From Diplonema papillatum (lineage: Eukaryota > Euglenozoa > Diplonemea > Diplonemida > Diplonemidae): a stretch of DNA of 64,000 nt. Positions 1 through 64,000 of the stretch are shown here, one piece after another. The first letter of the stretch is position 1, and every line of letters starts with the position of its first letter. The translations under genes were made by a program, and so were the position numbers. The notes beneath the pieces are model-generated. The model made no database searches, had not been told where the DNA came from, and saw only the letters and a list, made by a program, of their open reading frames with translations. The DNA lies in contig JAPJBO010000602.1 of assembly GCA_030068145.1 (NCBI GenBank), positions 62,001 to 126,000 on the forward strand. Direction: 5' to 3'.

Positions 1-1057
1 TTTTTCAGATGGCCACGAGAGCCCGTAACAGCTCTATAGCAAGCTCACAAACCCAGCCCTACCCGGATGCCTACAACCTGCCGACCCTCCACAACATCAC
101 ATGCGCCCTGTTTTGAGGTCGGAGAAGCTCCAGAACGTGCGCGAATAAGCCCGGAACGTGCCCGGACCAAGCCGGATCGTACTGGGCTGCCACGGCTCTG
201 ACCTCGGAACTGGCCCGCCGGCCACCACTTGTCAAAGGTATTAAGCGGCGCCCCCAGCCGTGGCGACTTTTAAGTTTAGTTCCTGGAAGCGAGCCTGAGG
301 GCTGGCCTGCGGCACTTGAGTCGGTTCTGCAGTCGTCTGCATCGTCCTCTATGGTGTTGAGGTCGATCGGCCGCATCTTGCTTTCCACAGATACGCACGA
401 GTCGCTATCGGGGCCAAGAGACTTCATCAACGCCCTCGATATCGATAGGGTTTGCGGACGCGCTTCGCGCTGTGCGCAACCGAGTCCAGCAGCGTGCCCG
501 TATGGTGCGCATGATGGTCAAGAACGAGTAGTCTGTCCTCGAGCAAGGACGAGAAGTCTGTCCTCGAGCCCAGCTCGACGCCGGTTGTCCTGGGAGTCGA
601 GTTTGACTTCGCGGCGAAGAGGTACCGGCTGAAGCAAGGGCGGGTGCAGAAGCCGCACTCCTCTTTTGCTCGGTCGATTTGACGCAAAGGACTCTGCGCG
701 GCGTCTGGAAGTCGTCGAGACCGCCATTTGAGCGTGGACGGTATGGGGCACACTGCTCTGCAGGGTGAGCCCAGTGCTTGCGGATGGTGACCCTGGCGCA
801 CCAGGTCCTGACCGGTTCCCTGGGCTGGGAGTCGCCAGTCCGCGTGAGGGACGATATCCTTCCGTTCCTGCGGGGGTGAGACGGCGTCTATCGGACAACC
901 GGTGGGTCCTCGTGGAGGCGTGGAGCACGCAGGGACGGGCCGGGCTGGTGGGCTCTCACAGTTTCACTGAGGGAGTTGATGCACCACGAAAGTCGAAAAG
1001 AGATTTGGGTTAGAATGCAAGAATCTGTAGCGATAATCTGCATCGCCGGCGACGTTG
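1..1057. other. No confident gene; dispersed repeat at 950-1080
   Basis: No open frame here is convincing. A short + frame at about 515-682, ending in a stop, has protein-like composition (contains GVEFDFAAKRYRLKQ) and could be the tail of a gene, but it is too short to support. Bases 950-1000 recur inverted near 25.2 kb, and bases 1010-1075 recur inverted at 43.40-43.44 kb and partially at 61.3 and 61.48 kb, so the right part is dispersed repeat. Confidence 0.5.
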
Positions 1058-1520
1058 TTATCTCTTCGCACGTGATGTGTCATGCTTTCGCCTCTTTAGC
1101 TCGTCTTCATCGTCGCGCTCAGGCGCGCGTTTGGTGCCTCGCTTCTCCTTCGACTGTTCGTCCAGATTCATCGGTTGCGCGCCGATGTCTGCTTCTTCAT
1201 GGCGCTTGGGCGATGGCCGCGCTTCGACGGGTGCTCTTCTACGCCGTTTTGTTGTCGGCTCCGATGCAGAGTTCGTCCGCTTCTTCGCTCGCGTCAGTGC
1301 CGTCTTCTTGACCCTCGCTGCTGGCTTTAATGTTGATGTTGCAGGTCTCTGATGTTGCTCGTCTTCTGCTGCTTCAGATAGCAAAGGAACACACGTTGCG
1401 GGGCCCTCCGGCTCCGCCTTCCTCTTCTTCGTCGTTGCTTCTTCTTCTCTCGCCACGGCCGCCTGGTGCTCCTTCCGACAGCATTGTTTGGGCCTTTGAC
1501 TCCGTAAATCCGCGTGCCGA
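1058..1520 (-). CDS. Lys/Arg/Glu-rich protein, 3' exon (partial)
   Basis: A minus-strand frame ends in a stop at 1058 and stays open for about 154 codons. It is very rich in Lys, Arg and Glu, with nuclear-localisation-like runs such as KKRTNS and TTKRRRRAP and no predicted fold. On the minus strand it is preceded by a TG-rich pyrimidine stretch and TTTTCGCAG, a good splice acceptor whose junction lies at 1520/1521. I therefore read it as a terminal exon of a nuclear or nucleic-acid-binding protein whose upstream exons lie beyond the inserted elements at 1.6-3.0 kb. No family is recognised. The composition-based call is an inference and could be a chance open frame in low-complexity DNA. Confidence 0.4.
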
Positions 1521-1630
1521 CTGCGAAAAGAGAACTTCACACACACACACACAGCCTTCAGTGTGGTCGGTCCAAAGAAACGTCAAGTTTTGCGCGGATA
1601 ATCGAAGCAGCTCTTCGTCGCTTTGACGAT

Positions 1631-3013
1631 AAAGGGGGGGTAGACCTGCTATCCAGGGGGACCTATCATCCTAGGATAACAGGACCTATTATCACCCGAT
1701 TTTATCCGGAATTCCCGCGAACATTAAAACTAGTGGTGTTAAAAAATTGCTAATATCCAGGCTTTGTCCAATGGTTATCCAAGGACTATCCAGGGTTTTG
1801 TTGGAGGGTGGTCAGCCGTCGCCAGCAAAGCAAGCGCACCCACAGGGTGGCAGAGTGTGCTGGTTCACAAAACACTGCACCAAACCGCGGCTTTTGAGAA
1901 AAAACCATTGATCAGCCGCTTTTCGGTTTTAACGGCTCTTTTTTCTTGTTTTCACTCTCTCTTTTTTGCTTATTGGCAACATTTACATTCTAAACCCCAT
2001 ACACGTATATTATTTACTTATTTATTAGTAAATAATACACGGGAAAGCAAATAATAAGCGATTGATCGATTTATGAAAAGGGTTTGCGGGAAGTAAATAA
2101 TAAAGGGGGGTAGACCTACTATCCAGGGGGACCTATTATCCTAGGATAATAGGTCGACTGGTTTTGGAGATAAATTTAACTTTTTAATTTTTCAGCGGCG
2201 AGTAAATTTCTTATGGAAGTGGGCCTACCCACCTGCTGTGAGTGTAACACCAGCATACCAAGTGAGAAACAGCATAGAATGTAAATGTTGCCAACAAGCA
2301 AAAAGAGAGAGTGAAAACAAGAAAAAAGAGCTGTTAAAACGGAAAAGAGGCTGATCAATGGTTTCTCAAGGCCGCGGTTTGGTGTAGTGTTTTGTGAACC
2401 AGCACACTCTGCCCTGTGGGTGCGCTTTGCTTTGCTGGTGCTGTGAAGAGGACGGCTGAAGCGCCGGCTGGTGTGGACTAGTTTCTGTTGTCTCAGTGCA
2501 CTCAGCATTGGTCGGACCCGGTGCAGGTGCAACTGGTGCAGATACGGCTGGTATGTCAACCTGTGGGTTGTTCGGTGGCACTTCTTCCTTGAATTCTACC
2601 GCATCCAGTGCAGGGAACGTCGGCCAGGCGGCAAAAGAACGGTCGTGGGAGTGCCTTGTGATATCGAAATCCCTCAGTTATGTTAGGGATGAAGCCAGAG
2701 GTGACAGAAAATTTTGCCACAGGGAAGGGGGCTTGTGGCAGCCAAGCGTGCATAGCAATGTTGCTTTTCAATCCTTCAATGTTGGCTCTTCCTAAGCAGA
2801 ATTGTCAAAGGGCACCCACCAACATTCGACCGGACAGGTTGGTTTTACCAAACAATAATCAATATCGCGCCGAAGGCGCGAAGGAAAAAGCCACCGCCCT
2901 TGGATAAGCATTGGATAAAGCCTGGATAATAGCAATTTTTAGCGCCACTAGTTTTAATGTTCACGGATTTCCGGAAAAAAATCGGGTGGATAATAGGTCT
3001 ACCCCCCCTTTAA
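1631..3013. mobile_element. Nested short elements with G-run/palindrome ends
   Basis: The left end (AAAGGGGGGGTAGACCT) and the right end near 3000 are inverted copies for about 120 bp, including a shared AACATTAAAACTAGTGG block. A second left end starts at 2102, so one element appears inserted in, or fused to, another. A perfect 26-bp palindrome centred on CCTAGG lies at 2130-2155 just inside the second left end. No transposase frame is visible, so these are probably non-autonomous. Related ends occur at 4438-4490 and 10840-10885. Confidence 0.7.
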
Positions 3014-3230
3014 CCTAGACAAGCAGAATTGTCCGAGGGCACCCACTAGCAGGGAACATGAGCTGGGTTTCGACCGGACAGGTTGCTTTTACCAAACAAC
3101 AATCAATATCGCGCCGAAGGCACGAAGGAAAAAAGCACCACCCTGCAACAAAACCCTGGATAGCCCTTGGACAACCATTGGATAAAGCCTGGATAATAGC
3201 AATTTTCCGAGTCTAGAGGTTTGGTAATTT
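3014..3230. repeat. Second copy of the 2790-2940 element interior
   Basis: Bases 3020-3215 repeat 2795-2940 (mutated), including the hairpin TCGCGCCGAAGGC and the block ending in GGATAATAGCAATTTT. It is a partial duplicate of the preceding element's right half and carries no gene. Confidence 0.75.
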
Positions 3231-3874
3231 TGAAGTTCTCAAATTTAGCTCTCTAGCGAGCTATCCCACTTTTCTGGGGCAGGCCGTGGGGTACCCCCAC
3301 CCCGGACATTTCTCACGTGTGGCCCTATTTACGCTCGTTTTGGGCAAAATCCAAGATCCTATTTACGTTTTTTTGCACTTTTTCCGCCTGTCTTTTGCAC
3401 CCGTTTTGGTTCGTAGCTACACCCAGAACTTCGTCCTTGGGCTTGTTTTGACTGGCCGTGTTCTGCCCTCAAGACTTCTGTGTACTAACGAGCAAAAAGA
3501 ATCAAGAAGGCGAACCAAACTCGACCACTTGATTGCACACTGTCAGGCGCCCAACAAGAACTCGAGTGGTGTTGCGTCAACGCTTGCCAATATAAAGCTA
3601 AGACCTTCAGAGTCGTCGAATTAATGGAGTATTTATCATCCCCCAGTGTTCTAATGCAAACACTTGATTCTTTGGCTCGCGTAGCGAGCCGGAAAAAAAC
3701 GGTATGATACACCCTAATTCCCGGCCTGTAAGCCCGAAAAAACGGGTGTATCTGTCGTAGTGCAGTCAGGAGTTGCCCCAAACCCGCCGACCCATTTGAT
3801 GCGTTGTTGTATTCGCCCAGTTCTTCGAAAGACGGCCTGCTTGGGTGGCCTTCGGGTGGCATCTCGGACACAAG
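3231..3874. other. No gene seen
   Basis: Several short frames exist but none has support. An imperfect inverted repeat, GATACACCC (from 3703) with GGGTGTATC (to 3752), is the only visible structure. Confidence 0.4.
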
Positions 3875-3976
3875 ATGCGTGCTGATAACGTTCTGATTCA
3901 GCATGTGTACGAAGAGAAACTAATTAACGTGCTGAAATCAGTACGTTTAGCATGCTGAACGTAAGGCCTGGCTGTA
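3875..3976 (-). repeat. Palindromic element end, inverted copy of 51866-51985
   Basis: The reverse complement of this stretch matches 51866-51985. Both carry CAGCATGCTGAACGT-type palindromes and repeated ACGTGCTG/CAGCACGT blocks. It looks like the end of a transposable element with palindromic termini. No associated ORF could be assigned. Confidence 0.6.
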
Positions 3977-4087
3977 GCCTGGTGCAAAAAAAGTGCAAAA
4001 AAATGTGTTTGGACAAAATCTCTATTTACATTCACGCTTTAGGGCCACACCTGACATTTCTACCTTTTTTTTTTTTTGTTATTTTTC

Positions 4088-4750
4088 AGGGTATTAGTTT
4101 GAAGGCTTCCGGGATTTGCAGATGTAGACCGTTACTATGGGGTGGTTTTGGGCGGTGTTTCGGTGCCGTTTTCGCCGATGTACGGCGTCTTGGGGCAGAG
4201 CCGACACATCTCCACTACTTCGTTCGGCAAAAGAGGGGTCTTCATGGGTCAATTATGGTCACCCCGTCAGTTTGGCGACACATTTTGCGGGCGTTTTTTC
4301 AACGTACACCAGCCTGGATCAAGCTTTTCGGGGTTTTCCGAATGCTTCTGGGTTCCCTGTGGGGGGGTGCCATATGGGGACGCGCTCCAAAAACAGTCAA
4401 AATCGTAAACAGACAGTCTCGTCAGGCAGCTGAAGGGGGGTGACCTGGGGACCTATTTTCCTATGATTCCTATGATAATAGGTCCACGGTTTTGGTGTGT
4501 ACCGCCGTGCCTACAACAACATTTTTAGCGTTATTTTTAGTAACATCGCGCCGAAGGCGCGACGGAAAATTTGGGCAAAACGTGTGTGGGCAACTCTTAG
4601 CTCGTGTGGGATACTCAACTGTCAAACAGGACCTTGGCCCGGTAATGAAGCACAGTGGCTGCCGACCCGAAGCTGAACCCAATTGAACGGCAGCGGCTGG
4701 GTCTCAGCAGCGGAGGCTCAGCAGCCATCCAGCACCTTCAGCACACCCCC
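4088..4750 (+). repeat. Dispersed repeat R1, copy 1
   Basis: About 650 bp beginning CAGGGTATTAGTTTGAAGG is repeated with few differences at 10500-11160. It includes the GGGGGGTGACCTGGGG block, an AT-rich palindrome related to the one at 2130, and a TCGCGCCGAAGGCGCGA hairpin at about 4547-4563. The three overlapping frames over 4137-4443 persist in the other copy but shift relative to each other through indels, so they are not counted as genes. Confidence 0.85.
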
Positions 4751-4875
4751 CGCCTATATTTACTTTGAACACCGTTTTTTGAACATTTTTTTTTTTTTCC
4801 CGGCCAAGTCCGGTTTGCAGATTTAGACCGTCGGTCTAAATCTGCAACGGAAACTAATCCCCTGGTATTTTTGCA
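4751..4875. other. T-rich spacer between R1 and R2
   Basis: Contains a T tract and a 13-bp inverted repeat around GATTTAGACCGTCGGTCTAAATC at about 4819-4842. No gene. Confidence 0.5.
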
Positions 4876-5411
4876 GGGCCTTATATATAAAAGTTCCTCC
4901 TACGTAACTGTCCATAAGTTGCTCGGAGTTACTCAAAATCCCAGTTGCGGCACAACTGCACGTTTATGTATCCGACAGGGTGCACCTCTTTTGTGGTTGT
5001 CACTACTGTCCACCACAGAGACTGTCCGCTGGTATTTCTGGCTTGAGTATTGTTTCATGACGTGTTGCCAAGAAAGCGAAGACCGCGGCTGTCCGCCCTG
5101 CTGTTGCAGATTACTGCCAAGTGTTCTTGAATGATCCCGGCACACTGCTACAGTACCCCAACAATCGCCTTCTTCGCATGGCTCTTTTGCTTCCCGAGCC
5201 GCAGGCGCGGAAATTTTTTCAAGCTGTTGGGCCAGTCGCAGGTTCCAAAATTGAGGCTGTACGTTGCTTCAACGATGATCCAAAGGTGCAGGAACCGGTG
5301 CTGTGTACTGCTAGTGTGACTGCTGTACTGTAGCATTACTACTGGGCCCCTCAGCCAGGGCAATCTGTGCTTTTTTTTTTTTTTTTTTGTTGCTCGGACT
5401 CAGGGCCTTAT
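4876..5411 (+). repeat. Dispersed repeat R2, unit 1
   Basis: The unit starts at GGGCCTTATATATAAAA, runs through CCATAAGTTGCTCGGAGTTACT and CACTACTGTCCACCACAGAG, and ends with a T tract and GCTCGGACTCAGGGCCTTAT. Other copies lie at 6030-6520, about 8330-8780 (rearranged) and 10053-10455. Each has a GC hairpin of the type GCGCCGCAGGCGC (here slightly degraded) except the last. The regular order and T-rich end suggest a short retroelement or satellite-like unit. No coding function is supported. Confidence 0.8.
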
Positions 5412-6029
5412 CAGTGCTCCCGCTAACGAAAAGTGCGAGGAATTCCTCAAAAAAACTTTAACTCTAAAAAAAGAGGCTCGAAAAAAGAGGGTGAGGAATT
5501 CCTCACCTTTTTCCCGTTGGTGGTATCGTGTAGCCAAAGCACTGCATCACAGTCTACTTGTGGGCTGGCGGGCAGAAGTCAGGGGCTGCCACGGATCAGA
5601 AGCAACCCCGGATTTCTTGACAGATTCTCCGAGTCGAAACAATTGCCTTGTTCCGTGTGATCTCTGGTCTGCGTCTACTCGTGCCAATAATTAACCAGCA
5701 CGCAGTATCAAGTGGTGGTTGAATTTGAAATGGGCTGTTGCCTCCAGGAATGTGCAGTGTTTACTGTGACAAACAGACTGAGAAGTGCAAACGTTCTCCA
5801 CCTGTACCGTACTGTTTGCCAGGGGGCGGAGCCCCCCGGACCCCCCCTCTGGAGAAAAGCTTTCTCGGTCTCACAGCGGCAAAAGAAAGTTGGTCGGGAA
5901 ACCAAGGCAAAAACGAAGCTAATAACCTGCACAACACGGGGGGAAAATTTTTTGGGGGGCACAAAAAAAAAACAAGCCCCGAACAGGTTTTTGGATTCCT
6001 CACCAAAAGTGAGGTTAGCGGGAGCACTG
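5412..6029. mobile_element. hAT-type MITE with 8-bp target duplication
   Basis: The element has 16-bp perfect terminal inverted repeats CAGTGCTCCCGCTAAC and is flanked by direct copies of GGCCTTAT (5404-5411 and 6030-6037). An 8-bp duplication with a CAG-starting terminal repeat is the signature of the hAT superfamily. At 618 bp with no transposase it must be non-autonomous. It interrupts an R2 repeat exactly at its TATA-like start, and the uninterrupted R2 unit at 4876 shows the empty site. Confidence 0.85.
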
Positions 6030-6520
6030 GGCCTTATATATAAAACTCCTCCCACGTAACTGTCCATAAGTTGCTCGGAGTTACTGAAAAATCCCAGTTG
6101 CGGCACAACTGCACGTTTATGTACCCGACAGGGTATACCTCTTTTGTGGTTGTCACTACTGTCCACCACAGAGACTGTCCTTCGGGAAGCAAAAGAGCCA
6201 TGCGAAGAATGTTGAAGTATGGCTAAAGATAAAGTGGTGTCACCTGGGGGTAATCTCGGCGGACAGCCACGGTCTTCGCTTTCTTGGCAACATGTCATGA
6301 AACAGCCAGAAATACCAGCGCCGCAGGCGCGGAAAATTTTTCAAGCTATTGGGCAAGTCGCAGGTTCCAAAATTGAGGCTGTACGTTGCTTATCCAAAGG
6401 TGCAGTAACCGGTGCTGTGCACTGCTAGTGTGACTGCTGTACTGTAGCACTACTACTGGGCCCCTCAGCCGGGGCATTCTGTGCTTTTTTTTTTTTTCGT
6501 TGCTCGGACTTCAGGGATTT
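6030..6520 (+). repeat. Dispersed repeat R2, unit 2
   Basis: This is the continuation of R2 after the hAT-type MITE. It is closely similar to 4876-5400 but carries extra bases at about 6208-6252 (GTTGAAGTATGGCTAAAG). That insert also occurs in reverse at about 37560-37610 and in part at 11920. It has the hairpin GCGCCGCAGGCGC and ends in a T tract. Confidence 0.8.
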
Positions 6521-6921
6521 ATAAGGGGATTTCGGCCTAGAGCAATAGTCCATGTAGATGGACGGGTACCCGTCTTTTGCACCGGGGTGCCGAGCACGTG
6601 TTTGTCGACCCCCCAGACCCCCCCCCCCCCAGTGGTGGTCCAGCCTGTCCAGCCACCCCAGCCAGCCCTGCAAAGTCGTTGAGGGCCCGAAAATTAGTGC
6701 CACCACTGTCCTCCACTGTGGATCACTATGCACCACCATGCGCTATCGTGTCACTGTGCACACCGCACTAGCGTGGATCACTGTGCATCACCGTGCATCA
6801 CTGCGCACCGTGTATAGATTCCGAGCCAGATGTTCCAGAGGGTGGAGGGTGCAGCAGAGAGGTGGGAGAACCAGCAGTTGTCCGGCAAAGGGCGCGTGAG
6901 GGGGAAAACACAGCAGTTGGA
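6521..6921. other. Low-complexity stretch, no gene
   Basis: A C run at 6619-6630 is followed by short degenerate repeats of GTGCATCACTGTGCA type at 6720-6810. No gene is supported. Confidence 0.5.
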
Positions 6922-7374
6922 TTACAAGGAAGAGTTGGAGAATAAGGGCATGGGGCGTCGTGCCAACTGCTCTCTCTTTGCGAGGACCGCCGACACGGCA
7001 TCGAAGTACACCGAAGCCTTTGCGAACTTCAATAATGTTCGGCGTACGTTCGTGTACCGCAACGGGTCCTCGGCTTCGGGCTCGGGCTCTGAGTCCTCGC
7101 TTTCTGACGCATCGTCTTTGTCATTTTTCCTGACTGTCGGATCCAGCATGAGATACTCTCTCATCAGCTGGTCAAGAAATTCTGGCGTCACGGAAGGGGG
7201 ATTGTACGCCAAGAACAAACATTGGCGCACAGTTGAGTTCGACAACCTGTTGCGGATGTACGTACGGCACTGCTTTACTACGGAGAACAATCGTTCCACC
7301 GACCGCTTGCTCGCCTCCATGACCCCCCCCCCCGGACTCTCATGGGAGGAATGTGCCAGGAGATTCTCAACCAA
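6922..7374 (-). pseudogene. hAT transposase C-terminal fragment
   Basis: The minus frame reads SVERLFSVVKQ, then RNRLSNSTV and LFLAYN. This is the pattern of the hAT dimerisation domain (S-x-ER-x-FS, then RNRL, then FL-x-x-N) near the end of hAT transposases. A Ser/Glu/Pro-rich acidic tail follows. Only about 150 residues remain and the catalytic core is absent, so this is a truncated remnant or one exon. The hAT-type MITE at 5412 shows that hAT activity occurred in this genome, but no link between the two can be shown. Confidence 0.65.
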
Positions 7375-7384
7375 TGGCTACGTC

Positions 7385-7905
7385 ATCTCTCTCGAGAAAG
7401 CGTAAACACTTTCACCTGGTGGAAGTAGTGCCCCGTGGCGGTTGGTTACGAGCCACAACCCAATTTGTAAACCCCCTTTTTTTAAAGAAAAACGGACGAA
7501 GGGAGGAGGAAGTGAAGCCATAGCACATGGTTTCAAACCACGGAGTCCTGGACTCCTTTCCCACACTTCTTCAGCAAGGCAGACGCACAAAAGGACGGTG
7601 CCACGGCATGATTCGGCAGCCGCTGCTAAACGAACATCGACGTGGGCGGCATAGAGAAAGAAGAACTACTCTACGGCACCAGAAAGTCCAAAAATACCAT
7701 GGTAAAGAAAATTAAAGTTAAAATTAGAAGTAAAAGGAGAAAAAAGAAATTGTCGACAACGAAAGAAAGAACAGAAAAAGCAGAAAACGGGAAAAAAAGA
7801 AAAAAAGAAGAAAAAAAGACTCTGCATTCCGCGAAGAAGACTTGATGCTAGCATCAAACACTTAGAGGCAAGTAGCGCCTGAACACGAAACTAAGATTTT
7901 CCCCC
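7385..7905. repeat. Dispersed repeat also at 44.94 and 45.39 kb; A/G-rich tail
   Basis: Bases 7390-7500 (containing GTGCCCCGTGGCGGTTGGTT) recur at 44940-45060 and 45388-45490. An A/G-rich stretch follows (7680-7830), then GACTTGATGCTAGCATCAAA at 7839, a palindromic motif repeated several times around 45.3-46.6 kb. The ORFs here follow base bias and are not called. Confidence 0.7.
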
Positions 7906-8040
7906 CCCTATGACCCCCCTGGGACCCCCTATGGACCCCCCCATGACCCCCCTATGGACCCCCTATGGGCCCCCCCATGACCCCCTATGACTGCTGTGGT
8001 AGACCCGCCAGCCCGTGGGTTTTTTTTTTTTTTTTTTTTT
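7906..8040. repeat. C-rich simple repeat (TATGGACCCCC-like) and T tract
   Basis: Degenerate units of the type CCCCCTATGGACC run from about 7900 to 7990 and are followed by a long T tract at 8020-8041. Low-complexity DNA only. Confidence 0.85.
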
Positions 8041-8329
8041 TGAGGATGGACGGGTGACCCGCCCATCTAGACCGGCGTATAAATCCCTGTCGGACTTGGT
8101 CCGAGCACCAGACCCATATATAAGCCACTGCTCGGACTCAGGGAAGTAGCTTGAGCTCTGAGCCCCACGTAAAATCCTACCAAATGTTGTACAGAGCACT
8201 TTTCAGGGTCCTTGGTGCGTGTGGAGCTCAGACCGACACTGTGTTGAGGGTGTGGGGTGTTCGGACGAAATGCGGCACGTGCAAGTGGGTTTTGCTGTAG
8301 CGCCACACAGCAATAATTGCTAGCCGCTT
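8041..8329. other. R2-related spacer with foldback motif
   Basis: Contains CGGACTTGGTCCGAGCACC, able to fold on itself as GCTCGGAC/GTCCGAGC, and CATATATAAGCCACTG. Both recur at about 10445-10490. No gene. Confidence 0.5.
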
Positions 8330-8981
8330 TGTAGTTGTCACTACTGTCCACCACAGAGACTGTCCTTCGGGAAGCAAAAAAGCCATGCGAAGAAGGCAAG
8401 TGTCGCCTGGCGGTTATCTGTGACAGCAGGGCTGACAGCTGCGGTCTTTCTTGGCAAGCAACAGGACATGTAACATTACGTAAGCTAATACCAGCGCCGC
8501 AGGCGCGGAATTTTTTTCAAGCTAATGGGTCAGCGCAGGGACTGCGGCAAAGTTGATGCGAGTCACGTGCACTTTCATGGACGCGACAGGGTGCTCCTCT
8601 TTGTGGTTGTCACTACTGCCCACCACAGAGAGCAGGGCGGACAACTGCGGTCTTCTTGGCTAAAAACAAGACATGAAACAATACAAAAGCCAAAAATGCC
8701 AGCGCCGCAGGCGCGGAAATTTTTGCCAAGCTAATGGGCCAGTGCAGCAGGTTCCAAATTTGAGGGTGTACATTGCTAGAACGATGATCCAAAGGTGCAG
8801 TAACCGTAGTGTAGCATCATCCACCCACTCACTGCCCACTACATACCCACCACCACCACTGCCCACCGCACCACCCACTGCACAACCTACCACCCACTAC
8901 CGCTGCCCACCCACGACACCTGACCGCTGGCTATAACTATAGTTTTTTTTTTTTTTTTTGGATGTCGTACAGGGCCTTATA
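8330..8981 (+). repeat. Dispersed repeat R2, rearranged unit 3
   Basis: Two partial R2 segments (about 8330-8540 and 8590-8790) each contain CACTACTG(T/C)CCACCACAGAG and the hairpin GCGCCGCAGGCGCGG. They are followed by a CCACC-rich simple stretch (8817-8925) and a T tract. The segment ends with AGGGCCTTATA, the left half of an R2 start split by the element at 8982. Confidence 0.75.
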
Positions 8982-10052
8982 CCGTCCCGCTCTTAATTTA
9001 TGAATTTCTAATTAATGAATACGGCCAAAATTAAATAATTATTCATAAATTAGAAATTCACTAAACAGGACCCCACAAATTAAAATCATGGCTTCCGTCC
9101 CTGAGCTCTTCAGGGCTGTTGACGAAAGGGCGCTTGACGACAGCGTTGTCAAACTTGGGAGTAAGCCGGCTACCGAACGAACGGTCCTTTCGGCGGATGA
9201 AATTCGGAAGCTGACCTGGAGAAAACGGTGGGGTAGCACCATGGGGAAAATTACCCTACAAGCGCCACGTCAAGTACCAGTGCCTTGCTCAAGATATTGA
9301 CCGCCTGAACCGTGAATCCATCGTGTACTCATGGGCCGCCTCTGGTGTGCACCGAGCACTCGGTCTTCAGCAACCCGTGGACTCAAAAGGAGCCCCCATC
9401 ACTGTCGTGTTTGACAAGTACAAAGCCCTCTACGACGAGGAGAAAAACTGGGACAAGGATCTTGTCGAGACTGTTGAGGAGGAAGGCAATTCTGACATCA
9501 CCTTGCCAATCTCAAGCCAAGAGATGGCCCCAGCGGCAGTGCCCGCGACACGTTCAACGCAGCCTGCTGCAAAGCCTCCGGGCAAACGCGGACCAGGGCG
9601 CCCTCCGTCGAAGGCGAAACCCCCTCCGAAGAATCAACCAACACTGAACTCTTTCTTCGCGAAGAAACGAACCCTCGAAGCGTGTGCTGAAGGCGAGCCT
9701 GAAGCGCAGAGGGTTAAGGACGAGTGAACTGGCAAGCCTTTCCCCCCTTTTCCCGCTAACGTTATCTCGGCCGTACTCTTCACCAACGTTTTTGCCCTGC
9801 AGCTAGCGAGTCTTTTGCCATTTTTCTTTTACGTTTTCGGCCTGACAACGTACCGTTCTGTCTGTACCGTACCGTCTGTACCGTACCGTGTACTGTACCG
9901 TCTGCAGTACCTCAGTTTCAAAATGTCGGGACGAAATTAATTAATTTCAGCCCAAAATCTTCGGGCCGATGAAAAAATAGTTATTCATAAATTAAAACCC
10001 CCGCTAATTAAGAGCGCGCGAATAAAGAGCCTATAAATTAAGAGCGGGACGG
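8982..10052. mobile_element. TA-duplicating element (Tc1/mariner-pogo-like?), 1.07 kb
   Basis: Terminal inverted repeats CCGTCCCGCTCTTAATTTAT are identical over 20 bp at both ends. The element splits an R2 start: the left flank ends CCTTATA and the right flank begins TATATAAAA, giving a TA duplication compared with the intact sites at 4880 and 6034. TA duplication points to Tc1/mariner or pogo relatives. AT-rich DNA lies inside both ends. It carries one frame-shifted gene (9088-9727) without a recognisable catalytic domain, so it is probably non-autonomous. Confidence 0.8.
9088..9727 (+). pseudogene. Element-encoded AT-hook/PIP-box protein, frameshifted
   Basis: The first frame opens at ATG 9088 (MASVPELFRAVDE...) and loses register around 9195-9245. 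The second frame continues KRHVKYQCLAQDIDRLNRES and runs to a stop at 9727. The total length is 3n+1, so a single-base change explains the break. Near the C-terminus are an AT-hook-like core (KRGPGRPPSK) and QPTLNSFF, which fits the PCNA-interacting consensus Q-x-x-L-x-x-F-F. A PCNA-binding motif has been reported in Drosophila pogo transposase, so this may be a deleted pogo-type protein. No DDE catalytic core is visible. The protein is probably nuclear and DNA-binding; this is inference. Confidence 0.6.
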
Positions 10053-10499
10053 TATATAAAAATTCCTCCCTCGTAGCTGTCCATAAGTTGCTCGGAGTTA
10101 CTGAAAAATCCCAGTTGCGGCACAACTGCACGTTTATGTATCCGACAGGGTGCACCTCTTTGGTTGTCACTACTGTCCATCACAGAGACTGTCCTTCGGA
10201 AGCAAAAGAGCCATGCGAAGAAGGCGAGTGTTGGGGTACTGTAGCAGTGTGCCTGGATCATTCAGCGGAATTTTTTTTCAAGCTATTGGGCCAGTCGCAG
10301 GTTCCAAAATTGAGGCTGTACGTTGCTTCAACGATGATCCAAAGGTGCAGTAACCGGTGCTGTGTACTGCTAGTGTGACTGCTGTACTGTAGCATTACTA
10401 CTGGGCCCCTCAGCCAGGGCATTCTGTGCTTTTTTTTTTTTTTTGTTGCTCGGACTTGGTCCGAGCACCAGACCCATATATAAGCCACTGATGTCGTAT
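10053..10499 (+). repeat. Dispersed repeat R2, unit 4
   Basis: Right part of the R2 unit split by the TA element. It matches 4880-5400 through the T tract at 10432, but lacks the GC hairpin segment because of a deletion near 10260. It is followed by the foldback CTCGGACTTGGTCCGAG also seen at 8087. Confidence 0.8.
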
Positions 10500-11160
10500 G
10501 CAGGGTATTAGTTTGAAGGCTTCCGGAGTTTGCAGATTTAGACCGTTACTATGGGGTGGTTTTGGGCGGTGTTTCGGTGCCGTTTTCGCCGATGTACGGC
10601 GTCTTGGGGCGACACATCTCCAACTTCGTTCGGCAAAAGAGGGGTCTTCATGGGTCCTTTATGGGTCAATTATGGTCACCCCGTCAGTTTGGCGACACAT
10701 TTTGCGGGCGTTTTTTCAACGTACACCAGCCTGGATCAAGCTTTTCGGGGTTTTCCGAATGCTTCTGGGTTCCCTGTGGGGTTGGACGCGCTCCAAAAAC
10801 AGTCAAAATCGTAAACAGACAGGCTCGTCAGGCAGCTGAAGGGGGGTGACCTGGGGACCTATTTTCCTATGATAATAGGTCCACGGTTTTGGTGTGCACC
10901 GCCGTGCTTACAACAACATTTTTAGCGTTATTTTTAGCAACATCGCGCCGAAGGCGCGACGGAAAATTTGGGCAAAAATAACTCCGCCCCCCTTTATCAT
11001 GTGTGGGCAACTCTTAGCTCGTGTGTGGATACTCAACTACAACAGGACCTTGGCCCGGTACTGTAGCACAGTGGCTGCCGACCCGAAGCTGAACACAATT
11101 GAACAGCGGCTGGGTCTCAGCAGCGGAGGCTCAGCAGCCTTCCAGCACCTTCAGCACACT
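10500..11160 (+). repeat. Dispersed repeat R1, copy 2
   Basis: Near-identical to 4088-4750 with small indels, including the palindromic block at 10855-10882 and the hairpin CGCGCCGAAGGCGCG at about 10945-10961. The two copies diverge at about 4745 and 11160. Confidence 0.85.
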
Positions 11161-11351
11161 GCTAAACCACCACTTTCTTTTGGCGACCCAGGACGTGAAT
11201 TTTGCTACGTACGAAAGTGCCAAAAATCCTGCTTCCCCAAAGGTTACATACCAGTTACTGTCACTTACATGGCAGTCACTGTCAAAAACAGGGGTTCAAA
11301 ACACACCATAAAAGCACACCACAGTACGAACCATACAAACTAAACCAACAG

Positions 11352-11591
11352 GCTGATGCTTCGGACGAAGTTGGTCTCCAGGAAGAAGCGAAAGTGTTCT
11401 GCAGCAACCTCGCCGCGGTCATCGGGGGCAAGCAGAACGCCACCGAGGAACTGATTGAGGACATGTGCATGCTTCTCGATAACGGTGAGAAGGAACTAGC
11501 CCTCAGAATCGCTTGGGGGGCACTCGAGATAGCACCCGAGCAGCCTTCTGCCTCTGCACTTCTCCAACAACTGAAGGAAGAGTTGACCCAG
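11352..11591 (+). CDS. Helical-repeat/coiled-coil gene, internal exon A
   Basis: An open segment between a splice acceptor (AACCAACAG, ending 11351) and a strong donor (CAG|GTATGC at 11592) encodes exactly 80 residues in phase 0-0. The content is helical and acidic, with LLDNGEKELALRIAWGALE as the best-ordered stretch. It resembles exon B (13738) in the pattern LLD-x-G-x-E-x-A-L-x-(I/L)-A, so I infer two homologous helical repeats of one gene. Earlier exons were not found; the DNA upstream is repeat. No family name is assigned. TPR-like or other alpha-solenoid is possible. Confidence 0.5.
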
Positions 11592-11698
11592 GTATGCATC
11601 TACAGTGGGTCCCTTGCAAAGTCGTTGGGGGCTCTCAGGGTAGTGTCAGCACTGCCCCCCCCCCCCCCCCCCCCCCCCTCCGTCAAGCTAGCCTAGGG

Positions 11699-12290
11699 GT
11701 TAATTATTTTCCCGGGTGGGCTGCTTCCAGACGGTGTGGTACAGCACTTCAGGCCTCTGCAGCGACGATACGGACTCGCTCCACGGCATTGCAGCAGTGT
11801 CTTGTTTCGGCAGCACCACACAGAGAAGAAAGGCGGCAGAAATAAATTATTGTGCTGTTGATGAAAGTAAAAGGAAGCAAGGCAACATACAAATCCGCGC
11901 CTAATTCATGTCCACAAGAGTTGAAGTATGGCTAAAGACTTTTGTGGACGTGCCCACGTGGCCAAGAGACCTGGAGGCTTTACCTTCGAGCGGGAGCTTC
12001 CTCCCTCGGTGCGCGACAGCAACTCATCTCCTGTCGGGCAAAGTCTCTTTGGACGACCGCAAGACTTACAACTACAAAACGAGTTGCTTCGGCGCCCCCA
12101 GATGGCCTGGCACGTTTTCTCGTACCCTGAGGTTGGGTGGGAAGGATCACCGCTGCATGCTCATCATGGGAAGGCACAACGAGTTGTGATTCGTCAGTTG
12201 TTTCCTGACCGTCCACAGGGACTTCTGTGTTGTCTTCGAGGTTCGCCAGTTCGCAGTACTGGTCGAAGATGTGTCGGAGTTAATTATGTC
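11699..12290 (+). repeat. Dispersed repeat with inverted copy at 26.69-27.07 kb
   Basis: GGGTGGGCTGCTTCCAGACG and the following 450 bp recur, reversed and with deletions, at 26690-27070. Both copies are bordered by TTAATTA. Frames within them are not conserved between copies, so no gene is called. Confidence 0.8.
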
Positions 12291-12968
12291 GACTCTAAAC
12301 ATGTCGTTTTAATTTATGTCACACGACCGAATCCGACATAATAAAAAACAACATCATTACAGACCGCACTGTAGGTCCCCTGAATAGTAGCGGTCCGGCA
12401 GGCCACAGTGCGGTTGCGCGGGTGTAAAAGCCAGGTGAGAGGGAGGCAGAACAACCACGCAGCAATAGCATATACCCCAGCTGTGTGAGTACATGTGCAG
12501 CCCGGGAACACACGGGACAGCCGCCGCGCCACACGCCTTCGTTGAGCGCGGCAAATCGATTGGCCGTTACCGGCCACCCGAGACGGCGGGGGAGTCAGCA
12601 GCGGCTTCGGGCCGCGCTGTCTGGGAAAAAGTACTCGTTGTGCTCGCGCTTGTTCACGCACCTGGACACCACAGCCATGCCCACGGTTTTGTTGGGGTGC
12701 TCCGCATTCCACGAACACACGAGTCCGCTTGAACAACACCGAGCGGTTCGGCGCGATCGGTGATGACCTTGATATCAGCCACTGCGGGTACTTTTGACGA
12801 TCTCTTGGTCCTGCTGCCGGACAGCTGCCAGCGCAAAGAGCGGGTTCAGGGGGTGCTTTTGAGGGTCCTGTAAATCATGAACATGTGTTTTGTGAATGTG
12901 AAGGAATTAATTATTATTTCAAGGATTTGGCGGTCTTCACGAATTGGAAATTGATTAACTACAGACTG
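12291..12968. other. Unassigned; weak minus-strand coding signal
   Basis: The minus strand at about 12600-12840 has short protein-like pieces in different frames (for example MAVVSRCVNKREHNEYFFP and ALAAVRQQDQEIVKS) that could be a decayed transposase. No catalytic motif is identified. Otherwise nothing is supported. Confidence 0.3.
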
Positions 12969-13432
12969 GCCCCCCCCTCGTACTATTTAGGTGAAAATCA
13001 TCAGATATTTCCCGAAAAAGCTAAAAGTCCACCCCCGAACTTTCAGGGTGACTCGTACTATTTAGCCACTATTTAACCACTATTTAACCACTATTGAACC
13101 ACCATTTAGAACCGACAGAATCGGGGCTCAGCGTCATTTAGAGTGCGGTCTCACTCTAAGTGATGCTGAATGCTCTACTCTTTAGTGACACTGAAACGTC
13201 ACTAAAGGTTAGCTTATTGGGTTTCTGCCGAAATCTTCCGTTGTTCTAATTCTTCTGAGTGACGCGCTCTCTGTGCTGGATCAGCATGCAGGGGGAAGGG
13301 ACGAGCGTGAGCTCTTAGCCGGAATTAAAACTTAAAAGTCGTTGCAGCTGGGGGCACCACTTAAAACTTTTAAAAAACAACACTCGTACTACCTAAATAG
13401 TACGACTGCCTAAATAGTACGAGGGGGGGGGC
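12969..13432. mobile_element. MITE with C-run/TCGTACTATTTAGG ends
   Basis: The termini are inverted copies: a C run followed by TCGTACTATTTAGG at the left, and CCTAAATAGTACGA followed by a G run at the right. Further copies of CTATTTA(A/G)CCA are tandem at 13060-13105 and CTAAATAGTACGA is doubled at 13392-13424. About 460 bp, no ORF. It lies in the putative intron between exons A and B. Confidence 0.75.
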
Positions 13433-13737
13433 TTTACACCTGGCCGTGGACGGCCCTTCGATGAAGCAAATGGCAGAGGCCTCACTTGGGCCCCACTGTC
13501 TGCCATGTTTCTAAGGGCCAACCGGCGGCAAGTCTCAGGGTAAATAGAGGCCATTCAGCAGCTGACAGCCGAGGAGGATGAACAGGTGGATATGCAGCAG
13601 CGTGAAGCGACCATCGAGCAGGGGTGACATTAACTTACGAACTTTCACTCTACCCCTCCCTACTATTTGCAAAGAAGCTAGAAGCTAAATTGATACGAAA
13701 ATCATCGGAAACCATGCCCCCACCCTCTCAAACACAG

Positions 13738-14076
13738 TTTGTGTCGCCCAAAGGCATATCATCCTTCGTTGACGAGCTCGAAGAATACCGATTGCTGGAT
13801 TCCAGCCGCCCGTCAACGGCCGATGCAGCGCTGAGCTTTTATAGAGTACTCGAAGCCGCAGTCGAGGACGAAGAAACGGTAGACCGCATCGTGCCACTGA
13901 CCTACCGTTTATTAGACATGCAGGGTGGTAGCGAGAACGCAGCGGCGCTGAAGCTTGCGTACGAAGGTGTTCGTGCTCGCGAGCGGCGTGCAGCAACGGA
14001 GGCAGAAAACGCGAAACGGCGCGAAAAGGCGCATGCCGAAGAGCAGCGACGCGAACAGGCAGACCGCGAAGCACTG
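13738..14076 (+). CDS. Helical-repeat/coiled-coil gene, internal exon B
   Basis: Preceded by a pyrimidine-rich acceptor (CCACCCTCTCAAACACAG, ending 13737) and followed by GTATCT at 14077, it encodes 113 residues in phase 0-0. The first 70 residues are a helical repeat (LTYRLLDMQGG, AALKLAYEGVRARERR) like exon A. The rest is Arg/Glu/Ala-rich coiled coil (EEQRREQADREAL). A start at ATG 13714 is the alternative if this is a first exon; the AG at 13737 is preferred because it gives uniform phase 0 introns. Joining to 14841 continues the coiled coil without a break. Confidence 0.5.
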
Positions 14077-14840
14077 GTATCTCCACCACTCCTCCCCCCG
14101 AAACGGAGCAGTTTCATATCCCTCCATGTCTTCCTTCTCCACCGTCTCATCTCTTCTGTTTCACACCTGTCCTCCCCGCCTTTCTATCGGTCCCGTCGTG
14201 GAACAACGCTGCCGCGTAACAGTGTGGTTCACGCAGGCGACGAGGCGATCCCTACCCCCCATCTCCCTCCAGAGCAGGCGACTTGCCGCTAAGTGTTACC
14301 CGCAGCCTGCCACGCAGGTTTTCTAGTTCAGGTGACTCGTTCTCCTGTTATTCGCCTGAGAGACGAAGCGCCAGGTCTCTGAGCTCAGTTTCTTTCCTCC
14401 CTCCCGCCCCCTTCCACGTCAAACTGAGATTCTTCTCCACGGAAAAAGAGAGTTAGATAATCTGCCAAAAAGCAAATAATCCAGAGTCCCTCCTCGTCTT
14501 CCTGCCATCTATTTCTCCTCGCCCTCGTGAACCTCGACGAGTTTCAAACAAAAGCGAATTTGTTCTTGGTGTCGGTCTCATCAGTCACAAAGTTGGCTGG
14601 CCAAAGTTAAAGTGGGCCAGCATCTCTACATCCCTTTCACTACCCGACTCCCAGCATCAATGGTCAACCGGAGACCCTACAACACCGACTTTTAAACCAC
14701 ACGAAAGCGCTAAAAGCCGGAAGAACTGCTGGCGTTTGCTTCTCCAATGTCAAGGGTAGTATTTGTATCTTGCAGGACCGGTCTCCGGGCGTAGATCGAG
14801 TGTCTTGCTTCAAATGGTGAGTACAATGGAACACCTACAG
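14077..14840 (+). other. Putative intron between exons B and C
   Basis: GTATCT at 14077 to ACACCTACAG at 14840 gives a 764-bp phase-0 intron. It contains one copy of the dispersed motif GGTCAACCGGAGAC (14662). A second acceptor (TTGTATCTTGCAG, 14775) is better by sequence but puts the following codons into a stop unless a further donor at 14817 (GTGAGT) is used, so alternative splicing cannot be excluded. Confidence 0.4.
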
Positions 14841-15581
14841 CTCGAACGAAAGTTGCGACAGCTCGTTGAAGTCGAGATGGACCGCCGATCGCAGCAGGAC
14901 AGGAGCGAGGAGAAAGCCTTCTGCTCTATCTCCGACGAGGCAGCACATCAAGTGAAGCGCATTGAGAAAGAAAGGAAACATCGCGAGGCGAAGCAGAGGG
15001 AACAGGAAGCTCGAGAAAAGAAGGAGAAGGAGAGGAGGGAGCGAGAGGAGGTCGAACAGGAAAGGAGGAAGAAGGACGAGGTCGAAAGGGAGCGGAAAAG
15101 GAAGGAACAAGAGGAAAAGGAAGCAGAACGAAAGCGAAAGGCGCAGGAGGTGCGGGAACAACAGAGACGCGAGCTGGAAGAACGGGAGAAAGAGGAGAAG
15201 CAGAGAAAGGAGAAAGAGGCGGAGGAACAGCGTGTTGAAGCAGCGAAGCGGAGGGAAGAAGATGCCAAAGCTGCGGAACTCGAACAGAAGCTCGCGGCGG
15301 AGAAGAGCGCCAGACAGCAACGGAAAGACGAAGCCAAAACCAGGCGCATCGAAGAAGAGAAGCGGAAGGTGGAGGACAAGAAGGCGCACATGACCCGCGT
15401 CACGCGCGACGAGAACCCGTGGGGCGACGTTGCGAGCAACGGCAACAGCAGCAGCAAGCCGGAAGACATCAAGCAGGCGTGGCCCTCGGTCGCAACCTGC
15501 TTCTGGGAAATAAGCCCGCGGTGCGCGGGCTGCGGCGGACGCCTCGGTCTGCCCAACGCCTGCACGGGCAGCTGCGTCTGA
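14841..15581 (+). CDS. Coiled-coil protein, 3' terminal exon C
   Basis: About 246 codons open to a stop at 15581. Residues up to about 190 are an almost unbroken charged coiled coil (Glu/Lys/Arg-rich, for example EKERKHREAKQREQEAREKK). These are followed by DENPWGDVAS and a Cys-rich end (CAGCGG, NACTGSC). Codon use is balanced and the frame is unbroken over repetitive composition, supporting real coding. If unspliced, translation could start at ATG 14815 or 14827. It is probably a cytoskeletal or scaffold-type protein, but no family is recognised. Confidence 0.65.
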   Translation, partial: LERKLRQLVEVEMDRRSQQDRSEEKAFCSISDEAAHQVKRIEKERKHREAKQREQEAREKKEKERREREEVEQERRKKDEVERERKRKEQEEKEAERKRKAQEVREQQRRELEEREKEEKQRKEKEAEEQRVEAAKRREEDAKAAELEQKLAAEKSARQQRKDEAKTRRIEEEKRKVEDKKAHMTRVTRDENPWGDVASNGNSSSKPEDIKQAWPSVATCFWEISPRCAGCGGRLGLPNACTGSCV

Positions 15582-16555
15582 ACAATGCTTGTTCGACTCG
15601 GTCTTACTCCGACTTGCGCTACTTGTGCACACAGCGAATCCTGTTGCACACAACTGCGTCTGCGCACCCCTGCCCGGTTCGTCGTGGTGCGAACCCACAC
15701 GCCGGCCTGAAGGGGTGATGCCAATCCATAAGGACACACACGGCCCGATCCTCAATTACTGGAAAAGGCTTTGGGGACACAAGTCCACTGAACCATGCCT
15801 ATTTTGGACGAAGTCGCCGGAAACCCTGGTGGTCCGTTGCATTGTGCACAAAGCTGGGGCTGCGAAAGACCACCAGTAATTTTTCCCCAGGATATATCAA
15901 GATCAATCAACTATCCGCTTAACAGTTGAAAGAGGAGTTACGCCAAGGGGTACGGCGAATGATAGAAGATACCTATTAGGCGTGTGCTCGAAGCTAGTGG
16001 GAATGAATATATCTCCAAGTGAATTTCTTCCCAGAACCAGCGTTGCATTCGTGTGCAGATCTGCGGCTCGCCGCGCAGGACGAGGATAAAACTAAAGGCT
16101 GGTGCACATGTCCGTGCCTCCAGAACTGAGAGAATCATGCTTTGCTGGAAACCCAGGCCTGGAATGTGGAAGTGAGGACCTTCACTTCGCAGGTGCTGAC
16201 CTTATAACCGCTGTTCTCACGCCGGAAACTGGACAACTGAGAGTACCCGAGTCTGAATGTTGTACGCCCGCCGAAGCCAAGAATGCCCCTTCTTCCGCTG
16301 TATACTGTGCTCGGCTGTCCGCAGGCGATTCTTCCCTCATCACGCGTTTGCTCCTAGCCCCCCTGGCGAATGCTCTGAGGCCCAGCCTTGGCATCCCCAT
16401 ACCCCGGCGGCTGCCACAGCTCGTCATTTTTATTGAGTGGGATAAACACGCAGTCTTTTTCCCTCCGAAGTTTTATTGTCGCAAACGAATCCCCGTGTGC
16501 AGCGGGCGGTGCCCACGGCGCACGGAGCATCAAGCTCGTGTAACAGCCAGCGCAC
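15582..16555. other. No confident gene
   Basis: Downstream flank of the coiled-coil gene. A + frame open from 16102 runs into the minisatellites, but its non-repeat part has no recognisable character. Confidence 0.4.
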
Positions 16556-16950
16556 ACGTATCAGGCTGCCACGCAAACCCACATCATCGCACACACACAG
16601 CCACGCAAACCCACATCATCGCACACACACACACGTATCAGGCTGCCACGCAAACCCACATCATCACACACACACACGTATCAGGCTGCCACGCAAACCC
16701 ACATCATCGCACACACACACGTATCAGGCTGCCACGCAAACCCACATCATCGCACACACACACGTATCAGGCTGCCACGCAAACCCACATCATCGCACAC
16801 ACACACGTATCAGGCTGCCACGCAAACCCACATCATCGCACACACACACGTATCAGGCTGCCACGCAAACCCACATCATCGCACACACACACGTATCAGG
16901 CTGCCACGCAAACCCACATCATCGCACACACACACGTATCAGGTTACCAC
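16556..16950. repeat. 43-bp minisatellite, about 9 copies
   Basis: Unit CGTATCAGGCTGCCACGCAA followed by ACCCACATCATCGC and a CA run. The spacing is 43 bp, not a multiple of three, so all three forward frames rotate through the array. This explains the long ORFs without implying coding. Confidence 0.95.
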
Positions 16951-17067
16951 ACAACGCTCCCGCCGACGGTGTTTCTGCAGGAAGCTCGTTCTTCTTCGCA
17001 GCACCGAAGCCGTTTTCGATCGAACCGCGGGCCGAAGCCGGCACCGTCGACAGTCTTCGCGGCGTCG

Positions 17068-17460
17068 GGCAGCAGCGTGGAGGGGAAGGGGACAGAGAAA
17101 GGCAGCAGCGTGGAGGGGAAGGGGGCAGAGAAAGGCAGCAGCGTGGAGGGGAAGGAGACAGAGAAAGGCAGCAGCGTGGAGGGGAAGGGGACAGAGAAAG
17201 GCAGCAGCGTGGAGGGGAAGGGGACAGAGAAAGGCAGCAGCGTGGAGGGGAAGGGGACAGAGAAAGGCAGCAGCGTGGAGGGGAAGGGGACGTGGAGGGG
17301 AAGGGGACAGAGAAAGGCAGCAGCGTGGAGGGGAAGGGGGCAGAGAAACGCAGCAGCGTGGAGGGGAAGGGGACAGAGAAAGGCAGCAGCGTGGAGGGGA
17401 AGGGGCCAGAGACAGGCAGCAGCGTGGAGGGGAAGGGGGCAGAGACAGGGCAGCTGGCAC
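17068..17460. repeat. 33-bp minisatellite, about 11 copies
   Basis: Unit GGCAGCAGCGTGGAGGGGAA followed by GGGGACAGAGAAA, 33 bp, with one truncated unit at about 17287. In + it would read GSSVEGKGTEK repeated. All six frames stay open because the unit is a multiple of three and lacks stops, so coding cannot be inferred from ORF length. Confidence 0.95.
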
Positions 17461-18194
17461 ACGGCCAACAGTGAAGCGAACGAGAGAAAATACAGCGAAG
17501 TGTTCGAAACACGACGCTGCCCCGCGTGCACAAAAGGCGTCTCTCCCCGGATACCTGTTACAACCAGCAGCACGCGGGACACAACGCAGGGTGCCATTGC
17601 CAACGAGGCTACAGTTACGGGCAGCAAGAAGGAGTATCACCTGTGACGCGAGGAAGCCTGCGGCCTGGGCCATACTCCGCAACGGGGGGTTTCATACATG
17701 AATTTTAACACTCCCAAGGGGTAGCAGTCGTCAGCATTGCACCGTGCGAGCGAGTCTCGGAACCGGACTACTCAGGTGGCGACTGCCGACCACGACAGGT
17801 GCTTGCATCAGGAGTTTGGAACGGCTAGTGGGGCCAAGCTCATTGCACAGAGAGAGTTTGACCCATCTTCGGGGGAGATGTGCCGCCTGTGTAAAGACAT
17901 ACAGCTGTTGTGACGGAACCAAAAACCCAACACCAAGATGAACGCTGAAGTCTTGAACCGACTGCCGGTGGAGAAGCTGACAAATATCCGTCCCCTGGAG
18001 GAACCACCTCCTCTACCCTTCGGAGAGGAGTCGCTGAGCCCAAAAGCAGCGTGTCGGAAACTCAGAAGCCGAATAGTAAAAGTGACAAGTGGGCTATACT
18101 TCGTTCAGATAATACCCACTTTAAAGCCATGCACTTTAACACGCACACTCAAGGAAAGCAAAAAGGAAAGAACCATCGTGTCCATCGAGTCGCC
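17461..18194. other. 5' flank of the mucin-stalk gene
   Basis: No gene is supported. The big downstream frame extends open to 18051, but that part lacks hydrophobic or other protein-like features. The signal-peptide start at 18195 is preferred. Confidence 0.4.
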
Positions 18195-21100
18195 ATGCAG
18201 GCGTTGGTCACCCTGCCTGCCGAGCGAAGACCAACGTGGGGTTTTCTGCTTCTCTTATTGCAGCTGCTGGGGGGCGGAGAAAGCGCTCTGGTGCAATCCA
18301 ACACTGGCGACTGTTACGCAGATACCGGAAGTGGCGCGGATACTCATTTCGAGTGCAGGTGTGATGAAGGTGTTCTGGTTGGTTTCCACTTTCATCAAGG
18401 CGATTGCAGTGCTGGGTACTCGCAATGCTACACGCGCTGTGATGATGAGATGTATCCGCGAGCTACACCTGCACCTCGAGTTTACCCTCAAGGACTATGC
18501 GTCACAGCGGACGTCATCGCTGACTGGCCAGGACTGTATGTAAGTCACTTCGAGCTGGGTTGTACCTGGTGGGCTCAAGCAACGTGCCCAGATTCGACGT
18601 TCGCAACTGACACCTATATGGTTGAACCAGGGGCATACTTCGGCGTCTCCACAAGAGAAACTAGTTCCTTCTCTACACCTTGTTACGGAATTGGCACCCT
18701 TACCATGTTAGTTGGATTCAATTCTTTTAACATTACCTGCCCTCCTCAGCTCTACCTGACCTCTTGGACAGTGGTGCAATGTGCAGGGGACGATTACAAG
18801 ATGGATTACATGTGTGCCACTCCGTCGTTGATGAGGACGACAAATGCACCATCAACAACAGCACCAATTCCAGCACCAGCCACCGTGGCACCACCACCAG
18901 CCACCGCGGCACCACCAACTGCAGCACCAGCCACTGTGGCACCACCAACCGCAGCACCAGCCACCGCGGCACCACCAACTGCAGCACCAGCCACTGTGGC
19001 ACCACCAACCGCAGCACCAGCCACCCTGGCACCGCCAACCGCAGCACCAGCCACCGTGGCACCACCAACTGCAGCACCAGCCACCGTGGCACCACCAACT
19101 GCAGCACCAGCCACCCTGGCACCGCCAACCGCAGCACCAGCCACCGTGGCACCACCAACTGCAGCACCAGCCACCGTGGCACCACCAACTCCAGCACCAG
19201 CCACCGTGCCACCACAAACTGCAGCACCAGCCACCGTGGCACCACCAACTCCAGCACCAGCCACCGTGGCACCACCAACTGCAGCACCAGCCACTGTGGC
19301 ACCACCAACCGCAGCACCAGCCACCCTGGCACCGCCAACCGCAGCACCAGCCACCGTGGCACCACCAACTGCAGCACCAGCCACCGCGGCACCACCAACT
19401 GCAGCACCAGCCACCCTGGCACCACCAACCGCAGCACCAGCCACCGTGGCACCACCAACTGCAGCACCAGCCACCGTGGCACCACCAACTCCAGCACCAG
19501 CCACCGTGCCACCACAAACTGCAGCACCAGCCACCGTGGCACCACCAACTCCAGCACCAGCCACCGTGGCACCACCAACTGCAGCACCAGCCACTGTGGC
19601 ACCACCAACCGCAGCACCAGCCACCCTGGCACCGCCAACCGCAGCACCAGCCACCGTGGCACCACCAACTGCAGCACCAGCCACCGCGGCACCACCAACT
19701 GCAGCACCAGCCACCCTGGCACCGCCAACCGCAGCACCAGCCACCGTGGCACCACCAACTGCAGCACCAGCCACCGTGGCACCACCAACTCCAGCACCAG
19801 CCACCGTAACTGCAGCACCAGCCACCGTGGCACCACCAACTGCAGCACCAGCCACCCTGGCACCGCCAACCGCAGCACCAGCCACCGTGGCACCACCAAC
19901 TGCAGCACCAGCCACCCTGGCACCGCCAACCGCAGCACCAGCCACCGTGGCACCACCAACTGCAGCACCAGCCACCGTGGCACCACCAACTCCAGCACCA
20001 GCCACCGTGGCACCACCAACTGCAGCACCAGCCACCGTGGCACCACCAACCGCAGCACCAGCCACCGTGGCACCACCAACCGCAGCACCAGCCACCGTGG
20101 CACCACCAACTGCAGCACCAGCCACCGTGGCACCACCAACTGCAGCACCAGCCACCGTGGCACCACCAACCGCAGCACCAGCCACCCTGGCACCACCAAC
20201 TGCAGCACCAGCCACCGTGGCACCACCAACTGCAGCACCAGCCACCGTGGCACCACCAACTCCAGCACCAGCCACCGTGGCACCACCAACCGCAGCACAA
20301 GCCACCGTGACACCACCAACTGCAGCACCAGCCACCGTGGCACCACCAACTGCAGCACCACCAACGGATGCCCTACCAACAATTGCACCGCAAACGAATG
20401 CACCAGCTTCACTTGTGCCTCCAACACAAACGCCCTTGATAGTATCCACAGACACACCGTCCCCGGAGCAGGGCGCAGGCGAACAGGATCCGGTAGACGG
20501 CGATGAGGTTCTGAGAACAATCCCAAAATCAATGCAAACTATCACACTCGTTGGATCTTACATCAGCTTGTCGCCATTCGGGACATGTGCAGGCTCGGCG
20601 ACAACACTGGCGATGGTGACGATGGACTGCCAACTAAATGGCGACCGCAACCTTCCAGTTTCTTTACACCCCTTGCAGATCAAAGTGGACGGAAGCCATG
20701 CCCTCGGGTGCGCCATTGGAAACATCGCACTGATAGTTACATTCTACTGGGTCTGCTACTTAGTTCACCGTCTGAACCCTGCAGCCGAGGAGAACCCCAC
20801 GGACCTTAAGCTGACAGACTCTCAATTGAGGTTAAAGCCTAGAGGCTTCAGCCACCTTCCTTCAGCATCTTTATGCATCGTAGTGTGGCTCTACCAGGGC
20901 ACTATTCTCAGCGGGCTCCTTCTCCTTTTTAAAGCGCCGTCGAGGTGGTCCTGGATAATAGGCTGCGTGGTAACACTACTTTGTGCAGTCCTTCCAGTTT
21001 GGGTATGCCTAAACGTTGTCCATGGCACCCAGAAAAAGAGCTTGGGGCGGTATCGGGATGATGGAAATACTGCCCGCCCTTGTGCAGCTTTCATCATAGG

Positions 21101-21605
21101 TCCCGGTGAGTGGGTGAGCACGAGCCCAGAGAACCAGTGGGTGTCACGATACTCCCCGCTCATCCTGACCTTTCGTCAGAGCACAGCTTGGTGGGCGATT
21201 TTTCAGTTTGCAGGGGCCCTAATAACGGCGGCCATCACCGCGGTACCAACAACAAGCCACATTTGGTGCGGGAACGCGAAGCTGGCGTGCTCACTCATTT
21301 TCTTTGCCCTGTTCATCCTCGAGGCGCGTATCAAACCGCATGCGCGCCCGCGCGACAACTTCATCCACCCAGCCGCCCTCCTTTGTGAGGCCCTTGCTAT
21401 GCTCTCTGCTGGCATCACGCTGTACATGGATGAGCAAGATCACTGGTCTGTGGTCAGTACGCAAGTTCTAGTGCTCATAGCAATCGGCTTATTCGCCGTC
21501 AGGGCCGTTGTCGACGTGATTACCGAAGTGTATCTCTTCCACACCGAAAGACGGGTCCGACTTCAGCGAGAAGAGTGGGGATGCGCACCTTTGGCGTGGA
21601 CGTAG
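18195..21605 (+). CDS. Mucin-stalk seven-membrane-segment surface protein
   Basis: A 1136-residue intronless frame. Residues 1-31 form a signal peptide (core WGFLLLLLQLLGGG), which decides the start at 18195. Residues 38-215 are a Cys-rich ectodomain. Residues 217-725 are about 49 ten-residue repeats of APATVAPPTA type, a likely heavily O-glycosylated stalk. Residues 726-830 form a juxtamembrane region, with about seven hydrophobic segments from residue 834 (GNIALIVTFYWVCYL, SLCIVVWLYQGTILSGLL, IIGCVVTLLCAVLPVWVCL and four more to VLVLIAIGLFAVRAV). The multi-span domain, with GPGEWVS and a WVSRYSPL stretch between segments, reminds me of the C-terminal domain of large kinetoplastid surface proteins such as DGF-1; this is a memory-based impression. 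It is probably a plasma-membrane adhesin or receptor. Ligand and signalling are unknown. Confidence 0.85.
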   Translation: MQALVTLPAERRPTWGFLLLLLQLLGGGESALVQSNTGDCYADTGSGADTHFECRCDEGVLVGFHFHQGDCSAGYSQCYTRCDDEMYPRATPAPRVYPQGLCVTADVIADWPGLYVSHFELGCTWWAQATCPDSTFATDTYMVEPGAYFGVSTRETSSFSTPCYGIGTLTMLVGFNSFNITCPPQLYLTSWTVVQCAGDDYKMDYMCATPSLMRTTNAPSTTAPIPAPATVAPPPATAAPPTAAPATVAPPTAAPATAAPPTAAPATVAPPTAAPATLAPPTAAPATVAPPTAAPATVAPPTAAPATLAPPTAAPATVAPPTAAPATVAPPTPAPATVPPQTAAPATVAPPTPAPATVAPPTAAPATVAPPTAAPATLAPPTAAPATVAPPTAAPATAAPPTAAPATLAPPTAAPATVAPPTAAPATVAPPTPAPATVPPQTAAPATVAPPTPAPATVAPPTAAPATVAPPTAAPATLAPPTAAPATVAPPTAAPATAAPPTAAPATLAPPTAAPATVAPPTAAPATVAPPTPAPATVTAAPATVAPPTAAPATLAPPTAAPATVAPPTAAPATLAPPTAAPATVAPPTAAPATVAPPTPAPATVAPPTAAPATVAPPTAAPATVAPPTAAPATVAPPTAAPATVAPPTAAPATVAPPTAAPATLAPPTAAPATVAPPTAAPATVAPPTPAPATVAPPTAAQATVTPPTAAPATVAPPTAAPPTDALPTIAPQTNAPASLVPPTQTPLIVSTDTPSPEQGAGEQDPVDGDEVLRTIPKSMQTITLVGSYISLSPFGTCAGSATTLAMVTMDCQLNGDRNLPVSLHPLQIKVDGSHALGCAIGNIALIVTFYWVCYLVHRLNPAAEENPTDLKLTDSQLRLKPRGFSHLPSASLCIVVWLYQGTILSGLLLLFKAPSRWSWIIGCVVTLLCAVLPVWVCLNVVHGTQKKSLGRYRDDGNTARPCAAFIIGPGEWVSTSPENQWVSRYSPLILTFRQSTAWWAIFQFAGALITAAITAVPTTSHIWCGNAKLACSLIFFALFILEARIKPHARPRDNFIHPAALLCEALAMLSAGITLYMDEQDHWSVVSTQVLVLIAIGLFAVRAVVDVITEVYLFHTERRVRLQREEWGCAPLAWT
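18886..20362 (+). repeat. 30-bp coding minisatellite in the mucin-stalk gene
   Basis: About 49 units of 30 bp (GCACCAGCCACCGTGGCACC then ACCAACTGCA) encode AP-ATVAPPTA. One in-frame 9-bp deletion sits at about 19806. A 300-bp higher-order period is visible: 19141-19440 and 19441-19740 share the same order of variants, including the CCACCACAAACT variant at 19207 and 19507. Frame is kept throughout, which supports selection for coding. Confidence 0.95.
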
Positions 21606-22259
21606 CCAGGTTTCACCACGGGAAGCATGGCTCCCTAAGATGTTGGCTAACGGAGAGTGGCACAAGACTCGGCCGGACCGAGTATCAGCCCATGTGCCCA
21701 CGTAAATGTGTCTATCTCGAAGACAACCCTTTAGCGTCAAGCACCCAGCTTTACGACCCAGCAAGTTCACGTCGCCCTCTGTCATATTTTCCAAAGGTGT
21801 CCATCCCAAATCAAAGCGGTCCTGCGGCCCAGAATACGGTCATGAAAAATATACCATTAACAAACGCCAAGTATCGGGGCCAGGACCGGCAACAGTTTAG
21901 ACTTGGACACTGCTCTACATACTGCTCTATCCGTTCGTGTATGAAAAATAAAAAGTGGCAGGGGCCCTTCCGGGCGAGACATGAAGCAACATGCAGAAAC
22001 GAAGTTTATCTCTAAATAATGCCAAGTGAATCGCTGTGCGCTCACCTTAATTCCGTGCGACTAGTCTACACCCGACAGAAGAAAAAAACCAGCTTCGAAA
22101 GAAATCAAGAAACCCGCAATCAAAATCTGCACTGCATCGTGTTACTCCTTAAAATGATCATTAACCATGGCCCCCTGATCGCCGCCTGGATCTTTTCAGC
22201 ACATTTCCTATCAGCGGAACCCACCCGTCAATGACGGGTCATCACATGGACCGATCAAA
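21606..22259. other. 3' flank of the mucin-stalk gene, no gene seen
   Basis: No convincing frame or repeat relationship was seen. Confidence 0.4.
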
Positions 22260-22299
22260 GTTTGGTAGTCTACCCCGGACTGGGACGGAGCCGTGGGGC

Positions 22300-23430
22300 G
22301 CCGTGTGTCACGCGACTGGCTTGTTTAAACCTTCGTGAGGCAAGCTGCTCGAATAGTTCTGAAAAGTCCATTAGTGGTACCCCCGAAAACCGTTTAAACA
22401 TTCGTGAGGCAAACTGCTCGAGTAGTTCCGAAAGTCCGTTCGTGGTACCCCCGAACGCCGAAGTTACGAAGTGCGCAAGAACTCCGCACGACTCACGCAC
22501 TCAAAGTTCGACTTATACGCACAAACTACGCACCAGGCGACCAAGAGAAGGAGGGGGACGCGACCCAGAGAACCGGCTAAGTAGCCTGGAACTAGTGTGA
22601 TGGACCTTTCTTCGGAGGGGCTCACGCACTCAAAGATCGACTTATACGCACGAACTACGCACTCCACAATATGGGGTTTTCGGGGGTACTAGTATTCCGT
22701 TGAGTTTGAATCTACGTCACACAAATTACACTATCCCCGTGGTGTACATCCGTGTTCACGTGTGCGTTTGTGCCGACCCCGCAACGTCGCAAGGGAAGGT
22801 CGTTCACTTACCTTTGTCTACCTGCGTGGCGTGCCTTCTCAGAAACACGGCTCTATAAAGCTGGACCGTCGTAGGTTCTGTCCCTACCTACCTACTACTC
22901 TGGCGAAACAGCAGTCAAGGGAACGGACTTGAAACTGTCAGCGGGGAAAGAAGACCCTGTTGAGTCTGACTCTAGCCTGACTTTGTGCAGTGACACGAGA
23001 GGTGTAGAATAGGTGGGAGGCCGCAACAGTGAATTACCACTACTCCTGTTGTCGCTTTACTTGTCCAATGATGGGAAGACGGCAGCTGCTCCCTTGTGGG
23101 GTTAGGGTCTTTGGATCCATAGCTTATCCTTTTCCAGCGGGCGCCGCCATCAACAAATGACGGCTGGATTGTGCCTTATGGTCTGGTAGTCAACTCGCTC
23201 TTCAATTGACATTCGAGAGTTGCGCCATTGCCGATCCCCCCCCGGGGCTCAGCCGGATAGCCCCGAATCTTCGCAGCCATTACCGCGCAGTGATAGGGGA
23301 ACGTGGGTTGCGTGCATAAGTCGAACTTCGAGTGCGTGAGCCCCTCCGAAGGTCCATCACACTAGTTCCAGGCTACTATGCCGGATCTCTGGGTCGTGTC
23401 CCCTCCTTCTCTTGGGCACCTGGTCTTGCG
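22300..23430. repeat. Inverted-repeat-bounded dispersed repeat
   Basis: Bases 22490-22680 hold two direct copies of ACGCACTCAAAG(T/A)TCGACTTATACGCAC. The block with ACTAGTGTGATGGACC (22593) returns inverted at 23345-23370. A further direct copy lies at 53100-53230. TTTAAAC(C/A)(T/A)TCGTGAGGCAA is also duplicated at 22325 and 22391. The roughly 630 bp in between (22685-23310) show no gene. It could be a non-autonomous transposon, but no flanking duplication was identified. Confidence 0.65.
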
Positions 23431-23990
23431 TCTTGCTGGTCCGTCCGGGCTGGTCGCTTCGCGCTTCCCCTTCGTCTTGCATCACCTCGTCTCCACTCTC
23501 TGCCGCACGGGCTTCTTCGGTTTGCGCGGCGTGTGCAAAACGGAGCGGGCGAAGGGGCTGAGCGGCGCCATCCCCAAGTGCACGTCCAGCGACGTTGTCG
23601 CCATGGCACGTGACGACTCATCGAAAGAAAGCCGGCGGCTTCAGGGTTGGCGACCCTGCTTCGGAACGACGAAACGCGAGCCAGCTCGTAGGTGCCTAGT
23701 GCAGACATGCGCACGCAGTTCGTTCAGAGAAAGCCTGCCGAAAAAGTTGCGCCACACCTAATCCCGGAAGGGGTCAGCAGAATGACAATGGCTTCGGCGC
23801 CTCCGAGTATTTTCGGAGCACACTAAGCCAGCCGCCAGGCGTTTTCTTTTCTACAGAAGCGCCAGCTTGGAATGAAATGCTCGACGATAGCTGCCAGACA
23901 AAAGAACCGAGATACCAAGTGCTGTAACTACCGAACCACGTGTTGAACGGACGTGAGGTCATGCGGGTCTACCCCAACACGACAAATCAC
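23431..23990. other. No confident gene
   Basis: Short overlapping frames only. Nothing is supported. Confidence 0.35.
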
Positions 23991-24250
23991 ACAAACACGT
24001 CTTCTTGTTGCGTTAGTGGTGTGGTTCTTTGACAGCGTGAGCCGATGCCTCTCATCTCACCTTTAAAACACGGCTGAGTCACGCATGCTCTTGACAGACG
24101 CTAGCGTCCGACATTTTGCACGCGCGTCGCAGTCGTTGGGTGGTATTGACAAGGGGGTTCATTGGACACTCGGATGAGCTTCGTTACTTCACCGCCGCAG
24201 GTTCGTCTTCTTGTTGCGTTAGTGGGGAGTCATTTGCAAGCAAATGAGTA
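23991..24250 (-). repeat. Dispersed repeat R5, inverted copy
   Basis: Reversed, this matches 40085-40270 and 40288-40450, and in part 63290-63360. It contains the palindrome GACGCTAGCGTC and the conserved junction GCGGCGGTGAAGTAACGAAG. The inverted arrangement relative to 39.8-40.4 kb means the two flank about 15 kb. Confidence 0.85.
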
Positions 24251-24255
24251 CCACA

Positions 24256-24949
24256 CTATGCCAGCTTTTCGCTACGTGACTCCAGAAGGGTCACTTTTGC
24301 CGCGCTTTCGTCGTGGTGCAACCCCTTGTCGGTTGCAAACTGTTCTTGGAAGTTACTCACGAGTTCATAATCCGAAAAAGGAATCGGAATCTTCGCTTTC
24401 CCGTTTGCGCCGACAGGCACGCCGGGATGCGGAGGACGCGAGTAGCCGGGAAGAGCCGGCGGGAGGGCGCGATCGTTGTGTGACCCGTGGAGGGCGCAGT
24501 GGCTGTGTGCCAACTCCGACTTCCGAGTCAGAACCAGAGCAGAATCAGAACCAGAAAAAGGGCCCGAGTCAGGGCCTGCCATCGAAGAGGGCCGGGCGGC
24601 GCCGGGTGGGCGCGGTGGGTTCGGGTCGGCGAGGCCAGTGCCGTCTTCGTCGAGATCGGAGCGCCGTCGTCGTCGTGCTCGCTCGCAGCGCGGCTGCGGG
24701 AGAGGCTGTGGGGGTGCATGGCGCGGGTCGCTTCCAGCCTGCTGGCGGGGGGGCGCGCTTCGGGGGCGACTTCGTCGTCCGCCTCCTCCGGCCGGAATGT
24801 GTCCCAGGTGGGGACGGCGCGCGCCGCTTCCGGCCTGTGAGGCCGTCGCTCTCGCCAAGGCTGCGACCGCCACCGCCGCCGCCGCGATCTCCGCCGCGAC
24901 CAGTGCCGCGGCCGCCTCCACCGTCTCCGCCACTTGTCTCCGCCGCCAT
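24256..24949 (-). CDS. Gly/Arg-rich then Pro/Arg-rich protein (possible)
   Basis: The GC-rich minus strand is open in two overlapping frames. One starts at 24949 (MAAETSGGDGGGGRGTGRGG, RGG-like) and stops at 24569. The other is open from 24933 to 24256 and ends in a well-mixed stretch (GANGKAKIPIPFSDYELVSN). A splice or frameshift between them would give an RGG-type RNA-binding-like protein of about 225 residues. A + frame also spans this interval. GC bias makes long ORFs likely by chance, so this is tentative. Confidence 0.3.
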
Positions 24950-25025
24950 GACCCGCTACCCCCGGCCAGAGTTTCTGCTCTTCGTATTGTCTGACGAGAA
25001 CTGCCTAGAAGAAAGGGAGAAGTAA

Positions 25026-25790
25026 GGACACGTCTTTGTAACTGATAGCACTAGCGCAACGGAATGTCGATTGACTGCCTTAACCCGGAGAAACGAGCTT
25101 GGGCGAGGTCACCTTCTTCCAAAACTTGACTGTTTCTTTTGAACCAACCACACCCTGAAGGCTGTGTAGAGTTCTCTAATCGACTTTCGTGGTGCATCAA
25201 CTCCCTCAGTGAAACTGTGACTGGCATGCGTAGAAACTACAGCCTTGTAGTGAACCAATGCTGCCAGGTGCACCACCACCCGGACGACGGCCTGCGCATT
25301 CAGTGCTGCCGGGCGCATCGGCTGACGCGATGCGGGACCTGCCCGTGCTGCGGGCATCACAGGGGTGGTGCTGGCCGCGACAGCAGCAGTGCACACCGCG
25401 CACTTCTGCTTTGCGTAGGCATCGCAGACCGACTGCGTGCGGAGCAGAGGGTCCGCCTGCGCAGCCGGTACAAGCACGGGAAGGCGCGGGCGTTGCGGCA
25501 GAGGGGTGGGCACGTCCCAGCGCAGCGAACGCTGTGCCCGCCGTGTCGCGTCGTACTGCGGGAACACGTCCCCGCCCCAGTCCTTCCCAGCTGCCCGGAA
25601 AGCTCGTCTCCAGCACCCCGTGCGTCTCCTCGCCCCCAGCGAAGCGTGGACGAGGTGTCAATTCCCCCCACAGCATTTGCACCCACACAAACACAACAAA
25701 GTCCTGAGTCCTCTATATTTCCTCCCTTCCATTCGGAGTCAAAGCAGCTACGTCGAGTATTTTTTTTAGTGTAAGCAGTGTTAACTTGTT
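25026..25790. other. GC-rich ORF-dense stretch, no gene chosen
   Basis: Overlapping frames are open on both strands over 25109-25774 because of base composition. The reverse of 25160-25225 repeats 950-1000. No domain is recognisable in any frame. Confidence 0.4.
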
Positions 25791-26040
25791 GCACCTGCTT
25801 TGTAGTCAAGTTCTTGAGGAGGCTGCCAGCTGCGGAATATCAAATGCCGATGACTCCCCACTATCGCAACAATATTCCAACATCAAAGGAGGTAAATGTG
25901 CCGTAGCCCACACGAAACACAGGCGAATCTGGGTTCAGTGGCGGGCGTAAGCGTTCAACAAAAAGACCCGCTTTGCAGTTGTATTGTCTCCCCCTGTAAC
26001 CTCCTTCGAAATGAGCACAAGGCAGCCCCTCGAGTATTTG
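25791..26040 (+). repeat. SINE-like repeat R4, copy 1
   Basis: Starts GCACCTGCTTTGTAG, runs through AAAGGAGGTAAATGTGC, CCACACGAAACACAGG and GTGGCGGGCGTAAGCGTTCA, and ends CCCCTCGAGTATTT. Full copies are at 41097-41304 and 46618-46826; a truncated one is at 30653-30781. This copy has an extra segment near 25840-25880. Confidence 0.85.
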
Positions 26041-26689
26041 TGTTGCAGCACCCTCTCACCTCTCGAAGGTGCCCTTTTTGCGCGTTCTTTTATATGAAAT
26101 GCTTTCGAACTACCTTCCGGAATCATTCAGATATTGCCAACCACAACGATCAACCACACAAGAACAAGCACACAACCCTTCACGTACTACCCTTCCCCTG
26201 AACTAAGATTTCCCCCCATACGGACCAACCCCGAACCAGGGGCAGGTACAGTTTGTAAGAGACTGCATGTAAAAGCAGGAAAAGGTCATGGATCAGTCAG
26301 AACCGAGCAAGTTCTTCGGGTTTGCGGGCCGGCGGGTTTGTAGGCGGGAGCATAGTCTGGCAAAAAAACGCCTCTCGTTGGGAATCCGCGTAGATTCTTC
26401 GCGGATTGCCCTCCCGTTGACATCCCTTCCCGAAGGAGATTGGATACTCCTCGCTTATCCCGCGAACACTGTCTTGTTTCGATTTGGAACTGCAAGGTTA
26501 GTCTTGCACAATCCCCGCCCCAACCCTTTTGCTACTTGGAGCCGGGAAGTGCTCGTAAGGCAGGATCGCACCGCAGGTATGCACGGGCAAGTGCGACCGA
26601 ACAATTGCTTTTGACAGGAGGGTTTTCGGAGATATCCGTGAGCGTGGAATCACTGCCCAGAAACCGATTAGAAATCTTGATTCAGTGCC
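26041..26689. other. No confident gene
   Basis: A + frame spans 26288-26614 but has no recognisable features. Nothing else is supported. Confidence 0.35.
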
Positions 26690-27070
26690 ATATACAGTGC
26701 GGTCCTGTGGACGGCCAGGAAACAACTGGCGAGCCTCGAAAAAGACACAGAAGTCCCTGTGGACGGCCAGGAAACAACTGGCGAACCACAACTCGTTGTG
26801 CCTTCCCATGATGAGCATGCAGCGGTGATCCCATCCAACCTCAGGGTACGAGAAAGCGCGGATTTGTATGTGCCTCGCTTCCTTTTACTTTCATCAAATT
26901 GATGAAAGTTGACAATAGCACAATAATTTATTTCTGCCGCCTTTTCTTCTCTGTGGTGCTGCCGAAACAAGATACTGCTGAAATGCCGTGGAGCGAGTCC
27001 GTATCGTCCTGAAGTGCTGTACCACACCGTCTGGAAGCAGCCCACCCGGGAAAGTACATTAATTAAGTCC
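26690..27070 (-). repeat. Inverted copy of the 11699-12290 repeat
   Basis: Reversed, it matches 11699-12240 with deletions. An inserted palindrome-like CATCAAATTGATG lies at about 26893-26905. A 45-bp block with CTGTGGACGGCCAGGAAACA is doubled (26702 and 26756). AT-rich DNA (27058-27170) follows. Confidence 0.8.
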
Positions 27071-27639
27071 AAAATGCAGAAAATCTAAGAAAAATGGGGC
27101 CGACCAAATTAATAACGACATAATTAAAATGTACTCGAATTAAAGTCGCACTAATTATGAGCTAGACTGTACATGTAATCGTTACTACATGTATCCCTTT
27201 GGGGGTAGTTTTTCTCAGCCACGGATAAATCCCTGGGCTTTTGGCCAGGTGGGCGGCCAGAAAAATCCTGTCAGAGCGAATCCAGCAGAGTTTTCTTCTT
27301 GTGTTACCAATGCATTGTTGGTACTAAAATGTAGTAGTTGGCAGCGTACTACATGAACTTACCAAAGCAGGTGCGTTCCGCTAGTGCGCACAAACAAAAA
27401 AAGAGGAAACGTAAAATGCCCAAAACACCAACCAACCAATACTTTGGCTCCAATCAACAATTCATGCCGACCGCACGGCGTCGCAGGCAAATGACTGAGC
27501 GAATGTCGCTGGAAACCAGTCTTCGTGCTAAGAACAATCTGCAGCGATGACGTAAAGTATAACCAAACATATACGATGGGGTCCGGCCTGAAGCTGGAGC
27601 TAAAAGCTGGAGTAAAAAAAGCGGGTGTCGCGCCCGCTT
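27071..27639. other. AT-rich then unassigned DNA
   Basis: TTAATTAA-rich sequence to about 27170 resembles element termini at 9.0 and 12.3 kb. Short copies of TACTACATGTA follow near 27190 and 27343. No gene. Confidence 0.4.
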
Positions 27640-28445
27640 TCAGAGTGTACATTTACACGCGTTTGGGGTACATTTCCACGGTGTCGCACCCGCTTTCAGA
27701 GTACATCTAACACGCGTTTTGGGTGTAGCATCCGTTACACGCGTTTGGGGTGTAGCATCCGTGGTACATTTACACGCGTTTTCGGTGTCGGTGTTCCTTC
27801 AGAGTGTACATTTCCACGCGTTTTGGGTGTAGCATCCGCGGTGTTACACCCGCTCTCAGAGTTTACATTTCCACGCGTTTTCGGTGTAGCATCCGCGGTG
27901 TTACACCCGGTTTCCAAGTGTACATTTAACACGCATTTTGGGTGTAGCATCCGTGGTACGTTTCCACGCGTTTTGGGTAGCATCCGCGGTGTCGCACCCG
28001 CTTTCAGAGTGTACATCTAACACGCGTTTTGGGTGTAGCATCCGCGGTGTTACACCCGGTTTCCAAGTGTACATTTAACACGCATTTTGGGTGTAGCATC
28101 CGTGATACGTTTCCACGCGTTTTGGGTAGCATCCGCGGTGTCGCACCCGCTTTCAGAGTGTACATCTAACACGCGTTTTGGGTGTAGCATCCGCGGTGTT
28201 ACACCCGGTTTCAAAGTGTACATTTAACACGCATTTTGGGTGTAGCATCCGTGGTACGTTTCCACGCGTTTTGGGTAGCATCCGCGGTGTTACACCCGGT
28301 TTCAAAGTGTACATTTAACACGCATTTTGGGTGTAGCATCCGTGGTACGTTTCCACGCGTTTTGGGTAGCATCCGCGGTGTCGCACCCGCTTTCAGAGTG
28401 TACATCTAACACGCGTTTTGGGTGTAGCATCCACGGTGTTACACC
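27640..28445. repeat. Tandem array with higher-order structure
   Basis: About 14 units of roughly 55-60 bp combine TACATTTAACACGCGTTTTG, GGTGTAGCATCCGCGGTG and TTACACCCG(C/G)TTTC. From about 27900 on, variants alternate regularly (CTAACACGCG, then TTAACACGCATTTTGG, then GTACGTTTCCACGCG), giving a composite period near 150 bp. The sequence opens frames on both strands, but a single-copy coding role is not supported. Confidence 0.95.
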
Positions 28446-29440
28446 CGCTCCTCGAGTGGGCGTGCCACGGACACACCTTCTTTAGCTCCACCTTCTGGGG
28501 TCGGACACCGTTCTTCTTTCCCCTCCCAACCGACCAGTGCCGTGTTGAGCACACATCCATTCCAAGCACGTTCTTGCAATCCCCCCCTGCGACCTGTGAA
28601 CCTCACGAGACTTGACGACTTTGGAAATCGCAGTTCCATTGACCCAGACACAAACCTTGCGATTCAAATCCTGAAGCTATGCGATGCTCGTTCTCGGACC
28701 CGGGATCAAACAGAGTATCAATCCAAGCACGTTTCTTGCAATCCCCCGCGACCCAACGGAGGTTCCTAACTTATGTCTCAACCTTTCGATTTCCTTAATG
28801 TCCCCGACCGGTTGAGGGAGCTAATGCGGGAGTGAAAAGGTGCGGGAGTGGTTTTACGCAAAATTAACACGAATTCGCCTGTATTCAGCACCAAAATGCG
28901 AAAGTGGCGCTCATGCATTGCGGGTCTAATACTCCCGCATTGCGGTTGTGAATGAATGGTGTGCCACTCCCGCATTGCGGGTGAATTCGTGCCATTTTTG
29001 TTTGTACGTGCCGGGGAAGATTAGCCTGCTAGTACGAAACCACCACCACCAGGAGCAGCTGCAACCGTTGCTCCTGCCCGGCATTCATTACCAGACGCAC
29101 GATGATCAGCATTTTGTGCCAGTCTGTGTGTTCAATCCGAACGGTACAGCTCTTCCCTCGTGAACCACATACTAAAGAAAAAAGCCAGCCACGGCCCAGC
29201 GCACGAAAATAAATATGCCCTGGAGACTGGAGCCACTTTTTTAAAAAAAGACCGGGTCATCGGCCTTAGTGGGAACACCGATTGTTACTACGAAAAGAAA
29301 TATAAGGGGGGGGGGGGGGGGAAAAACCGACCGCACAAACGACCGCACAACAATCCCCCATCCGGTGGGGGAGTCTGCTGTGCGGACTCTCCCTCCGCCC
29401 TGCGAGACCAATCTACCTCCACCCCCCTCCCGACCTCTAC
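28446..29440. other. Unassigned, fragments of dispersed repeats
   Basis: 28530-28590 shares GTTGAGCACACATCCATTCC-type sequence with 29636 and 42770. TCCCGCATTGCGG is repeated at 28930 and 28967. A G run lies at 29307-29321. No gene. Confidence 0.5.
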
Positions 29441-29700
29441 CCAGGGGGCCTTCTCCCCGTGAAGGATTCGCCTGTGCTCTAGTAGCACGGGTGGTCCTGG
29501 CTGTGACGAGCTACGAACAGCCGCCTGACAAACCAGACTCACACCGCAGTCCTGTCTGCAGACACTCAGGTTCCGCGCTGATGATGGTCCGCCTTATGTG
29601 TCCGTACCGAAACACGGCGCAGACGGGACCAGTGCGGTGTTGAGCACATACCCATTCCAAGGTTCTTGCAACACCCCCCACCCGACCTCTACCCAAGCTC
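29441..29700 (+). repeat. Dispersed repeat R6, copy 1
   Basis: TTCGCCTGTGCTCTAGTAGC through CAGTGCGGTGTTGAGCACAT matches 42590-42815 closely, apart from a short deletion. Confidence 0.85.
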
Positions 29701-29919
29701 AATATATCACGCTTAAAAACACCATGGAAAGGACAAAAAAAACCAATCCACAAATACCGCTACAACGTCATCGCTGAAAACCGACCGCTACCTCCAATGC
29801 GACGCAGGAACAGGGTTTTATTCTAGGGGTTCAACGGGGTCCTTCAACGAAAAATTGAGAGTCTCAGGGGTCCAAGGGAGTCCAAGGGGACCAACAGTTT
29901 CCAGATTGTAGCTCTCAGT

Positions 29920-30240
29920 GTGCCCACTGCAGAACGCGATGCATCACAAGATTATGTGCAAAGCCCCGACGAGGCGAAAGTCAGCGTCGTCAAACGAAAT
30001 CAGGGAAAAGGGACGCTGCTGCAAGGCGAGGATTTAGCAGTAGTTACCGCACCCTTTTCCATTTTCCTTGTACGGCCCGGTTTCCGATCGTCACAGATCT
30101 GCTCCGTACCTGACACTGTCATGCAATGGGCGAGAGTACCACCCAGTGTTCGCGCTAAGGAAAAAGCGGCTGATTTCAGCCGGATTTGCGACAACATCTT
30201 GCCCGGTTTGTGCGTCAAGCTGACTCCACGGGCGGCATAG
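29920..30240 (+). CDS. Unrecognised ORF, possible exon
   Basis: An open frame of about 106 codons has well-mixed composition (for example SVVKRNQGKGTLLQGEDLAV and ADFSRICDNILPGLCVKL). It is preceded by CAACAGTTTCCAG, a plausible splice acceptor, at 29892-29904. A second frame at about 30430-30652 (NPAAELQTKWDKVNPPARH...) has similar quality but sits in another frame after a gap. The two could be exons of one gene. No family is recognised. Confidence 0.3.
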   Translation: MPTAERDASQDYVQSPDEAKVSVVKRNQGKGTLLQGEDLAVVTAPFSIFLVRPGFRSSQICSVPDTVMQWARVPPSVRAKEKAADFSRICDNILPGLCVKLTPRAA

Positions 30241-30652
30241 CCAAAGCTTACACTGTTGAAAATCGGCTGATTTTGTGCGAGTCTGCCGGTAAAAAAAAAA
30301 AGGCTCGGAATCAATCAGCCGGCAAGCCGGCTGATCGCGCGCACACTGGGTTGACCTGGAAGAAAATTGTTTGGTCAGTGAATGGAGCCGGACCCCTCAA
30401 AACCGAAAGATCCCGAGTCCTGGAATAAACCCTGCAGCAGAACTGCAAACAAAATGGGATAAGGTGAACCCACCAGCACGTCACCCTGTGCTGAAGAGGC
30501 TGTGCCAAGACTCTGTCGCTGACCTCGCTGCCGAGAAACCCAGTAAAACTCAAACAATCACTCAATGTGCCGGGAGTGAAGCGCCCGACCAGAAGAAAGA
30601 ACCCAGGGCTTATGCTCCACGTGTGGAACGTGTGGGTTTAATTTTCGTATAA

Positions 30653-30781
30653 GCACCTGCTTTGTAGGAAATACCTGAGGAGGCTGCCAGCTGCAAAAGA
30701 TCAAAGGAGGTAAATGTGCTGTAGCCCACACGAAACACAGGTGAATCTGGGTTCAGTGGCGGGCGGAAGCGTTCAACAAAA
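30653..30781 (+). repeat. SINE-like repeat R4, truncated copy 2
   Basis: Matches the first 130 bp of the R4 unit, up to GCGTTCAACAAAA, then diverges. Confidence 0.85.
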
Positions 30782-31199
30782 TGCAATGTGTGAGGAAACT
30801 GAACCGCCCAAGTAGACCTTCTGATCATGATCATTTGCCAAATTTGCCACCTGAAACCACGTCCAGGATTTGGGCTCAAGGTAGTGCGGTCAACGAAAAC
30901 TTCGCATTACACCCGAAAAGCGTTCGGGGCACCCGCTGTTGGTTGACTTGTGGCTCTTGCATCTGCAAGCACGGTCTCGAGCGACTGTTGGTGTCTGTGG
31001 CTTGACTGGGGGGATGTGAAAACCGTTTCAGATTCGCGCCATCCTTCTTTTTAACCAACGACCAGTAAAATACCGACCTTCTAATCCACAAAGAACGCTA
31101 GTAAGGATGTCGTACGGTTGCACCATGCACTGCTGTGTGTAGGATGCTTACTAACTCCAGCTCGTACTCCAGATTCTGAGGCTGGTCCACCGTATACTA
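30782..31199. other. No confident gene; degenerate dispersed motif at about 31060
   Basis: The stretch ATACCGACCTTCTAATCCAC at about 31069 is shared with 61112 just after the GGTCA-CGGAGAC motif there. Nothing else is supported. Confidence 0.4.
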
Positions 31200-31380
31200 T
31201 TTGGCAGCAAAGGCCATCCACGCGTGTCGAGGCCATTTCTCTTCGCTGCCTCAGCAGTGTTGCTATTGGGCAATTTGCGTACCTGCTACCATCCTTAGAT
31301 GTGGTTGCCGTTCCTCAGGCTCCCTCTCCGGAATCGAACCCTGATTCCCCGTTACCCGTTAACAGCCACGGTAGTCCGCG
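31200..31380 (-). rRNA. 18S (SSU) rRNA fragment
   Basis: Reversed, this reads GGGTTCGATTCCGGAGAGGG and then AGCCTGAGGAACGGC, CCACATCTAAGGATGG and CAGGTACGCAAATTGCCCAA, followed by TGAGGCAGCGAAGAGAAAT. This is the conserved 5' region of nuclear small-subunit rRNA (around helix 12-16). The last two blocks fit the Euglenozoan form. Only about 180 bp is clear and both sides run into unrelated repeats, so it is a displaced fragment rather than a working gene. Confidence 0.8.
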
Positions 31381-31394
31381 TCAAAAGCTGGACG

Positions 31395-32186
31395 GAATCC
31401 ACCTGGGAGTCCGTGAGCGCTGTCGCTGGCTCCCGCTTTGCGGAAATAGCCGGCTGTTTTACGACCTTTGTCCCAAAAATGCACCCGGCCAAGAAAATAT
31501 CGGCGTTCCTTTGCCCAAAACAGGGTACAGGATGGCCCTTGTTGTTGGGGAGGGGCGGCAAAGGTCGCGTCGCAGCTTTACCACTGCAATGGGTGGTGGT
31601 GTGGGGCGGGCCAAAATTCAAAGATAGTAGTAGGGGGCGACGCTTCGCGTAGCCATTCAATACTTTGCGCCTCCCGCGGGTACCAGGGAAGTCCTGCTAC
31701 ACGGGAGCCAAGCTTCACGTGTTCGGCGGTACTGCAGAGCCACGGGCCCACGGGTCACCTGGGAGTCCGTGAGCTGTCGCAGGCTCCCGGTTTGCGGAAA
31801 TAGCCGGCTGTTTTACGACCTTTGTCCCAAAAATACGCCCGGCCAAGAAAATATCGGCGGTCCTTTGCCCAAAACAGGGTACGGGGTGGCCCTTGTTGTT
31901 CCCCGCGATCCAAGTGCGCACCGAGGTGTCCTAAGGGTCGTTTGTTTTACCTAGTAGAATTCCCCTGATAAATCAATAGGAGGGGCGGCAAAGGTCGCGT
32001 CGCAGCTTTACCACTGCAATGGGTGGTGGTGTGGGGCGGGCCAAATGCAAAGATAGTAGTAGGGGGCGACGCTTCGCGTAGCCATTCAATACTTTGCGTC
32101 TCCCGCGGGTACCAGGGAAATCCTGCTACACGGGAGCCAAGCTTCACGTGTTCGGCGGTACTGCAGAGCCACGGGCCCACAGGTCA
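31395..32186 (+). repeat. Tandem duplication, two units of about 355 and 430 bp
   Basis: The unit from CACCTGGGAGTCCGTGAGC to GAGCCACGGGCCCAC occurs at 31399-31753 and again at 31756-32186. The second copy carries about 60 extra bases (31905-31975). Differences are few, so the duplication is recent relative to the other repeats. The array sits between the 18S and 28S fragments. Confidence 0.85.
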
Positions 32187-32315
32187 AATGGCTACCGATT
32201 TCTTAAACTAAAGCATCAAGGCGTGGCGCACCTTGGGGCTTGGCGCTTGCGCTGAACACAAGCTCGTCGAGACGGTCAGCCACAGGGCAGAGCGGACGGG
32301 GTTGTAGCACTAGGG
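32100..32315 (+). repeat. Dispersed repeat with inverted copy at 59.97-60.17 kb
   Basis: TACACGGGAGCCAAGCTTCA through GGTTGTAGCACT matches the reverse of 59966-60165. The match stops exactly where the 28S fragment begins, which defines the junction. Confidence 0.8.
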
Positions 32316-32700
32316 CAGAGCCCAAGCCTGAACCGGTGTTCTTCCTGGAATGGGGTATCCACAGAGGGTGAGAGTCCCGTATTTCCTCGACGAGCCATGT
32401 TGGTTAACTCCTTGCTAGCACGAGTCGCTCAGTTTGGGAATGCTGAGCTAATCGGCAGGTATCCCTCTGCGAAGGCTAAATATCTCCCGGAGGCCGATAG
32501 CGAACAAGTACAGTGATGGAAAGATGCAAAGAACTTTGAAAAGAGGGTTAAAAGTCCCTGAAACCGATGAGTGGTAAGAGTTGGAGATGCGTTCAAATCT
32601 TAATCATTGCTCCTTCACTGGGGTTTATGGTTGAGACGTCTGGACCTATTCGGATCGTCCAAGCTTCTGTTGCGAGACGGCTTGCCGGCTGCCTCAGTTT
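32316..32700 (+). rRNA. 28S (LSU) rRNA fragment, 5' region
   Basis: Contains AGAGCCCAAGCCTGAA, AGAGGGTGAGAGTCCCGT, CCGATAGCGAACAAGTACAG and GAACTTTGAAAAGAG followed by GGTTAAAAGT. This is the conserved D1/D2 neighbourhood of nuclear large-subunit rRNA. The segment between the first two blocks is shorter than usual, suggesting an internal deletion. The conserved core expected after D2 is missing. It is therefore truncated at both ends and most likely a pseudogene fragment. Confidence 0.85.
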
Positions 32701-32999
32701 TGCTCGGATCGACCAGGATAGGAATGAGTTGAGGAGGTGACCCGCGGCATCGTCAGCGAAGGGTAAGTGTCGGCGTCTTCGGACAACGTCCTTGCTCCCG
32801 CTGGCTTGACGTGTGCTGCCTCCGACTGAAGCTTCGCAAGCTGTGGTTGACCGTCACGTTCCTCGACGAGGAGCGGCCTTTTTCTTCTTTTTCTTCTTTC
32901 TGCGTCTCCCGCGCCTGCAAAGAATCCTCGATATCCGCCTGGCTTCATCGGAAACGCAAAATCGACGTCTGCTGTGAACAACAACAAGGCACAGCACCT
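32701..32999. other. Unassigned flank of the 28S fragment
   Basis: The minus frame across 32694-33308 has a basic, protein-like section (RRKRRKRPLLVEERDGQPQL) but also includes the tandem duplication and the rRNA boundary, so it is not called. Confidence 0.3.
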
Positions 33000-33270
33000 T
33001 GTCGTTTGTTCACGGCAGTTGAGAGCCGCGTAGACCTCGTTGTACTGTACTCCTTCCTGACTTTTCCACGTCGCAAGCCTCTCACACACGCCTGCGTGAA
33101 TCACACACGAACGAAAATGACCACAAGGCACAGCACCTTGTCGTTCGTTCACGGCAGTTGAGAGCCGCGTAGACCTCGTTGTACTGTACTTGTACTGTAC
33201 TCCTTCCTGACTTTTCCACGTCGCAAGCCTCTCACACACGCCTGCGTGAATCACACACGAACGAAAATGC
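33000..33270 (+). repeat. Tandem duplication, unit about 125 bp
   Basis: TTCACGGCAGTTGAGAGCCG through CACACGAACGAAAATG occurs twice (33009-33119 and 33149-33269), with a TTGTACTGTAC slippage in the second copy. Confidence 0.9.
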
Positions 33271-34730
33271 CCACGCACGGCCACACGCAGGTTTACTCCG
33301 ACAGCCACGCGGACCCCAGACGGATTCCGCCCGCGATCCGCGTGCGGCAGGTCGACTCCACACGGAATCGCACGGAACCCGTGCGAGACTTGTGCGACGA
33401 AATCCGTCGGAGTGCAATGAATGCTACATATCTGTGTGTGGGGAGGGGTTTATTGGGCCGACCCCGTTAAACTACCAGGAGGCGGAAAACGACCCAGCGC
33501 GGGCGCACTGTTAGTCGTTTTGCTGGTGCGTGTGTGGTCCTTTTTAAGATGGATTGTGTCTGCGCTCTCTCACCGGCTGTGAGCCGAAACTCGGCGCCGG
33601 TCTCTCCGGACTGCACCAGGAGAGAACTTCGCGGCGGATCACAAAGCACCCGCCCTGCACGAGGCGCGCCCAAGACCCGTGCACGGCTACCGTAGCACCC
33701 TCCATGTTTGCACCTTCCTCGGATGCTACGGTCGGGAAGGGGCTTCAAAGTAGTTGGGAAAAACACGTTCCCCTTCCCCGCGTTCTGCGTGCGGGGATAC
33801 CACCCGGGCAACTGCCGCAGCAGCCGCAGATACGTCCTTCGCCCTTGGCTCACTTTCGGGAGGTGTCGCTACTCGCCTGCCAGTGTGTTCCTGGTGGTTG
33901 CCATTTCGTTTTGCTGGTGCGCAGCGCAACAGGCCCTCGTCGCACGTGGAGAGCTGCTGTAGGGCTCACCGGTGGTACTTCGTTGCCGTGGACGATGCCC
34001 CGCTCCGCACCTGGTTACGAAAACAGTCAAACACCAGTCGATGATGAGCGGTCAAGCATCTTTGCCATCTGCCTGGCGTGCCAGAGTGTCGGTACCGTGA
34101 ATGGGTTCACTAGTGAAGGGCTTTATTAGTGAAGGGCTGTATTCGTGAGCGGTCAAAGTAGCGAAGTTTTCAGCTCAGAATTAGTGAACATTTGAACGCT
34201 CACTAATCAAAAAGGGCCTTCTCAGCGCACTTGACATACCGGGGGGTCAAGCTTTTTTTTTTTTTTGGCCGCACATACAAACAAACATCGCGCCTATTCT
34301 TTTTTCGCAACCACTTGGGTGTGCAGTACACTGACAAGAAACCGACAATGGAGTGACTGTAATGCTGCTCCGACTAGCACGAAGGCGCTGAGGACCACGT
34401 TTTTATTGTTATTGCTCGCAACGAGTACTTTTTCGTATCGCCGTGACCTCCCCAATGCTGCCTACGAACAACCAAGCAACACCAAAGAGCATTTTTGGGT
34501 CGACAGTTTGCTTTTGTTCTGGTACCTCCTGAGCACGGAAACCCTGGGCACTGCCACGAAAGCAAAAATCCCCGCCTGATGACTCCCCACTATTGCATCG
34601 TGACCGGCTTTGAGAACTCTGGAGCCCGGCATGTGTGCCGCTTACGGGATGCAGCGTCTAAAGGACATCTGTACCCCCCAGCCCGTGATTTATGAACATA
34701 CATATAAATATCAAATAAGGTTAGGTGTAT
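33271..34730. other. No confident gene
   Basis: A + frame at 33267-33470 (SDSHADPRRIPPAIRVRQVD) and one at 33554-34129 are open but unrecognised. A T tract lies at 34252-34266. TTTATTAGTGAAGGGCT-like repeats occur near 34115-34140. Confidence 0.35.
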
Positions 34731-36049
34731 TGCCGAAAGTCACTCGGAGACTCTAATACCCCGGAGTTTCAAGCGAACTCACACTCCAAAGCAACCTCCA
34801 ACGCACAACCCAACGTGGGCCATCCAATGAACGGCTCCTTTTTCTTTGTGATCATACTATACCATTGTATACCCTGCCCTGTCTGCACACATTTAAGCAC
34901 CAAGCTGAGACCGACACATGGAGCAGGCGGGAGACGCGCGACTCGTCCAAACGTCCTCCCAGGCCCTCCTTGTCTCGATGTGGAGGGCTCTAGACATACA
35001 TTATCAATGATGATATGCTGACAGCGCGAGAGTAAAATAACACGCTCCACACTCACAGGCCTCTTTTGCCCCGCTCTGCAAAAGAGTTGCCATTACTCTT
35101 GGCCACCGGCATCTGATGTCATTGGGGGCAATGACCCTCGAAGCAATACTTCAGCCAAACACTGTCAACAAAAAATAAAGAAGACTTTCAGTTTGAAGCC
35201 AACCAAGCCAAGATTAGTCATTCCGAAGCAGGTCTCTACTGAGACCTGGTACTACCAGGCTTGCGAAGTCCTCCCGGAGAGTCTAGGCTTTTGTTTTCCG
35301 GCTTCTATTTCCAGCCCCGGTCTCTTTTCTTCAGCCGTACTTCAACTCTCTTTTCCAAAGTGTTGCAACAAATCAAAAAACCTGCTTCGGATTGACACAA
35401 CCCCTACGTACCACACCTGTCGCGTCCGGCGCATTGAAGTACAGAATACGCAGTCTGCTCCCGCAGACAGGGCTTCCCCATCCTCACGGACTCATCCGGA
35501 TTGATCTTGGTGACTCGGCTCCCCATGATACGACACCTTGGTCCTCGTTGCTTCTCTATGAATATCTCAGTTCCCCTCCTTTCACTGGCCTGCAAGAAGG
35601 CTTGACTTTCCTCGATCTCCACGGGATACTCTCTCGGGCTACCGGTGTCGTGACCAGGTCCCTTTGCGGCCGATTTTTTTTTCGGGGGTTCCCCCCCCCC
35701 CCCCCCGAAAATTTCGGACGAGTACAATTTCGGCAATGGGCAACAAATTTCCCAACGGGCAACGAACTTTTACCCATCCTTTCTGGATGATGTCGGGAGG
35801 GTCTCGGGTCTGGGGAGACTACCGTCTCTGGCTGCAGGCGGCTTCTTCGATCGTGTGACTTCTTCGATCGTGTGACTTTTTCGATCGTGTGGACAGAGCA
35901 TCAGCCTTCTGACTCCGAGTTCGGGACTCTCTCCTCTCCCCAAACCCGAACCTGACACCCAGATTCACTGGGAGTGCCCTTTTCCGGCGAGCTACGAGGA
36001 AACTCATCGAAAGAGTACCAACACTGCTCTTTCCACACCGTTTTATAAA
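34731..36049. other. Repeat-rich, no confident gene; motif copy at 34739
   Basis: A copy of the dispersed motif GTCACTCGGAGACTCTAATA with CCCCGGAGTTTCAAGCGAAC lies at 34739. A C run (35692-35706) with flanking GGGG forms a foldback. TTCGATCGTGTGACTT is in three tandem copies at 35848-35890. Confidence 0.45.
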
Positions 36050-36235
36050 AGAAAGTCATGACAACCAACTACTGATACAAGTGTCAACGGAATAAGCCGG
36101 CAGCCGCTGCTCAACAAGTGCATGCCGATCCATGTGGTCCATGTACTTAAAAGTCCCAGTGCTCAACGGCTTTTTCACGTGAACGGCCCTGATACTACCC
36201 CCCTCAGGAGACACTTTTAAATCCATGCCTTAGCT
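36050..36235 (+). repeat. Dispersed repeat R7, copy 1
   Basis: ACAACCAACTACTGATACAA through CCCCCTCAGGAGACAC resembles 37428-37590 (about 75-80 percent by eye), where the last part also matches the insert in R2 unit 2 (6208-6252, reversed). Confidence 0.7.
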
Positions 36236-36700
36236 CTTCGCGGTTCTTTCCGGGCCATTTAGTGTGAGCGTCCCTAGCGCGCCCATGCAGCGGTCTCTCA
36301 TGACTGGGATTGCGGGGTGAGGTACACGAACTGCATCCTCTGCCCTTCGGTTCGGCGGATTCCCCCCTTTGTGTCGGCGGGAAGGCTGGCCGGAGCTGCC
36401 CGGTTGCCCTCGCTGCTCTGCAAGGTGGGGGGGACGCTGGGTCTGCGCTTCCCAGGGTTGAGAGGCTCGGCGAGGTCTCCGAGTCTGCGTCACTCCGCAC
36501 GGCGTCAGGTCTCGGGCGATTCGATGGAAGCAGGGCAGGCCGCATGTGAGCCTCGCAGCTGACAAGCGTGCGTGCCCTTGTCGAGTCGCAGTACACCGAA
36601 AATCGGAAGACCCCAGTGCTCCGCCGGGGTGGTGTCACATTCCTCTTGTATTTCTCGCTCCCATTCATCATCTTCCTGTGAAACCGGCGCCCCTCTCTTA
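36236..36700. other. Unassigned; possible minus ORF
   Basis: A minus frame (36204-36671) is rich in Ser, Pro and Arg with no recognisable domain. Base composition alone could explain it. Confidence 0.3.
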
Positions 36701-36709
36701 TAAGAAGTA

Positions 36710-36937
36710 CCTACCCCCCCCCGTGCAATTGAGACAGCACAAAGCGCTTGTAATTAAGATACCTTTTTTTTTTTGGGCTGAAGGCGGGGTGTCTCAATCA
36801 AGCGGCCACCTTAAGTCACTCGTTTGTTTGTAAAGATTGCTCCGTTCTTCTCCCTGACTTGTTCCCGGATTAGGATGACACATACTACTACTACTACTGG
36901 GCTGAAGGCGGGGTGTCTCAATTACAAGCGTGTGTGG
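36710..36937. mobile_element. Small inverted-repeat element (MITE-like)
   Basis: CAATTGAGACAGC and CGCTTGTAATTAAG at the left correspond, inverted, to GTGTCTCAATTACAAGCG at the right. GGGCTGAAGGCGGGGTGTCT is also present as a direct repeat at 36775 and 36899. About 230 bp, no ORF. Exact ends uncertain. Confidence 0.45.
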
Positions 36938-37427
36938 TGAATGGAGATGCACCGACGAAGCACCTTTGAACACCGAAAATTCGGTGTCATCCTACCTCAA
37001 AACCAGTTTCATTTTCACCGCGTTGTCGGAAGAATACTGGCCGAAGAAGGCTCTTCTCAGGCCGTCAATATCGCGGGCGACGGCACCCGCACAGAATGCA
37101 GGCGTTTGCAAGTGCGACCATGACCACTCTCTGGTTTGGAGCACGAGTTATAGCCATGCTTCAGACAACCGACAGCGCTGTTCTCTCCAGCATCCACCGA
37201 ATCTATGGCCTGTCCTGCATCTGTTGTCTGGAAGGCGCTCACAAGACTCACCATGATTCTGGTTATTAGCACTTCTCCGTGTACTGTCGGGAAGAAGAAA
37301 CCCCCTACATGGTCCGGTCCACTTCCTGGGAAAAGCTTGCAAAAAAGCCCCGCAATACTTCGGTCTACAGTGTGGACAAAGAGTAGTTGTCGCGGAGCCG
37401 ATGTGGTGAGCTGCTGTTTATTTATGA
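36938..37427. other. Unrecognised ORFs on both strands
   Basis: The minus frame 37057-37434 (FPTVHGEVLITRIMVSLVSA) and + frames over 36941-37257 are both protein-like. Neither is recognised and only one can be real, if any. Left uncalled. Confidence 0.3.
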
Positions 37428-37610
37428 TAACCAACTACATATAAAAGGTGTCACGGGATAAGCAGCCGCTGCTTAGCGGCATAAGTGTGCAGATCCGTGT
37501 GGCCCGTATACTTAAAAGTTCCCACTGCTTTAACGGCTTTATTACATGGGCGGCTCTGAGATTACCCCCTCAGGTGACACCACTTTATCTTTAGCCATAC
37601 TTCAACTATC
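37428..37610 (+). repeat. Dispersed repeat R7, copy 2
   Basis: See 36050. Ends with CACTTTATCTTTAGCCATAC followed by TTCAACTATC, the reverse of bases 6208-6240. Confidence 0.75.
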
Positions 37611-39369
37611 TTCGCTGTCGTCCACTCAGTACCTAGCACCGCCTCAGTCATCTGAAGCTCGATGTTTTGAGGCTGCCGTCTTTTTGCGAGGGGGCTAGGT
37701 TCGTGTGTGGCTATTCTTTCTTACTCTTTCTCTTTCTCGGCCGGGGCTCCTCTTGGCTATCCTTTCTCGGGGGTCACTTGACGGGGTTGTCCCGTTTCGT
37801 CCTAGGCAAGTAACGTATAAAAAGACGCTCACGAGCAACAGAGAACGAGTGCGGTGGTGCCAGAAGAAGCCAGTCCCCAATTCCTTGTCGATGGACAGGT
37901 GTGACAGTCGCAGCGACAGTGTCGCAAACGGCACTGACACGCTTGCGCCAGCGACGGAAATAGGTGTCTCATTTGCACGGGGGGGAGGGGTAGGTACAGC
38001 AACCTTGGTGCCGAAATATCGCACCACTCCTCAACTACACCGTGGACCGAATGGGCTGGTTGCGGCCTTGACTGCGCCTCTTGACGCACGGATTGCGGTC
38101 AAAGAACGCACTTTTCCACAGAAACTGAAACTGACTGGTTATCCCCGGTCTCCGTGTATGATCGCCCCCTCGTCTAGCCTCATGGTACGGAAACGAAGTT
38201 TATCGCCGCACGAGCTTACCCCCGGCCTGATATCCAGTTCTTCTTGGGAGTAAGCCGTTGCGGCGAAACTGTACATGTAAACAGAAATAAAGAAATTAGT
38301 TTGCTAGCAGCACGGGGCGTTAAGTCTTCGCGGAGCTTGTTCTCTCTTGCTAGCAGCAACCTCACCGGCGTGGATGATCCGAGTGAGAAGCGCAAGCACA
38401 CATACTCCGCTCTACATGCTGTGGTGTACGTAGCAGCAGCACGTATCTGTGCATACACACCACTACATACGCACTGTGGTATCCTCTACACGGTGCACGT
38501 GACAGCAGCAACGTATGTATGGCTTGCGCTTCTCACGCCAAATTGCCTCAGCCGAGTGCTTTTCCCCGGGTATTGACCGACCAGATGCTCAAACTTCTCA
38601 CAGGAAACCACCTGAGCGACGCAGATACAGCTTCAGCAGGCACGAGCGGTAAACTTGTTTCGCTCTGTCGGCCTGCGTGAACATGCTCGTGGGAGGCTGG
38701 TTCATGCATGGTAAGAACCGGCTTCATCCTGTTTCTGAAGCTATGAGCTATGCGTCAACCGCATTACCCTTGTATCCAGTTCATCACGGCTCATCATTAA
38801 TTATCGCGAACTCCCTTTCTTTCATTATTTTTCACCCGCTATCCGTATCTTGCAGTGGATATCGCGCAACCAACAAGCATGGTGGGCAACAGCAGCATTG
38901 CCGGCGAGCAAAACCGACAGGCGCTTCGTTTTGTTTGGTCTCGGTTGATCGATTTCTTCACTTGTTTTTTGTTTTTTCAAATTCCAATTTTTATCCAGTT
39001 TCCTTTTTCAAGTTTGGAATTTTTGATCAGCCACCGAAAACACGCTGCCTACGTCTTTCTAGCCTTCGCAATACATCGTAGGCAACCTGCAGTACAAATA
39101 CATACGCCTAAAAGAGGGCCGCAGACCTTCATGGGGCCATTCCTTGCTTCCGGAGTCTTGCACTCCCTTTTTTCTCTCTCTTACTCAACACTCCCTTCTC
39201 TCTCTCTCTCTTGTTCGTGTATGAGGCAGTGTTCTGCCAAACATTCAACTAAAGATCTGACATGTCAGTCTCTCTCTCAGAAGAGATGTGGCGGGGACTG
39301 CAGCTCACCCCATTTTTTTGCGATTTGCATACACACAAAAAACTTTTCTAAGAGAACCCATCCATCAAC
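37611..39369. other. No confident gene
   Basis: A 182-codon + frame (37705-38253) and an overlapping 110-codon minus frame have no recognisable domains. A good donor (CATG|GTAAGAAC, 38710) and acceptor (CGTATCTTGCAG, 38852) about 145 bp apart could mark a short intron, but the flanking frames do not make a clear protein. TAGCAGCA and ACGTATG repeats occur at 38300-38520. Confidence 0.35.
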
Positions 39370-39789
39370 GGTCACACGGAGACCTTAAAACCCCGGAGTT
39401 TCAAGCGAACTTTAACTCCAGAAAAAGTCAGTTCTGATGTTGCGAGACGCGTGGAGGCACGTTCGTGCGATGATCCGCTGGCTGCTCGAATGGTCTTCGT
39501 AGGCTTTGAGAAGACCGGACTGAAGAGAGCAAAAAGCATCCTGAGAGAACAACGCCAAGTAAAATTTGAAAAGAGGGTGCTCTTGGGGTCTCTATGGGTT
39601 CAAACCCTTAGTCGGGCCGTTTGGTTACCCCCAATAGGGCAAGGCATTTTAGGGTCCTGATCAGCCGGATGAATATTGTGCAACACGCTGCATCACATCC
39701 TGCTGCGGGTATCAGTACGATTGAACTCGTCGATCTAACACTCCGTGGCGACTGACCTACGAAACCGAGAAATCCAGTGGAAATTAGCG
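39370..39789. other. Dispersed motif copy and flank; no gene
   Basis: GGTCACACGGAGACC followed by CCCCGGAGTTTCAAGCGAAC lies at 39370. The preceding CTAAGAGAACCCAT is shared with 52369. TGGGTTCAAACCC at 39596 resembles a tRNA B box, but no tRNA fold could be built. Confidence 0.45.
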
Positions 39790-40450
39790 TGGCACTCATT
39801 TGCTTGCAAATGACTCCCCACTAACGCAACCCCAAGAAGGTATGGGGTGCTTTCACACGGCAGTTTTCGACCGCAGACGCATTACCCGTCGGGATGGGAG
39901 CGCAAGCAGGCTCGATGGAAGCACGAAGTCAAGCAGGAGAGACGAACCGCGCAGCCTGAGCGCAAGACGTGCACCAAGGGCAGACCAGGACGTTGGGACC
40001 GTGCGAAGTCGAAGAAGGAGTCCAAAAGCGAAGCAACAACACCAACGCGGAAACGCAACCCGAAGGCAGCCAAGCGGACCTCCCAGGGCAGTGCGGCAGT
40101 GAAGTAACGAAGCTCATCCGAGTGTCCGATGAAACCCCTTGTCAATACCACCCAACGACTGCGACGCGCGTGCGAAATGTCGGACGCTAGCGTCTGTCAA
40201 GAGCATGCATGACTCAGCCGTGTTTTAAAGGTGAGATGAGAGGCATCGGCTCACTCTGTCAAAGGACCATACCACTACCGCAACAAGAAGGAGTGTCCGA
40301 TGAAACCCCTTGTCAACACCACCCAACGACTGCGACGCGCGTGCGAAATGTCGGACGCTAGCGTCTGTCAAGAGCATGCGTGACTCAGCCGTGTTTTAAA
40401 GGTGAGATGAAAGGCATCGGCTCACATTGTCAAAGGACCATACCACCACC
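39790..40450 (+). repeat. Dispersed repeat R5 with internal 178-bp tandem duplication
   Basis: A 178-bp block from GTGTCCGATGAAACCCCTTG to CAACAAGAAG is in tandem (40121-40298 and 40294-40450). It is the reverse of 23991-24170. The upstream part encodes the basic ORF 39847-40107, whose end is also found at 63180-63303. Confidence 0.85.
39847..40107 (+). CDS. Basic Lys/Arg-rich ORF with repeated C-terminus
   Basis: 86 codons, very rich in Lys, Arg and Thr, ending RKRNPKAAKRTSQGSAAVK then stop. The same reading ends the repeat copy at 63180-63303 (RRRKPKAAKQTSQG...AAVK stop), and AAVK-stop is also present in the inverted copy near 24205. Conservation of frame and stop between dispersed copies suggests the 3' end of an element-borne or duplicated nuclear-type protein gene. 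The upstream part is not found in the other copies, so the start is uncertain. Confidence 0.35.
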   Translation: MLSHGSFRPQTHYPSGWERKQARWKHEVKQERRTAQPERKTCTKGRPGRWDRAKSKKESKSEATTPTRKRNPKAAKRTSQGSAAVK

Positions 40451-41096
40451 GCAACACAAGAAGCCGCGAAACCGAGAAATCCAGCGAAAACTCGAACAAA
40501 CACTCAATCTGCAAGGGATCGAAGCGCCCCGACCTGGGGGGGAAGGGAAGCCCGCCGATTAGTCGGCAATAGGCAACAAAGACACACCCACAAGCACACC
40601 TAAGCTGCCACTGCCGCAGATACGGTACGCACACGAATATACTATAAAGGGATAGTGGTCACTCGGAGACTACGAAACCCCGGATCTCCAAGTGGACTCA
40701 CACTCTGAAAAGAACTGAAGCAGGCTGCGCTGCTTAGCACGGCACCTATTCGCCGTGGAGGTCGGTCTCTTCTGTGAGGTGCCATAATTGAGTTAAGTAT
40801 TGAGTTCTTTACAAGTGCAGAGAGCACTGTTCACAGGCTAGTGTTACTTTATGACGCCGTCCGTGGTGAGTTAAGGTCAAACTGGTCATTTCCAGGTCAG
40901 GTTTTGTGCTCGCTTTCGGGAGAGTGTCACAACGGCAAGTGACGTGGTGACAGCCACGTGCTGCAGGGGCGTTGTAATTCCTGTTGTGTGTACTCCACGG
41001 CCGAAGTCCTCAAGCTGTATCCGACTTCCCCGCTGTGTTGTCTTGCGACGTGAAGCTTGTGAAGCCGCTGCCCGCCCTAATTATCTTTTGTATAAG
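40451..41096. other. Motif copy and unassigned DNA
   Basis: Dispersed motif GGTCACTCGGAGACTACGAA at 40657. Bases 41025-41085 (GTTGTCTTGCGACGTGAAGC) recur at 53540-53590. No gene is called. Confidence 0.4.
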
Positions 41097-41304
41097 CACT
41101 GCTTTGTAGGAAATGCTTGAGGAGACTGCCAGTTGCGATAGATCAAAGGAGGTAAATGTGCTGTAGCCCACACGAACCACAGGTAAAGCTGGGTTTAGTG
41201 GCGGGCGGAAGCGTTCAACAAAAAAAGACCCACTTTGTAGTTGTAATGTTTTCTCCCCTAAAAGCTCCCCGAAATGAGCACAAGGCAGTCCCTCGAGTAT
41301 TTTA
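41097..41304 (+). repeat. SINE-like repeat R4, copy 3
   Basis: Full-length R4 unit from GCACTGCTTTGTAGG to CTCGAGTATTTT. Confidence 0.9.
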
Positions 41305-42020
41305 GAGTGTGGGTTCCCTTAGAGATCCGGGGGTTTTTGCCGTGGAAGTTCGGGTGACGCGGGTCTTCACCTGGCTGCTCCACCTCAGACTTTTTCTTAC
41401 AGAAGCTGCACATCATCAAGAAGCTCTACAACTACCCACATTGTGGCTTACTTTTCTGGCTAGATCAGGGCTTATTCTAGGATTCTGGATGTTCGGTTTG
41501 AAGGTTCTGGCTCTAGAGATCCGGGGGTTTTTGCCGTGGAAGTTCGGGTGACGCGGGTCTTCACCTGACTGCTCCACCTCAGACTTTTTCTTTGGTGGTG
41601 TGACAGAAGCTGCACATCATCAAGAAGCTCTACAACCACCCACATTGTGGCTTTACTTTTCTGGCTAGATCAGGGCTTATTCTAGGATTCTGGATGTTCG
41701 GCCTTTGTGCATACAGTGTTGGTCAATCTCACTTACTCGTACATTCCTGCAGTTTAAGGCGAAGTCCAGCTCTTCGTCTTTCAAGTGCAATGGCATGGCA
41801 GTGTAAGGTGGTGCTCCCGCGGGACACAGGGTTTCTGAGAGCTACACTCTGGAAAGTAGTTGGACCTCTAGTTGACTCTCAATTATTTCTTGAGGGGCCC
41901 CCTGCACCCCTCTAGAATAAACCCTGATAGATTCCAGTGCGTCACCTGTGCTTCACCGAAGTACGTTCAGGCTCAAGACCCCGGGAAAACATTGCCTGGC
42001 CTCAGGACACATTTCGAGTG
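41305..42020 (+). repeat. Duplicated gene-like segments, related to 53.59-53.77 kb
   Basis: About 185 bp (AGAGATCCGGGGGTTTTTGC to GGATTCTGGATGTTCGG) is duplicated at 41320-41502 and 41513-41702. The part with AGAAGCTGCACATCATCAAG resembles 53655-53690, and 41938-41990 resembles 53728-53780. In the 53-kb copy the frame reads KKLHIIKRFYSYSQCDFF, so these may be decayed copies of one gene or element. Confidence 0.65.
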
Positions 42021-42149
42021 AGTGAGGGAGGCGAAGACCCGAAGTCTCGTAGGCGACTCCCGGCCCACTGCACCCGGGCCCTCGAACAGGAAGATGGCAC
42101 CGCACGTGGCTCGGCTCGTGCCGAATTCTTGTCCGCGCCCTCGAAGTCG

Positions 42150-42300
42150 AACCACATAGCAGTACATACCACCATGTACTAGGTGTACATACGCAGTACA
42201 CAACACGTAGATGCATAGCACCACGTAGCAGTACATACTACCTACATGTACTAGGTGTACATACGCAGTAGATGCATAGCACCACGTAGCAACCGATGAA
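42150..42300 (+). repeat. Short tandem repeat, unit about 80 bp, with TAC-rich palindromes
   Basis: ACATGTACTAGGTGTACATA with CGCAGTA...GATGCATAGCACCACGTAGC occurs twice. No gene. Confidence 0.85.
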
Positions 42301-42589
42301 AAGTGGGGAGCCCAAGAACACTCACCTATCCTGGCGAGAACCTGGCCGGCTGATCGCGCGCACACTGACTATACCTCTGAAAAAACGGGGGGTGCGTGGT
42401 TTTGCAACGGGCAGACTCATGTGATGCAAGCCGCGGTTGCTTCGGACAAGGCCGCGGAGGTGTGCTCAGCTGCGCCCCGAGGCACCAAAACGACACGATG
42501 CTCAAGACGCCTCCAGAACACCACTTGCCATGGCCTTGGACCGGATCCCATTCTTGTCTACACCCGCACCTGCCCTCTCCTTTTCTCCC
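42301..42589. other. Unassigned
   Basis: GGCTGATCGCGCGCACACTG (42348) is shared with 30330. No gene is supported. Confidence 0.4.
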
Positions 42590-42815
42590 GGGTTCGCCTG
42601 CGCTTTAGTAGCACGGGTCCTGGATGTGACGAGCTACGAACAGCCGCCTGACTATCCAGACTCACACCGCAGTCCTGTCTGCAGACACTCAGGTTCCGCG
42701 CTGATGATGGTCCGCCGTATGTGTCCGTGGCTTAAAAGACCGAAACACGGCGCAGACGGGACCAGTGCGGTGTTGAGAACATACCCATTCCAAGCACGTT
42801 CTTGCAATCCCCCCA
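42590..42815 (+). repeat. Dispersed repeat R6, copy 2
   Basis: Close match to 29465-29680. Confidence 0.85.
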
Positions 42816-43735
42816 CAAGCGGTCAAGGTCTGCAAACCCCCAGGAACCTCTAAACTAATACCCCTGCTTTGTAGCGAGCGTGACAACTATAACTAATGAG
42901 GTAATCCGGGTTTGTCGACATGGCGACCTGGCAGCGATGTAGTGCCAACCTGCATGTTATTGATCCCTTTTTGCAGATTCTCGATGCTCCGCTCTCTCTT
43001 TTTTGTTTCCACGAAACCGCCTCGTAGGTAGCCTTATCGTTAACCATTCTCGTTCTCTCGCCCCCCCCCCCCCCCCCCCCTTTCTTGACATTTTTGCTGG
43101 AAGCTACGGTTGTGTCTTTCTTTGCTCTCCCTTCGTGATCGCGTTTCGCCGGGGTCTTGCATTATTAAAGTGGTGCGTTTGGTATTGGCTTATGTACCAT
43201 GGCAGTCTACCTGGCTGTTACTGGCAGTTGCTGGCAGTGCAGACCTGTCAAACGCACGAAGACTAAGAGATATTCGAGGTAGCCGCAAGGGCGGTTTGCG
43301 AAGGGCGTGCGCGCCAAGGTGACCCTTCCTGAGTCTAATAACAAGATAGTGGCATAGCCGACGGCTCCGCATGCCTTCGTGTGCGAAGAGATGGCAGCGA
43401 AGCCGGCTATGCAGATTATCACCACGGGTTCCTTGCCTTCCAATCCAAATGCATGCCGACGACTCCGCCACTTGCAAGTTGCACGTGCTGTACCCACATC
43501 CAAAGCACAGAACGGCATGGCCTCGCCTCTTCGAGAATCTGGTGTTCACATTCCACGGAAAGGATCGTTCGCACTTCCAGAAGAGGGATAGCCGATTAGA
43601 TAGAGTATGCATGCCGTGACACACCACATGCTCGAAAGACGCGGTGGGAATGCAAAATGAATCGGTCATATGCCAATGAAAATGCAAGGGTCAAGACCGT
43701 TCCTCCTTCATGGATTAGTTGCCACAGCGTGTCAG
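42816..43735. other. No confident gene; C run at 43063-43080
   Basis: The inverted copy of the 1010-1075 repeat lies at 43390-43440. No frame is convincing. Confidence 0.4.
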
Positions 43736-44030
43736 AGCGAATCACACCATATATGGTACCTAGGCCCTGATGCATGTGCTCAGCTACAGCGTGAGGGCAT
43801 AGAGTACCTAAATCCTGATGCATGCGTTAGGGCGAATTACACCAAGGGTTACTTCGGTCCTGATGCATGTGCTCAGCTACCGCGTGAGGGCGAATCACAC
43901 CATAGAGTACCTAGGTCCTGATGCATGCGTTAGGGCGAATTACACCAAGGGTTACTTCGGTCCTGATGCATGTGCTCAGCTCCATCCTACAGCGTGTCAA
44001 GGCGAATCACACCATGGAGTCCCTAGGTTA
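43736..44030 (+). repeat. Irregular tandem repeat with CCTGATGCATG units
   Basis: Five copies of (A/C)CCTGATGCATG(T/C)G, with GGGCGAAT(C/T)ACACCA blocks between them, spaced 40-58 bp apart. Confidence 0.9.
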
Positions 44031-44284
44031 CTCGTATGCGATCAAATGGTCAAGGTAATCGGGAAGACACACGATGGCAAAATACAAAGAAAGGCAATCG
44101 AGGGCGATTATCTGGAGCAGTACTGTTCAAATCCCTACCAAACACGTACCAAATCTCCCCTTTTCCCAACGCTGTAATTCGCGCGAATGCGTGGACATAT
44201 GCGTCAGGAACACACCACTTACCCCAAACTATCACGCTAGCTTACTATAGAGAGGGCGCGTGGCGGGTTGGGCCGTGGGGTGCT

Positions 44285-44840
44285 ATGCGTTGGCTGTTCT
44301 TCCTGCTGAGTGTGACAGCCTTCGCGAAGCGGCGCAGCATCCGGCGGCAGGTGCACCGGCTGAAGTTCGGGCTGAAGGAATGGCGGGCGCGCCAGGACCT
44401 GGCGGCTCTTCACCGGATCGCAGCGTGCATGGGCTGGGATCATTTGTACCACAACTGCATCACAGCGCGGGTGCCGGGCGAAGACGCAGTGCTGGTCGCA
44501 GGCTGCGGGCACTCGTTCGCAGAGGTAACGGCGTCGAATCTCGTGAAGGTTGATATGGAAGGAAACGTCGTCGATCCCAGCACTGGACCCCAGAAGGCGG
44601 TCAACGTGGCCATGCTTTCCGTCCACATGGCGGTGTACGCAGACCGGCCCGACCTGCAGTGCATCGTCTTCCACAACCAAAGCGACCACGTCGCCGTGGC
44701 TGCCGCCGCGGAGCCGTACCAGTTCATGCCGTTGACGGAGGCCATGGCTCTTGTGTCGTTCCTCGTCGCCCCGGCCCCGCAGCCGTACGAAGGTCTGATC
44801 GTCTCGCCGCAGCAGCGGAAGCGCGTCGCATCTGCTTTCG
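44285..44840 (+). CDS. Adducin-like (class II aldolase fold) protein, exon 1
   Basis: Residues 1-185 of an inferred 281-residue protein. ATG 44285 is chosen because it opens a signal-peptide-like segment (MRWLFFLLSVTAFA); the open frame extends further upstream without protein character. LAALHRIAACMGWDHLYHN, FAEVTASNLVKVD with GNVVDPST, and YADRPDLQCIVFH follow the order of conserved blocks in the aldolase II/adducin head domain, closest by memory to adducin. The metal-ligand pair normally H-x-H is H130-N-Q132, and the usual Glu four residues before H114 is absent. It is therefore probably not an enzyme. Exon 1 ends TTC-G|GTATGT in phase 1. Confidence 0.8.
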
Positions 44841-44929
44841 GTATGTACCCCTCCGGCTGATAGGTTGACCAGAGGGAACGTGCCAGTTAGACTTTGGCGG
44901 ACACTTGCCGGCATAGCGGAGAACTCCCT

Positions 44930-46600
44930 TCCCCCTCCCTTGAGAAGATATATACACTATCACTCAGTGGAAGCAGTGCCCCGTGGCGGTTGGTTACGAG
45001 CCACAATCCCATCCAAAACCCCCCCTTTTTTAAAAAAAAAACGAATGAAGGAAGGAAAACACATGAAACCAAGTTGTGCTCGCACCGGAACAGGACTGAA
45101 AATCCCCATCCAAAGGACCCACTGATGAGCTCTGACTTCGGATTGGTCTGCGTTCAAGAGCGAAACATGAGACGAAGAACGAGGTGCACACAACACCGCG
45201 GTGAAAAAAATACAGGGGGCTAGTCCCTCAAGGTTTCATTCCCCACTTTGGGAGCCGTACACTCCCCTCTTTACAACTTTCTATTTTCTATTTTGCATCC
45301 CTTTCCTAGACGACATCTTCCTCGAAGAAGACTTGATGCTAGCATCAACCATGCATGAAACATTAAACTAAGATTTTCCCCCCTCCCTTGAGAAGATATA
45401 AACACTTTCACTCAGTGGAAGCAGTGCCCCGTGGCGGTTGGTTACGAGCCACAACCCAAACCAGCACCCCCTTTTTTTAATCTGACGAAGGAAGGATGCG
45501 ATATACATTGGAACCAGAAAGTTGTGATAACACCGGAACAGGACCGAAAGTCCCCGTCCAAAGGACCCACTGAAGAGCTCTAACTTTGGATTGGTATGCG
45601 TTCAAGAGCGAAACCAGAGACAAAGAACGAGGTGCACACAACACCGCGGTGAAAAAAAGAAAAAGAGGAATAGTCCCTCAAGGTTCCAGACCCTACCTGC
45701 GGAGTCTTACACTCCCTGCGACCCTTTTTCCTTTCCCCTCTTTTATTTTACACTTTCTTCGACGAAGACTTGATGCTAGCATCAAACATGCATGCGAGGC
45801 AGTGTTCTGCCTAAACATTAAACTAAGTTTTTCCCCCCGACTACTACCTACCTGTCGAACTAAGATTTTCCCCCCGAGGCAGTGTTCTGCCTAAACATTA
45901 AACTAAGTTTTCCCCCTCTGCCGAAACATTAAACTAAGATTTCCCCCCTCTCTACGGCACCAAAGTAGGGTACGAAACGTCGAGGGACTAGTCCTCTTTA
46001 TTCTTTTTTCACCGCGGTGTTGTGTGCACCTCGTTCTTCGTCTCAGGTTTCGCTCTTGAACGCATACCAATCCAAAGTTCGAGCTCTTCAGTGTGTGCAC
46101 CTCGTTCTTCGTCTCAGGTTTCGCTCTTGAACCATACCAATCCAAAGTTCGAGCTCTTCAGTGTGTGCACCTCGTTCTTCGTCTCAGGTTTCGCTCTTGA
46201 ACCATACCAATCCAAAGTTCGAGCTCTTCAGTGTGTGCACCTCGTTCTTCGTCTCAGGTTCGCTCTTGAACCCATACCAATCCAAAGTTAGAGCTCTTCA
46301 GTGGGTCCTTTGGACGGGTACTTTCGGTCCTGTTCCGGTGCTATCACAACTTTCTGGTTCCAATGTATATCGCACCCTTCCTTCGTCGTGGGGGAAAATC
46401 TTAGTTTAATGTTTAGGCAGGACACTGCCTCTCATGCAAGTTTGATGCTAGCATCAAGTCTTCTTCGAAGAAAGTGTAAAATAGAAAAGGAAAAAAGGGG
46501 AACGGATAAAGGGGTCGCGGGGGTGTAGGGGGGAAATCTTACTTTCGTGTTCAGGTGCTACTTGCCTCGCCATGTGTTTGATGCTAGCATCAAGTCTTCG
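44930..46600. repeat. Mosaic of repeats with TTGATGCTAGCATCAA palindromes
   Basis: The GTGCCCCGTGGCGGTTGGTT block occurs at 44976 and 45427 (also 7430). The perfect 16-bp palindrome TTGATGCTAGCATCAA, followed within about 50 bp by CTAAGATTTTCCCCC-type sequence, appears at 45334, 45772, 46442 and 46579. It is in both orientations, and another copy is at 7841. GGCAGTGTTCTGCCTAAACA is also repeated. This resembles several nested or inverted copies of one short element. Confidence 0.8.
46020..46310 (+). repeat. 70-bp tandem repeat, 4 copies
   Basis: GTGTGCACCTCGTTCTTCGT through AAAGTTCGAGCTCTTCA repeats at 46022, 46093, 46163 and 46233 with few changes. A reversed single copy is recognisable at 45130-45200 and 45575-45645. 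Confidence 0.95.
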
Positions 46601-46617
46601 TTTAAGTTTTCGTATAC

Positions 46618-46826
46618 GCACCTGCTTTGTAGGAAATGCTTGAGGAGACTGCCAGTTGCAAAAGATCAAAGGAGGTAAATGTGCTGTAGCCCACACGAAA
46701 CACAGGTGAATCTGGGTTTAGTGGCGGGCGTAAGCGTTCAACAAAAACGACCCACTTTGTAGTTGTATTTTTTCTCCCCCTCTAGCCTCCTTCGAAGTAA
46801 GCACAAGGCAGCCCCTCGAGTATTTT
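46618..46826 (+). repeat. SINE-like repeat R4, copy 4
   Basis: Full-length R4 unit, ending CTCGAGTATTTT immediately beside the left inverted arm. Confidence 0.9.
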
Positions 46827-47228
46827 GGATATTTTCACCTCAAACTACTGGCGTCCGAAGGTGAAAATGGGGCGTGTGTTCCATGTGCCTCACTTTGACC
46901 AGAGAGGTAGAAAAATGGGAGATCCACCGGAATTACGCCAGAACACCTTTGAAAAGTGGTCAAAATACCATGAAAAGGGCCTGACCCACACATGTTGCCT
47001 TTATTCCTAAATTTGCACATTTGGGGCTTCTCAGCCGCTTCTGTCGCGTCTGTCTGACCGAAGGGACCCGAAGACCTGCTTAAAAAAGAAACAGACCACA
47101 AGGGAAGAGACAGCTCATTGCAAGAACGCAGCCAGTGCCCCCTCCTTGACTGCCTTAGCATTGAGTTCTTTTAAGTACATGAACCACTTGACTGCCTTAG
47201 CAACGGGGCCCATGCACACGGGTTTGTC
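46827..47228 (+). repeat. Left arm of a 400-bp inverted repeat
   Basis: TTTTCACCTC...GGTGAAAATGGGG through CACACGGGTTTG(T/C)CTGTCGCC matches the reverse of 51412-51800 with about 85-90 percent identity by eye. A small internal duplication around TTGACTGCCTTAGC is unique to this arm. Confidence 0.8.
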
Positions 47229-47365
47229 TGTCGCCTTGCACGGACGAAGCCCCCCCCTCCATGTGTCCTCACGGTGCTCAACATGTACCACCGCAAAAAG
47301 ATTTCTTACCTTTTCCTTATCCCTCAAAACCAACAACACGGTGCAGTAGTAAACTCTTGTAAAAT

Positions 47366-50095
47366 GACCCTTTTACTAGTAAATTTACTAGTAAACATTT
47401 TTACTAGTAAAATTTACACTTTACTAGTAAAATTTACAAGTGCACTTGTAAATTTTACTTGTGCACTAGTAAAAATTACAAGTGAATTCAGGTGTTTTTC
47501 AGTCCAAAACAGTGATTTGTAGGGGGTTTTGCGTGAAAAACTGCGAGATCGAAAACTGGGGAGGTTTGGTCGATGTGCACTACCCCTCGGACTGAGTTGG
47601 GCAGGGTTGTTGGGAGCCTTTATGGGAATCATCTCCCCTGATATACAGCCGCGCCGTTGAAAAAGGATGAGAGGAGCGGCGCGCACCCAACTGGAACTGT
47701 GCGCACTGTCCAGCCCCTTTACCCTGAGACTTTTGTTGAGCTAGTTGACAGCTGCCGAGGAAAAGCGTCTACAAAATGAGAAGAAACAGAGGCAAGAGAG
47801 ACGCACTGTGAGTGGTGTCGTGCCAAATTCACAACAGTGAAACACACTCTACAATGGCGACGTGAGCGGGGAGCGGGGAACCCTGGGCAGAAGCGGCCAC
47901 CTGACTGTTGCGAATACTTCCAGTCGGTCCGAGCATGCCTGCCACTTCCCGACACGCTTCGGCACGGGCTTTGCCCAAGCAGGGATCTTGACATTGTTGT
48001 TGCCGCAGTAAGGAGTTCCACACAGCCCATCAATGTAACACTCGGGCTCGACCATAGTAGTCAGAAACTTGTGAGGTTTCGTAAACATGAAAAAGCGGAC
48101 GAGGCAGCAGGAAGAGTGCTGAACGGACGAAGCGTCTTTGATGTGAATCGGTCTACCATGATGCAGGCCTCCAATATGTATGCGCCCAAGATGCCGCCGG
48201 CCTAGTGCAGATGGAAGAGATCGGCAGGTTTGCACGGGGGACCCTCGAGCATCAGAGGAACCGCAGACTCCGAGAGCAGCATCAACGGCAAGACGCTGCA
48301 CCAACTCCGGAGGTCCAGCGGAGCAGTGCGCTAGTGAGGCAATCGATTCTACAAAACGGCACAACGGAGATATGTGGTTTAGGGTGCAACGAAAAGGCCA
48401 CCTCTCAACACATTCTGACAGCGGGCGACACAGCGCACCTTAGATGGTTTCAGCCGGAGGCGGACCAAAGGCCGGTGTTCGGGCACCCACCCGAATGCAG
48501 GCCCTGGACGCCTATGCGAAGGGAACCACGCGGTAATCCGGAGAGTGGCTCTACGCGTTGCCCGGGAGACAAGTGCGCTGAATGGGCAACATGGGCCCTA
48601 CAAGCATAGGAAGAAGGTGAGAACGCAAGCACGGCAGCGGCAGCAACACCCCAAGAATCAACGACAATAAAATGAAGCAGTAGGCACACCGCGTTCGTTC
48701 CCAACACCCCGACCCGACCAAGCAACCACCAAACCCCAAGAAGTACTAATCTCACGGCAACAGCCCAAACAACTTCCCCTAGCACCCTCGTGTGACAAGA
48801 ATCCTCCAGTCCTCGAAACCCCCCGTGAATCTTCCATACCATAAGCAGAAGAAAGTTGGACCGGAAATATGTTGGACCGAAAATATGTTGGACCGGACAA
48901 AAGTTGGACCGCGGACGACCAAAACAATTGGACCATTTTGTCCGGTCCAACATATTTCCGCCCAGGCACGTATCCACTTAGGCGGGGTTGGGTCGATGGG
49001 CATGAGGTAAAAAAATGTCCCGTGACAAATGGGTAGTCAGGCGCGAGAGATGCGTGGGTTTCTTCTTGAGCGTACTAAGATCGTCGTTTATTGGCGGCTC
49101 ATACTTTTTCCTTCACGGTCAGCCAACCTCGAGCCTCCTCGTTTGCACTCTGCATTTTTGCGTTTGCACTCTACCAAAGCAATGGGACAGACGGTGGACG
49201 CATCTTGGTCCACCCTCGGCACTGACCAACCGCAACCGGTCGCGATCAAACATCCTTCCACGCAAGGAAGATCTTGTGATTCCACCACAGGACCATGGCC
49301 AGGGTGCTTCGTTGCAAGTTGCTGGAGGGAACTCAGCGGGTTACGCAGCGCCGCGCAGTGTTCGGGAACTCCTGGCGGCGGACCCATGCGCGACTACGGA
49401 GTGGAGCGAGTGCCAGCCGCAAAACTGCACGAAGCCCCCGAAAAAAGTTGGCCGGACAAAAGTTGGACCACCAGAGCCCAAAATAGGTGAGTTGGACCAT
49501 TTTGTCCGGTCCAACTTATTTCCGTTTACGGTATTTGCCTTTCAGAGTTGACCGCACTGTTGCCCACGACTCAGTCCAAAAAATGGATGCCAAGCCTGTC
49601 CGGCATAAGACGCACGCAGGCAGAGATATTCGTAACCTCCTGGGCCAAACGCAAGATACCAGAGCATCTTTTGCCGTGCAATGGCGCCCATCTATTTCTG
49701 GTACCAGGACGTACCTGTGCACGACTCTGCTCTGAGAGGACAAGGACGCCTCCTCCCTCGCGCTCCGTCTGTTCCGATGTTATTGTCCCGTGTTCCCACC
49801 GCATCGAGCCAAAGGGGGGTCGTGTTCGAGTGTTCACGTTTGCCTTGGAGTGGGGGAAACCTGGATTGACGCGGTCTGCCTAAGCGCGGGGCTCTCAAGC
49901 ACTGCGTTGACACTTTGCTATGCTCACCCAGCCCCATTTTGATGAGTTAGGTGAAAAAGAAGCCGGTTGTTCTGAATGTGTGCTTCACTTGCCACAGTTT
50001 CTTCTTGTTTTACCCCAAAACACCTGCCAAAACACCTGAAATCACTTGTAAATTTTACTAGTGCACTTGTAAATTTTACAAGTGCACTAGTCGAG
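47366..50095. mobile_element. Decayed palindrome-ended transposon, relative of 54.1-58.3 kb
   Basis: Both ends are arrays of palindromes built from CACTTGTAAA/TTTACAAGTG arms and TTTACTAGTAAA cores (47371-47485 and 50043-50092). Just inside, ACAAGTGA(A/T)TTCAGGTGTTTT is present in inverted orientation at both ends. The + strand at 49548-49905 carries broken transposase sequence related to the element at 54.1 kb. The middle (47.7-49.5 kb) has frames of protein-like composition (48205-48609) that I cannot align, and a duplicated TTGGACC(A/G)GA(C/A)AAA block at 48890 and 49450. Confidence 0.7.
49548..49905 (+). pseudogene. Decayed transposase fragment
   Basis: In shifting + frames this reads TQAEIFVTSWAKRKIPEH, then YFWYQDVPV, then LEWGKPGLTRSA. 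These line up in order and spacing with SQARKLLATLLMRTKGNEH, FFRYQDIPV and LEWANPGITLSA of the intact transposase (residues about 278-355). At least two frameshifts and a stop after the last block show it is dead. Confidence 0.65.
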
Positions 50096-51411
50096 CTGTG
50101 TGAGGCCAGCCCGGCCTTCTGGCTGCTGCGTGACGGGCCTATGCGTGAAGACGGTGGAGTCCAGAGCCCCAGAAACTGGAGTTAAAGCTGGAGTTGAGAA
50201 AGCGGGTGTCACACGCTTTTTAGGTGTGACTCGCGCCCTCTTTGACTGCAGTTTCTGAGACTAACAATGCAATGTACTGGTAAGTAGAAAGCAGGTCGAT
50301 GAGGATGCGTGCCACGGTCAATGTCTGCCTCGCTTTTTCCCCGACGACGTCGAACGCCAGCTCGAAGCACTGAACGAGCATGCTTCATGACGCACGACAG
50401 CCTACAACGGGCTGGCGGAAAAGGCCCGCACCACGTGGGCGGGCCTTTCCGCCAGCCCGTTGCTCAGCAGATCCTGAGACAACCAGCTTCGGTTGCCTCA
50501 TCGGAGCGCGGCTCGTCGGCTTACGGGAGTGAACACACTGCCCGTGTACCCCGGGTTGCGGCGGACATAGGTTCCGTCGACACTCACGAAACTTTGCTTT
50601 TAAGTATCCTTTTCGACTCCCCCTTCGTCCTGGACGAAGGAGGTGCATTGCCAGAGAAGTCACAGCCACATGCATAGCCGTATGCATACGTATGCATACG
50701 TATGCATAGCCGTATGCAGCGCCGTATGCGTATGCGTATGCGTATGCAGGTTTGGGCGCATACGCGTATGCAGCCGTATGCAGCCACCATAGCCCTAGGG
50801 GGGGAAGATACTCCCAAATGTTGCCTTTATTCGGATTTTGGTGCAAAGGCACGGCCTTGCAGCTGAATATGGGCTCTTGGCGTCCAAAATCGGTTCCAGA
50901 ACTCGTTTGCCACCCTGGCAGTACCCAAAATAGCCCCAAGACCCACCAGGAGTGACGAAAGATTGAGTTCGGGAGGGGACAACAGGACGACCGGCGAAGA
51001 CCTGTAGAGCAAGGAAAGATGATTTTTTTGAAGGAACAGGGCTGAGGCCTGAAAGCACCGTGACACTTCCGGTATGTGACAGTTGGGGGGCCCACAGAGC
51101 CAAGAGAACAGTTCCCGAGACGGAATGGCAAAAGGCACGGGTGTACTCCCACAATTAGTTGTTGTCGCAGTGCATACATCTTATACATGTATCAGCCTAT
51201 CCACACTTCACTTCGCGAATTTGGCGAAGTAGACGATGATAAAGCTGCCGCCCCTCACTCTTTGGTTGCGCCAGTCAGCCGCGAGCGTGCGCCGTACGTG
51301 CGGCCGTGCAAACCTTCTGAATTGGTGTGCACGTGTGCGCATCAAAATTGCTGCCCTAACCCCGCGCTACAGGACGGACGTGCGTGGAATGTCCACCAAG
51401 CGTTCTGTCCG
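50096..51411. other. Intron interior; ATGCATACG simple repeat
   Basis: TATGCATACGTATGCATA and TATGCGTATGCGTATGC simple repeats at 50670-50790 open long frames by periodicity. A 31-bp perfect foldback (GGGCTGGCGGAAAAGGCCCG opposite CGGGCCTTTCCGCCAGCCC) lies at 50410-50460. No gene is supported. Confidence 0.5.
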
Positions 51412-51800
51412 CGCAAGGCGACAGGCAAACCCGTGTGAATGGGGACCCGTCGCTAAGGCAGTCAAGAAAGGGACACTGGCTGCATTCTTGCAATGAGCTC
51501 GCCCCGTTTCTCATTGAGGTCTCTTCCTTTGCGGTCTGTTGTCTTCTGGCCCCTTCGGTCGGACAGACGCGACAGAAGCGGCTGAGAAGCCCCAAATGTG
51601 CAAATTTAGGAATAAAGGCAACATTTGGGGTTGGCCTTTTTTATGGTATTTTGACCACTTTTCAAAGGTGTTCTGGCGTAATTCCGGTGAAAACCCCATT
51701 TTTCTACCTCTCTGGTCAAAGTGAGGCGCATGAAACACATGCATACCCCATTTTCACGTTCGGATGCAGTACTCCGAGGTGAAAAAATCCAAAAAATGGG
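51412..51800 (-). repeat. Right arm of a 400-bp inverted repeat
   Basis: Reverse counterpart of 46827-47228. Both arms border a similar C run followed by CCATGTGTCCTCACGGTG, in direct orientation (47251 and 51811-51858). Confidence 0.8.
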
Positions 51801-51865
51801 AAAAGTATCTTCCCCCCCCCCCCCCCCCCCCCCCCCCCCTTCCATGTGTCCTCACGGTGAGTACC

Positions 51866-51985
51866 AACCAGGCCTTACGTTCAGCATGCTGAACGTACTG
51901 ATTTCAGCACGTTACTTTTCTTACTTTCTCGTTGTACACATGCTGAATCAGTACGTGTACACGTGCTGAAATCAGTACGTAATCA
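51866..51985 (+). repeat. Palindromic element end (partner of 3875-3976)
   Basis: Contains ACGTTCAGCATGCTGAACGT, a perfect 20-bp palindrome, then alternating CAGCACGT and ACGTGCTG blocks. It matches the reverse of 3875-3976. No full element could be bounded. Confidence 0.6.
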
Positions 51986-52475
51986 GCACGTACTATCTTT
52001 TCTGCAGATTCATCTGGGGACTCAACCGCAGTACCGGGTATTCCGGTCGGCAGATCCTGCTGTTGCTAATCACCGCGACACTGAGGTTGAGGCCGGAGAG
52101 GAGGCAGAGGCAAAGACATGCAACACTGCCCCTATGCTCTATTTATTTTTTTGCCTGACCCTACGTAAGACAAAAACGCGGACAACAGACCGGTACGGAC
52201 TACAAGGCAACCCCTGCTCAACTTGTAGAACGTGGGGGGCCCGAGACCACTCCACGACGGAATGTACTTGGTGTCGGTCACAAATAGTCCCGGACATAGC
52301 TAGCCATAACCCATAACGAAAGCGTGCACTAAATATACAACCCGTAACCACATAGTCCTTTCTTGCTCTAAGAGAACCCATTCATGAACGGTCACACGGA
52401 CTAACACCCCGGAATTTCAAGCGAACTTTAACTCTACAAAAGAGCTGCGTAAGCCCTGATACCAACAATCCACAG

Positions 52476-52765
52476 GAAATAAACACAAGATCGTGTTCCT
52501 CCAGAACCATGGCGTTCTCGTGGGCGGTGCCTCCATCGCAGAGGCCTTCTGGAACGCTTGGACGCTTGACGCAGGATGCAAGCAGCAAACCAAGCTACTG
52601 GCCACAGCTGGTGGTGACACACGCAAGCTGTCCCGTATCAGCGATGCCGTGATCCAAAGCGTGCACAACGATGTCGCTGCCGCTCGGGAAGCCGTCGCCA
52701 ACATCGGAAAGCTCGAGTTCGAGGCTCGGAAGCGCCTCTTATCGGCAGACTCCTTCCTCGATTGA
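52476..52765 (+). CDS. Adducin-like protein, exon 2
   Basis: Residues 186-281. LQNHGVLVGG contains the third conserved His (H197), then SIAEAFWNAWTLDAGCKQQ and LLATAGGD match the C-terminal blocks of the aldolase II/adducin head. It ends SADSFLD and stop at 52765. Without exon 1 it has no start of its own. A copy of the GGTCA-CACGGA dispersed motif lies 85 bp upstream of the acceptor. Confidence 0.8.
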
Positions 52766-53280
52766 TGCGCGTCTGCAACCTCTGATATCGGGGAATCTCT
52801 GATTCGTCAGATTTTCCTCCCCCGGTCCAGTCTGGTTTGAGTGACAAGAAACCTGGTTGACCCTGCCGGTGACTTCGACTCTTGAGTCTTCGTTTCATCA
52901 AAGGGAGGAGTTGACTGGATGCCGTCGCCAACGTCGGAATACTCGAGTTCGAGGCTCTCGGAAGCAAGACTCCTTCCTCGATTGATGCGCGCACCTGCAA
53001 TCTCTGGTATCGGTAATCTCTGATTCTTCAGAATTTCCTCCCCCGGGCCAGTCTGGTTTGAGTGACAAGAAACCTCCCGGACGAACCAGCGAGATTCAAG
53101 ACCAGGCGACCAAAAGAAGGAGGGCGATGTGACCCAGACCCGGGCAACGTAGTCTGGAACCAGTGTGACGGACCTTTCTTCGGAGGGGCGCACGCACTCA
53201 AAGTTCGACTTGTATCGCAGGAAGTCCAGCTCATCAGGAGGCGACGAGATGCGCCCGCCTACAAGGCCCGAATTCGTGGG
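52766..53280 (+). repeat. Partial tandem duplication of the adducin-like gene's 3' end
   Basis: Bases 52918-53075 repeat 52688-52850 (GCCGTCGCCAAC(A/G)TCGGAA through GAGTGACAAGAAACC), that is the last 70 coding bases plus 3' flank, with deletions that break the frame. From 53090 it runs into the repeat family also seen at 22.5 kb. Confidence 0.85.
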
Positions 53281-53560
53281 TGAAGCCGAGTGTGAGCGCA
53301 CTAGCTGTTCGTAAACCCCGCCCAATGTTGTCTTGCGACATGAAGCTGGGTGAAGACAAGTTGTGAGCGCACTAGCTGTTCGTAAACCCCGCCCAATGTT
53401 GTCTTGCGACGTGAAGCTGGGTGAAGACAAGTTGTGAGCGCACTAGCTGTTCGTAAACCCCGCCCAATGTTGTCTTGCGACATGAAGCTGGGTGAAGACA
53501 AGTTGTGAGCGCACTAGCTGTTCGTAAACCCCGCCCAATGTTGTCTTGCGACGTGAAGCT
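53281..53560 (+). repeat. 71-bp tandem repeat, about 4 copies
   Basis: CTAGCTGTTCGTAAACCCCG at 53301, 53372, 53443 and 53514. The unit differs mainly at GCGAC(A/G)TGAAG, alternating between copies, which suggests duplication of a two-unit block. Confidence 0.95.
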
Positions 53561-53589
53561 GGTGAAGCCGCTGCCCGCCCTCATTATAT

Positions 53590-53899
53590 CGGCTGTGGAA
53601 GTTCAGGTGACGCAGGCTTCACCTTGCTGTTTCACCTGAGACTTCTTTTGGTGGGGAAGAAGCTGCACATCATCAAGAGGTTCTACAGCTACTCCCAATG
53701 TGACTTCTTTGTTCTGGATAGCTTGAGCGTCACCTGTGCTTCACCAAAATACGTTCAGGCTCATGACCTGGGGACAACATTGACTCCGCCTCGCAAGTAT
53801 TTACGGATCCGACGAGAGATCTCCAGCAACGTGGAACGAATCATCAATGCAGGATGGACCGAGTATGAAAGAAAGGCGCTCACTAACATCAGCCGGTGA
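53590..53899 (+). CDS. Unrecognised ORF (possible 3' exon)
   Basis: A + frame open to a stop at 53899 encodes KKLHIIKRFYSYSQCDFF and, near its end, RKYLRIRREISSNVERIINA. Composition is protein-like and related segments recur at 41.3-42.0 kb. The start is unclear because upstream DNA is the 71-bp array. It may be a fragment of a duplicated host gene or of an element. Confidence 0.3.
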
Positions 53900-54120
53900 T
53901 TGTGCGACCGTAGCGAAGGGCTGTACAGAGTGCGCCATCTAAACAGGCTGCAAAAAGCATGAGAGGAAGGTGAGCCTAACATTCTTTGTTTCCTGCTGTA
54001 CACCATAGTAAGGACAAGACGACTTCAGAACAAGTTCCATGCTGAATGGTGGAGAAGTTGCAAACGTTAAGGAAATTGAACAACGATGATGGCGTACACG
54101 ACGCACTTGTCATGCACAAT
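53900..54120. other. Left flank of the palindrome-ended transposon
   Basis: No gene. CACTTGTCATGCACAAT at 54105 may be a degenerate outermost palindrome unit. Confidence 0.4.
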
Positions 54121-54330
54121 CACTTGTTATATAACAAGTGCCACTTGTTATATAACAAGTGCCACTTGTTATATAACAAGTGATCACTTGTTATATAACA
54201 AGTGATTGCTTGTTATATAACAAGTGTTTGGTTGCAATTTCATAAGGAACCGGGGGTTGTACCTACCCACGAGGGAAGCAGTCCAGAAAATCACGTGTTC
54301 TGCAAGACACAAGGCTTTTGGCGAACAAAC
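54121..54330. repeat. Left palindrome array and inverted repeat
   Basis: Palindromes at 54121-54140, 54142-54161, 54163-54182, 54185-54204 and 54208-54226, separated by 1-3 bp. Then about 100 bp inverted against the right end, including CACGTG and TCTGCAAGACAC landmarks. Confidence 0.95.
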
Positions 54331-54759
54331 ATGTTACATTTGTTTGTTGAAGTCCGCCTGAAAGATTGCAGCCGTGTCGTGTAAATAAACTCAGAAAAGT
54401 AAGAGACTGCTTTGCAGCACCATGCCAAACGCAGCCCCAAAACACGCATAGTGCTGAAGGGTCTTACTTGTTCTATAACAAGTAGCCTGGTTTACCGATG
54501 TACGAGAGAAAAACACGTGATCAGCAAGACGCATGTACTGAAAAACGATAGCACCGCAGAAGCAGAGCCGTGGTGGAGGACGTCGCGTCGGCTCGCTCTG
54601 ACCTGTGGTCTCGGCCGCAGTTTCACGCATAGTTCAACTAGCTTTACCTCAATCTCGACCCCGGCATCAAGAGAACGTGAGAGAACCTCTGAGGGAAGCA
54701 TGTTCGGCTTCTTGAACCACCTTGATGCAGGAGAAAAGAACGCATCATCAAAGAACGCA

Positions 54760-56619
54760 TCACACAACGTGATGGTGCTTCATGTGAGAGTCTCTAAGCC
54801 TGGATGAGGAAAAGCTCGCTAAGCACAGAGGGCACTTTGTCTTTGTAAGCATATCTGAGTGATTGTACAAGACGTGTTGGCTTAACCCGCTTGTGAAAAC
54901 TCGCTTCTTGCAAGCAGGGCACTCTTGTTTGCACTCACACGGTACAGCTGGACGGTGCTGCGTGTCGTAGTGTGCGTAGAGACCAAAGACCTTCTTGAAG
55001 TGCTTATTGCAGATGATGCAGCTGAAAACGGCGTCCTCATCTTCACTCTCGAGTGAGCTCTCATACCCGCTGCTACTTTCGCTTTCAGACGCAAGAGGAG
55101 CTTTCCACGGCGTGTCATTACACACACAAAGCTTAAATTCAGAGTGTGTTTCGACGCCTGGGTTGGCACAGAACTTCTGCCCCCATCGCGTCGCCCGACA
55201 TACGGTAGCACCAAGGCCGACAACCTTTAAGCGCGCAATCAGGCTTCTAGTCGCTTTCTTCCAAGTGTCATCCTTTTGCGTAACGCACGTGCAAAACACT
55301 ATCACGTCGTACTGGAACAAGTTAGGCACAGCGGCGACGCATTCGGAAAGCTTCGGCAAGGGCCGACGTTTCTTGTCGGGGTGAAAATGCTTCGTCTGAA
55401 GCTCCAGCACCTGCAGATCGCGCTCCATCGTTTGCTGGGAAGTCCTTCCCACCCAACGCTTGCGCTCTCCGTTCATGTGCTCGAACATTTCGTCTGACAC
55501 TGCCAGCCTGTGAGCATCTTGCGGATCAAACCAGTGTTCCATGCTGTGGGCATAGGCCGACAAAGTGATGCCAGGGTTCGCCCACTCCAACAAGAAAATC
55601 AGAGCGTGATAACTTAGCAAACCGAGCAAGAAGTGTTTTGCGAAGTTGGTCGCACCCTGCGCGGAAAAGAAGCGAACCGGTATGTCTTGATACCGAAAAA
55701 AGACAAGCATATCCATCAAGCAACATATTGTGTGCTCGTTCCCTTTGGTTCGCATCAGCAGAGTGGCTAGCAGTTTGCGCGCTTGTGAACCAGTCATATT
55801 GCAGCCCACACTTCCAAGTACAGCTTGTTCCACCGCTGCCGCATGCGGAAGGGTGCGCAGGATGAGACGCATCACTCCCTTGACGTCGTGCAGGGCTGGG
55901 GTGACTGTGTAACATGGTTGGACAAACCGTTGGGCAATGTGACATGTGTAGCCGGCCTCGTGCATTTCTTGAATGCTGAGCCGCTCGCAACAATGCATGT
56001 GTTGTAGCCGATCTTTTATAGGCGTCGCACAAAAGGCGCTCCTGTGCCCAGAGCTACCGACACCTGTGAACAACGACCAAAGCTCCGCGTGATCTCCGCC
56101 GATGCGAAAGAGCTGGAGGGACACAGCTTGATCGCCCACGTGAAACGTGCCTTTCTGGACTGCGGTCAGCTGGGGCAAGCACTGAAATATCCACCACTCG
56201 TGGAAAGACGCTTTTCGCTTGTCGCTGAGTGTGAGGAAGTGTGATACCGTCTCACCAGCTACGAGGCCGATTGCTAGTCGCTGTCTAGAGGTCCGGGAAC
56301 GGAATGCGTTCCCTGGATTGTATCCATCCATGACCAGAAGAACTGATGGGGCCTCCGAGTCTGCCTTCACCGGAAACGTCTTCAGGAGAAAGCTGAGTGA
56401 TCCCGCAACACTCCCCAAAACCTCATTGGAAAGAACCTTCCACGGTTCATCACTCTTGGCTACACTCCCCTGTGAAAGGCCCATGCAAATACCGGTGCGC
56501 TCCTTCACTAAGGTTCCCAATCGTGCGCAATCCTTCAATGACATCCCCAGCTGACCACGATTATCAGCTATCAACTGCCCAATTGCTCGAACGGTCGGTG
56601 CATCCATTTTCATAGCCAT
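54760..56619 (-). CDS. Putative DDE transposase with three C2H2 zinc fingers
   Basis: 619 residues, intact. D98 (LLVMDGY), D176 (GGDHAELW, followed by FTGVGSSGHRSAFC) and E377 or E380 (YAHSMEHW...SDEMFEHMNGE) are spaced like the acidic triad of RNase H-fold transposases of the RAG1/Transib-like type. The GGD...C and YAH...E blocks drive this call. After an acidic Ser/Glu linker (511-530) come three C2H2 fingers: C534/C537/H550/H555, C567/C570/H582/H587 and C596/C599/H612/H616. It would bind the element ends, possibly the palindromes, and catalyse cut-and-paste transposition. Superfamily is not settled. A decayed homologue lies at 49.5 kb. Confidence 0.75.
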   Translation of the reverse strand: MAMKMDAPTVRAIGQLIADNRGQLGMSLKDCARLGTLVKERTGICMGLSQGSVAKSDEPWKVLSNEVLGSVAGSLSFLLKTFPVKADSEAPSVLLVMDGYNPGNAFRSRTSRQRLAIGLVAGETVSHFLTLSDKRKASFHEWWIFQCLPQLTAVQKGTFHVGDQAVSLQLFRIGGDHAELWSLFTGVGSSGHRSAFCATPIKDRLQHMHCCERLSIQEMHEAGYTCHIAQRFVQPCYTVTPALHDVKGVMRLILRTLPHAAAVEQAVLGSVGCNMTGSQARKLLATLLMRTKGNEHTICCLMDMLVFFRYQDIPVRFFSAQGATNFAKHFLLGLLSYHALIFLLEWANPGITLSAYAHSMEHWFDPQDAHRLAVSDEMFEHMNGERKRWVGRTSQQTMERDLQVLELQTKHFHPDKKRRPLPKLSECVAAVPNLFQYDVIVFCTCVTQKDDTWKKATRSLIARLKVVGLGATVCRATRWGQKFCANPGVETHSEFKLCVCNDTPWKAPLASESESSSGYESSLESEDEDAVFSCIICNKHFKKVFGLYAHYDTQHRPAVPCECKQECPACKKRVFTSGLSQHVLYNHSDMLTKTKCPLCLASFSSSRLRDSHMKHHHVV

Positions 56620-57067
56620 GGTTCTTTTGGGTGATCGAAAAGCAGCAACCTGTCAATTCGATTCTTCCACTTCAATGATCAGCAACATATGAAACGTGAA
56701 ACGTGGACCGACATATTGAGTGTCCGCTTCAGCTTACAATTAGTGTACTACAATGGTCAACAAGCCAGAACACCAAAGACGGATACTTCCACGTTTGTCA
56801 TCACACTGACCCATCGTTCAGTTTATTCAATTTCAACTTGCCCTCGTCCACGCCAGGAAACAGGGAGAAAAGCTGCCCAAGAGTTACATGTATCCCCTGC
56901 AATTGATCACCAACTTCTTGTTCGGGGCATTAAGAGGGAAAACAGAGGGGATTTGCTGCGCAAAATATTGGGTCATGATCAAAATGAATGTCGTCGTCAA
57001 AAAAGATAGGAGGTTACCGTCATCGGATGCGTTATCGGAATTGTCGGTGTCGTCTGCACTGGCGCGG
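56620..57067. other. Intergenic gap inside the transposon
   Basis: About 450 bp between the two genes. A short minus frame (56884-57102) starts with an acidic stretch (EDDRASADDTDNSDNASDD) that overlaps the end of the accessory gene in another frame. It could be the start of the transposase's first exon, but no donor was identified. Confidence 0.4.
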
Positions 57068-57980
57068 TCATCTTCGACTTGGTCTAATGACACGCCCAAC
57101 AATTCTGGATTGTTTCTCCAATTGCCCCGCTCGACGGTAAATCACCTGGTTGGCGGTTGTAGCCAAAGGAAACTTCACCACAGTAAGCCCTCCTGACTCT
57201 GTAACCAGCATGCTTTTAGTGGTGTCAATGATGACATCTGAAGGCAGAGTGTAGCTACCCTTGTAAAGGCCTGCGGCGCCTCCTGACGATGGTAGTTCGC
57301 GATACAGGGTGAATGCGAGGCAGTTTCCAGTGAGGAGGCGGGGGGTGAGCTTCCGGAATCACCGTACACCCACTTTCTATCACAATACAGTGATATGTCA
57401 ACGACTCCGAACCGACGGTCCCCTGCTGTTTGCCCACGACAGTAATGTAAGGCCATCTGGGGTTGCGCTTTCCTACAGCAGCACCGGCGCCCACAACCTG
57501 CCCTTGGAGTTTGCTTTTGTAGATGCTCGTCACATCTACGTTGTCAAGGCAAATATCTTTGACGGCGGCAGCTCGCAGACGAGTGTATGGTTCACCTGCC
57601 TTTTGTGCAGGCGTGGGGCTCTTGCGGAGGTAAACCCCGCGGAAAACCATATCGGTGTTAAGGCGGATCCTCAGCGCGTAAAGCTTCGTGTCGGTTGCCT
57701 CCGCCTGATTCTTCGCATAAAGCATGCGAGGAAACTTCGCACCGATGGCCTTGCTGATCCTGCCATCGCGGCCGCCGAGCTCGAAGCCAAATAGGGTCTG
57801 CACCACAGCTTTTAAGGCCACGTGCATGACCTCGGTGTCGTCTTTCGCCACGCAGTAAACGTCGACGAAGTCGACGATCACCTGGGCCGTCTGGGCCTCG
57901 ATGATGTCCGGCCCGGCGTCCCCCGACTTCTTCCTCTTTTTCTCCGGGGTCTTCGACGAGTTGTCACTGCGCTTGCTCAT
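57068..57980 (-). CDS. Transposon accessory protein, one frameshift
   Basis: ATG at 57980 opens MSKRSDNSSKTPEKKRKKSG, a basic nuclear-localisation-like start. It continues as a well-mixed alpha/beta-type sequence (QAEATDTKLYALRIRLNTDM, NPRWPYITVVGKQQGTV) to about VIPEAH. There the frame ends in low-quality sequence to a stop at 57255. Shifting by one base at the six-G run 57340-57345 opens a further 90 codons of good quality (LTGNCLAFTLYREL, TLPSDVIIDTTKSMLVTESG, TTANQVIYRRAGQLEKQSRI) to a stop at 57068. The product would be about 303 residues. Function unknown; being co-oriented with the transposase suggests a helper or DNA-binding subunit. Confidence 0.65.
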
Positions 57981-58124
57981 AATGTGGTTCTTCTGTTTCT
58001 TGTGGGAGAAGGTCCTGTAAAGTGTGATTTTTCACACGACAAGAAACTTCGACCCACAGAAGAACCCCGAATGAGCGGTTCGGGTGTCCAAATGCCAAGC
58101 GCGCTTGCAGCAACCGTTTGTTTG

Positions 58125-58299
58125 CCAAAACCCTAGTGTCTTGCAGATCACGTGACTTTCTCTCGTAGGTAGGTACAAACCCCAGGTTCCTTATGAAATT
58201 GCAACCAATGATTACTTGTTATATAACAAGTGATCACTTGTTATATAACAAGTAATCACTTGTTATATAACAAGTGACCACTTGTTACATCACTTGTTA
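58125..58299. repeat. Right inverted repeat and palindrome array
   Basis: The inverted repeat (58125-58209) mirrors 54229-54330. Palindromes lie at 58213-58232, 58235-58254 and 58257-58276, and a degenerate unit CACTTGTTACATCACTTGTT at 58280-58299. Confidence 0.95.
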
Positions 58300-58308
58300 G
58301 AAATATAA

Positions 58309-59642
58309 GGGTAGGCGTTTTTTTTTTTTTTTGGCCCATGTCCGCGCGCGCGTACATTTTTGGACCCCCCGGAAAAAAAAAACTTTTGCAAAAAAAAAAC
58401 TTTTGGGATCTGTGCATTGGAACCGGTCGTGAGAGCGACTGCAGGCGTAGTCACGAGCGTGTCCGGCTCGGGAAAAGTCGAAAACCTGTTCATCACACCG
58501 ATACTTCACGGCGATGCAAATCGCGTAGACGTTGTTTACCTCAGTGTGTATTGACTTTGAAGCCGACTATGCCCGGTGCTGGGTTGGTGCGCTGGGCAAG
58601 CAATATCGTGATACTTTGACGTTGGTGCCAATCTAAACAGCAAGATTTGCGTAGCTTTAGCCAGCTCCTGCTGGACGCAGTCGAAGCACGCGGGATACAA
58701 GCACAGCCTCAGCCTCGAAACCGTGCGCGGTTTTACCGGCAAGGCATGTCGGGGGGTTTTTTTGCCGCTGTGGTGCGATTATCACACAGAACCAGTCCGC
58801 GGGCAGTGCACGCGTCTATGCCTTCCGACGCCTGGAGCAGCTACTAGTAGGGACGTATCTGAGACTCGACTGAGGAGGCATTAAAAGGACGCAGGGCAAG
58901 CGATGCGTTCGCGGTGCTTGCGACATAGTGCTTTGCACTTGACCGGCGGCAATGCTTGTGCCGAGGTATATTTGCGAAGAAAACGGCACTCGGACCGTGA
59001 CATCGCAATGGGGCATGTCAGAAGAGAGATACAAGATTGACGGACACCCGCACAATCGACAGTCCTCTGGTTCACTGCTTTATCGTTCGCGGCGTACCCG
59101 GCGAACCGCGATCTCGAGTTTAAACCCGAGTGTTTTTTCTCCTGTGGCATCGTCTATCCTCTGCAGCCTTCGACTATGGAACTGTTGAACTCTAGACTGC
59201 CACCGCAACCCCTCGGACACATCAAGCTCACCACATTCATCTTTGAGCTCATCGTCCAGGAATTCCACCAACAACGGGCACAAAAGTGCCAACAGCGGAC
59301 CGGCCAGTAGTATAGCCGGTACATACGGTGTGAAGCGGTAGGTAGAGCCGGTACATACGGTGTGAAGCGGTAGGTAGAGCCGGTACATACGGTGTGAAGC
59401 GGTGTGTAGCCGGTACATACGGTATGAAGCGGTGTGTAGCCGGTACATACGGTATGAAGCGGTGTGTAGCCGGTACATACGGTATGAAGCGGTGTGTAGC
59501 CGGTACATACGGTGTGACATCCAGTAGCAGAAAGTCTTGTGGCAAAAGTTTTTTTTTTCTGAAAAGTTTTTTTTTTGCGCGCGCGCGCGTAAATTTCTGT
59601 GGGCCGACGGACATGGGCCAAAAAAAAAAAAACCGCCTACCC
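58309..59642. mobile_element. Element with GGGTAGGCG ends and TAA duplication (PIF/Harbinger-like?)
   Basis: The ends are inverted for about 100 bp: GGGTAGGCG, a T run, GGCCCATGTCCG, a CG-alternating stretch, and two A-run/CTTTT blocks. Flanks carry TAA on both sides (58306-58308 and 59643-59645). A TAA duplication fits PIF/Harbinger. The interior has a protein-like tail at about 58430-58554 (SGSGKVENLFITPILHGDAN) and a 31-bp minisatellite but no transposase. It begins 9 bp after the palindrome-ended transposon. Confidence 0.65.
59308..59520. repeat. 31-bp minisatellite, about 7 copies
   Basis: TAGCCGGTACATACGGTGTG then AAGCGGTGTG. Copies vary at GG(T/A)(G/A)G and ACGGT(G/A)TG. Confidence 0.95.
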
Positions 59643-59645
59643 TAA

Positions 59646-59965
59646 CTAGTTATGTCCCAAAAAAAACAGCTAACAAGTGCGTCGTGTAACTATTACGCGA
59701 GGGGGGGGGGGGGTTTTACTGAAAACAGGGGGCGATCCTTGCTAGCCCCTTTACCATGTGCGTTTGCCACAGAGTGCGGCGCTCAGTCTCCTTCTGCCAT
59801 TCAGTACTGCTGCTTCTACCATACGCATACAATCATCGATCAGCGGTAGCACTGTTAGTACGTCGTCTTGAGACAGGTTGGACTTGCAACTCGCGCGGAT
59901 GCTGCAGGTATTTTCAGGTAGCAAGGGAAGGAAGGAAGGAAACGTGACGGTTTGAGTCGGAGGCA
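59646..59965. other. No gene; G run at 59701-59714
   Basis: Low-complexity then unassigned DNA. Short frames only. Confidence 0.4.
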
Positions 59966-60175
59966 GCAGTGCTACAACTCCGTCCGCTCTGCCCTGTGGC
60001 TGACCGTCTCGACGAGTTTGTGTTCGGTGCAAGTGCTAAGCCCCAAGGTGCGCCACGCCTTGATGCTTTAGTTTGGGAAATCGGTAGTCACTTGACCTGT
60101 AGACCCGTGGCTCTGCAGTACGCCGAACACGTGAAGCTTGGCTCCCGTGTAGCAGGCTTTCCCTGGTACCTAGCG
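59966..60175 (-). repeat. Inverted copy of the 32.10-32.32 kb repeat
   Basis: Reversed, it matches 32118-32315 and contains the same CCACGCCTTGATGCTTTAG block. No rRNA sequence adjoins this copy. Confidence 0.8.
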
Positions 60176-60360
60176 AGAGAAGAAGAACTAAGAAGAAAAG
60201 CCAGGCACTGGGATCTTCCTGACGAGCACGCAACCCGGTGAACATAACCAAGAGTCGAAGATTAGCGTCGAAACTTCTTGGCTTTTCACGCCGTAGCAGA
60301 ACGACACCACACCCCGCCCAATCCCAAACACCCCCTCGAACGCTGCTTTCTCCGACTACA

Positions 60361-60705
60361 TACCATGCAGGGTCAAAACCTTGTGTCTTTTTGAAAATGG
60401 CAAAAAAAAAATTTCTGGAAAAAAATTGGGTTTTTTGAATTTTAAAATTTTGGAACAAACTCTGCAGTAATTTTTGACGACGTTGAGCAATTTTTTTTTG
60501 ATGATTGTGACAAACACACCGAATCACTGCTTGACCTTTCTACTTTCGATTTATGCATCACCCGCGACGGTGAAGACGAAGCAGCAGACGGAGCCAGTAT
60601 ACGCAGTAGGAGGAGGATGTATTATTTTTCCAATTTTTTTTTTTGGGGTCCATCGGCCCCGCGGGAGCGTTTTAAAAAGACACAAGGTTCTGACCCTGCA
60701 TGATA
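60361..60705. mobile_element. MITE with CATGCAGGGTC ends
   Basis: CATGCAGGGTCAAAACCTTG then TGTCTTTTT at the left is inverted at the right (60665-60702), followed inward on both sides by A/T-run sequence. About 345 bp, no ORF. Confidence 0.65.
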
Positions 60706-61195
60706 CACGCACCCAGCTGCTATGAGCAACCCACGTACCCTCACAACACACACCTCTTCGCGTTTTTTGAAACCACATCACCTTCGACGCCTTTGCCTGC
60801 GGTACCTTCAAATCCCGATAGCCGGCACGTACGCATTTGCAGCCCTCCAGCCGCAAACCTCGCAGCCACCACCACCCAGAAACGGACGAGCTTTTTGCCG
60901 TCGCCAATCTATGCACACTCTCCGCCTCCAGCAACTCCGTTTCAGGAGCTGCATCAAAGGCCAACCCTTTGATGCAGCTCCTGAACGCGTTAGGGGACTT
61001 CACAAGGTCTCACAACGGAGTGCCACAACACCCGAAACGAGCAGCACCGTCCACTTTCCTCAACCCTCTCACCCCCTCCGTACCCAAGCCTCTACGGTCA
61101 ACCGGAGACATTAAAATACCGACCTTCTAATCCACAAGTAACGCTAAGAAGAAGCACGCCTTTACAATCATGAGATATAGGGCGTCGCTAGGTGT
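60706..61195. other. Upstream region with a perfect hairpin
   Basis: A + frame at 60837-61130 (TDELFAVANLCTLSASSNSV) is open but unrecognised. A perfect 18-bp stem with a 5-base loop lies at 60943-60983. The dispersed motif GGTCAACCGGAGAC lies at 61096. Confidence 0.45.
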
Positions 61196-61199
61196 GAAA

Positions 61200-61520
61200 G
61201 GTACGGCTTAGTCCAGTGGGAAACAGAACGAATCCGAATAGGCAGTTGCACCTTTTTCTTGCGGCATGGCTCTCATGCAGGCGGACTGCATTCCACGGTT
61301 GTCATTTAGGGTCGAATGCAGAATCTGTGGCTATCATCTGCATCGGCTGCATCCGCTCACGGTTGTAGATCAGAGTCTAGTGGGAAACAGAACGAACCCG
61401 AATAGGCAGTTTCACCTTTTCCTTGTGGCGTGGCTCTCATGCAGGCGAAAACTGTATTCCACGGTTGTCATTTAGGTTCGAATGAAGAATCTGTGCATCG
61501 GCTGCATCCGCTAGATAAGA
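61200..61520 (+). repeat. Tandem duplication, unit about 170 bp
   Basis: AGTGGGAAACAGAACGAA(T/C)CCGAATAGGCAGT through GAATCTGTG...CATCGGCTGCATCCGCT occurs at about 61216-61357 and 61378-61512. Part of the unit is shared with 1010-1050. It lies directly upstream of the sulfatase. Confidence 0.9.
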
Positions 61521-61629
61521 GACAGGGAACCTGGTTCCATCTGCTCGAAAAGCAAACGATTCGACGCATATCGTCGAATCGTCCCATCAATTCAGGCCCA
61601 AAACCACGATCTCACGCACATCCAAAACA

Positions 61630-63138
61630 ATGCGTGCGAGGCACACAATCGCGATGCTTCTGACGCTGGCGAGTGCGGTCCGCGCCGCCACGAAGCCGAA
61701 CGTGATGTTTATTCTGGCAGACGACCTCGGCTGGAACGACATCGAGCGCCACGGCTCGCCTCAGATCCAGACTTCGAACATCAACGATCTCTGCGACGAG
61801 GGCGTGCAGTTGAATCGGTACTACGGCCAGCCAGTGTGCAGTCCGACCCGGTCGACAATCATGTCCGGGAGGCACGTGATCCACAGCGGGATCTACGAGC
61901 CGTTCTCGCAGGGGACCAACCAGCACTTGAACCTCTCGTGGAAGCTGATGCCGCAGTACTTCGCAGAGGCAGGGTACGACACGCATATGGTGGGCAAATG
62001 GCACTTAGGGATGAACCTCATGGACACCCTTCCAACCTCAAGAGGCTTCGCATCCTACCTTGGATACTGGTGTGGTGCTGAGGACTACTACACCCACGAA
62101 GCTTCGAGCAACGCTGCGACAGGATATGACTTCCAAGACATGACCGAGCCGACGTTCGCCTACAACGGCACGTTTTCGACGTTTGCCTTCACCGAAAGGG
62201 CAGTGAAGATACTGAGGGAGCAGTACGCCAATGCGAGCGCGAATCCGTTTTTTTTCTATCTCGCGTACCAGAACGTGCACTGGCCCCTCGAAGCGCCGGA
62301 GGAGTACATGCAGAAATGCGCGGGGAAAACTGGCGGGAACACAGCGAGGCAGACGGTTTGCGCCCTCGCGACGCTGCTCGACGACGGCATCGGCAACGTG
62401 ACGAGAGCGCTGCAGGATATAGGCCGCCTGGACAACACCATTGTCGTGTTTTCGTCGGACAACGGCGGACCGACGAACAACACGGAGGGCACGCAGAGCA
62501 ACAACTACCCGCTCCGCGGCGGCAAAAACACGATCTGGGAAGGCGGCACGCGGCTCTCCGGCTGCATCCGGGGCCCGAACCTCCCGAAGAAAACGGTGTG
62601 GAACGGCCTCATGCACACGACGGACTGGCTGTACACCCTCCTAGACGCAGCGGGCGCCGCACCGCCGGAGACGCCGCAGCCCGGGGATGGGATGTCCGTG
62701 TGGAGCAGTCTGTCGACGTCGAATGCGACGTCTCCTCGGTCGTGGATCCTGTACGAGACGCACCCGGACAACCAGCAAATAGTCCACGGCCACGCGTACC
62801 AGTCCGGAGGGATGAAGATCGTTTGGACGGGACCTTCAAACCCAGCGCAGGAGCATGGCTGGTTCCCGCCTCCCGGCCAGGACCCTTCGACGGTGCACTA
62901 CACAGTAGACTGCGGGGCACCTCCTTCGGTACCTTCGAACTGCGGGCCCAGCTGGTGTCTCTTCAATGTCACGGCAGACCCGTGCGAGTATCATGACATC
63001 GCCACTGAGCACCCCGAAATCGTCACGGCGTTGGTGAACGAGATCCAAGTGTACCAACCGTCCGCGGTTCCACCGCTCAAGGGGCAAGGCTGCGAGCCAG
63101 TCATTGATGCTCAAGGGGCGTGGAGACCTTGTGACTGA
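61630..63138 (+). CDS. Secreted arylsulfatase (sulfatase family)
   Basis: A complete intronless 502-residue frame. An N-terminal signal peptide (AMLLTLASAVRAA) directs it to the secretory pathway; ATG 61630 is the first in frame, and Met9 could also serve. FILADDLGW gives metal ligands D31/D32. C70-SPT-R74 is the formylglycine motif C-x-P-x-R. K122 and H124 (GKWHLG), H216 (NVHWPLE), D276/N277 (SSDNGG) and K298 complete the active-site set, so it should be catalytic once the Cys is converted by a formylglycine-generating enzyme. Length and order fit arylsulfatase B/N-acetylgalactosamine-4-sulfatase-like enzymes. It would hydrolyse sulfate esters, perhaps of marine polysaccharides, in a lysosome-like compartment or outside the cell. 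Substrate is not predictable. Confidence 0.95.
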   Translation: MRARHTIAMLLTLASAVRAATKPNVMFILADDLGWNDIERHGSPQIQTSNINDLCDEGVQLNRYYGQPVCSPTRSTIMSGRHVIHSGIYEPFSQGTNQHLNLSWKLMPQYFAEAGYDTHMVGKWHLGMNLMDTLPTSRGFASYLGYWCGAEDYYTHEASSNAATGYDFQDMTEPTFAYNGTFSTFAFTERAVKILREQYANASANPFFFYLAYQNVHWPLEAPEEYMQKCAGKTGGNTARQTVCALATLLDDGIGNVTRALQDIGRLDNTIVVFSSDNGGPTNNTEGTQSNNYPLRGGKNTIWEGGTRLSGCIRGPNLPKKTVWNGLMHTTDWLYTLLDAAGAAPPETPQPGDGMSVWSSLSTSNATSPRSWILYETHPDNQQIVHGHAYQSGGMKIVWTGPSNPAQEHGWFPPPGQDPSTVHYTVDCGAPPSVPSNCGPSWCLFNVTADPCEYHDIATEHPEIVTALVNEIQVYQPSAVPPLKGQGCEPVIDAQGAWRPCD

Positions 63139-63400
63139 ACTGCAGATGCCGTACCACACATACCTGACAAGGGGACGTACGTTGGGACCGTCCCAAGCCG
63201 AAGAAGGAGTCCAAAAGCGAAGCAGCAACACCAACACGGAGACGCAAACCGAAGGCAGCCAAGCAGACCTCCCAGGGCAGGGGGGAACCTGCGGCGGTGA
63301 AGTAACGAAGCTCATCCGAGTGTCCGATGAAACCCCTTGTCAATATCACCCAACGACTGCCCTTCTAGAATGGTCGGAAACTAATCAACGGTCAACCGGA
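63139..63400 (+). repeat. Dispersed repeat R5, copy 3
   Basis: Matches 39999-40160, with the basic reading frame ending AAVK-stop (63302-63304). It then continues CATCCGAGTGTCCGATGAAA to about 63358. The motif GGTCAACCGGAGAC follows at 63390. It begins about 40 bp after the sulfatase stop. Confidence 0.85.
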
Positions 63401-63499
63401 GACTTTTGAAGAGGAGTGATAGATGACCTCCGTTCGTGCATCAAAAGAGTGTGTTATACATTGTACAAGTTCCGATCATAGCAACGTCGTATTTTTCAG

Positions 63500-63739
63500 T
63501 CAGATCTCTCGGGGTTTGAGGTTGCCGAGGCTTTCCTGAGAGGACGACCCTCCAGGGTCACTGCGAAGCGGCCGCATCACGTCCTTTCCCCTAACTGGCT
63601 TGGGAGGCAGCGTCACCCAACCTGTCGTGTTGCTCAGTTTCATGGTTCGTACATCGGACAGACGGAACACCGCCAATGCCGTTCCGTAAATGTACGTGGA
63701 ACGTCGCCGGGAACCCACGCGCCGTTCCCTACCTACCAA
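63500..63739 (-). CDS. Unrecognised ORF, possible exon
   Basis: An 80-codon minus frame of good composition (YIYGTALAVFRLSDVRTMKL, GWVTLPPKPVRGKD) ends at a stop at 63500. No domain is recognised. It may be a terminal exon of a gene extending past the window. Confidence 0.3.
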   Translation of the reverse strand: MVGRERRVGSRRRSTYIYGTALAVFRLSDVRTMKLSNTTGWVTLPPKPVRGKDVMRPLRSDPGGSSSQESLGNLKPREI

Positions 63740-64000
63740 GCTCTGACACTACGCTGCATCGTGGTATGGTATCCACTGCTGCTGATGGTATGCACTAGCC
63801 ACTATGGTACGCCACATCAGGGTACGATGTAGGTGTTCCATACCTCCTAAGTTAGGGGGTGGGAGTCCCGTATGTGGTAGCACCAGCAGCCACTACACAT
63901 CCTACGTTGTCTTCTCGTGTCGCAAGTGTGTGTGTGTGTGTGTGTGTGTGCATTTTTTGCTTGTGGGAAAAGTGACACCACTCACACGTCGTGACCCAGC
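63740..64000. other. No gene; TG microsatellite at 63927-63950
   Basis: Contains CTATGGTACGCCACATCAGG-type short repeats and 12 TG units. Confidence 0.6.

Follow-up and report, generated by a model that had tools for sequence, protein, structure and literature searches.

The 64,000-nucleotide stretch of DNA of the marine flagellate Diplonema papillatum that was analysed (the window) contains a two-gene DNA transposon that carries arrays of a palindromic sequence, CACTTGTTATATAACAAGTG, near both ends (Table 1). A scan for CACTTGTTATATAACAAGTG-like sites with up to 3 mismatches, hereafter dyads, found 9 in the window compared with a mean of 0.00 in 100 shuffles. The original prediction of five palindromes on the left and three to four on the right was borne out, with 5 + 3 sites and a degenerate fourth right copy (58276-58298, 70% alike). 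Its description of the copies as perfect holds for 5 of the 9 sites, the other four having mismatches (up to 3). The predicted inverted repeats of ~100 bp were found directly inside the arrays, in pieces. A nested insert, which we take to be Harbinger-like on the basis of its ends and TAA duplication, separates the right array from the right tip. The right limit had been placed at 58299; the true limit is 59686, past this insert. That the window copy lacks a right end was considered and ruled out, as the tip lies 1.4 kb further, beyond the insert. Following subtraction of the insert and one TAA, the window element measures 4253 bp, and its target duplication reads TA/TA.

Table 1 Coordinates of the element, its genes and the nested insert in the window.
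Feature	Position	Strand	Basis
Left copy of 2-bp target duplication (TA)	54095..54096	.	left flank ends in TA, right flank starts with TA
Left tip CACGACGCACTTGT (7-bp CACGACG + half-site)	54097..54110	+	exact match; homology boundary in A copies
Left array, five dyads, period 21-22 bp	54121..54226	.	palindrome site scan
Inner inverted repeat, left arm (~100 bp, in pieces)	54228..54330	+	inverted-repeat search
Isolated internal dyad, 3 mismatches	54465..54484	.	palindrome site scan
Transposase ORF, 619 aa	54760..56619	-	ORF, profile and predicted-structure analyses
ORF2 in window copy, 241 aa	57255..57980	-	ORF; compared with intact sister copies
Inner inverted repeat, right arm	58116..58208	-	inverted-repeat search
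Right array: three dyads (58213-58276) and degenerate copy to 58298	58213..58298	.	site scan
TAA, left target duplication of nested insert	58306..58308	.	flank comparison
Nested insert, 1334 bp, ends GGGTAGGCG...CGCCTACCC; foreign to element	58309..59642	.	
TAA, right target duplication of nested insert	59643..59645	.	
Right-end remainder with right tip (59673-59686, minus strand CACGACGCACTTGT)	59646..59686	-	
Right copy of 2-bp target duplication (TA)	59687..59688	.	

Tips, target duplications and genomic copies

The genome searched was an assembly of 271 Mb in 2910 contigs; the published genome is ~280 Mb (PMC10161547; here and below, citations refer to the excerpts of the papers that bear on the point). 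The alignment of copies called for by the original prediction was run outward from the inner repeat for copies of the window family (family A). A common homology limit at CACGACGCACTTGT was found in 18/18 left-end pieces (the C240 piece is rearranged), and the same tip in 13/16 right-end pieces. The right-end piece L038, without a tip, is part of C1853, for which the right tip is contained in L008, and no tip was found in the right-end pieces L048 (C1752) and L049 (C189). Across the genome the CACGACGCACTTGT 14-mer occurs 209 + 213 times, compared with 3 + 3 for the control. When the first 30 genomic CACGACGCACTTGT tips were cut out as loci, at least two dyads (4 mismatches at most) were present within 400 bp inside the tip in 23, one in 4 and none in 3. 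No dyad lay within 400 bp outside any of the 30, which disposes of the possibility that the palindromes sit outside the mobile unit. The arrays had been taken for the ends themselves, which might leave the exact end ambiguous. This is ruled out: homology between copies extends beyond the arrays as far as CACGACGCACTTGT, a short inverted tip of ordinary kind at each end, and the ends are neither palindromic nor ambiguous. The dyads belong to the mobile unit as subterminal arrays at both ends.

Target duplications were read from 28 flank pairs (14 A, 8 non-autonomous A-type, 5 B and 1 C). Leaving out the C240 pair, doubtful because one end is rearranged, a 2-bp duplication was present in 22/27 pairs: TA in 15, CA in 5, TT in 1 and GG in 1. 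None was found in C1439, C293, C428, C537 and C1733. With C240 included, 23/28 pairs match over 2 bp; the shuffled mean is 11.5, and 0/2000 shuffles reach 23. Longer duplications were not seen, with a 3-bp match in 1/28 pairs and 4 bp or more in 0/28. The family E flank pairs gave AA, TA and one miss (2/3 duplicated). The C488 insertion sits in a tandem repeat, and C114 and C36 sit in a dispersed repeat that other flanks show uninterrupted, so which 2 bp were duplicated is directly visible. Tc1/mariner elements make a strict TA duplication, whereas 7 of the 22 duplications here are not TA; Kolobok and piggyBac target TTAA, and no TTAA duplication was found.

The element ends read CACG...CGTG. 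The first seven tip bases of families C and E, CACGGTG, are one base off the RSS heptamer CACAGTG. With starts at bases 6-10 tried, half-sites of the dyads fit best from tip base 8 at all eight A, B, C and E ends. A family's own half-site outscores those of the others only in A (where D draws level at one end), in C and at one E end; A or C half-sites fit the B tips better than B's own, and the E tip fits its own half-site at 6/9.

Matches to the A transposase number at least 74 at E<=0.001, a lower bound because 71/732 candidates were scored. Full-length transposases among the matches listed include 15 at 100%, 16 of family B at 65% and 9 of family C at 55%, besides others. The second gene has 116 matches, fragments included, many of which adjoin A, B or C transposases; the two genes are thus linked in families A-C, in line with the predicted two-gene transposon. 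The flanks of near-identical copies differ, and near-identical copies at different sites suggest recent movement; the assembly may hold duplicated or collapsed repeats, according to the Diplonema genome paper (PMC10161547). In family B the dyad is GCTAGTTATATAACTAGC and the tips are CACGACGCACTAGT; in family C the dyads are of the ACTWGTAAA type and the tips are CACGGTGCAGTAGTAAA. The dyad of family D is TACTTGTCATATGACAAGTA (339 sites; one upstream end read, in C99), and that of family E is TGCGGTCAWTGACCGCA, with tips CACGGTGGACCGGTCA (101 + 118 sites). The start of the E transposase, 107 residues only, aligned to the A profile with an hhalign probability of 82.7 and E 9.5e-6. The family B second protein is identical to a Diplonema papillatum database protein, and that of family C, judged by eye, nearly so. 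Among viral contigs, 46 stretches matched a pattern and none encodes a relative.

Spacing of the dyads in five families

Exact palindrome sites occur 962 times in the genome; the reversed control gave none. Neighbouring dyads less than 60 bp apart are spaced by 21 or 22 bp in 257/287 pairs in family A (with 25 more at 50 bp), in 60/62 in B and in 21/23 in C; counted without a distance limit, the figures for E and D are 11/12 and 3/4. The A counts are not independent because related copies are included, and it is the agreement between families that matters. The spacing is common despite unit lengths of 17-21 bp and differing sequences. As 21-22 bp approximates two helical turns, successive dyads would face one side of the helix. 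The isolated internal dyad lies 258 bp inward of the array in 15/16 A copies read and is absent in L011. Five families in one genome thus have private dyads with shared symmetry, placement and 21-22 bp period.

The transposase and its partner

The predicted fold of transposase residues 9-417 matches the RAG1 core, with D98, D176 and E380 as putative catalytic residues, together with H358/H362 and an ExxN motif. This agrees with the RNase H core originally proposed around D98, D176 and a glutamate within 377-380, and the search for an RNase H fold, whose absence would have counted against that proposal, returned this predicted RAG1-core fold. H358-x3-H362 is invariant in 10/10 sequences. No CxxC was found between residues 176 and 380 of the window protein; a conserved C197 lies roughly at the position of RAG1 C727, and of the C(2)C motif the first Cys alone is retained. 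Beyond the core follow a small domain (~430-505), an acidic linker and, as predicted, three C2H2-like fingers from 534. The fingers are seen by motif (CxxC at 534, 567 and 596, followed in every case by HxxxH or HxxxxH), zinc-finger models matching only below curated cut-offs, and ten aligned relatives share the cysteines and most histidines of the fingers. A nonamer-binding domain precedes the core in RAG1. Here, the RAG1 match starts at residue 9, leaving no such domain ahead of the core, and the fingers come after it. By sequence, neither protein matches a transposase family model: no Pfam transposase model, such as a tnp2-type one expected for EnSpm/CACTA, gave a match at E<=1, although distant relatives could escape profiles, Pfam and NCBIfam together returned zinc fingers only, and a sequence search of solved structures gave fingers or chance matches only. 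An RNase H-type transposase with a RAG1-like core is a prediction from modelled structure.

The second gene is present and travels with the transposase, as had been noted. The 241-aa ORF of the window is, however, a frameshifted form: intact sister copies encode 328 aa, from which the window ORF2 differs by two 1-bp insertions and a 78-bp deletion. ORF2 matches nothing above chance in Pfam or NCBIfam. The model of the 328-aa form (mean pLDDT 63) contains a winged helix, predicted to be RFX-like, a beta sandwich of alpha-crystallin-like type and an acidic tail; RAG2 is absent among the structural matches listed for this model, although at this pLDDT a RAG2-like fold could be missed. The dN/dS values are 0.12 for the transposase (A-B) and 0.22 (A-B) and 0.16 (B-C) for ORF2, to be read with dS of 2.2 to 3.9, near saturation, and 5/8 comparisons giving no value.

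Proposed pairing of the ends and relation to known transposons

A transposon with defined ends and target duplications, arrays of private dyads on a common period inside those ends, and two linked genes are established. We read this as a two-gene cut-and-paste family with a RAG1/Transib-type core, in which ORF2 dimers on the dyads pair the ends, and give this reading a probability of roughly 0.6. The transposase would cut at the 14-bp tips (CACGACG and half-site) through its RNase H core, and insertion would produce the 2-bp target duplication, with TA preferred. Inside each tip, a variable number of dyads, every 21-22 bp and facing the same DNA side, would be bound by dimers of ORF2, whose RFX-like winged helix, alpha-crystallin-like dimerising or oligomerising domain and acidic tail would serve to coat and bend both ends and draw the two towards each other for the transposase, the part played by TNPA in En/Spm. 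We infer that ORF2, not the transposase fingers, reads the dyads and that it may oligomerise. A bolder version is offered only tentatively: a deep, undescribed Euglenozoa lineage with a RAG1 core, in which ORF2, a winged helix fused to an alpha-crystallin domain, would oligomerise in the manner of small heat-shock proteins into a regular filament over the dyads and so pair the ends, and in which families would escape their sisters by altering the dyad while keeping the spacing.

It is possible, if somewhat doubtful, that the dyads are instead read by the transposase, using the three C2H2-like fingers or the helical N-terminus, with one dimer per dyad, and that ORF2 serves some other purpose. 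The conservation of the finger residues fits this, as does the half-site-like stretch in the tip, presumably touched by the transposase; furthermore, the zinc domains of piggyBac/piggyBat and Hermes (hAT) transposases, such as the CRDs of piggyBac and the BED domains of Hermes, bind (quasi-)palindromic subterminal sites (PMC11707139, PMC10368747). However, ORF2 offers a predicted winged helix and a dimerising-type domain, and the fingers remain 56-71% alike between families whose dyads differ, which weighs little given that the whole proteins are 55-65% alike.

VANDALs are MULE-type elements. Their VANC proteins, encoded by the element in Arabidopsis, have an anti-silencing role and target short motifs that are repeated in tandem in non-coding regions and are specific to the family (PMC10398659), and the motif is private to each family here too. 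ORF2 might similarly read its fast-diverging motif in the non-coding ends to keep the family unmethylated rather than to synapse the ends, and DNA methyltransferase homologues are reported in the Diplonema genome (PMC10161547). We consider this unlikely, since the sites lie inside the tips at both ends with a dyad symmetry and two-turn period, kept in five families, that anti-silencing alone would not need; the VANC motifs are not described as dyads in the excerpt (PMC10398659).

Two further readings dispense with a dyad-binding protein or with function. That the palindromes act as DNA, as cruciforms or hairpins marking or protecting the ends, is very improbable: 195 of 362 A units are perfect palindromes and two-sided changes are all complementary (19/19, 4/4 and 1/1 at pairs 1, 2 and 9), but one-sided changes at these pairs are far commoner (133, 122 and 32 units), 16 of the 23 family C dyads in which both halves are clean pair up unlike half-sites that would mispair, and the two-turn period suggests a protein surface. 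It is just as improbable that the arrays are neutral tandem repeats expanding by chance, for although their length varies among otherwise near-identical copies (~3-9 dyads left, 3-19 right), five families with different units keep the symmetry, place and period, and A base pairs 3 to 8 seldom vary (2 to 6 of 362 units each).

By analogy, the favoured reading of ORF2 dimers pairing the ends would make the element work most like En/Spm (CACTA). In both, short inverted tips begin with CAC, a transposase is accompanied by a second DNA-binding protein (here a predicted one), motif and binder vary between families, and subterminal motifs recur in direct and inverted orientation, those of soybean Tgmt* being able to form stem-loops (PMC2613891). 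En/Spm differs in that it duplicates 3 bp (Tgmt*), has CACTA tips and uses alternative splicing, as opposed to 2 bp, CACGRYG and two separate uninterrupted ORFs here, and no regular two-turn dyad array is described for it in the excerpt (PMC2613891). With Transib, RAG-like elements (ProtoRAG) and RAG1, the element shares the predicted core fold, D-D-E, ExxN, HxxxH and CAC tips. Transib and RAG-like elements almost always make 5-bp duplications (PMC7204232), seen in 0/28 pairs here, and RAG-like elements carry a RAG2-like gene, whereas the second protein here has no RAG2-like match among those listed. Since the length of the duplication and the tips are different (a 3-bp match in a single pair; tips CACGA/CACGG) and C(2)C is not kept, we do not file the element under EnSpm, Transib or RAGL. 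Zisupton (KDZ) makes an 8-bp duplication (PMC12730594), matched in 0/28 pairs. The CMCT clade has mostly CA..TG ends and 2-5 bp duplications, and its fungal ESTA lineage combines TA duplications with a transposase that is RAG1-like by HHpred; set against our element by description only, ESTA is TET/JBP-associated, keeps C(2)C and has no dyad arrays mentioned in the excerpt (PMC12730594).

The original prediction knew of no family with such ends. The dyad array is indeed unusual, but subterminal site arrays are known from En/Spm (PMC2613891), Hermes and piggyBat (PMC11707139, PMC10368747), and piggyBac has 19-bp palindromic sites (PMC11707139), so that these ends follow an established layout in an uncommon form. 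In the open-licence PMC literature, no title or abstract opening among those listed for this element, for dyad arrays in transposon ends or for related lineages names it. Among the DNA transposons of Diplonema, the genome paper excerpt names TATE-, MULE- and Helitron-like proteins and not the present element (PMC10161547), and it is in animal phyla that RAG-like transposons partnered by RAG2 have been described (PMC7204232). The lineage has copies that are nearly identical, a transposase predicted to be of RAG1 type and a second protein of unfamiliar kind, and its palindromes are subterminal arrays. A RAG1-type core with near-identical copies and a quite different partner in diplonemids would widen the range of partners of this recombinase, and five families, each with its own dyads on the same two-turn spacing, would offer a natural experiment in the joint evolution of transposon ends and whatever reads them.

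A family C relic

The segment listed first in the table is a relic of family C, a sister transposon family of the main (family A) element. The family C tip, CACGGTGCAGTAGTAAA, is matched exactly at 47337, and dyad arrays with a period of 21 bp were found at 47403-47484 and 50043-50088. Between these two arrays of the relic, ORFs longer than 178 aa are absent.

Features located in the window
Feature	Position	Characteristics
Family C relic	47337-50091	tip and dyad arrays
Nested element	58309-59642	1334 bp; GGGTAGGCG/CGCCTACCC ends and TAA duplication
Tandem array	18895-20360	30-bp unit, ~49 copies; within overlapping long ORFs
502-aa ORF	61630-63138	sulfatase domain (PF00884)

Nested insert and sulfatase-domain ORF

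The element nested within the main transposon contains an internal 30-bp tandem repeat (59313-59517). The 502-aa ORF matches the sulfatase domain strongly (E 1.2e-49).

Rearranged ends and insertion sites

In one A-type genomic copy (L010, G000:C240), the left end is rearranged and one tip is oppositely oriented. At two further loci (L105 and L008), elements sit at a TA immediately adjoining the tip-like sequence of another family (CACGGTGCACTAG...), which suggests that tips of this kind may be favoured insertion targets.
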